NCBI GenBank assembly: GCA_016183325.1
Contig: JACPEV010000028.1
Location: 1 to 35,749 of the forward strand
Direction: 5' to 3'
DNA: 35,749 bases
Source: Candidatus Curtissbacteria bacterium
Lineage (GTDB): Bacteria; Patescibacteriota; Microgenomatia; Curtissbacterales; GWA2-41-24
Shown here: one piece after another, positions 1 to 35,749 of the stretch
Layout of the letters: every line of letters starts with the position of its first letter
How positions within the stretch are numbered: position 1 is the stretch's first letter
Translations under genes and position numbers: made by a program
The notes under the pieces: model-generated
What the model saw: only the letters and a program-made list of their open reading frames with translations
Databases searched by the model: none
Told to the model about the DNA's origin: nothing

Positions 1-171
1 AATGGTATCCACAAGGCTAAATTTCTGTTACACTTAAAGGAATCAGAATTCCGTTGGAACATGAGGATAAATCATGTTAATACGTATCAGGAGTTACTAA
101 AAAACTTTAGACAAAAACCGCTCTAAAGTTATCTAGACCCAAAGAAATTATCACGGTCAAATAATCTAATT

Positions 172-951
172 ATGAATGACAGGCTTATTTACCAAGAAAA
201 AGACATCGCCGATAATTCTTTTTCTTCATCCATCGGTTTTGAAGCTGCCCAACAAGTCGTCGAATTCCCTAAAAACTTAGAAGGTCTTACCATCCTTGAC
301 ATAGGCGGTGGTACTTCAACAGTCACTTTGGAGCTTACCGGAAGAGAGGCAAAAGCAATTGCCATTGACTATCGCTATGGCAACATTGTAGATCTTAGAT
401 CCTCGGTCGATCGATATCTCAGTGGAGATTTGAGAGAAAAAATCTCAGAAGCCCAAGATGAACAATCTTTAAAAATAATTTTGGCACCTCCTCCAGGTAC
501 AAACACTAAATCATGGCCAATTTCAATAATCCGTGCCTGGGCAGAACTCAAAGAATCAACTGCAATCGACACCGCAATGGAAAACTTAAGTAATATTCGT
601 TTTTTCGCTGCCTATCAAAGAGGGCAGAGGCCATACGTCGCCGGAACAGCTAGTCATTTGCCATTTGCAGACAACAGTGTCGACTTTTGTTTTTCAATTC
701 GCTGTATGGTTCCATTCCTGGTACAAAACAGGGCAGTATTCATCCAGTCAATAATAGAGGCACTAAGAGTTTTAAAACCAAAAGGTCAGTTACAGATTTA
801 TCCTTGGGTCGATCAAAATAGCTATTTCCCTCAGGATATCAAACAAAACGCGTCTTACGCACTTTCTCTTTTAAGAAAAGAAGAAGTACCTTTTTTGGTC
901 GAAACAACTTCTCAAGATTCACTCCCTCGCTTAAGGATCACGAAACCTTAA
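172..951 (+). CDS. Class I SAM-dependent methyltransferase-like protein
   Basis: ORF with LTILDIGGGTSTVTLEL (motif I-like), ASHLPFADNSVDFCFSIRCM and EALRVLKPKGQLQIYPW, typical of class I methyltransferases. Confidence 0.7.
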   Translation: MNDRLIYQEKDIADNSFSSSIGFEAAQQVVEFPKNLEGLTILDIGGGTSTVTLELTGREAKAIAIDYRYGNIVDLRSSVDRYLSGDLREKISEAQDEQSLKIILAPPPGTNTKSWPISIIRAWAELKESTAIDTAMENLSNIRFFAAYQRGQRPYVAGTASHLPFADNSVDFCFSIRCMVPFLVQNRAVFIQSIIEALRVLKPKGQLQIYPWVDQNSYFPQDIKQNASYALSLLRKEEVPFLVETTSQDSLPRLRITKP

Positions 952-990
952 ATCACCTATTTAACTACACACCCGGTATGTCTATTCAGG

Positions 991-1119
991 AATATAACTC
1001 CCGAAGTAGAAGAAGAGCTCCCCGACTTCGGCATCAGAATCGAAGATTTAGTTGTCATAAAAAACGGCAAGGCCAAAGTATTGGGAAAATCTGTTGAAGA
1101 AATTGTTGAAATCACCTAA
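991..1119 (+). pseudogene. Remnant of the C-terminus of an M24 (Xaa-Pro/methionine aminopeptidase-like) metallopeptidase
   Basis: Open frame NITPEVEEELPDFGIRIEDLVVIKNGKAKVLGKSVEEIVEIT* without a start; GIRIEDLVV resembles the conserved C-terminal motif of M24 peptidases. Confidence 0.45.
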
Positions 1120-1223
1120 CTATCATACTCTGTAGTATGGTAAATAAATCTAGTCTGTTCAAACTTGCAGGGATTGTAACCAGCTGAATTAAGCAAAACT
1201 CCAACCTGATTTTTATCTCTTGA

Positions 1224-1790
1224 TTACTGCATCCACTTAATTGAACAACCAAGCGACGGGTGCTGATCTTTCGGTGGTTCTTTTCCGGCAAGCAGCCGAT
1301 CGAGCGCTTCCCTTAATTCTTCCTTTTTAACTTTCTCCGGTTCTTGCCAATTGTCATTAATCCTGCCGTGATAATAAAGCTCTCGCTTAAAATTAAAAAC
1401 ATAAATATCCGGCGTACACTGTGCCTGATAAGCCCGCGCAATTCCTTGTGACTGATCCCGAAGGTACGGAAAATTAATCCCCCACTCGATAACCTTTTGC
1501 TTCATCACCTCAAAACTATCTTCAGGATACTGGCGCTCATCATTTGGATTAATCGCCATAAACACAATTCCGCGTGCTCTAAACTCATCTGCCAATTTTA
1601 TTAAAAGCGGCCAAGCCGCCTTGGCATACGGACAATGATTGCAGGTAAAAACCACAACCAGCCCCTTTGCCTCGGCAAAATCGTCCAACGAATAATTTTT
1701 GCCATCCACTCCCGGCAAAACAAAATCAATAGCGCGCGTCGAAAGCGGAAGTTGAAGTGACGGAACAGCCATGTTGATTAATGATACCAA
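1224..1790 (-). CDS. Thioredoxin-fold / AhpC-TSA-like redox protein
   Basis: VVVFTCNHCPYAKAAWPLL, INPNDERQYPEDSFEVMK, YQAQCTPDIYVFN: thioredoxin-like family. Confidence 0.8.
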   Translation of the reverse strand: MVSLINMAVPSLQLPLSTRAIDFVLPGVDGKNYSLDDFAEAKGLVVVFTCNHCPYAKAAWPLLIKLADEFRARGIVFMAINPNDERQYPEDSFEVMKQKVIEWGINFPYLRDQSQGIARAYQAQCTPDIYVFNFKRELYYHGRINDNWQEPEKVKKEELREALDRLLAGKEPPKDQHPSLGCSIKWMQ

Positions 1791-1893
1791 AAACTAACGA
1801 AGATTTAATAGACTAACTTATCACCACACATTAAATCATAGACAATCACTTGCCGTCAAAAACACACAAAAGGACTAATTTCAAAAATGAAAA

Positions 1894-2169
1894 TTAGCCG
1901 TTGTCTCGAGGTGCCTGCGGTCTGGCTTCCGAAACAAAGATCTTCCGGCCTTCGACTTCCATACCATTCAATTCTTTAATTGCCTTGTCTGCTTCTTCAT
2001 CGCTTGCCATTTCCACAAATCCAAATCCACGGGATCTTCCGCTCATTTTGTCCATAACGACATTAGCCTCAGTTACAGCTCCGACTTTCGCAAACATCTC
2101 ACGAAGTTCATCAGATGTAGTTGCAAAAGGCAAACTACCTACAAATAATTTTTTTGCCACGATTATCAC
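1894..2169 (-). CDS. RRM-domain RNA-binding protein
   Basis: KLFVGSLPF (RNP2) and GRSRGFGFVEM (RNP1). Confidence 0.92.
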   Translation of the reverse strand: MIIVAKKLFVGSLPFATTSDELREMFAKVGAVTEANVVMDKMSGRSRGFGFVEMASDEEADKAIKELNGMEVEGRKIFVSEARPQAPRDNG

Positions 2170-2354
2170 TCTCCTTTCTCAATATAAACTTAAATAATAA
2201 TTAACTTAGAAATCATTTGTCCGGGAAAAGAACATTTAAAAGTGGAGTTTTGACAAGATCTTTGCTCTTTCACCTCAAATTGTATATGACTTGTTCATCT
2301 AAAGTCAAATTTTACTATCGAAAGACCCTAGTCTCTAGTCACTAGACTCTGGCA

Positions 2355-2528
2355 TCACTTTTTCATCATAAACTCTCCACCTACACCAGCCACAATCAAA
2401 ATAATACCTAAAAGAACTCCAGATGCTGCCAAGCTTGGCACAAGTCCTGCCAAAAGCAGACCGAGTCCAACACCGCTCAAACTGTGTAAAAGTGGGTGGG
2501 GTTTAAGACACTCCTTCATATCAGGCAT
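2355..2528 (-). CDS. Small hydrophobic (probable membrane) protein, 57 aa, not in the supplied ORF track
   Basis: Hand translation: MPDMKECLKPHPLLHSLSGVGLGLLLAGLVPSLAASGVLLGIILIVAGVGGEFMMKK*; its ATG directly abuts the TAA of the upstream response regulator. Confidence 0.6.
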   Translation of the reverse strand: MPDMKECLKPHPLLHSLSGVGLGLLLAGLVPSLAASGVLLGIILIVAGVGGEFMMKK

Positions 2529-2930
2529 TTATATCACCCCCTCACTAGGCAAGCTTTCATCTTTCTTTTCTTCTAAAATGGCACGAACCCGCCCGACCAA
2601 AGCATCAGAATCTGTTTCCGCCTTAAGAATATAGCCATCTACTCCAAGTTTAACTGCAGAATCCATATCGCTTGCCTTGGCATCATTTGTCAAAATCAGA
2701 ACGGAAACACTCGCAAGCTCAGAATCCGCTCTCAATTCTCTTAAAATCAAAAGGCCTGAAATATTGGGCATAAAAATGTCCAGTAAGACTAAGTCTGGCT
2801 TCATGGCACGAATGGCCGAAAGAGCGTCGACATCACCAACTATTTCGACTTCATAGCCCTCACTAATAAGTTTAGACTTATAGGAATTTGCCACATTGAA
2901 ATCATCATCAACTATTATTATTTTTGCCAT
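2529..2930 (-). CDS. Response regulator receiver protein
   Basis: KIIIVDDD, PDLVLLDIFMPNISG, VLILTNDAK. Confidence 0.92.
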   Translation of the reverse strand: MAKIIIVDDDFNVANSYKSKLISEGYEVEIVGDVDALSAIRAMKPDLVLLDIFMPNISGLLILRELRADSELASVSVLILTNDAKASDMDSAVKLGVDGYILKAETDSDALVGRVRAILEEKKDESLPSEGVI

Positions 2931-2935
2931 TCTAT

Positions 2936-3319
2936 TTAAGACTTAGGAGCCATCGTTTCTTCAAGAGTCATGTTGACTCTTGCCAAAATTTGATCAGGGG
3001 TGGTTTCGGATTTCAAAAGATAGCCATATGCTCCAAGCTCTAGCCCTTTTGCGATGGCGGCATCTTCCGCTACGTTTGTTAAAAGAATTACAGGTATTAA
3101 AGCAGAAAAGGGGTCAATCTTTAACTCTCTTAAGATATCAAGCCCGCTGATATTTGGCATCAAAATATCAAGAATCACAAGATCTGGTTTTTGCGCTCCT
3201 ATCTGATAAACCGCCTCTTTATCGGAAATTATAGTTGCCAAGTGTCCACCCTTGGTAAGTTCCTCCTTATAAAGATTCGCTAGTACTAGATCATCTTCGA
3301 CAATAATGATTTTTGCCAC
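2936..3319 (-). CDS. Response regulator receiver protein
   Basis: KIIIVEDD, PDLVILDILMPNISGLD, VILLTNVAE, YLLKSE. Confidence 0.92.
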   Translation of the reverse strand: MAKIIIVEDDLVLANLYKEELTKGGHLATIISDKEAVYQIGAQKPDLVILDILMPNISGLDILRELKIDPFSALIPVILLTNVAEDAAIAKGLELGAYGYLLKSETTPDQILARVNMTLEETMAPKS

Positions 3320-3328
3320 GCTACCTCC

Positions 3329-5086
3329 TTACGCTTGGGCAACTTTTTGGCTATTACCTTCAATTGAGCCAAACTCGCCTTCTTGTATCCTATCTCCTTT
3401 AGTTGTTTTAGAAGCCAAAGGAACTGTAAAATTAAAAGTTGCTCCCATCTTTGAACCCTGAGATTCGACCCAAATCTTTCCTCCCCAACCCTCTACTATT
3501 CCCTTTGCAATGTAAAGGCCCAATCCTGAGTTACCCGTTTTCTTCTTGCCAGCTTCCAATTGGCCGAATTTCGAAAATAGTTTATCAATCTGATCCTGCT
3601 CAACACCTACTCCAGTATCGGAAACTGACACCAAAATGTCAACTGGATAGCCATTGACTAACCGAGGGTTAACCTTAACGATAACTTCACCAAAATCTGT
3701 ATATTTAACCGCATTTGAAAGTAAATTATTGAGAACTTGCTTTAAACGAACTTTATCAAAATACCCCTGCCCCAAATCACTCCCCACCTCGTAGGTCAAC
3801 TTCAAGTTCTTGGCAGCCGCCATCGGCCGAAAACTTTCAACCTGTTCGCGAGCTGCATCTCCCACATTTCCAGCCTCAGAAATAATATCAAACTTGCCCG
3901 CCTCAATTTTAGCAACATCCAAAAGATCAGCAACCAACTTTAACATAGATCCAGAACTTGAATTAATCGTTGCCAGACTTTTAACTAATTCATCACTGGT
4001 CACCTTTTGCATATTTTCTTTCAGCATTTCAACCGTCGATTTAATGGATGTTAAAGGAGCTCTCAGCTCGTGAACCATCATTGCCGTAAAGTCTTGTCTT
4101 AACTTTTCCAGCGATTTTGCGTCAGTAATATCATGAAACAAAACCACAATAGCAATTGGCTTGCCCGTTTTATTATCAACCACTCTTGATGCCAAAACCT
4201 GCAAAACTTTCCCGCCAGCAACTATCTCCCAAGGAGCAAGAGTCTCACCTTTTGAAACTACCTCCTCCATTTTTGTTCTCAAATCCAGTTGGCCAGAAAG
4301 GGCATTAACAATATCAAACAGCGTTGGGACCTGCGCTATCGAGAGTAATTCTGACAGCTTTTGGTTGGTCAAAAGCAGACGATAATTTGTATCCACCATC
4401 AAAAGTCCTTCAGAAAGCGACTGCACTGCCTGCGAAAGCCGACCCTTTTCGTTTTCTAAAACTTCTTGTAATTTTGAAACAGCATCAGAAGCCTGCCTGG
4501 CGATTTTATAAAGTACTTCTGTATTCTCATCGTTATATAAATTGGTCTTCACAGAAGCAACATTTATAAGCCCCATCAACTTTCCCAAAACAACAATTGG
4601 TAAATTAAAATATGACCGGACTGGATCTTTTAATTTCTCATCCAAAATTACACCGGTAATACTCTCGTCAACTTCGCTTGTTAAAAGTGGCTTTTGAGTC
4701 ATCTCGGATACCGCAGCCAAAACTTTGGCTTTAACTTCTTTGACAAATTCCCTGCTGACAGATTCTTTCACACTGCACGCAAAAATCACTTTTTCAGACT
4801 CATCATTGATGATCAGGTAACTGACAGTAGAATAAGGAAGAAGCCCTCCCAAAGAACCGGAAATAATTTCCACAATCTTGGCACCATCCAAAGAATAACC
4901 TATTCTCTCCCCAATCTCTTTTAAAACTGCTGTCTCATAGGCTCTTCTTGCGAGCTCTTCTTGATTTCTCTTCCCTGCTTCAAGCTCCCGCATAAACTTT
5001 TGCCGCATCAAAAAGTAACCGGATATACCAGAAATAGAACCGATAATAGTCGCAATAGCCAAACCTAATGATATATCCATGCTCAA
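3329..5086 (-). CDS. Sensor histidine kinase (N-terminal TM, GAF-like, PAS-like, HisKA, HATPase_c)
   Basis: MMVHELRAPLTSIKSTVEML (H box), LLSNAVKYTD (N box), VSDTGVGV, GNSGLGLYIAKGIVEGWGGKIWVES. Confidence 0.93.
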   Translation of the reverse strand: MSMDISLGLAIATIIGSISGISGYFLMRQKFMRELEAGKRNQEELARRAYETAVLKEIGERIGYSLDGAKIVEIISGSLGGLLPYSTVSYLIINDESEKVIFACSVKESVSREFVKEVKAKVLAAVSEMTQKPLLTSEVDESITGVILDEKLKDPVRSYFNLPIVVLGKLMGLINVASVKTNLYNDENTEVLYKIARQASDAVSKLQEVLENEKGRLSQAVQSLSEGLLMVDTNYRLLLTNQKLSELLSIAQVPTLFDIVNALSGQLDLRTKMEEVVSKGETLAPWEIVAGGKVLQVLASRVVDNKTGKPIAIVVLFHDITDAKSLEKLRQDFTAMMVHELRAPLTSIKSTVEMLKENMQKVTSDELVKSLATINSSSGSMLKLVADLLDVAKIEAGKFDIISEAGNVGDAAREQVESFRPMAAAKNLKLTYEVGSDLGQGYFDKVRLKQVLNNLLSNAVKYTDFGEVIVKVNPRLVNGYPVDILVSVSDTGVGVEQDQIDKLFSKFGQLEAGKKKTGNSGLGLYIAKGIVEGWGGKIWVESQGSKMGATFNFTVPLASKTTKGDRIQEGEFGSIEGNSQKVAQA

Positions 5087-5361
5087 CTATTGTCCCTCTT
5101 AATCTCAGGATACTTTTCCAACAGACTCTGAAGGGTTGCTTGGGCAATTTGACCAGAGAGATTCATATACTCAGTGGCTAGCTCATTTAAAGCAGCCTGC
5201 GGATCCCCGGCTATTGCCAAAACCTGACCATCCTCGGCAACTGTCAGACTCGCTATTTTCCTGGCTTTTGAAAGCGCAACTGCTGGTCCGAGCATAACTA
5301 TCTGTTTTTTAATAAGATCAGACAAAAGTGCTTGATAATCTTCTTGTAATGCCATCTTCAC
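5083..5361 (-). CDS. Conserved hypothetical protein upstream of the histidine kinase
   Basis: 92-aa ORF, 4-bp overlap with the histidine kinase start; operonic layout. Confidence 0.55.
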   Translation of the reverse strand: MKMALQEDYQALLSDLIKKQIVMLGPAVALSKARKIASLTVAEDGQVLAIAGDPQAALNELATEYMNLSGQIAQATLQSLLEKYPEIKRDNS

Positions 5362-5414
5362 CTCCTTCGCCCGCCAAATATCGCTCTTTGCGCCGTGTTA
5401 TGATGGGCATCCTA

Positions 5415-5470
5415 CTTCCAGTTTACCGCCTCCAGTCTCTAGTTTCCAGTTTGTCAAATGTCGGTTGTCA
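5415..5470. repeat. 7-bp-periodic degenerate array (CTTCCAG/TTTACCG/CCTCCAG/TCTCTAG/TTTCCAG/TTTGTCA...)
   Basis: Units stay in a strict 7-nt register by eye. Confidence 0.65.
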
Positions 5471-5480
5471 TCCTTCGACT

Positions 5481-5594
5481 GTAACTGTTCACCGTTACTG
5501 ACACAACGCATATTGTTCGAGGCTGAAAGCCGAGAACTAAACTTCTCGCTCACGCTCGAAGAGTAATAACGTGTCAGCGATTGTGAACTCTTAC
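5481..5594. mobile_element. MITE-like palindromic element, family 1 copy A
   Basis: TIR GTAACTGTTCAC / GTGAACTCTTAC; flanking 8-bp direct repeat CTTCGACT at 5473-5480 and 5595-5602. Confidence 0.72.
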
Positions 5595-5714
5595 CTTCGA
5601 CTTTGCTCAGGATGACCTCCTCGAGTCTGCCCATTCGACCTGGCTCAGGGCACCCTGAGTTATATCGAAGGGTGAGCGACCTCGGAGTCGAAGACCTGAG
5701 TTCATTATCGAAGG

Positions 5715-5742
5715 GTCAATTGTCAATTGTCACTTGTCAGTT
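5715..5742. repeat. 7-bp array GTCAATT GTCAATT GTCACTT GTCAGTT
   Basis: Four contiguous 7-nt units. Confidence 0.75.
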
Positions 5743-5862
5743 GCCTGCCCTGAGCGATCCGGCTTTGCCGGAGAGTCGAAGGGTTACTATTTGATCCATT
5801 TTCGACATATTGCACAATTTTTTTTTGCAGTGTAAATTGCAGTCAGTCTTAGACAAAACATC

Positions 5863-6216
5863 GTGTTCCATGAAAAGATTCTAAAAACAATTCTAGCCAC
5901 CCGTCCTCACCTTTTAACAATTAAGGAACATACCTCTTTTGGGAAAATCATAGAAAAAGTTTCAAGCCAAAAATACGACTTTATTATTGTCAATAAAGCG
6001 GCAGTCAAGCAAATGGCTGCAGTTCTGACACTCCGTCTCTTGGGCCGCAAATTCTTTTGGATCCAAAATTTTTCAAACCCCCCGGCATCGAACTTCTTCG
6101 CAAGACTCTTGTTAAATCAATCGGACCGAATACTTGTCGCAAGCAAAAAGGAAATTTTCAAACTCAAAAAATTAGGGGTCGACAAGCCGAAAATCAGAAT
6201 CAAAAACCAATCCTAG
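5863..6216 (+). CDS. Hypothetical protein, possibly a truncated glycosyltransferase N-terminal domain
   Basis: 117-aa ORF ending shortly before a short-repeat array; LTIKEHTSFGKI...DRILVASKKEIFKLKKLGV is reminiscent of GT4-type N-domains. Confidence 0.4.
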   Translation: MFHEKILKTILATRPHLLTIKEHTSFGKIIEKVSSQKYDFIIVNKAAVKQMAAVLTLRLLGRKFFWIQNFSNPPASNFFARLLLNQSDRILVASKKEIFKLKKLGVDKPKIRIKNQS

Positions 6217-6227
6217 CACTTAACACC

Positions 6228-6262
6228 ACTCTCCACTTTCAACTCTCCACTTTCCACTTATT
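6228..6262. repeat. 7-bp array ACTCTCC ACTTTCA ACTCTCC ACTTTCC ACTTATT
   Basis: Five contiguous 7-nt units. Confidence 0.8.
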
Positions 6263-6647
6263 CCAGCACCACCCATGGCCTTAAATCTGATTTCTTAATT
6301 TCAGGAGGGATTATAAATTTTGTGATAGTCCCAATAAACATCAGGGTCAGATAATTAATCTTCTCATGATCCAGCCAAAAAGTTTCGGGCATTGCCAAAC
6401 CGTTTTTATATCGGCGCTTCAAGAGCTCAACTTCTTCGGATTTGGGATGATCAAAAGATAAGACCCTATCAACAGTAAACTGTCCGATGATCTTCTCACC
6501 CGATACTTTAATCAAAACCACATCCCCCGCGGCAACTTTAGCAAATGGAGCAATTTTAATCTTGGAAAATCTTCCTTCAATTTTCTTCTTACCATCAAAA
6601 ATCTTCTTCGCTGTCTCTGAATCAAAAATCGCCAAATGCCGAGCCAT
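6258..6647 (-). CDS. ASCH/PUA-like domain protein
   Basis: FDSETAKKIFDGKKKIEGRFSK...GDVVLIKVSGEKIIGQFTVDRV resembles ASCH domains. Confidence 0.6.
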   Translation of the reverse strand: MARHLAIFDSETAKKIFDGKKKIEGRFSKIKIAPFAKVAAGDVVLIKVSGEKIIGQFTVDRVLSFDHPKSEEVELLKRRYKNGLAMPETFWLDHEKINYLTLMFIGTITKFIIPPEIKKSDLRPWVVLE

Positions 6648-6662
6648 GGGGAAAGGGTACCA

Positions 6663-6689
6663 AAGAGTATCGAGAGTATCAAGTGTATC
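6663..6689. repeat. Left arm of element A: 9-bp units AAGAGTATC GAGAGTATC AAGTGTATC
   Basis: Three contiguous 9-nt units, inverted relative to 7085-7138. Confidence 0.85.
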
Positions 6690-6713
6690 GCATGCTTATG
6701 CTAGACTGAGAAT

Positions 6714-7079
6714 ATGATTGATAAAGATCACAAAGGTTACCATAAAACAATTGTGTGGCAAAAAATGAAGGAATTATTAATTGTCACTTACAAACTTGTC
6801 GATAAATTACCAAAAAGCGAAGAGTTTGGATTAAAATCCCAAATGCGTAGGGCAATCGTATCTGCTATATCAAATTTTGTCGAGGGTTATCTTAAAAGAA
6901 GCGCTAAAGAAAAATCTCATTTTATGGAAATTTCTCAAACTTCTCTAATGGAATTAGAAGCTCAAAGCGAAATCTGTCTCATGCTTAATTTTTGGGACGA
7001 TCGCGATTATGAAAATTTCGATCGAAAACACAGAATCGCTTCTTATTTTCTTGGCAGATACAAATCAAAAGTTATATAA
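6714..7079 (+). CDS. Four-helix-bundle protein (S23/23S rRNA intervening-sequence-like)
   Basis: IVWQKMKELLIVTYKLVDKLPKSEEFGLKSQMRRAIVSAISNFVEGYLKRS; family-typical pattern. Confidence 0.88.
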   Translation: MIDKDHKGYHKTIVWQKMKELLIVTYKLVDKLPKSEEFGLKSQMRRAIVSAISNFVEGYLKRSAKEKSHFMEISQTSLMELEAQSEICLMLNFWDDRDYENFDRKHRIASYFLGRYKSKVI

Positions 7080-7084
7080 CCATT

Positions 7085-7138
7085 CATGCTCTCGATACCC
7101 CCGATGCTCTCGATACCCACGATACCCTCGATACACTT
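7085..7138. repeat. Right arm of element A: six 9-bp units (minus strand: AAGTGTATC GAGGGTATC GTGGGTATC GAGAGCATC GGGGGTATC GAGAGCATG)
   Basis: Six contiguous 9-nt units in inverted orientation to the left arm. Confidence 0.88.
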
Positions 7139-8009
7139 ACAGCTCTAATCCCTTCAAATAGTTCCTAAATTCCCCATTCGTATCCTCATGTTCTAGTGCA
7201 AAATCAACTACCGCGCGCAAATAGCCGATTTTGCTTCCGCAATCATAATATTTGGCGTCTTTAAGCTCCACGGCATAAATATCACGTTTTTTGACAAGAT
7301 CTACAATCGCATCAATTATCCAAATTTCGCCATTTTTCCCGGGCTTAAGCTTTTCAAGGCTCTCAAAAATATCTGGGGTGAAAAGATAGTTCCCGTGCGT
7401 TGCTAAATTGGAGGGCGCCTCACCTTTTGCCGGCTTTTCAACAATTCCGTTAATCTTAAAAATATTTCCTTCTACTGGCGAGACATCAGCAATTCCATAC
7501 TTTCCTAAATCTTTCTGGGCAATCCTAATTGCTGCAATTACTGGCGCATCGTATTTCTCGTATGCTTGAATAAGTTGTTTAACGGGGGGCGGGTCAGAAA
7601 CAAAAAATTCATCTCCCCACATCACCAAAAAGGGTTCATCTCCAATAATATCTTTCGCAACCAAAACGGCGTGACCGTTTCCGAGCGGTTCCTTCTGTCG
7701 CACATAAACGAAATCCGCAAGTCCTGAGATTCGTCTAACTTGCTCGAGCAGCTCAGTCTTGCCATCTTTCTCAAGTCTTGCTTCAAGCTCAAAATGCTTA
7801 TCAAAATGGTCCTCAATTGCCCTCTTATGCCAACCGGTAACAATTACAACTTGCTCGATTCCAGCTTCAACTGCCTGTTCAACCACATACTGGATAATCG
7901 GTTTGTCAACAATCGGCAGCATCTCCTTGGGCATTGCCTTTGTTGCCGGCAAAAATCTGGTACCGAAACCCGCTGCCGGAATCACAACCTTCCTGACTTT
8001 CTGCGCCAT
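7137..8009 (-). CDS. galU: UTP-glucose-1-phosphate uridylyltransferase
   Basis: [40 protein letters not shown]-like start; IVEKP, [20 protein letters not shown]. Confidence 0.97.
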   Translation of the reverse strand: [290 protein letters not shown]

Positions 8010-8017
8010 TCAAAAGA

Positions 8018-8037
8018 CCTTCAATTTAAATTGAAGG
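8018..8037. promoter_or_regulatory. Perfect 20-bp palindrome in the galU leader
   Basis: CCTTCAATTTAAATTGAAGG, 8 nt upstream of the galU start codon. Confidence 0.5.
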
Positions 8038-8157
8038 CATTATCAATTTTAACACCGCGATTTAGGGAAATCCACTCAAGCTCCTTGCCGTAATTTGCTT
8101 GATCCATTGCATGTTATGTTCACTTTCCATTTGGTCTTGCTTTGGATTTGAAGGCAT

Positions 8158-8350
8158 TACGAGTTTCGCACCTGATAACCACCTCGGATGGTGGCGAGGC
8201 AACGACCTCGACTCCTCCGAGGTGAAGTGGTAAACAATTCCTTCCACCGTCCGAGGAGTCCCCTTCGACTACTTCGACTACGCTCAGTACGGGTTCGCTC
8301 AGGGCAAGCGAGGCCACCTCGGGGATGTCTTCACAAGTGCGAAACTTGTG
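8158..8350. mobile_element. MITE-like palindromic element, family 2 copy A
   Basis: TIR TACGAGTTTCGCAC / GTGCGAAACTTGTG; 5-bp TSD GGCAT at 8153-8157 and 8351-8355. Confidence 0.65.
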
Positions 8351-8410
8351 GGCATTAGGAATCCCAAATGTATTAAAAAAAAGGAAAGGTGTCAACTTAA
8401 TCCAAATGAA

Positions 8411-8532
8411 GTAACTGTCCACGTTCGTGATAATTTATTCTTCGAACGAGCGTAGTGAAGTGAGAAGTTTAGATAAATAGTTCTCGCTTACGCTCGAACA
8501 ATAATAAAAATATCAGAGACGTGGACAGTTAC
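8411..8532. mobile_element. MITE-like palindromic element, family 1 copy B
   Basis: Perfect 14-bp TIR GTAACTGTCCACGT / ACGTGGACAGTTAC; 8-bp TSD CAAATGAA at 8403-8410 and 8533-8540. Confidence 0.85.
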
Positions 8533-8550
8533 CAAATGAAAGGTGGTTTG

Positions 8551-9411
8551 TTATCTTGTCTGTTTTTGTTTCTCTCGAGCTTCCTTGGTTTTGGCAAAAT
8601 GGCCCTCAAGCATGGCTAACTGCGCGGCAGTCATCAAAAGCGGTAGATCCAACTGCCCGCGTACCACGCTCACTGCTGCCCTCGAAACCCCTAAATGTCC
8701 GGCGGCTTCGACTCCATTGTAAGTCACATATGGAAGAGTTTTTTGCATGGATCTAATTTTTCCTCCTTTTGGACCGCCTTGAAAACGATGCCCAGAAGAG
8801 GACTTAATTTCAATGGTAGCAGCAATAGCATCTGCTAATTGTTCTTTTTCCTCATCAGTTAGATCAAGTCTCTCTGATTTCTCAAGAAGAGTCGCCAGGG
8901 AATCTATGCTCAAATTATCTCTATTTTGCCCGTACGGATTAATGTTGAGTCCTAAAATTCTTAACAAAATTGCAAGTGAGATCTGCTTTTGCCGGCAATA
9001 ATCCTCCAGCCATCTACCAATTGGAGTTTCTGCCGGCTTTATCAGACTTTTCCCCCGCTTGATGGCCACTTCTGAATCGGCAGCAACACCTCCTATTCTC
9101 CCTCTGCCTGCCTGCAGCAAATTTCGCCAGGGCTCAACCAGCCTATCCAACTCCTGGCCGTTTGGTTTTAAAAGTATCAAAAGCCTCCCAAATTCTTCCG
9201 GGGATGGAACCCTTCGGCCAATCAACCACGGTCTGACTGTCGAATTGCTTTTTCCCCCCAATGCTTTACCTAAGGAAATCTGTGTTTCAAAACCGCGAGA
9301 AACCATCAGCGCCCGAAGCGCTTGAGGCAAAGGTTCCAGTGAGACATTTTCACCGTAAGGCCTTCTAGAAATTTCCCCGCTCCTAAAATTTGGTTGATCT
9401 CTCTCTGGCAT
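8551..9411 (-). CDS. HTH (XRE-like) domain protein, hypothetical
   Basis: LRALMVSRGFETQISLGKALGGKSNSTVRPWLIGRRVPSPEEFGRLL resembles a Cro/C1-type HTH. Confidence 0.55.
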   Translation of the reverse strand: MPERDQPNFRSGEISRRPYGENVSLEPLPQALRALMVSRGFETQISLGKALGGKSNSTVRPWLIGRRVPSPEEFGRLLILLKPNGQELDRLVEPWRNLLQAGRGRIGGVAADSEVAIKRGKSLIKPAETPIGRWLEDYCRQKQISLAILLRILGLNINPYGQNRDNLSIDSLATLLEKSERLDLTDEEKEQLADAIAATIEIKSSSGHRFQGGPKGGKIRSMQKTLPYVTYNGVEAAGHLGVSRAAVSVVRGQLDLPLLMTAAQLAMLEGHFAKTKEAREKQKQTR

Positions 9412-9506
9412 AGCTGAAAATTATATCAATTTATCGAGGCTTGCTCAAACATAGCCCATCGTGGTAGGATTACTGAAGCCTTTTTCTCGAGAAAGGAAGA
9501 TTTTTT

Positions 9507-9692
9507 GTGGCATTTAATCCGCTAACTTATCTTAAAGAGTCAAAATCTGAGTTTGACAAAGTCATTTGGCCAACACCAAATCAGACCATTCGCCTGACTC
9601 TGGTAGTAATTTTTGTCTCGCTTGTCGTAGGAGCATACATTGCTGGACTCGATGCCCTTTTAACCACAATTACAGATAAGTTTATTAAATAA
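9507..9692 (+). CDS. secE: Preprotein translocase subunit SecE
   Basis: YLKESKSEFDKVIWPTPNQTIRLTLVVIFVSLVVGAYIAGLDALL; immediately upstream of nusG. Confidence 0.93.
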   Translation: MAFNPLTYLKESKSEFDKVIWPTPNQTIRLTLVVIFVSLVVGAYIAGLDALLTTITDKFIK

Positions 9693-9695
9693 TAA

Positions 9696-9801
9696 CTCAT
9701 GTTACGCATGTCATTCTGGAGCGAAGCGATAGAATCTCAGTTTTTGAGATGCTATCGTGGCTTATCAGCCACTCCAGCATGACAGTAGTGCGTAAGGTGA
9801 G
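9696..9801. mobile_element. MITE-like palindromic element between secE and nusG
   Basis: Ends CTCATGTTACGCA / TGCGTAAGGTGAG; direct repeats ATAATAA at 9689-9695 and 9802-9808; core GTCATTCTGGAGCGAAGCGATAGAATCT shared with 30497-30639. Confidence 0.65.
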
Positions 9802-9834
9802 ATAATAAGAGGACTTGAGCAAAAAGGAATAAAC

Positions 9835-10443
9835 ATGGACGATCAAGATCAAACAAAAACAGCCGGCAAAGACGAGCCTCGCTCTGTTTCCACATCCCCG
9901 CCAGAACCTCCGGACCCTCATAAACCCAAATGGTATGTTGTCCATACTTATTCGGGCCACGAATCAAAAGTCGCGGCAACCTTAAAACAAAGAATAGAAT
10001 CGCAAAAACTTCAAGACAAAGTCTTGGATATCCTTGTCCCCACCCAGGAAAAAATAGAAATTAAAGAAGGCAAAAAAAACACGGTTAAAGAGAAAATTTT
10101 CCCCGGATATCTTTTAATCAGAATGGTTCTTGACGACAATACTTGGCTTGCAGTCAGAACAACCCCTGGAATAACTAGCTTCGTTGGCATGGCCAATAAA
10201 CCAACACCGCTCCCAGATCAGGAAGTCGCCACAATTCAAAAGTTCATGAGCATGGAAGCTCCCAAATTCAAGACCGCTTTCTCTCAAGGTGAAGCAGTCA
10301 AAATCATTGACGGCCCATTTTCCGAATTTTTGGGATCTGTCTCCGAAATAGACGAAGCCAAAGGCAAACTCAAAGTCATGGTCTCAATCTTCGGCCGCGA
10401 AACTCCCGTTGAGTTGGATCTTTTACAAGTAGCTAAATTATGA
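9835..10443 (+). CDS. nusG: Transcription termination/antitermination factor NusG
   Basis: KWYVVHTYSGHESKVAATLKQRI, FPGYLLIRMVLDDNTWLAVRTTPGITSFVG, KOW region VKIIDGPFSEFLGSVSEI. Confidence 0.97.
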   Translation: MDDQDQTKTAGKDEPRSVSTSPPEPPDPHKPKWYVVHTYSGHESKVAATLKQRIESQKLQDKVLDILVPTQEKIEIKEGKKNTVKEKIFPGYLLIRMVLDDNTWLAVRTTPGITSFVGMANKPTPLPDQEVATIQKFMSMEAPKFKTAFSQGEAVKIIDGPFSEFLGSVSEIDEAKGKLKVMVSIFGRETPVELDLLQVAKL

Positions 10444-10620
10444 AAAATCCAACGAAGACCCTGAGTGAAATCGAATGGGTTGAGCTTGATTTACTTCAAG
10501 TCGCTAAATTATGAATGAAATCAAGCGAAATCCTGAGTGAAATCGAAGGATTGAGTTAGACTTCCTTCAGATGGCTAAATTATGAAAAAGTCAAGCGAAA
10601 AACTTTAAATCAGTGACTGC
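10408..10620 (+). repeat. Three diverged 71-bp tandem units carrying the nusG 3' end
   Basis: ELDLLQVAKL*/ELDLLQVAKL*/ELDFLQMAKL* at 10411, 10482 and 10553 (exact 71-nt spacing). Confidence 0.9.
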
Positions 10621-11425
10621 TCCCCATCTTAAAATTCTCATCCCTTCCTTATTATTATTGATAATAATCGCTGCGCTGGCGGCCCAAGTCAAATTCCCAA
10701 AAGAAACCGGTTTTGATCAATTCTTTTTTGGAAGCAAGAATCTGGCCAGACTTTTTGCCCAAGAATTATTGAATCAACAAACTCAGCAAGAAATCGCAAA
10801 ACTCCCTGGTCATTGGGGCATCGCCATTCGCGATCTTAAAACTGGCAAAACTTATCTAAAAAATGCCACTGACCAATTTACCGCTGCCAGTCTCTATAAA
10901 CTGGCCGTTATGTGGGCAGCCTTTGAGGCTATCGACAAACAACAGGTCAAAAAAGACGATCTTGAACCCCAGCTCACCTCCATGATTACTTATTCGGACA
11001 ATGATTCTGCCGTTTACCTTGCCGAAAAACTTGGCTGGGGCAACATTCAATCGTTGATGGATCAAGAAGGTCTTGGCGCTATCGACCTTGCCGACCCTCC
11101 CAAAATTAGTGCCCAATCAGCCCTAACTCTTTTAGAACGCATTTATAGAGGTAGTGCAGTTTCACCAACCGCCTCCCAAGAAATGAAGGAGCTTCTCTTT
11201 GCCCAAACTATCAATGACCGCATTCCCAAATATCTGCCAGAAGGTGTCAAAGTCGCCCACAAAACCGGCGAGCTTGACAACCTGCGCCACGATGCCGGCA
11301 TCGTCTTGGGCAAAAATAGCCATTACATTTTCGTATTCTTATCTGAAACACCCGTCCCCGAAGAAACCTCCGAGCAAATCGCCCAGCTTTCCAAAAAAAT
11401 TTACGCAGCTTTAGAAAATCAATAA
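10613..11425 (+). CDS. Serine hydrolase / class A beta-lactamase-like protein
   Basis: TAASLYKLAVMWAAFEAID (SxxK), YSDNDSAVYLAEKLG (SDN), VAHKTGELDN (KTG). Confidence 0.87.
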   Translation: MTAPHLKILIPSLLLLIIIAALAAQVKFPKETGFDQFFFGSKNLARLFAQELLNQQTQQEIAKLPGHWGIAIRDLKTGKTYLKNATDQFTAASLYKLAVMWAAFEAIDKQQVKKDDLEPQLTSMITYSDNDSAVYLAEKLGWGNIQSLMDQEGLGAIDLADPPKISAQSALTLLERIYRGSAVSPTASQEMKELLFAQTINDRIPKYLPEGVKVAHKTGELDNLRHDAGIVLGKNSHYIFVFLSETPVPEETSEQIAQLSKKIYAALENQ

Positions 11426-11582
11426 ATGTGCTCCAACCCCGCAGGTCGGAGGCTTGGGTAGTCGTCCTAGCACAAACTTGCATAATGGAAAGACTTATAA
11501 TACAATTTACATCGATTCTAACCAAAGGGGACAAAGAAATGAAATGCGCAATGCTTAGAGGATTCGTTGCCCCCAATTCAAT

Positions 11583-12182
11583 ATGAGCCAAGAAGCTAGA
11601 CGGAAAGAAGAATCTCGAGGAAAAGAAATCTCTCCTCAACACTACTTAGAAGCTCTTTTACCAGCTGATCGGCAAAATGTCGAAGCTATCTTAGATTTAT
11701 TTACCGACATCCAAGAACAAGTAATTCCAAATCGTAAAGCCGTTATCGTGGCGGTTGGCAGTTCAGTTGACCCCTCAGCAGATAAAGAGCCAAAAGACAT
11801 CGACCTGCGTTTGGTAATTAACGGGCCATATAACGCCGATGTTTTAACAAAACTCTCCATCTCAATTTTTAACGCTCTCCCGTTAAAGGACAAAAATAAT
11901 CGAGTTGTATTTAGTGATCCAGACACAGACGGAGAACAATATAAAAGTGTAACCATGCACATTCAATCCCCTTTGGGTAGACCGATTGACCTTATTCTTC
12001 CTACAAAGAAAGACGCAGGAGAAAGCGGAATGTACCAGTTCTCATATGTCGAGTATGAGAAGCATCTGGATGAACGGGTTGATCGCTACCTGGAAGCAGA
12101 GCGCAAAAGAGAAGTGTGGTTGGGTTATCAAGAAAGCCCATCAGCCTTTTCTGTTCTTAGGATTTACACCCCTATATTGTAA
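11583..12182 (+). CDS. Nucleotidyltransferase-like hypothetical protein
   Basis: VAVGSSVDPSADKEPKDIDLRLV resembles a GS...DxD nucleotidyltransferase motif. Confidence 0.45.
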   Translation: MSQEARRKEESRGKEISPQHYLEALLPADRQNVEAILDLFTDIQEQVIPNRKAVIVAVGSSVDPSADKEPKDIDLRLVINGPYNADVLTKLSISIFNALPLKDKNNRVVFSDPDTDGEQYKSVTMHIQSPLGRPIDLILPTKKDAGESGMYQFSYVEYEKHLDERVDRYLEAERKREVWLGYQESPSAFSVLRIYTPIL

Positions 12183-12201
12183 TGCTCTATAAAAGTTAAA
12201 C

Positions 12202-12507
12202 ATGGATGAAAGAGAACCAAAAAGAATAGAAAAGGTAATCGAAGGTTTCATCGTCTATCCGTCACCTGATGAGGGTGCGCATTTTTTAATAACACAAGGT
12301 CTTTCCGAAAAAGAAATAAAAGCATATCAAACAGCTTTGGTAGAGTTTAGGAATACAGGCCATTTCCCCCAAATTCAGCCTTTGATAGAAAAAGCGAGAG
12401 AAACAGGTAGATTAGTAGCTTTCGATTATTACATAGGTAATTTTAGGCGCATAGATGAAAGTCCTGTTAGACTTAGGTTAATAATAGAAGACCTCAGCAC
12501 TCCATAA
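12202..12507 (+). CDS. Hypothetical protein
   Basis: 101-aa ORF directly following the previous gene. Confidence 0.5.
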   Translation: MDEREPKRIEKVIEGFIVYPSPDEGAHFLITQGLSEKEIKAYQTALVEFRNTGHFPQIQPLIEKARETGRLVAFDYYIGNFRRIDESPVRLRLIIEDLSTP

Positions 12508-12550
12508 ACCCCAAATCCTTGAAAAAATAACCCTGTTTATCGTATACTCA

Positions 12551-12579
12551 CTAATCGCTAGTTGCTAACTGACTAGTTG
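12551..12579. repeat. 7-bp array CTAATCG CTAGTTG CTAACTG (A)CTAGTTG just upstream of rplK
   Basis: Periodicity by eye. Confidence 0.6.
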
Positions 12580-12588
12580 CTTATTTTT

Positions 12589-13014
12589 ATGGCTAAAAAA
12601 ATCAAAACCATCATTAAACTTAACGTTAAAGCCGGCGAAGCAACCGCAGCTCCTCCTGTAGGAACGGCACTCGGTCCACACGGCTTGCCGATCATGGACT
12701 TTGTCAGAAGCTTTAACGAAAAGACCCAAGATCAGAAAGGCACTATTTTGCCTGTGGTTATCACAGTTTACGAGGATCGCACTTTTTCCTACACTATCAA
12801 AAAACCGCCAGTTGCCGAACTAATCAAAAAAACTCTCGGGCTTGAAAAGGGCTCTCAAACTGCCGGCAAAACAACAGTCGGTAAGCTAACAGCTTTGCAA
12901 GCCAAAAAGATTGCTGAGGTTAAAATGCCCGATCTCAACACCAAAGACCTGGAAGCTGCCATCAACATAGTCAAAGGGACAGCCCGATCGATGGGAGTCG
13001 AAACTGAAGAATAG
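12589..13014 (+). CDS. rplK: 50S ribosomal protein L11
   Basis: [40 protein letters not shown] at 12589 preferred over the ORF-track TTG at 12577. Confidence 0.97.
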
Positions 13015-13080
13015 CTTGCCCTGAGCGGAGTCGAAGGGTTAAAGGCACAGCAAGAAGCATGGGGGTGGAGGTGGTTGAAT

Positions 13081-13156
13081 AGTCAAAGTGTAGAGTCAAA
13101 GTGAAAAGTCGAGAATGACTTTATACTTTACACTTTCAACTTTGACTTTCGACTTA
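13081..13156. repeat. Gene-less inverted short-unit array (hairpin) between rplK and rplA
   Basis: AGTCAAAGTGTAGAGTCAAAGTGAAAAGTCGAGA then ATACTTTACACTTTCAACTTTGACTTTCGACTT (reverse-complement-type units). Confidence 0.85.
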
Positions 13157-13160
13157 ACTT

Positions 13161-14111
13161 ATGGGTACTACACGCATTAAAGTCATCGACTTATCAAGCG
13201 AACAGGCGGAGATTAAAACCGCCAGAAAACACGCTCGCCTCGCTGCGAAGCGGGCTGGAAAGCTCTCAGGTCTTGGCAAACTCAAAACGGAAAAGAAACC
13301 GGCAACCGGCAAGAGCACTGAGAAGAAACATGAAGACACTTTATCAGTACAAACTGCCTCTGTGCCTTCAGCTCCTTCAGTGCCTTCTGTGATCACAAAA
13401 CAATCCGCCATCTCGACAACAGCCCGAAAACATCAACATCACATCGGCAAAAAATATCAACAAGCCGCCAGGCACATTGACAAAAACAAAGCTTACCCGA
13501 TTAAGGAAGCCATCGAACTTCTACATCAGGCCTCGTACACAAAATTCGATCCGACTGTTGAAATCCATTTGAACGTCACCGACAAAAATATCAAAGGCAG
13601 TGTTAATCTTCCCCATCCGGTTGGCAAAAAGAAGGAGAAGAAGTATCTGGTATTTTCCGATAAACGATCACCTATAAACGATAAACGTATAATTTGGGGC
13701 GACACTAAAACAATTGACGATATTCAAAACGGCAAGCTTTCCCCAAACAGAGACTTTGATGCTGTTATCGCAGAGCCAAAATTCATGCCGCAACTCGCAA
13801 AAGTTGCCAAAATTCTTGGCCCCCGCGGTATGATGCCAAATCCCAAAGACAAAACCATTGTTGACAATCCCCAAGAAGCTATTCAAAAACAGGCAAACTC
13901 AAATTCCCTCCAGTACGCGACGGATCCAACTGCTCCGATCATCCATTCAACTTTGGGCAAACTTTCAGCAAAACCCGAACAGCTCGAAAAAAACTTCCAG
14001 GCATATGTTGCCGCCATCGGCCCCACAAAAATAAGCAAAGCAACTGTCAAATCAACCATGAGTCCGCCAGTTAAAGTTGATATTTCTTCTCTCACTTCTT
14101 TACAGGGTTGA
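13161..14111 (+). CDS. rplA: 50S ribosomal protein L1 with long N-terminal extension
   Basis: AIELLHQASYTKFDPTVEIHLNV...LPHPVGKK..., ILGPRGMMPNPKDKTIV, GPTKISKATVKSTMSPPVKVD. Confidence 0.95.
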   Translation: MGTTRIKVIDLSSEQAEIKTARKHARLAAKRAGKLSGLGKLKTEKKPATGKSTEKKHEDTLSVQTASVPSAPSVPSVITKQSAISTTARKHQHHIGKKYQQAARHIDKNKAYPIKEAIELLHQASYTKFDPTVEIHLNVTDKNIKGSVNLPHPVGKKKEKKYLVFSDKRSPINDKRIIWGDTKTIDDIQNGKLSPNRDFDAVIAEPKFMPQLAKVAKILGPRGMMPNPKDKTIVDNPQEAIQKQANSNSLQYATDPTAPIIHSTLGKLSAKPEQLEKNFQAYVAAIGPTKISKATVKSTMSPPVKVDISSLTSLQG

Positions 14112-14234
14112 CAAACACACCTCCATTTTGTTAATTTTCACCTACTCAAACAGCCTGCTTTCCCACTGCCTAAAGTTCACGAAAAACTTTTGGCACGGGG
14201 GAAACAATGAGGCAAAAAGGGGGTGACAAAAATT

Positions 14235-14363
14235 ATGATCGATGACATTAACCTTATGGATGATCCAAACGGTGACAATGGAAACGGTAACGGAGACGGT
14301 GATAAGAAGGACGGAGATGGTGACTCCTCTGAGAACGGCGACAAGGACGAGGACAAGGATTAG
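14235..14363 (+). CDS. Small highly acidic Asp/Gly/Asn-rich protein, 42 aa, not in the supplied ORF track
   Basis: Hand translation MIDDINLMDDPNGDNGNGNGDGDKKDGDGDSSENGDKDEDKD*; purine-rich GGGGG upstream. Confidence 0.6.
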   Translation: MIDDINLMDDPNGDNGNGNGDGDKKDGDGDSSENGDKDEDKD

Positions 14364-14422
14364 TAAAGGATTAGTAAAGGATTAGTAAAGGATTAGTAAA
14401 GAATTAGTAAAGAATTACAAAA
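14357..14422 (+). repeat. 11-bp tandem repeat GGATTAGTAAA x4, then GAATTAGTAAA and GAATTACAAAA
   Basis: Six contiguous 11-nt units, the first containing the stop of the acidic ORF. Confidence 0.93.
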
Positions 14423-14424
14423 AA

Positions 14425-14456
14425 GCCTCGACTAGCTATTTACTCGAGGCTTTTTT
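14425..14456 (+). terminator. Rho-independent terminator
   Basis: GCCTCGA...CTCGAGGC followed by TTTTTT. Confidence 0.85.
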
Positions 14457-14517
14457 GATGGCAACGTCCATTGACAAAGGCAAAAACTTCATTTAATCTG
14501 TAGTAAGAACCCACTTT

Positions 14518-16359
14518 ATGAAGCATAAGCTAAAAGGCTTCACTATTATAGAACTCTTGGCGGCAGCCTCGATCAGTGGCATCCTCTTTGGAATCTTGTA
14601 CTTCACTTGGTGGAACAAGACTCAGGAAAAAGTCCGAGACGCCCAGAGGATTGCCGATATCAACTCCATCAAAGTTTCAACAGAAGCATTTTATGAAAAA
14701 AACAACAAGTATCCGCCACTTGGAGCTGCTTATCAACCGTACCAGGAAGAAATTTTTACCTCCAACACTATCCCCCCAGGTGCCACCGACTGGATCCCAG
14801 AACTCGTCCCGGCCTTTTCCAAACCCCTACCCAAAGACCCCAAACAAGCCACATTGCCCATATTTTTAGCCATCAATAATTTTTATGATAAAGTTGCCCA
14901 GGTTTTCAAAGAACAACTCAAAGTGGGCGATGTGCTGGCTGCGCCCAGTGTGGTCACTTTGGATTCAGTTGGGTACGTTGGCGAATATACCTCCATTTTT
15001 TGCTTATCGAGCACCGAATGCAAGATAGCTTATCATGATAAGACCAATACATCTTTAAAATTAGTCAGCTGTAATGACGCCACCTGCTCCCCGGCCGCCA
15101 GAACTGTCGCTGTTCTTGATGGCGCACCGGGCTGTATCGTGCCCACTTGTTCAGAAACCGCATATGCTGGCCAACACTCCTCCATTTTTTGCTTGTCATC
15201 CACGGATTGCAAAATCAGCTATCAGGTAGGCGCTTATAGCGCAGCTGTTCTCAAGATGATCGACTGTGACAATGCTGCTTGTAGTGCAGGAACCATAACG
15301 ACGATCGACAGCGCAAACCCTACTGGTTATTTTTCCAAAATCAAATGTCCTACCACCTCAGACGATTGTAAAATTGCTTACAATCAAGACCCAAATCCTT
15401 TCGCAGGCAATGACCTAGGATTATACCTGACTGATTGTAACGATCCTAGCTGCTCAACACGCACCCGCTTCCTTCTTGACGGAGGCGCCGCTTGTGCCCT
15501 TAGCGGTTGCGACTCAATAGAGGCAGGACGTTTTGATATGGTCTGCCTAACCACAGATGATTGCAAGATTGCTTATGAAAAAGACGGAGCCCATCTCTGG
15601 TTTGCCGATTGTAACAACTCCGCTTGCAGCCTAGGCTCTGTAAACGAGGTTGATAGCAATACTGATGGTTCTGGATGGGGAGCCAACCCTGCGTTAGCTT
15701 GTCTAACCGCAGACGATTGTAAAATTGCTTATTCAAATCTCGACACTGGTGCCCTTGTTTTTGCCGATTGTGGTGATCCTAATTGTTCAGCTGCCGGTGT
15801 TACTAAGACTCCTATTGCAGCCGCCGGTTGTAGCAAAGACAGCGTCTGCTTAGCTACACACGTACCCATGGAAGGTACAGTCAGCCAAACTGTGGATATA
15901 GCCTGTCCCTCTGCCACCGAGTGTAAAATTACCCATAATAGTGGAGGTGTTTTGAGACTCATTGATTGTGATGATGCAACTTGTACTACCCGTAACACCA
16001 ATATCCTCGACGGCGCGGGCTGCACTCTAGGCGGTTGTGATACTGCAACTCTTGCTTTCTTTATTCCCATCTATTGTTTAACAACCACCGATTGCCGAAT
16101 TGCCTACCTTGACGACAACCTTGGCGATTTAAAATACATCAACTGCGACAGCTTTCCCTGCGCCGGTCCGGGCCCCACCCCCTCTCCCACACCACCACCC
16201 CCTTTTCTCTACCTCTACCACGTTTCGGTAGACCGCAAGACTCACAATGTCTGGGCTTACCTGGAAAATGAGAAGGATCCCAGAATCTATAATAATCCGC
16301 AAGCCCAGTGCAAAGCCACCCCGCCACAACCTGGGTACAATTTCTGCGGCTCGTTCTAA
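14518..16359 (+). CDS. Type IV prepilin-like protein with large Cys-rich seven-repeat C-terminal domain
   Basis: KGFTIIELLAAASISGILFGILYF class III signal; seven CxxxxDCKIAY-type repeats. Confidence 0.85.
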   Translation: MKHKLKGFTIIELLAAASISGILFGILYFTWWNKTQEKVRDAQRIADINSIKVSTEAFYEKNNKYPPLGAAYQPYQEEIFTSNTIPPGATDWIPELVPAFSKPLPKDPKQATLPIFLAINNFYDKVAQVFKEQLKVGDVLAAPSVVTLDSVGYVGEYTSIFCLSSTECKIAYHDKTNTSLKLVSCNDATCSPAARTVAVLDGAPGCIVPTCSETAYAGQHSSIFCLSSTDCKISYQVGAYSAAVLKMIDCDNAACSAGTITTIDSANPTGYFSKIKCPTTSDDCKIAYNQDPNPFAGNDLGLYLTDCNDPSCSTRTRFLLDGGAACALSGCDSIEAGRFDMVCLTTDDCKIAYEKDGAHLWFADCNNSACSLGSVNEVDSNTDGSGWGANPALACLTADDCKIAYSNLDTGALVFADCGDPNCSAAGVTKTPIAAAGCSKDSVCLATHVPMEGTVSQTVDIACPSATECKITHNSGGVLRLIDCDDATCTTRNTNILDGAGCTLGGCDTATLAFFIPIYCLTTTDCRIAYLDDNLGDLKYINCDSFPCAGPGPTPSPTPPPPFLYLYHVSVDRKTHNVWAYLENEKDPRIYNNPQAQCKATPPQPGYNFCGSF

Positions 16360-16402
16360 AAGAAATTGACAACCAACTGTTAAGCAATTACTATAAACTT
16401 AG

Positions 16403-18232
16403 ATGAGATTTTCACCAAAACCTGGGGTCACCATTATCGAAATTATTATCGGCCTGCTGCTAATTGGTCTGGTAGCAGTGTTAATATCCATTGTTTTCTC
16501 TGCCAATCTGCGGCTTTTTTTGACCCAAATCACCGGCATTGGCATAGCAGAACAAAACAAAATCGTCATAAATGACTTTACCAATCAAACCCGCCAGGCA
16601 GAAAGTATTGTTTCTACTTGCCCGGGTGGCGCATGCCCTGATGACACAACTGGAGATTCGGTTATCGTCTATAGAATCTGGTCGCTGGATGCCAGTGGCA
16701 ACCCCACCAGTTCCACATATGACTATGTTGTGCTGCGGCAAGACCCGCTAAACACAACCAATTTTATCCGTAAAATTTACCCAGATCCGGCAAGTTCAAG
16801 AACAGGCGGTACCCACATCATTGCCACCAACCTGGCAGCAAACGGCCTGGATTTTGATTATAACGACCCCGATCCAACTCAAGCTTCTTATGTAACCATT
16901 ACAGTCACTACAACAAGTACCCAAAGCGGCAAAACCCAAACTATCACCAACTCGGCCAAAGCCAAATTAAGAAATAAGCCGATTGCTGCTATTGTCGAAA
17001 AATTATTCATTAAGAGCATCGGCGGCTCCAGCTGGGATAGCGGTCAAGGCGCCACACCAACCTCAGACAATGGCACTCTTTTAACAGGTCAGCTTGATCT
17101 CGGCAGCGCCGGTGATGTCCTTGTAACTAAATACGATAGCGCAGGTACTGTCCTGTGGGCTAAAAGCATAGGCACCCCAGGTGAAAACATGGGCAGAGCA
17201 GTTAACGAAGGCCCTGCTGGAAGCTACTTATTAGTAGGTACATCCCCAAACAATGGCGGTGATATCCTATTTGCTAAACTTAACAGCAGTGGCAATCTTG
17301 ATTGGGCAAAAACAATCGGAGGCGCAGGCAGTGAGTATACGGCCGATGCTGTCCAGCAAACCACAGACGGTGGTTATATGGTTGCAGGTAGAACAAACAG
17401 CTGGGGTGCCGGCAGTAACGATCTTTTTCTTGTCAAGCTTGGTAGTTCCGGAAATTTTCAGTGGGCAAAAACTGTCGGCGGTCCAGCCTCAGAGACAGTA
17501 AGATCCGCTCAGCAAACTTCAGACGGCGGTTATGTGCTTGCAGGCAACACATTAAGTTATGGCGCGGGCGAAGAGGATTTCTTTCTTGTCAAGCTTGACA
17601 GTTCCGGAAATTTGCAGTGGGCAAAAACTGCTGGTAGCACCGGCATTGATCGCTGGGCAAACGGTATGCAAACCGCAGATGGCGGTTATATTATGGGAGG
17701 TGAAACATTCGGTTTTGGAATGCCAGGAAAAACGTTACTTTTGGTAAAATTTGACAGTTCCGGAAATGTCACTTGGGCAAAAACCGTCCGCGAGCCTTCT
17801 TATGACTATGGACATCAAAAAGTCACTCAAACACCAGACGGCGGTTATGTGGCTGTAGGTGAAAGAGGGTCTACCGCCGTCATGGTTAAACTGGATTCAA
17901 GCGGTGATCACCTTTGGACTAAAGCCTACTCCTCCGCAGGCCTTGTTCAATTTTCCTATGTCAAACCAACTTCTGATGGTAAACTTGTTGCCTCGGGACA
18001 CCGCAATAGCCCTTGGGATAATGGCATAGTCAAAACTGATCAGAATGGGCAAATCCCCGGCTGCAGTGATATCAGCGGAGTCAGCCCCAATGTCACTGCC
18101 CAGACTCTGGCTTCTCCTGCCCCCTTTTTAGTAGCTCCTTCTCCGGTGACTCTAATAGTGCCTGATGCAGCAGTGACTGTTCTGGACCAATCGTCTCTGA
18201 CTATCGAAACTCGATGTGAAGCCCCGGGCTAA
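16403..18232 (+). CDS. Type IV prepilin-like protein with seven-repeat propeller-like C-terminal domain
   Basis: PGVTIIEIIIGLLLIGLVAVLISIV; repeats of DLFLVKLxSSGNxxWAKTxGG...TxDGGYxxxG. Confidence 0.85.
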   Translation: MRFSPKPGVTIIEIIIGLLLIGLVAVLISIVFSANLRLFLTQITGIGIAEQNKIVINDFTNQTRQAESIVSTCPGGACPDDTTGDSVIVYRIWSLDASGNPTSSTYDYVVLRQDPLNTTNFIRKIYPDPASSRTGGTHIIATNLAANGLDFDYNDPDPTQASYVTITVTTTSTQSGKTQTITNSAKAKLRNKPIAAIVEKLFIKSIGGSSWDSGQGATPTSDNGTLLTGQLDLGSAGDVLVTKYDSAGTVLWAKSIGTPGENMGRAVNEGPAGSYLLVGTSPNNGGDILFAKLNSSGNLDWAKTIGGAGSEYTADAVQQTTDGGYMVAGRTNSWGAGSNDLFLVKLGSSGNFQWAKTVGGPASETVRSAQQTSDGGYVLAGNTLSYGAGEEDFFLVKLDSSGNLQWAKTAGSTGIDRWANGMQTADGGYIMGGETFGFGMPGKTLLLVKFDSSGNVTWAKTVREPSYDYGHQKVTQTPDGGYVAVGERGSTAVMVKLDSSGDHLWTKAYSSAGLVQFSYVKPTSDGKLVASGHRNSPWDNGIVKTDQNGQIPGCSDISGVSPNVTAQTLASPAPFLVAPSPVTLIVPDAAVTVLDQSSLTIETRCEAPG

Positions 18233-18253
18233 AACCACCAGTCCAGTTGATTT

Positions 18254-18760
18254 TTGGCGCCAAAATCCTTTAAGCTTAGGTTAATGCCCTTCCATAAAGT
18301 AAATGGTAAATGGTTAATGGTTAATAGAAATAGAGCTAAAAAATCTATTCACTATTCACTATTCACTATTCACCGTAATGGTTTTACCCTCGTCGAAGTC
18401 CTCATCTTCCTTATACTAGTTTTAGCCATGGTTACCGTGCTTCTTATTTCCAGTGGCAGCCTGCGACAATCAAGAAATACTAATTTGCAAACGATTGCCG
18501 CCGGAATTGCCACTTGCGAAATTGAAAGGCTCAGAGATTTAGCCTACGACAGCCTTCCTGCAGACGGTACTGTGGCTATTGGATCACCTTGCGCAAGCGA
18601 CCTTGCAAAGCTGCCCACACCAAGTTCTGCCAATCTGACTCTTGCCAACTATCAAAGTGACGTCAATATCAAGCAGATTACCATCGTCGTCTCCTGGACC
18701 GAAAGTGGCGTTGCCGACAACATCCAGATGGACACCTTAAAAGCAAAGTATGGAACGTAG
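18254..18760 (+). CDS. Type IV pseudopilin (PilV/GspI-like)
   Basis: HRNGFTLVEVLIFLILVLAMVTVLLISSGSLRQSRNTNLQTIAAGIATCEIERLRDLAYDSLP. Confidence 0.85.
   Translation: MAPKSFKLRLMPFHKVNGKWLMVNRNRAKKSIHYSLFTIHRNGFTLVEVLIFLILVLAMVTVLLISSGSLRQSRNTNLQTIAAGIATCEIERLRDLAYDSLPADGTVAIGSPCASDLAKLPTPSSANLTLANYQSDVNIKQITIVVSWTESGVADNIQMDTLKAKYGT
18299..18374. repeat. Inverted 7-bp array inside the 5' end of the pseudopilin ORF
   Basis: GTAAATG GTAAATG GTTAATG GTTAATA ... TATTCAC x4. Confidence 0.9.
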
Positions 18761-18761
18761 A

Positions 18762-18808
18762 TGACAACTGACAACTAACACTTGACACTTGACAACTGAC
18801 ATTTGATA
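18762..18808. repeat. Left arm of element B: 7-bp units TGACAAC TGACAAC TAACACT TGACACT TGACAAC TGACATT
   Basis: Six contiguous 7-nt units, inverted relative to 19232-19294. Confidence 0.9.
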
Positions 18809-18818
18809 TAAAAATGAA

Positions 18819-19136
18819 ATGAAGATTAAACAACTGACAAAAAAATATTTCCCAGCTGAAGAAAAATATTGGCTGACTGATCAAATAATCAGAGCATCAA
18901 ACTCTATAGTACTAAACATCGCAGAGGGTGCAGATCGGGGAACTGATAAAGACTTTGCTCTCTTTCTTAACCGCTCGCATACATCTTTAAATGAGGTAGT
19001 TGCATGCCTAGATATCGCCCTAAAAGAGAAATACATTACTGTAAACATCCATGATCAGTTTCTACAAGAAGCTGAAAATTTGGCTAGCCAAATTACTGCA
19101 TTTAGGAGAAAATTATTCACAACGCCTACAAAATGA
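18819..19136 (+). CDS. Four-helix-bundle protein (S23-like), short N-terminus
   Basis: KKYFPAEEKYWLTDQIIRASNSIVLNIAEGADRGTDKDFALFLNRSHTSLNEVVACLDIA. Confidence 0.88.
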   Translation: MKIKQLTKKYFPAEEKYWLTDQIIRASNSIVLNIAEGADRGTDKDFALFLNRSHTSLNEVVACLDIALKEKYITVNIHDQFLQEAENLASQITAFRRKLFTTPTK

Positions 19137-20455
19137 GCGCTTCGCAAATATTTAACAATTTACATCTAATAACTGACAAAATTAAAAATGTCAAGTGTCC
19201 CGACAAAGTCGAGGCTCGCCTCCGGCGGCAAATGTCAAGTGTCAAGTGTCAAATGTCAAGTGTCAAGTGTCAAATGTCAAGTGTCAAATGTCAATCCGGC
19301 CAACTGATTATCATTTCGCTAATCTTTATTACTGTGGTCTTAGTCTTAACAGGTGCGCTTTTTGGCAGAACCGCATCATTCTTGCGTTTTGGCGGCAACA
19401 GCCTTCGGCAAGAACAGGCCAATACTCTTGCCGAAGCCGGCGTTAATTACGCCCTCTGGCAATTAAACAAAACTGCCGGCGACTTTGGGGGTATTGGCGA
19501 AACTGCACTTGGACCCGTAGGGACTTTTGAAGTTCAAATAGTGCCTAAAACCGCGATTCTCAAAGGCATAGTCGCAACCGGTTACGTACCAGACAAGACA
19601 AGTTACAGATCTAAAAGGACTATAAACCTTGATGCTTTGGTAAGCTCTGAAGAAACTGCATTTATCTATGCGGTGCAAGTGGGAAACGGTGGCGTCTTTA
19701 TGAAAAACACCGCTAGAATTACGGGGACTGTCTGGGCCAATGCTAATATCGCCGGAGAAAACTCTTCTCTTATTGACGGCGCAGCCTATGCCACCGGCAC
19801 AATAACAGACCCGCCCTGTACGCCTGGCTCCCCTCCAAGCTGTGTAGCTCACCCAAACGAACCAAGTTCTCCTCCAATGCCCACAGTCGACTACGCATAT
19901 TGGAAAGATCAGGCAACCGCTGAAGGCATCACGCCCTGTCCTGGAGGCATTTGTAGTTATGATACCGGCAGCATTAACCTTGGTCCCCAACAGTTTGTGG
20001 GAGACTTGGATCTTAAAAACACAGTCACAGTAACTATGAACGGGCCAATTTATGTAACCGGCAATGTCATTCTCCAAAATTCTGCCATTTTGAAGCTTAA
20101 CGAAAATTTCGGTTCCTATAGCACAGTCCTGATAGCAGACGGTACGATCACGATTAAAAACAGCGCCCAGGTTCAACCCACCAGTGCTAACCCCAAAGGG
20201 TACATTATGATCGTCACAACATCCATCCTAGACCCTGCCATAAGTATCCAAAATGGCGGAGCCAACGCTGTCTTTTATGCTTTAGATGGTGGTGCCGAAT
20301 TGCAAAATTCTGCCCAAGTGAATACCTTAGTAACCAAGAAATTGACCATGCAAAATTCTGCCACCCTCACCTATGACTCGGGCCTTGCCAGCGCCCAATT
20401 CTCCTCCGGCCCAGGCGGTTCCTGGCAAATTAAAAAAGGCACATATAGATTTTAG
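19133..20455 (+). CDS. PilX-like pilus assembly / N-terminal-TM protein with passenger domain
   Basis: GQLIIISLIFITVVLVLTGALFGRTASFLRFGGNSLRQEQANTLAEAGVNYALWQLN; overlaps the upstream stop by ATGA. Confidence 0.75.
   Translation: MSASQIFNNLHLITDKIKNVKCPDKVEARLRRQMSSVKCQMSSVKCQMSSVKCQSGQLIIISLIFITVVLVLTGALFGRTASFLRFGGNSLRQEQANTLAEAGVNYALWQLNKTAGDFGGIGETALGPVGTFEVQIVPKTAILKGIVATGYVPDKTSYRSKRTINLDALVSSEETAFIYAVQVGNGGVFMKNTARITGTVWANANIAGENSSLIDGAAYATGTITDPPCTPGSPPSCVAHPNEPSSPPMPTVDYAYWKDQATAEGITPCPGGICSYDTGSINLGPQQFVGDLDLKNTVTVTMNGPIYVTGNVILQNSAILKLNENFGSYSTVLIADGTITIKNSAQVQPTSANPKGYIMIVTTSILDPAISIQNGGANAVFYALDGGAELQNSAQVNTLVTKKLTMQNSATLTYDSGLASAQFSSGPGGSWQIKKGTYRF
19232..19294. repeat. Right arm of element B: nine 7-bp units (A/G)TGTCAA
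   Basis: ATGTCAA GTGTCAA GTGTCAA ATGTCAA GTGTCAA GTGTCAA ATGTCAA GTGTCAA ATGTCAA. Confidence 0.97.
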
Positions 20456-20513
20456 TGATCCATTGATTTGACAATACTTAAATAATCTTGTTATATTTTA
20501 CACGTCCAAAGAC

Positions 20514-20779
20514 CGTAGGCGTCCTACGTCCTGAGCAAACTTGAAGGATCGAAGGACTTAATTTAGAACCTACGCAGGCGAAGTCGAGTCTGACTCGACG
20601 GAGTCCGCCAAATTGGCGGAATACCTTAATTATAGGTAAGCCCTGATGCGCTCTTTGGAGCGCTTTTTATTTTCGACTTCGCGAATACCGTGGACTCTTA
20701 GTCCACGGATGAAGCGAAGAGAAAACATACTTTTGAGTCCGGCAAAGCCGGACGAATACCGAGGGCTATTAGCCCTCGG
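20514..20779 (+). promoter_or_regulatory. Run of seven hairpins in the rplJ upstream region, including a terminator-like one
   Basis: CGTAGG-CGT-CCTACG; GTCGAGTC-T-GACTCGAC; TCCGCCAA-A-TTGGCGGA; GCGCTC-TTTG-GAGCGC+T-tract; CCGTGGACT-CTT-AGTCCACGG; GTCCGGC-AAA-GCCGGAC; CCGAGGGCT-ATT-AGCCCTCGG. Confidence 0.6.
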
Positions 20780-20787
20780 AAGTTTAT

Positions 20788-21318
20788 ATGAAAAAACAGA
20801 AAACCGTTAAAGCCAAAGATATCAAAATAGAAAAAGTCAAACAGTTAACTGAAAAAATCTCGCGTGCCAAAACTATGGCATTCGCCGCCTACTTTGGACT
20901 CTCCGTCAATCAACTCAACCAAATTCGCCAAAAGGTCAAAGAGGCGGGCGGTGAGTTAATAGTTACCAAAAATACACTTCTTTCAAGAGCCTTAAATCAA
21001 AATCGGCTGCCAGTAACCGTGAATCAACTCGCGGGCGCAACGGCAACTCTTTTTTCTTACGAAGACGAAATTGCCCCATTAAAAATCATTGCTGAAAGTA
21101 ACAAATTGCATGGCGCACCGAATTTTAAATTTGGATTTTTCGGCAAAAATTTCTTGGACCAACTGGCTGTTGAAGATTTAGCCAAAATCCCATCTAAAAA
21201 CACCCTCCAAGCAAATTTAGTTGGGTCTTTATCGTCACCAATATATGGAATAGTCAGTGTGCTTCAGGCCAATATTAGAAATCTAGTATCAATATTAGAC
21301 CAAGCAGCCAAAAGTTAA
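20788..21318 (+). CDS. rplJ: 50S ribosomal protein L10
   Basis: EKVKQLTEKISRAKTMAFAAYFGLSVNQLNQIRQKVKEAGGELIVTKNTLLSRAL. Confidence 0.95.
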   Translation: MKKQKTVKAKDIKIEKVKQLTEKISRAKTMAFAAYFGLSVNQLNQIRQKVKEAGGELIVTKNTLLSRALNQNRLPVTVNQLAGATATLFSYEDEIAPLKIIAESNKLHGAPNFKFGFFGKNFLDQLAVEDLAKIPSKNTLQANLVGSLSSPIYGIVSVLQANIRNLVSILDQAAKS

Positions 21319-21347
21319 AAGTCATGATGTTTAATCAAAATAAAATT

Positions 21348-21381
21348 AAAATTGGAACTGGCTTTGCCAGGCCAATTTTTT
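21348..21381 (+). terminator. Terminator/attenuator-like hairpin between rplJ and rplL
   Basis: AAAATTGGAACTGGC-TTT-GCCAGGCCAATTTTTT. Confidence 0.6.
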
Positions 21382-21437
21382 CCTTTAGAGGAAGAGGAAT
21401 ACTAAGGGGAAACCTAGGTGTCCCCTTAGAGTGAAAG

Positions 21438-21959
21438 GTGGTGAGTAAGAATATGGCAGATCAAGAAGAAGTTAAAACAGAAGACCAGCCAAAGGCTGGT
21501 CGTCCTCTGGACGAAAAAACTGCAACCACTGAAAACAGATCTAAATCAGTGAAGTCAGCAGTTGCAGTGTCCTTGGTGGTTACAAAGTTAATTGAACAAA
21601 TCGAAAAGCTCACAGTAATTGAGCTTTCTGGGCTTGTAAAAGCGCTAGAGGAAAAATTCGGCGTCAGCGCCGCTCCGACTGTTGTTGCCGGTGCCACAGC
21701 CCTTGCACCGACTGGTGCTGGGGCAGATGAAGGTGTCTCTGAACAAACAACGTTTAATGTTATTTTGGCGGATAGCGGTGCTAACAAAATTTCAGTCATT
21801 AAAGCGCTGCGAGAAATCGTTCCAACACTCGGCCTTAAAGAAGCCAAAGACATTGCCGACGCTCCTCCAAAACCAATTTTGGAAGGCGTCAACAAAACCG
21901 CCGCGAGCGAAGCAAAAACTAAGCTCGAAGCTGCAGGTGCAAAGGTTGAGCTCAAATAA
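21438..21959 (+). CDS. rplL: 50S ribosomal protein L7/L12 with N-terminal extension
   Basis: [23 protein letters not shown]...[50 protein letters not shown]. Confidence 0.96.
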
Positions 21960-21960
21960 A

Positions 21961-21988
21961 TTGAGAGTTGAGAGTGGAGAGTTGAAAA
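21961..21988. repeat. Left arm of element C: TTGAGAG TTGAGAG TGGAGAG TTGAAAA
   Basis: Four contiguous 7-nt units, inverted relative to 22372-22399. Confidence 0.85.
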
Positions 21989-22360
21989 TTACTTCCCGCT
22001 CAGCTTTCTTTTAATGGATTTAACGGTCGAAGTCAAAATCGCCACTATCTGATTACATTCGTCCAGCTCACACTCAACCAAGTGGGGAGAAATTAACTTC
22101 GATTCCAATATAACCCTCAACCAATAACGAGTTTCTCGAGCTTCTTTTAGTGAAATATTCATCGAATGTAGAAACTCCCTTGGAGAAATTGCATCTTGAG
22201 CTTCCTCGCAGTTAGCTCCTATAGAACAAGCTGCTCTTATAACTTGGTTTGCTATTGCATATCCAGCAGGGGTTTTTGGTAATTTTGAGGCAAGTACAAT
22301 GATCCTCACAGAAAATTTCAATAACCTATTTAGTAGTTCTTCTTTGTAATTCTCATTCAT
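21989..22360 (-). CDS. Four-helix-bundle protein (S23-like)
   Basis: FSVRIIVLASKLPKTPAGYAIANQVIRAACSIGANCEEAQDAISPREFLHSMNISLKEARETRYWLRVI. Confidence 0.9.
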   Translation of the reverse strand: MNENYKEELLNRLLKFSVRIIVLASKLPKTPAGYAIANQVIRAACSIGANCEEAQDAISPREFLHSMNISLKEARETRYWLRVILESKLISPHLVECELDECNQIVAILTSTVKSIKRKLSGK

Positions 22361-22371
22361 GCTTATTTAAT

Positions 22372-22399
22372 TTTCCACTTTCAACTTTCAATTTTCAAC
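22372..22399. repeat. Right arm of element C: TTTCCAC TTTCAAC TTTCAAT TTTCAAC
   Basis: Four contiguous 7-nt units. Confidence 0.9.
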
Positions 22400-22491
22400 T
22401 TTTATTCTTTTCCCCTCTTGACCCCATTTTTTCTCATGTGATATATATAAGTCCATAAAAGAATTTATTAGTTTGTAGTTGGACCGCTTTA

Positions 22492-22531
22492 CTACCCAAC
22501 TACCCTGCTACCCAACTAATTAACTAACTAA
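22492..22531. repeat. 8-bp array CTACCCAA CTACCCTG CTACCCAA CTAATTAA CTAACTAA
   Basis: Five contiguous 8-nt units abutting the HTH gene start. Confidence 0.8.
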
Positions 22532-22533
22532 CT

Positions 22534-22731
22534 ATGTCTCTTGGCGATGATTGGCCTGATCTGTTAACTGTCAAAGAAGTTGCCAAAATCCTGCGAGTTG
22601 CCCCGCTGACGGTCAAGCGCTGGGGCAAGCGTGGAAAACTGCCTGCAATCAGGATCAATTCCCGCGGCGACCGCCGCTATAAAAAGGAAGCAGTCCTTTG
22701 GCTCCTCGGCGCAACTCCAAAAGTTCAATGA
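22534..22731 (+). CDS. MerR/excisionase-like HTH DNA-binding protein
   Basis: LLTVKEVAKILRVAPLTVKRWGKRGKLPAIRINSRGDRRYKKEAVLWLL. Confidence 0.88.
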   Translation: MSLGDDWPDLLTVKEVAKILRVAPLTVKRWGKRGKLPAIRINSRGDRRYKKEAVLWLLGATPKVQ

Positions 22732-22811
22732 CAATAAATTATCTACCTCTTTTTTGCGATCCTTTATTCCCGACATTCATTTGATCTATAAGCAATTATT
22801 CTTATTGCTAT

Positions 22812-22847
22812 GGTGACAAAATTGAACGATCGTTTTGTTTTGTCACC
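22812..22847. promoter_or_regulatory. 36-bp composite palindromic operator, copy 1
   Basis: GGTGACAAAA-TTG-AACGATCGTT-TTG-TTTTGTCACC, 23 bp upstream of the PaaX-like start. Confidence 0.75.
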
Positions 22848-22870
22848 AGATATGTTAGACTTGTCCCGGT

Positions 22871-23425
22871 ATGAAATTAGAAAAAATTCAAAAATCAACA
22901 TTAACAAAAACAGTTTTTGCGACTCTCGCTGTAGGCACAATTGTAGGAACACTGCTTGTATTCCCTTCTCTCGGATATATCATCAAATACTTTACGGATG
23001 ACAAAAACCAGCAAAAATACGTCAAAAGAGTTTTTCACCGCCTAGAAAAGCAAAGGCTAATTTCCACTCATGAAAAACCGGACGGCAAGATCACCATCAC
23101 TTTCACCGACAAAGGCAAACAAAAAGCGCTAACTTATTATATCGACCAAATTGAGATTAAAAGGCCAAAAAATTGGGATGGTTTTTGGCGCGTTGTCACC
23201 TTTGATATTCCGGAAGGTAATAAAAAAGCCCGGAATATATTTCGAGAAAATTTAAAAACCCTTGGATTTTATGCTCTACAAAAAAGCGTATTTGTCCATG
23301 CTTTTCCCTGCAAAGACGAAATTGATTTCCTGAAGCATAATTTCGGCGTTGCCAGCCACGTTGCCTTTATCATCGCCAAATCCATCGACAACCAAAACCT
23401 ACTTCGCAATTACTTCCGAGTCTAA
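22871..23425 (+). CDS. PaaX-like transcriptional regulator-type protein (Cas2-like fold in C-terminal part) with an N-terminal hydrophobic segment
   Basis: VKRVFHRLEKQRLISTHEKPDGKITITFTDKGKQKAL...WDGFWRVVTFDIPEGNKKARNIFRENLKTLGFYALQKSVFVHAFPC. Confidence 0.7.
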   Translation: MKLEKIQKSTLTKTVFATLAVGTIVGTLLVFPSLGYIIKYFTDDKNQQKYVKRVFHRLEKQRLISTHEKPDGKITITFTDKGKQKALTYYIDQIEIKRPKNWDGFWRVVTFDIPEGNKKARNIFRENLKTLGFYALQKSVFVHAFPCKDEIDFLKHNFGVASHVAFIIAKSIDNQNLLRNYFRV

Positions 23426-23466
23426 TGTAGTATTTTTACAATTACTAACCTAAATGAACTCAATTT

Positions 23467-23502
23467 GGTGCCAATTTAGAACGATCGTCGTATTTTGTCA
23501 CC
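23467..23502. promoter_or_regulatory. 36-bp composite palindromic operator, copy 2 (degenerate left arm)
   Basis: GGTGCCAATT-TAG-AACGATCGTC-GTA-TTTTGTCACC. Confidence 0.65.
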
Positions 23503-23600
23503 TGACATTGTTGTTTCTACATCTTTAGGTATTTTAGGTATTTATTGAAAAGCCTCTCGCAATTGATTCGGGATAAATTATTAGGATATACAAGCTCACT

Positions 23601-24350
23601 ATGATCGACATTACCATAAAAACCGCCAGGGAAGCCGGCGCACTTGCCTTGCGCTACTTTAAAACTCAACCAAAAGTTAGCTATAAACTAGATCAAACTC
23701 CAGTAACTCGCGCCGACATTGAGGCCGAAAGGCTCATTAGAAAAATCATTACTAGTCATTTCCCCGACCATGGCATCATCGGCGAGGAGCTAGAAAACAC
23801 AAATCCAAAAGCGAAGCATCAATGGGTCATCGACCCAATCGATGGAACCAAAAGCTTCATCAGGGGAATTTCTTTTTGGTCGACTCTGATCGCACTTCTT
23901 GAAAATGGAAAACCAATAATCGGAATCTCTTTCTCTCCTACAACCGATGAATTATTCATCGCTCAAAAAGGAAAAGGTACTTACTTAAATGACAAAAGAA
24001 TTCACGTTTCCAAGATTTCCAATCTTAAACATGCCTACCTGACTCACAGCTCCGTCGACGCTTTCGAAAAGAAAAGCATGCTAACTGGCTTCATGAATCT
24101 CTACAAGTCAACCAATAGCCACAGAGGTTTCGGCGATTCGTTCGGCTACCACCTACTCATTCAAGGCAAAGTTGATATCATGGTAGAGGCAAAAGACAAG
24201 CTTTACGATATTGCCGCACCATCGATACTTGTCGAAGAAGCAGGAGGTAAGTTTTCTGACCTTAACGGCAAGTTTTCGCTGACTTCAGACTGCGCGGTTG
24301 CTACCAACGGACTACTTCATGACCAGATACTAAAAATACTCAATTCTTAA
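23601..24350 (+). CDS. Inositol monophosphatase family protein
   Basis: GIIGEELENTNPKAKHQWVIDPIDGTKSFIRGISFW; YDIAAPSILVEEAGGKFSDLNG. Confidence 0.93.
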   Translation: MIDITIKTAREAGALALRYFKTQPKVSYKLDQTPVTRADIEAERLIRKIITSHFPDHGIIGEELENTNPKAKHQWVIDPIDGTKSFIRGISFWSTLIALLENGKPIIGISFSPTTDELFIAQKGKGTYLNDKRIHVSKISNLKHAYLTHSSVDAFEKKSMLTGFMNLYKSTNSHRGFGDSFGYHLLIQGKVDIMVEAKDKLYDIAAPSILVEEAGGKFSDLNGKFSLTSDCAVATNGLLHDQILKILNS

Positions 24351-24990
24351 TCCCGTTCCATCTCAATAATCCCTCCAAAAATGAGATTACTTCTAACAGG
24401 TTATCTGTTTCGAAATCAGCCTCAACTTCACCCTTTTCCGCATGAGTTCCAATTTTCACCCAAACCGCGCAAACGCCGTCTAAAGCCTTTTTTGCCACCG
24501 ACAGTACTTCTGGGCGGTCATCAATAATAATAAAAGGCGGGGAAAAATCTTCCTTTATTTTCGGAAACAATTCCGCCTTTGATCTAGAAATAATCACCTC
24601 AGCAGCACGTTTGTCCAAACCTAATTTCTCAATCTTTTGCCTCTGAAACATTTCATGTCCTTGACTAAAAATTACAAGAGTTGAATTTTTGGATAGAAAA
24701 TCCACAAGCTCTTTTGCGCCGGGGATCAAATGTTTCTTGAAATCAACTTCGAGAAAAGCCGCTATCGCCGAGGCAAAATCATCTGAATTTCTTTTTTTTG
24801 CAAAACGCAGGGCAATTTCCTTGAGGTCGACTACCCCCAACTCTTTCTTAACCTCCCCATAAATTTTCCAAAAATCCTCTTGGGCACCCTCACCGTAATT
24901 AGCCTCAATAATCAACCCTGCTTGCTTCTTTAGGGAATCAATATCCAAAATCGTATTATCAATATCAAGAAGGACTGTCGGCTTATCCAT
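24340..24990 (-). CDS. HAD-family hydrolase
   Basis: MDKPTVLLDIDNTILDID..., LVIFSQGH, FIIIDDRPEVLSVAKKA; internal Met preferred over the ORF-track start. Confidence 0.85.
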   Translation of the reverse strand: MDKPTVLLDIDNTILDIDSLKKQAGLIIEANYGEGAQEDFWKIYGEVKKELGVVDLKEIALRFAKKRNSDDFASAIAAFLEVDFKKHLIPGAKELVDFLSKNSTLVIFSQGHEMFQRQKIEKLGLDKRAAEVIISRSKAELFPKIKEDFSPPFIIIDDRPEVLSVAKKALDGVCAVWVKIGTHAEKGEVEADFETDNLLEVISFLEGLLRWNGIKN

Positions 24991-26773
24991 TCCTTTGAAT
25001 ATACTTCTCTGCTTCAGCCAGTATTGAATCCTCAAGCAATCTCGCCGTCTCATCTGTTGTTCTTTTAACTTGATCCAGATTACCCGAAACACCTGCGTAA
25101 ACCTGAATATAATACTTAATCTTCGGTTCCGTACCAGAAGGCCGAACCGTCACTCGCGTCAACTCGTCGCCGGAGAGTACAAATGTCAGCTGGTCTCCGG
25201 TAGTCCCTGTTTTATATTTATCCGGCGCTGCTTTCTCGGTAGGCAACCTGTCAATTACGCCCAGTACCCGAAAACCGGCTAGTTTTTCCGGCGCCCTGTC
25301 TCTAAGTCCCCGCATTACGGATCCTATATTCAAAAATCCGATTTTGCCTCTCATCTCCTGCATATGAAGAATATTTTTAAAGTAACCATACTTTTCATAA
25401 ATCTCGTCAAGATAATCAATCAGCGTCTTCCCGCTATCCGCAAGCCAACTAACCAGCTCGGCTAAAGTTAGCGCCGCAATTGCCGCATCCTTGTCCCGTA
25501 CGAATGTGCCGCGTAAATATCCCAAGCTTTCTTCTGCGGCAAAAACAAAGTCGTCTTTATTCCCCAGTTTTTCAATAATCTCCCCAATAAATTTGAAGCC
25601 GACCAGCAAATCATCAATCACTCTAACCCCAAAGTCCTTGGCAATTGCGCCTATCAAAGAGGTGGTCACATAAGTCTCGATCACCAGATTTTGAGGCCTC
25701 AGTCTTCCGGAATCCTTAAGCCTTGAAAGAATAAAATGGCACATAGCTACCCCAACCTCGTTACCTGTTAAAAATTGCATCTCGTTTTTGACCAAAGCTA
25801 TTTTGGCCGCCACTCCAATTCGATCGGCATCAGGATCAGAGCAAATCGCCAGATCTGCCCCCAATTTTTCACCCAAAGCAATTGGTAAACTCATAACTTC
25901 CTTATATTCAGGGTTAATTAAATCACCGACTGCGGTCGGAAAATTTTCGTCTGGCTCAGCCTGTTCAGGCACCACAGTCACCTTAAATCCCTCCTGATTT
26001 AGAATGGGCAAAACATTGGTAATACCCACTCCATGTATAGGGCTAAATACAATACCTGCGGAACGATTTTTAACAAGAGTCAACTTTCTAACTGCCTCAA
26101 AATATGCTTCATCGACTTCCTTGCCGACAATAGTCACCATTCCCGACTTCAGAGCTTCCTCAAACGAGGCCTTTTTAATTTCACTAACGTTTTTGACAAA
26201 CTCCATAAACTTTTGATCCACAGGCGGCACAACTTGTCCGCCGTCTAACCAATAAAATTTAAAACCGTTATCGGTCCTTGGATTATGAGACGCGGTCAGC
26301 ATCACACCCGCCAGAGCACCCAAGTGTCTTACGGCAAAAGAAATCTCCGGCGTGGCGCGCAAACCGTCAAACAGATAAGACTTAATGCCACTGGCGGCAA
26401 AGACCCTGCAACACAACTCTGCAAATGGTTTGGAAAGTTTTCGGGCTTCATAGCCCACTACAACGCCTCGCAGCTTCGCGCCAGACCCAAAATCCTCAAT
26501 AAAATTAGCAAGTCCTTGAGCAGCTTCTCCTATTGTTTGTAAATTGATTCTGTTCGGCCCGACTCCGATCGGCCCTCTTATTCCGCCAGTCCCAATTTCG
26601 ATGTGTTTATAAAATGAATCTTCGATTGCGGCTATGTCTGGGCTTTCCAAAAGTTCCGCAAGCTCAGGCACAAAATCCTTGAAATTTTTATCTGTTGACC
26701 AGACTTTGAGGTATTCATAAGCCTCATTAGAAAGCCGGTCTTTAATATTCTCAATTTTGACAGAAAGATCCAT
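24983..26773 (-). CDS. Phosphoglucomutase/phosphomannomutase family
   Basis: IGTGGIRGPIGVGPNRIN, VMLTASHNPRTDNGFKFY, ICSDPDADRIGVA, VRPSGTEPKIKYY. Confidence 0.96.
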   Translation of the reverse strand: MDLSVKIENIKDRLSNEAYEYLKVWSTDKNFKDFVPELAELLESPDIAAIEDSFYKHIEIGTGGIRGPIGVGPNRINLQTIGEAAQGLANFIEDFGSGAKLRGVVVGYEARKLSKPFAELCCRVFAASGIKSYLFDGLRATPEISFAVRHLGALAGVMLTASHNPRTDNGFKFYWLDGGQVVPPVDQKFMEFVKNVSEIKKASFEEALKSGMVTIVGKEVDEAYFEAVRKLTLVKNRSAGIVFSPIHGVGITNVLPILNQEGFKVTVVPEQAEPDENFPTAVGDLINPEYKEVMSLPIALGEKLGADLAICSDPDADRIGVAAKIALVKNEMQFLTGNEVGVAMCHFILSRLKDSGRLRPQNLVIETYVTTSLIGAIAKDFGVRVIDDLLVGFKFIGEIIEKLGNKDDFVFAAEESLGYLRGTFVRDKDAAIAALTLAELVSWLADSGKTLIDYLDEIYEKYGYFKNILHMQEMRGKIGFLNIGSVMRGLRDRAPEKLAGFRVLGVIDRLPTEKAAPDKYKTGTTGDQLTFVLSGDELTRVTVRPSGTEPKIKYYIQVYAGVSGNLDQVKRTTDETARLLEDSILAEAEKYIQRNG

Positions 26774-26779
26774 AGAGAT

Positions 26780-27649
26780 CTATTTTATCTCTTCCTTTAA
26801 AATCACCGCTGCATCGGCAGGATCGATTATATTAACGGAAAGCCCGGTTCCAAGCTCAAATCCGGCCCTGTGAATTAGCCTGGGAATTATTCTTATATAC
26901 CAATCCTGGCCATGATAAATGTAGAAATTGTAAGCCGGCCCGTTTTTGAAAACCACCGCCGGAACTCCCGGATGGAAATGAGAACCTCTTGTCAGGTGAG
27001 TAATTAATCTCCTCAGCGTATTTTGCAGGACTGCCGCAAGGTCAGAAACTTCTTCTGCCGAAGTTTCCCCAAAATATTTACCCCGGTTTTTAGGTGCAAT
27101 CCAAGTTTCAAATGGCCACTGGCTAAATTCCGGACAAAAAACGCAAAAATGAGAACTTTCCTCAATCACATTCATTACCGGCTCAAAAGCAAGGGTATCA
27201 AGGTTAATTTGCTTTGGAATCACCACAAGCTGCGAATGTGGATGAGAAATCGAGGCTCCGGCCGCCTCTCCAACATTATTAAATATCAAAACGTGCCCAT
27301 TTTTGGCGTTATAGTTAAATCTTTCCTTAAAAGTTAAAAGAACTTGGTGAACTTGGTCTAAAGACAACTTGTCAAGATCCAAAACATCATCCGGCGAATG
27401 AATAATAACCTCATGGAAGTCGGTAATCGGGTATTTATTGGCAATGACGCGAACCTTCCATCCAACTGTACTGGGCTCACCATCGGGAGTTCTATAAAGC
27501 TCAACCCCCGGGATTTTTTCATAACCAGGACAAAATATGCAAAATTTATCGACTCCCGTGCCCGGTTTTACGTCCGATGGCCGCTTTATTCTGCCTTCGG
27601 CGATAATTACCCACCTGTTTGTCGTTACATCCGGTACAAACTTAGCCAC
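26780..27649 (-). CDS. galT: Galactose-1-phosphate uridylyltransferase
   Basis: CIFCPGYE, VIANKYP, EAAGASISHPHSQLVVIP, SHFCVFCPEFSQWPFETWIAP. Confidence 0.93.
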   Translation of the reverse strand: MAKFVPDVTTNRWVIIAEGRIKRPSDVKPGTGVDKFCIFCPGYEKIPGVELYRTPDGEPSTVGWKVRVIANKYPITDFHEVIIHSPDDVLDLDKLSLDQVHQVLLTFKERFNYNAKNGHVLIFNNVGEAAGASISHPHSQLVVIPKQINLDTLAFEPVMNVIEESSHFCVFCPEFSQWPFETWIAPKNRGKYFGETSAEEVSDLAAVLQNTLRRLITHLTRGSHFHPGVPAVVFKNGPAYNFYIYHGQDWYIRIIPRLIHRAGFELGTGLSVNIIDPADAAVILKEEIK

Positions 27650-27655
27650 AAGTTT

Positions 27656-27683
27656 AGTGTACAGTGTGAAGTGTCAAGTGTAA
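27656..27683. repeat. One-armed 7-bp array AGTGTAC AGTGTGA AGTGTCA AGTGTAA upstream of galT
   Basis: Four contiguous 7-nt units. Confidence 0.85.
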
Positions 27684-28091
27684 AGAGAAGATTTGAGAAA
27701 ATCCCTAAACCCACTTTTTAGTCAAATACCGTGCCAAAAGCCTCATCTTTATTGCGAAATCCCGATCAAAACCATCGGTAGGAAAACTTATAATTAAAGA
27801 CTAAGAGTCCAAAAATTACAATCAAATTCAAGCGCCATAAATTTAATTACAAGACAAGATTAGCATAAAAATTACAAGGCTCTAAAATATAAAAATTGAA
27901 CATATTTATTACTTTAAAATTAGTCCCATTTAACAATCTAAACAAGTTTTAAAGACACACTTTTATAGGAATTATAAGTCATAAAATTGGGAAGTAAATT
28001 GCACTATACAAGCCTTTCGATCATAGACATCTGTAAACATTATAATTTCAGCAATCTTTAAAAACACTTAAGCCTTATAATAAAATCTACT

Positions 28092-28877
28092 TTAAGGAGA
28101 TTTTGTCAGCTTTTTTGCCAACACCAATACCAAAAAAACCGGTAGAACTCGCATCCGCCAAAAACGCCAAGGTTCCATCACCAACCGCCAGAGCCATTCC
28201 ATTCCCCATTTTTGTACAAAAATGGGGGCCCTTTTTTTCACGCCAGCCAGATAATCAAACGCCCCGCCGACTCCGATAGCAACACCGCAATTTAGGCGAT
28301 TTTTGTTCTTGGCAATCCAAAACTCCTGCCGACCCATGCCATATGCCACAAAAAGAAGGTCCACCCTAACTTTTTGGAAATTTTGACCTTTCAGCTTCAA
28401 TTGTTGACCTATAACCTCTTCATTTGGACCAGCAAATACCACTTTAAGCCCCGGATTTTGCAATTTTTGGCGCTCCGAAACCATATTTGCTACATCACCA
28501 AAACCCCCCAAAAAGCCAACACCAATAGTCTTTTTGGCTGATCGTTGACATAGTTTTTGGACTAAATCCACCCCTGCTAGGCGCTCATGTATCTTACCCC
28601 CGAAAATTAGCTTCGCCCAAACCACTCCCGCCCCGTCAGCCAAGCACAAGTCCGCATTTTTCAATATCTGCGAAAATTCGGGGTTTCTCCGGGCTAACAT
28701 CACAATTTCGCTGTTAACCGTCACTACCAAGTGGTATCCCTTTTCATCCCGAGCCAATTGCAAGATTTTACTAATCGCCGATTTTTCGGAAATATCGTCA
28801 ACTCTCACCCCCAAAACATCGACCTGTCTGTCGACAGGCAAGATCTTCTGCCGTTTAAAAGCCTCTAAGCGTCTCAT
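28092..28877 (-). CDS. WecG/TagA/CpsF family glycosyltransferase
   Basis: LVVTVNSEIVMLARRNPEFSQILKNADLCLADGAGVVWA, LLFVAYGMGRQEFWIAKN, VGGAFDYLAGVKKRAP. Confidence 0.93.
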   Translation of the reverse strand: MRRLEAFKRQKILPVDRQVDVLGVRVDDISEKSAISKILQLARDEKGYHLVVTVNSEIVMLARRNPEFSQILKNADLCLADGAGVVWAKLIFGGKIHERLAGVDLVQKLCQRSAKKTIGVGFLGGFGDVANMVSERQKLQNPGLKVVFAGPNEEVIGQQLKLKGQNFQKVRVDLLFVAYGMGRQEFWIAKNKNRLNCGVAIGVGGAFDYLAGVKKRAPIFVQKWGMEWLWRLVMEPWRFWRMRVLPVFLVLVLAKKLTKSP

Positions 28878-28971
28878 TATATTTTTGGAACAAAAACTTC
28901 TCTTTAAACTCTACCTAAATTTTACCCCAAATTCGCTCGAGTTGCTTATTTTAGGAAAATAGATCCTGAAT

Positions 28972-29054
28972 CCCTTCGATTTCACTCAGGTCTTCGACTC
29001 CGAGGTCGCTCAGACTCGAGGAGGTCTACGACAAGTTCAGGACTAAATGTTCAG
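28972..29054. repeat. Palindromic composite repeat (CCTTCGA...CTCAGG type)
   Basis: ATCCTGAATCCCTTCGATTTCACTCAGG...TTCAGGACTAAATGTTCAGGAT with internal CTTCGA-CTCCGAGG-TCGCTCAG. Confidence 0.55.
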
Positions 29055-29382
29055 GATGACAGGAGGGGTTTTGAAACGGGTTCTAGTCAAAGCTAAAATG
29101 TTCCTGGCTAAAATGTTCCTATTTTTAGCTTCAATTTTCTAGCTTCAATCCAAACCGAAATGTTATAAAAAGTTAACTATATATCATATTACGATATACC
29201 TTGTTATAAGAATCTTTATCATCAGGATCAATAAATAGTTTTGGGGAAATATTAGCCGTAATTAGTTTTAGGTATAGTTGTAGTTGTCGCAACCAGTAAC
29301 GTTAAATGTTTTCGTTATCGGGTAATCTTGTCACAAAAACGGTGACCACAACTATACGAGCAGCTAAACCCAAAACCAAACC

Positions 29383-30414
29383 TTACCTCACCTGAATCTG
29401 CCTTCGCCAGGCCTCTATATTCTCAAGCGCCACTGCGCACCCGTACACTACACACTGCATCGGATCCTCAGCCACGTGTGCAGCCACGTTTGTTTGAGAA
29501 GCAATCAGTCTATCAAGTCCCCGTAGTTGAGAAGTACCCCCCGTCATAACTATCCCTCTCTCAATTATGTCAGAGGCCAACTCTGGCGGCGTCTGCTCCA
29601 AAACACTCTTAATACAGGCAATAATCGCCGAAAGTACCGACCCCATCGCCTCGCAAACTTCAAAAGTATCAACGGTGACCGTCTTAGGCAAGCCGGAAAT
29701 GGCGTCACGGCCGCGAGCTTCCATCACCTTTTTAGGCCCACCGGCAACAGCCGAACCAATGTTTAACTTGATCTCCTCTGCCATCCGCTCACCAATTATC
29801 AAGTTATGATTACGCCGCAAATATGTGATAATGCCCTCGTCAAGCTTATTCCCACCGACTTTGGCCGTGGCCGCCACCACAATTCCCCCTACTGAAATTA
29901 CCGCCGCACCAGTCGATCCGCCTCCGATATCCACAATCATCGAACCATATGGAGCATCCGTCGAAAGCTTAACCCCGAGTGCAGCAGCCAACGGCTGCTC
30001 AATTAAATAAGCCGTCTTTGCGCCCGCGCTTAGCGCAGCCTCCAAAACAGCCCGCCTCTCCACCTGAGTAATACCATAAGGAACACAAATCATCACCTCT
30101 GGCCTTACAAATCGGGAAAAACCTGAATCGCCTAAAACCTTTTCCATAAAATACTTAAGCATGCTCTCGGTCACTAAATAATCGGCCACAACTCCATCGC
30201 GCAAAGGCTTTTGGGCGATTAAATTTGTGCCAGTTCTACCAAGCATCTCGCGAGCCTGACTGCCAACAGCCACCACTTTTCCAGACTGCGAATCAACTGC
30301 AATCACGCTCGGTTCAGAAAGCACTACTCCCTCGCTCGAGGACCAAACCAAACAGTTGGATGTTCCAAGATCAATCCCGAGGCGTTTTGTGCGCAATATG
30401 GGCAAAGAAAACAT
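29383..30414 (-). CDS. mreB: Rod shape-determining protein MreB
   Basis: RLGIDLGTSNCLVW, MIVDIGGGSTGAAVISVGGIV, VMTGGTSQLRGLDRLI. Confidence 0.96.
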   Translation of the reverse strand: MFSLPILRTKRLGIDLGTSNCLVWSSSEGVVLSEPSVIAVDSQSGKVVAVGSQAREMLGRTGTNLIAQKPLRDGVVADYLVTESMLKYFMEKVLGDSGFSRFVRPEVMICVPYGITQVERRAVLEAALSAGAKTAYLIEQPLAAALGVKLSTDAPYGSMIVDIGGGSTGAAVISVGGIVVAATAKVGGNKLDEGIITYLRRNHNLIIGERMAEEIKLNIGSAVAGGPKKVMEARGRDAISGLPKTVTVDTFEVCEAMGSVLSAIIACIKSVLEQTPPELASDIIERGIVMTGGTSQLRGLDRLIASQTNVAAHVAEDPMQCVVYGCAVALENIEAWRRQIQVR

Positions 30415-30496
30415 AAATTAACAACTTAGAAAATAGAAACAGAAAATATAAATTTTCTAATTTCTAATCTCTAATATCCATTACCACTTTCTCATT

Positions 30497-30639
30497 CACG
30501 AGTTTCGCACATGATGTCATCCTGGAGCGAATCCGGCTCAGCCGGAGAAGCGATAGGATCTACTTTAAGAATTAAGATTCTATCGTGGTCGTTGCCACTC
30601 CAGAATGACAGATGAAAGTAGTTTAGTGCGAAACTCGTG
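30497..30639. mobile_element. MITE-like palindromic element, family 2 copy B
   Basis: Perfect 14-bp TIR CACGAGTTTCGCAC / GTGCGAAACTCGTG; 5-bp TSD TCATT at 30492-30496 and 30640-30644. Confidence 0.75.
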
Positions 30640-30769
30640 TCATTTCCAGCAACTAATTTCTTTTGGTATTTCGATGGCCGGCAAACATTGTAATCACTAC
30701 TGTATCAAAAGGGCAACAGGTAATTTGGAGTTTTACGACCTAAATATTACCTAAAGGGATCAAAGGATA

Positions 30770-30799
30770 GTCAAAGTCGAAAGCCAAAGTGTAAAGTCG
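30770..30799. repeat. Left arm of element D: GTCAAA GTCGAAA GCCAAA GTGTAAA GTCG
   Basis: 6-7-nt units, inverted relative to 31190-31218. Confidence 0.8.
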
Positions 30800-30801
30800 T
30801 C

Positions 30802-31206
30802 TCATCGAATCTTTTTTATTAGACCAGTAAGCATCGCGATAATTTCCTGACATTCCTTGCTCAAAAGATCACCTTTTTCTTTATCAATTTGTCCAATTTC
30901 TACAAGAACCACAATCCAATAGTCCGTTTCACCTTCAGAACCTCTTGATATTTCCAAGTGTGAAGCAAAACTTTTTCCTCTGTGGCTATGAAACCCCTCG
31001 GCAATATTTGCAGGAACTGAAAAAGCTGAGGATATTGCTTGTCTCCAAATCTCCCAATCAGCAAAACTCTTCTTCTTTGATTTAGATAATTTGTACAGTT
31101 CAAGTGCTAGTTTATGTGCTCTTTGCCAAACAATTAAATCCTGATAAGATCTTACTTTTGGCTTTGACTGATCACTTTGATTTATTCCCGACTTTTCACT
31201 ATTCAC
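30802..31206 (-). CDS. Four-helix-bundle protein (S23-like), probable GTG start inside the repeat arm
   Basis: YQDLIVWQRAHKLALELYKLSKSKKKSFADWEIWRQAISSAFSVPANIAEGFHSHRGKSFASHLEISRGSEGETDYWI. Confidence 0.92.
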   Translation of the reverse strand: MNSEKSGINQSDQSKPKVRSYQDLIVWQRAHKLALELYKLSKSKKKSFADWEIWRQAISSAFSVPANIAEGFHSHRGKSFASHLEISRGSEGETDYWIVVLVEIGQIDKEKGDLLSKECQEIIAMLTGLIKKIR

Positions 31207-31218
31207 TTTGACTTTGAC
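31190..31218. repeat. Right arm of element D (minus strand GTCAAA GTCAAA GTGAATA GTGAAAA GTC)
   Basis: 6-7-nt units in inverted orientation. Confidence 0.85.
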
Positions 31219-31233
31219 TCCTGATGCTTCGCG

Positions 31234-33159
31234 TCAGGGCGCTACTTCTTTCCAGGAGATTGAAGGGCTGCCAAGAAGCGGTGCCAACTGTACTAGATAT
31301 TTGGGCTCAAAGGTGATCTGCTCCGCAGGATCAGTCACGTTGTTGCAAATGGCTCCACAAGCTCCACCCAGCTTACGGTTTAAAGTCGTCGTCCTGGCAA
31401 CCACTCCGCCGCGCATAATAAGTTGTGCTCCCAAGATAGTGGCATCATCTGTCGTATCCCGGAAGTTGCCATTGGTGATATAAATACCATCGGCCCTGGT
31501 AACCTCCGTCTTAAGGGTAATGTCACCTTTGACTACAAAGACTATTGTATCCTCTGGGGCAAGCTGCAGGTTTTTTTCAATCAGCAAATTCCCGTCAATA
31601 AACCAGACCGAGCTGCCCTTGGGTGCAGTACCGTCCTGGAATCTGCCGTTGACTGCACAATACTTCAAGCCAGTCGAAACACCCGCCGGTATTGTACAGT
31701 GACCGCCTACTTCTGGTTGTGGATTTTTCTTGGCCGCTGCCAAAAATCTGTCAGCAAGATATTGATAAGCGCCACCAGCAGGAATCAAAAGTGGTGTGTA
31801 AGAATTAGTCCACCAGCCACCAGGATCAACTGCCACAGACGTATCGATGGGGTTAGCAGCCATCAGATAGCTCGTTTGGTATCTACCCGCCGGCGGTGTT
31901 TGGCTGACTTGCACCCGAGATTTGGCACCGACATCTCCGGCTATTGTCTCAAACCAGGCGCGGGCACTAACTGTATAGGTAACACCGCCACTTTGGTTGT
32001 TTGGCCAACTAGCATCAGGTTGGTTACAAGCCGGAATCACATAGGCGTAAGCTGTAAATGTTCCCGGAGTTAAACCCACATTAAAGCTAATTGATATATC
32101 CGTAGATGCTCCAGGCGCAAGCTCCGAAACAACATATGATTGACCCGCGGGCGGTGTTTGGGGACTGCCTGGGCAAACAGGCAAAGGTGCACCGGTTGGC
32201 CAGAGACCGACTGTGGTCGCAGCACTTTTGGTACCACCGACATTAGTCACCCTCACAGTGGCTCCTGCTGTCTCATTTGATGAGAAAAATTGTTTTGGCC
32301 ATGGCAGAAATTCCGACTTCAAATCTAGCGGCATGGGTGACGGTGACGGCGACGGTGGCGGTGGCGGCACGCAATCAGCGTCATTACTGCACTCATTTAC
32401 CCCTGGCCCGGCTACCACCACACACCTATTACCGGCACCACATTCAGTGTGATTCAACGGAGGCGACGGTGAGGCTCCCGGCGACGGCGTCGGTACCGGT
32501 CCCGCGCAACAGCCTACATCCGGCCCGGAAGCCGGAGCCCCCGCATCACACTGGGTACTATGAGTATGATAGGAGCAATCGGTATGCTGATGAACAGTCC
32601 GGCTCTGACAAGCATTTCCACTCCATTCATTATAAGTCCTTTCAGCACAAGGCGGCGGTGACGGAGTAATAGCACCGGGGCAATCCGCAAAACAAATTCC
32701 ATTATTATAAGGACCATCTGCTGGATCACATCTCCCATGGTTTTGACCAACACGAGAATTTCCAATGCAAGGTGGACAACCAGGTAACTGCCTGTAGGCA
32801 ACCCAATTGCAAGTTTTATCTCCGCAACAATAAGTTGGCCCAGGATCATAGCTGGCAGGACAAGCATCCTGACAACTTGGAAGACCACTGCACAAAATGC
32901 AAGTGTTGACCTCTTCAACACAACCGCCGCAATAGTTTCCGCCGGGATCATACACACAATAGTTATGTCCAGCACCACAAACTGAGCCTGAGCCATCCGA
33001 ACAAGTTTGAGTAACACACGTGCCACATGCTGAACCGGGAGGATCACATGCACCGTATTGAGCAAAAACATTCGGCGCATTCAAATTAATAGTAACCAAA
33101 AGAAGAAAAACGAAAGTAATAATTAGGGATAAATAGCTGAAGTAAAAATGTCTTGTCAT
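31234..33159 (-). CDS. Secreted Cys-rich protein with Pro/Ser linker, CARDB-like segment and passenger domain
   Basis: N-terminal signal/TM segment, many Cys (CDPPGSACGTCVTQTCSDGSG...), PPPPPSPSPSPMP linker, FFSSNETAGATVRVTNVGG...TAPGTFTAYA-like region. Confidence 0.65.
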   Translation of the reverse strand: MTRHFYFSYLSLIITFVFLLLVTINLNAPNVFAQYGACDPPGSACGTCVTQTCSDGSGSVCGAGHNYCVYDPGGNYCGGCVEEVNTCILCSGLPSCQDACPASYDPGPTYCCGDKTCNWVAYRQLPGCPPCIGNSRVGQNHGRCDPADGPYNNGICFADCPGAITPSPPPCAERTYNEWSGNACQSRTVHQHTDCSYHTHSTQCDAGAPASGPDVGCCAGPVPTPSPGASPSPPLNHTECGAGNRCVVVAGPGVNECSNDADCVPPPPPSPSPSPMPLDLKSEFLPWPKQFFSSNETAGATVRVTNVGGTKSAATTVGLWPTGAPLPVCPGSPQTPPAGQSYVVSELAPGASTDISISFNVGLTPGTFTAYAYVIPACNQPDASWPNNQSGGVTYTVSARAWFETIAGDVGAKSRVQVSQTPPAGRYQTSYLMAANPIDTSVAVDPGGWWTNSYTPLLIPAGGAYQYLADRFLAAAKKNPQPEVGGHCTIPAGVSTGLKYCAVNGRFQDGTAPKGSSVWFIDGNLLIEKNLQLAPEDTIVFVVKGDITLKTEVTRADGIYITNGNFRDTTDDATILGAQLIMRGGVVARTTTLNRKLGGACGAICNNVTDPAEQITFEPKYLVQLAPLLGSPSISWKEVAP

Positions 33160-33162
33160 AAT

Positions 33163-34038
33163 TTATTGAAGGCTTTCTTTTATTGCAAATGTGACGCCCA
33201 CATTCTTATCAGGATATACCCAAAAGCTACCAACAAGCTCAACCCCGAGCCGAATTTCATCAAGCGGCACTTCTTGACCATTCCATTTATAGAATTTCGT
33301 CCCGTATACCTGCTCAGAACTTGGATTAACTTGAACAATAATTCTATGATTTTCTTTTCCCAAAGTTATACTATTTTCATCTTTTGCCACTAGATTACCC
33401 GTTACCCTCGCTCTCCAAGTTGAAACAGCAGGATTCTTTAGAATCTGCACAGAAAATGGTAAATCCTTCTCTGCTATCTTTGTACCGCCTGGAATTAAAC
33501 CAACTGAGTTGGTAATAATAGACGGGGGGCTAAAAACACCAGTACCTACAGTCATAGTTTGCACTTTTATTATACTTTTGTCCTTATCTTTAAGGGAAAA
33601 TTCCCCAATCACAACATCTCCAATAGAAATATCAGCAGGCAAAATATCTACTGCTTTTCCTGTACTCGTTCCGTCATTTATAACTTTATTTAGCGCTCTT
33701 CCGGTAGAATCGGTCTTTTCCAGGCTCATTGTGAGAGAATAACCACTGTTAGTTACGATTATCGAGTCACTATCTTTCGCAGACACAAGTCCCTTAAACG
33801 TTCCCCCCCAAGCATAAATCATTGGATTTTTAAGAAGTACCAAAGGGATTAGTAGTTCACCTTCAGTTATCGTACTAACAATTGGTTTCTTGACACCAAT
33901 TTTGGAAACGAAATTAACCGGATCTAAGAAGAAAATCGCCATTAAAAATAGAATAGCGATTATAACCAGAACACTTATTAATGAAAAACCAGCAGGATTA
34001 AAACTGCTGACAGACTTTGGCTGGGCAGAAGTCTCCAT
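33163..34038 (-). CDS. Prepilin-like membrane-anchored protein
   Basis: NPAGFSLISVLVIIAILFLMAIFFLDPVNF: class III signal-like N-terminus. Confidence 0.65.
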   Translation of the reverse strand: METSAQPKSVSSFNPAGFSLISVLVIIAILFLMAIFFLDPVNFVSKIGVKKPIVSTITEGELLIPLVLLKNPMIYAWGGTFKGLVSAKDSDSIIVTNSGYSLTMSLEKTDSTGRALNKVINDGTSTGKAVDILPADISIGDVVIGEFSLKDKDKSIIKVQTMTVGTGVFSPPSIITNSVGLIPGGTKIAEKDLPFSVQILKNPAVSTWRARVTGNLVAKDENSITLGKENHRIIVQVNPSSEQVYGTKFYKWNGQEVPLDEIRLGVELVGSFWVYPDKNVGVTFAIKESLQ

Positions 34039-34249
34039 TTATTTACCTATATTCACTATATGAAGTATCTTAACACTAAGTCAAGCTGATAATTTTGTTT
34101 GGAGAGTTTGATAAAGAAAATATTGATAATATCTTAGCGAGGTGTGTTGAAAAAATCCCAGTTAATGCGTTATGACCATCGATAACGCCGCTCCAATTTG
34201 TTATGCAGAATATGTGTCTAATTTAAGGGGTACTTGCCAACCACATAAA

Positions 34250-35515
34250 CTATTTTTCAGGCAGGTCTAGTCTTTGGAGTTCTCGGAGAACCTCCTCGTC
34301 TGTGGGCTTTCGTCCCTCAGCTTTGTAACGATACTGGTCACTTTGGGTCATCCATGGACCAACGCGCTCTACGACTGCCTTTCTTCCTGAACCGACAAAG
34401 GACGCTTCGAAGGCTCTGTCTGGAAGGGTACACCTGACTACACCACTTGGCTGGCGAACTGCGTAAAAATAGTTTTTCATTTCCCCTCTTATAATCGTTG
34501 AGCTAGTGAGCACCCCCGTAATTCTAGAACCGGCACTGATTGGGCCAAGAGTACCTCCGGCGTTATAGTTAGTATTCCCGTCAGAATAATCAAGTCTGTC
34601 ACGGGTCACCGCGACTGAAGGCGGAAGCGGTGTGCCGTCTGCTTGAACACAATTTAAGTTCTTTCTCCACTCAATGACTGACAGCTTACCGTCACGGCGA
34701 GTCACAATCAAAAGCCCGCTGCCGTCTGGAAATATGGCCTCATATACCCCATCTGGAGTAAACTCAAAAGCCAACTTAGTCTCCGCCGTCGCCGTCGCGC
34801 GGGCGACTTGCGCGTTTGGATCAGTATCCCTAATCTCATCGATCCAAGCCCACGTGGCTTGTTCCTGATCACCAATTTTCGCCACTAACCTTCTCCAGGC
34901 ACCGGTGCCGCCGCTAGGAATCGGACCGCCTACCCTACACTCATATTTGAGCTCAGTTTGCACGGGCATAAAACCAATCTTGGGCGCGTCAATCTCAGGT
35001 TTAGTTCTGATCGGCACACCAACATTAGACCTTGCCCACCAGCGATCTTGAATCAAGCCCGTATTCTGATTAGCTGTCGGCGTTTTATCAACTTCTCGAA
35101 CTCTTCTTTCATCACAAGTGTCTATGTGTATAGCTTTTGCCCACGCCTCGTTCATGTAAATAATGTCTTCTTCCCGAACAGTTGCTTTTATTGCGGGATC
35201 ATTGCTGGAAAGCCGCGCGGCCGTCTCCCGAGCTCGATCGTCACCGCTGAGTATATCTCCATAATTCACACCAAAAGGTACGGGCGTGGCCGTTACCGTG
35301 GCCCTAACTTCCCCGCCGGCAGATGTGCAAGCGGCAGCAAGTAAACTCAGGCTTCCGCCCCAATAAGCTATTTGTCTTTTAATTCTATCTGAGAATGAAT
35401 CTGCTAATTTAGGAGAATTAGCCCTGGCAACATCAGCCGTCGAGGGACCGATGACACCATTTGCATAATCTATGGATTCGTCAGCACCAACGTTACTGTG
35501 TGCTCGCTCTGTCAT
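34250..35515 (-). CDS. Hypothetical protein with lipobox-like LAAAC after a cytoplasmic-like N-terminus and an SH3-like segment
   Basis: GGSLSLLAAACTSAGGEVRATVTATPVP; WWARSNVGVPIRTKPEIDAPKIGFMPVQTELKYECRV. Confidence 0.5.
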   Translation of the reverse strand: MTERAHSNVGADESIDYANGVIGPSTADVARANSPKLADSFSDRIKRQIAYWGGSLSLLAAACTSAGGEVRATVTATPVPFGVNYGDILSGDDRARETAARLSSNDPAIKATVREEDIIYMNEAWAKAIHIDTCDERRVREVDKTPTANQNTGLIQDRWWARSNVGVPIRTKPEIDAPKIGFMPVQTELKYECRVGGPIPSGGTGAWRRLVAKIGDQEQATWAWIDEIRDTDPNAQVARATATAETKLAFEFTPDGVYEAIFPDGSGLLIVTRRDGKLSVIEWRKNLNCVQADGTPLPPSVAVTRDRLDYSDGNTNYNAGGTLGPISAGSRITGVLTSSTIIRGEMKNYFYAVRQPSGVVRCTLPDRAFEASFVGSGRKAVVERVGPWMTQSDQYRYKAEGRKPTDEEVLRELQRLDLPEK

Positions 35516-35659
35516 TTTAAAGCCCTTTTCGCGGAAAATATAGCACACTTTCCCGCAATGTGCAAATCCTACCACTATTTTTCAATCTTGTCAAGACTAT
35601 AGGTTGAAATGAAAGTTCAAGTTTGAAGTGCCCCACCCTAGACGAGTAATATGCAGGGC

Positions 35660-35749
35660 ATGAAAAACTATCATCAGCTAACAATCCATGAAAGAGAACA
35701 GATTAAACTGTTCCTGTCACAAGGCAAGAGCTTAAGAGCAATTGCCAAA
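35660..35749 (+). CDS. IS30-family transposase, N-terminus, truncated by the window end
   Basis: Hand translation MKNYHQLTIHEREQIKLFLSQGKSLRAIAK, typical IS30 N-terminal HTH. Confidence 0.85.
   Translation, partial: MKNYHQLTIHEREQIKLFLSQGKSLRAIAK

Follow-up and report, generated by a model that had tools for sequence, protein, structure and literature searches.

How did a tandem array of 7-bp units come to lie at the start of a pilus gene, right behind a gene for a four-helix-bundle protein, and is that array translated? Both questions are raised by Element B, which lies in a contig of Candidatus Curtissbacteria whose 35,749 nucleotides we analyzed as one stretch, here called the window. We consider it likely that Element B is what remains, after decay, of one copy of a small mobile element built around an IVP gene, that its two arms are the ends of that element and travel with the gene, and that its right end has become the leader of the PilX-like protein.

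Layout of Element B

The features of the locus are as follows.

18254–18760, + strand: upstream prepilin gene, PilV-like (N_methyl; GFTLVEVLI); stop TAG at 18758–18760, start likely ATG 18284 or 18317
18299–18375, no strand assigned: gene-less inverted heptad hairpin in the prepilin leader; TAAATGG/TTAATGG arm 18299–18327, CTATTCA arm 18345–18375; z = −3.45
18762–18807, + strand: left arm of Element B; TTGACAY/TGACAAC heptads with TGA stops in all three frames
18819–19136, + strand: IVP/S23 four-helix-bundle ORF of Element B; about 19 N-terminal residues missing relative to the intact copy L257
19187–19199, + strand: first two units of the right arm, preceding the insert
19200–19228, no strand assigned: 29-bp insert in the right arm, G+C-rich and palindromic, CCGACAAAGTCGAGGCTCGCCTCCGGCGG
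19229–19294, + strand: main right arm, reverse complement of the left arm, stop-free in all sense frames, encoding QMSSVKCQMSSVKCQMSSVKCQ
19133–20455, + strand: PilX-like ORF; candidate starts 19133, 19232, 19253, and 19274 (all ATG); conserved part from 19295, SGQLIIISLIF

The initial annotation of this DNA had placed Element B within a pilin operon, and a prepilin gene does precede it and a PilX-like gene follow it. Its account of the right side also held: the ATG of ORF 19133 overlaps the four-helix-bundle stop (TGA, 19134–19136), and the array of nine-odd (A/G)TGTCAA heptads (9.4 copies by TRF at 19229–19294) is interrupted by an insert. It had not mentioned that the heptads of the left array repeat those of the right in reverse complement. 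RNA folding predicts that these arms base-pair with each other across the IVP gene (−143.7 kcal/mol, z = −4.7, 0/100 shuffles), giving the base-paired termini with an ORF in the loop that characterize rRNA intervening sequences (IVSs). Arrays of period 7 numbered 32 in 436 kb of the genome, against none in an order-2 Markov simulation. Small G+C-rich palindromes of the GGCTCGCCTC type, like the one at 19200–19228, recur beside or within heptad arrays elsewhere (G000 C22:31665, C15:28544, and C4:34197; L023), and such an insert is also found in the PilX leader of G004. The window further contains an 11-bp array (AAGGATTAGTA, 5.7 copies, 14355–14417) and a 71-bp repeat (2.5 copies, 10426–10600), neither of which has any relation to IVP genes. 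An Rfam scan of the window gave zero matches, and no tRNA that might serve as a target was found in it; PADLOC defence models likewise gave none.

The protein of Element B belongs to the 23S_rRNA_IVP family (PF05635, 1.7e-25, 89.8 bits against a cut-off of 33.8) and matches TIGR02436 (86.5 bits against a cut-off of 24). Its four-helix domain is incomplete; besides the residues missing at the N terminus, the Pfam match begins at model position 14–16. The closest relatives are 75% (G013, frameshifted) and 72% (G012, full length and intact) identical. These relatives (L256 and L257) have the same TTGACA-type arms as Element B but are located after a different gene, one whose protein ends in PVRLQ and which we take to be dnaN. 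The genome also holds a sister copy, L007, whose C-terminal part is missing, and when its nucleotide sequence was aligned with that of Element B across the arms, the gene alone aligned. We found no nuclease, recombinase, or transposase motif of known type in the IVP protein. Solved structures that match the family by sequence include 2gsc and 2rld, and a family member from Xanthomonas is described as a homopentameric ring in work cited in PMC4990558.

The leader of the PilX-like protein

The frame through the array reads ...RRQMSSVKCQMSSVKCQMSSVKCQSGQLIIISLIF. Standard starts in the PilX frame occur at ATG 19133, 19232, 19253, and 19274 and then at GTG 19334, within the hydrophobic segment. 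Every ATG, GTG, or TTG start before the GQ segment thus lies at or before 19274, and the shortest such product begins MSSVKCQ, which is wholly array-encoded. Because the last of these starts is inside the array, at least seven residues of any product that keeps its N-terminal segment whole are array-encoded. It follows that the case the initial annotation named as its own refutation, a start at the last in-array ATG with no repeat-derived residues, contradicts itself, since that ATG still encodes repeat residues. The argument that nine units preserve the frame is a weak one, as the array contains no stop in any frame.

Comparison with orthologues had been proposed as a check. Within the same family, PilX leaders are either short and plain (MNRKNQKGQ, MKMKKGQ, MKKSILVTNLRGQ) or built from unrelated heptads (G003, G001, and G004). 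For G003 and G004, a heptad array stands between the sole possible ATG and GQ, and these arrays must therefore be read, provided that the protein is made. Judged from their reading frames, we take repeat-derived PilX leaders in these two genomes to be real. The leader of the upstream prepilin in the window is itself the gene-less inverted heptad pair listed above, and heptad-built leaders are found in many prepilins of these genomes.

Could translation instead begin within the hydrophobic segment, or could PilX have been lost after the insertion, so that no protein contains repeat-derived residues? We regard this as unlikely. It would fit with the absence of a Shine-Dalgarno-like sequence before every candidate PilX start, and gain or loss of 7-bp units can shift the frame relative to an upstream start. 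However, the PilX-like ORF is intact across 386 conserved residues, with 59% identity to the G003 orthologue, a start at 19334 would cost the protein its conserved GQ and half of its hydrophobic segment, and two orthologues can be translated only with array-encoded leaders. From sequence, then, it is very likely that at least seven array-encoded residues of PilX are translated, and the beginning of the pilus protein that follows appears now to be encoded by the right end of Element B. The designation PilX-like is based on the N-terminal hydrophobic segment, the gene order, and the orthologues in relatives; the sole family match of the protein, DUF7305, is slightly under its cut-off (26.5 against 27 bits).

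It had been suggested that the element replaced or extended the leader region. Extension agrees with the data, in that the right arm lengthens the leader, whereas replacement of a neighboring gene does not, since homologues of PilW, PilV, and PilX are all present. Replacement of PilW in particular was ruled out by a homologue at 16358–16978, and the order PilW-PilV-[element]-PilX indicates that no gene was replaced. In related genomes, intact IVP elements lie directly downstream of PilX homologues and before a small L33-like gene (G003:C5, G010:C19, and G012:C38 and C52). By their positions, IVP elements appear to have struck the pilus locus repeatedly.

Inverted arrays and insertion sites of IVP genes

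The wider setting, which the initial annotation missed while observing the locus itself correctly, is that Element B is one of 16 IVP-gene matches in the genome and an instance of a widespread mobile architecture. Three further IVP elements lie in the window. One (6662–7138; gene 6714–7079, + strand) has inverted 9-bp arms (GAGTATC.. / ..GATACCCTC), and its gene weakly matches Avd models (NCBIfam DivGenRetAVD, 1.5e-6; bAvd, 2.9e-6). Another (21961–22407; gene 21989–22360, − strand) has TTGARAG heptad arms and begins directly after the stop of the upstream ORF, downstream of the ribosomal L10 gene. The last (30768–31219; gene 30802–31206, − strand) has AGTCAAAG-type arms. Unlike Element B, which sits at a junction of pilV- and pilX-like genes, L011 (G000:C22, 1371–3312) lies within an rRNA gene, in an early variable region of the 16S gene (Rfam), presumably helix H6; a gene-less CGGATTT/CTGATAT array pair is found just upstream of that 16S gene.

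Inverted arrays of 7- to 9-bp units flank IVP genes across bacteria. In this genome and its CPR relatives, inverted flank scores exceeded 95% of a null made of mismatched pairs at 31 of 39 IVP loci. Across many phyla, 68 of 79 loci were above 95% and 53 above 99% of the null, in a scan that retained the best-matching IVPs and so under-sampled divergent ones; among controls shifted by 700 bp, the corresponding counts were 3/150 and 0/150. The periods of the flanking arrays were 7 (37), 8 (20), 14 (14), 9 (3), and 15 (3). Read inward, the arms are rich in AG (603, against 120 for CT) at a spacing of 7 or 8, a polarity found in most elements that the arms of Element B lack. Stops are more frequent in left than in right arms (10.0 versus 6.1 per 100 nt), with a weaker contrast in CPR copies, so an open right arm is a tendency and not a rule. 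Similarity of the arms tracks similarity of the IVP proteins (Mantel, 0/500), which indicates that the arms belong to the element.

The number of IVP genes also tracked the abundance of arrays. Among 31 genomes of the class, for which array densities came from sampled stretches that were small for some genomes, arrays of 7 to 9 bp (together with 14 and 21) correlated with IVP number (ρ = 0.60, P = 3e-4), as did family means (ρ = 0.70, P = 5e-4), whereas other array periods did not (ρ = −0.07). The median was 15.5 arrays per 100 kb in genomes with at least four IVPs and 2.3 where there was at most one. In the family to which the window belongs, the sole IVP-free genome had 3.2 arrays per 100 kb, compared with 7 to 50 in the others. 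By extrapolation, a genome holds an estimated 200 or so arrays of 7 to 9 bp; with 16 IVP matches, most arrays must be gene-less, which fits with their being shed or non-autonomous copies.

Heptad arrays might instead be ordinary host repeats born of slippage, the arms being pre-existing landing pads into which IVP genes insert. Many arrays have no IVP gene, some core genes (pth and a ruvX-like gene) also lie between similar arrays, and among long simple repeats, heptads are the most frequent kind in many bacteria according to work cited in PMC4679880. Yet the empty sites described below are array-free, arms at different loci go with the lineage of their gene, IVP number governs the density of these arrays but not of those with other periods, and inverted arm scores above 99% of the null were found for 5 of 6 IVP genes but only 13 of 463 other genes. 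We regard this origin as improbable. The non-IVP genes seen between similar inverted short-unit arrays are those for peptidyl-tRNA hydrolase (pth), a RuvX-like protein, and GxxExxY (G000:C22:33846-34543, C4:6182-6637, and C22:26683-27108).

Filled and empty sites on cyanobacterial plasmids bear on whether the arms move with the gene. In Trichormus variabilis plasmid C, an element lies between two genes of a T4SS region, while plasmids about 98% identical to it have neither the element nor repeats at that site; with the element in place the sequence is GTAAT-[arms+gene]-GTAAT, and a single GTAAT marks the empty site. Two related plasmids of Nostoc ATCC 53789 carry elements at different junctions of one operon, so that each provides the other's empty site. 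Here the duplications are TTCTA, which is exact, and TAATG/TTATG, which has one mismatch and retains the upstream stop and the downstream ATG. Class-wide, 5-bp target duplications at gene junctions thus comprise two exact cases and a third with one mismatch. At these plasmid sites, the arms and gene were inserted as one unit. Other plasmids have a gene-less hairpin (Brasilonema) or decayed copies at the same positions, and at one the IVP gene itself is broken by a hairpin that has the same units but no gene. Elements also occur in cas10/cmr3 and cas6/cas4 junctions, the former being empty in PCC 7002. The Aulosira copy, at a sixth site, is located within a gene, in its 3′ end, and has no clear duplication, so the rule of junction and duplication is not absolute. 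At site 4 and the nrd site (L231/L237), sequences were too diverged for a clean duplication to be read, and no empty site was found near enough to read the target duplication of Element B. A single CPR IVP query gave zero matches in a phage collection.

The median distance from the end of the upstream gene to the left arm is 1 nt over 64 loci. The arm begins within 15 nt of that gene in 51 of the 64, compared with 27% of ordinary co-directional neighbors in the genome, and the upstream gene is co-directional at 58 IVP loci and opposed at 6 (298:144 for ordinary genes; P = 6e-5). Selection for co-transcription, rather than insertion preference, may account in part for this position, and at some loci stops in the arms may make the upstream ORF look shorter than it was.

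A proposed mobile element and its known counterparts

We propose an element that consists of one IVP/S23 four-helix-bundle gene with inverted arrays of 7- to 9-bp tandem units as its ends. The unit sequence drifts across lineages while the two arms of each copy remain alike, possibly through hairpin-templated repair and slippage. Insertion, which we infer to be transposition, would prefer the junction right behind the stop codon of a co-directional gene, where a short target duplication can leave the upstream stop and downstream start whole. Element B would have landed between the pilV- and pilX-like genes, its left arm closing all three frames and its stop-free right arm being captured as coding sequence for a PilX leader region that is tolerant of change. 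The IVP protein may recognize the hairpin, and its ring would do so by reading the periodic arms in RNA or single-stranded DNA. We put at about even the chances of the broader proposal: that IVP/S23 genes represent an unrecognized class of mobile element, with one pentamer-forming four-helix-bundle gene between inverted 7- to 9-bp arrays, which enters operons at stop/start junctions, making 5-bp duplications but using no recognized transposase, and which sheds the gene-less heptad hairpins of CPR bacteria, cyanobacteria, and others, the ring perhaps binding one unit per subunit.

Alternatively, the element could lack autonomy and depend for its movement on a different enzyme acting in trans; examples would be a Y1 transposase of the IS200/RAYT type, or a reverse transcriptase with an Avd-like IVP as its partner. 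No nuclease is visible in the element, the IVP copy at 6714 resembles the Avd of diversity-generating retroelements, and one Y1 transposase gene in the genome has weakly inverted flanks. Even so, this genome, 95% complete and with its 16 IVP matches, has zero matches to RVT_1, and there are none in G028 or G053; reverse transcriptase does not track the elements, and we rejected that route. Nor does Element B belong among diversity-generating retroelements, in which Avd is adjacent to a reverse transcriptase. Counts of Y1 correlated with neither arrays (ρ = 0.14) nor IVPs (ρ = 0.18), G036 has 18 Y1 matches with zero IVPs and few arrays, and G033, G038, and G055 have IVPs but no Y1; a Y1/RAYT partner was likewise rejected. 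We consider movement in trans doubtful, though some other enzyme may be involved.

An element that moves without a recognized recombinase would pose a new problem in mobile DNA. S23/IVP proteins are very widely annotated as "four helix bundle protein" of unknown function, and heptad arrays have long been puzzling in several phyla. A link between the two offers an explanation of each that can be tested, and it opens the mobility of IVS-type elements outside rRNA to direct tests. The locus also shows a route by which the ends of mobile elements may become coding sequence, here pilin leader peptides, in CPR bacteria. In the open-access literature, we found no paper that joins the IVP-bearing rRNA insertions with the heptamer arrays discussed below, and nothing directly relevant on Avd/S23 pentamers or SDR elements.

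Several known systems share parts of this architecture. Cyanobacteria reportedly contain STRR heptanucleotides, a heptad stem in the tRNA-Leu intron, and SDR elements within heptad arrays. These heptad arrays form hairpins, and small G+C-rich inserts resembling 19200–19228 are nested in them; we know of no tie between these heptads and an S23/IVP gene, nor of their explanation as ends of one element. TAACTGA heptamer arrays in Beggiatoaceae, Cyanobacteria, and Bacteroidetes are intergenic, near start codons, and phylogenetically scattered, and horizontal transfer without a known mechanism has been suspected (PMC4679880). Those arrays are of a single fixed heptamer that was read as a regulatory site, with no link made to IVP. 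REP/RAYT systems with their REPINs (PMC3116915), and MITEs, likewise scatter small palindromes around an autonomous gene-bearing form. In contrast to Element B, which encodes an IVP and has no Y1 gene flanked by REP palindromes, RAYT is itself a Y1 transposase gene, and the palindromes around it are not made of heptads; in the genomes analyzed here, Y1 counts do not follow the arrays.

The closest counterpart is the rRNA IVS, as in the 23S gene of Coxiella burnetii, which has the same protein family, a selfish-element character, and termini that pair into a stem (PMC4990558). It even has tandem GACAGAT heptamers before the S23 ORF, in numbers that vary between strains (PMC4990558). Insertions in CPR 16S and 23S genes carry 23S_rRNA_IVP ORFs, in a survey that covered rRNA genes only and whose accessible text does not mention repeats or inverted arms (PMC11270868). 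Known IVSs lie within rRNA, from which RNase III excises them (PMC4990558), whereas Element B and most copies described here lie between protein genes. Unlike known IVSs, copies of the Element B type have inverted arrays on both sides, and target duplications and gene-less derivatives are seen among them.
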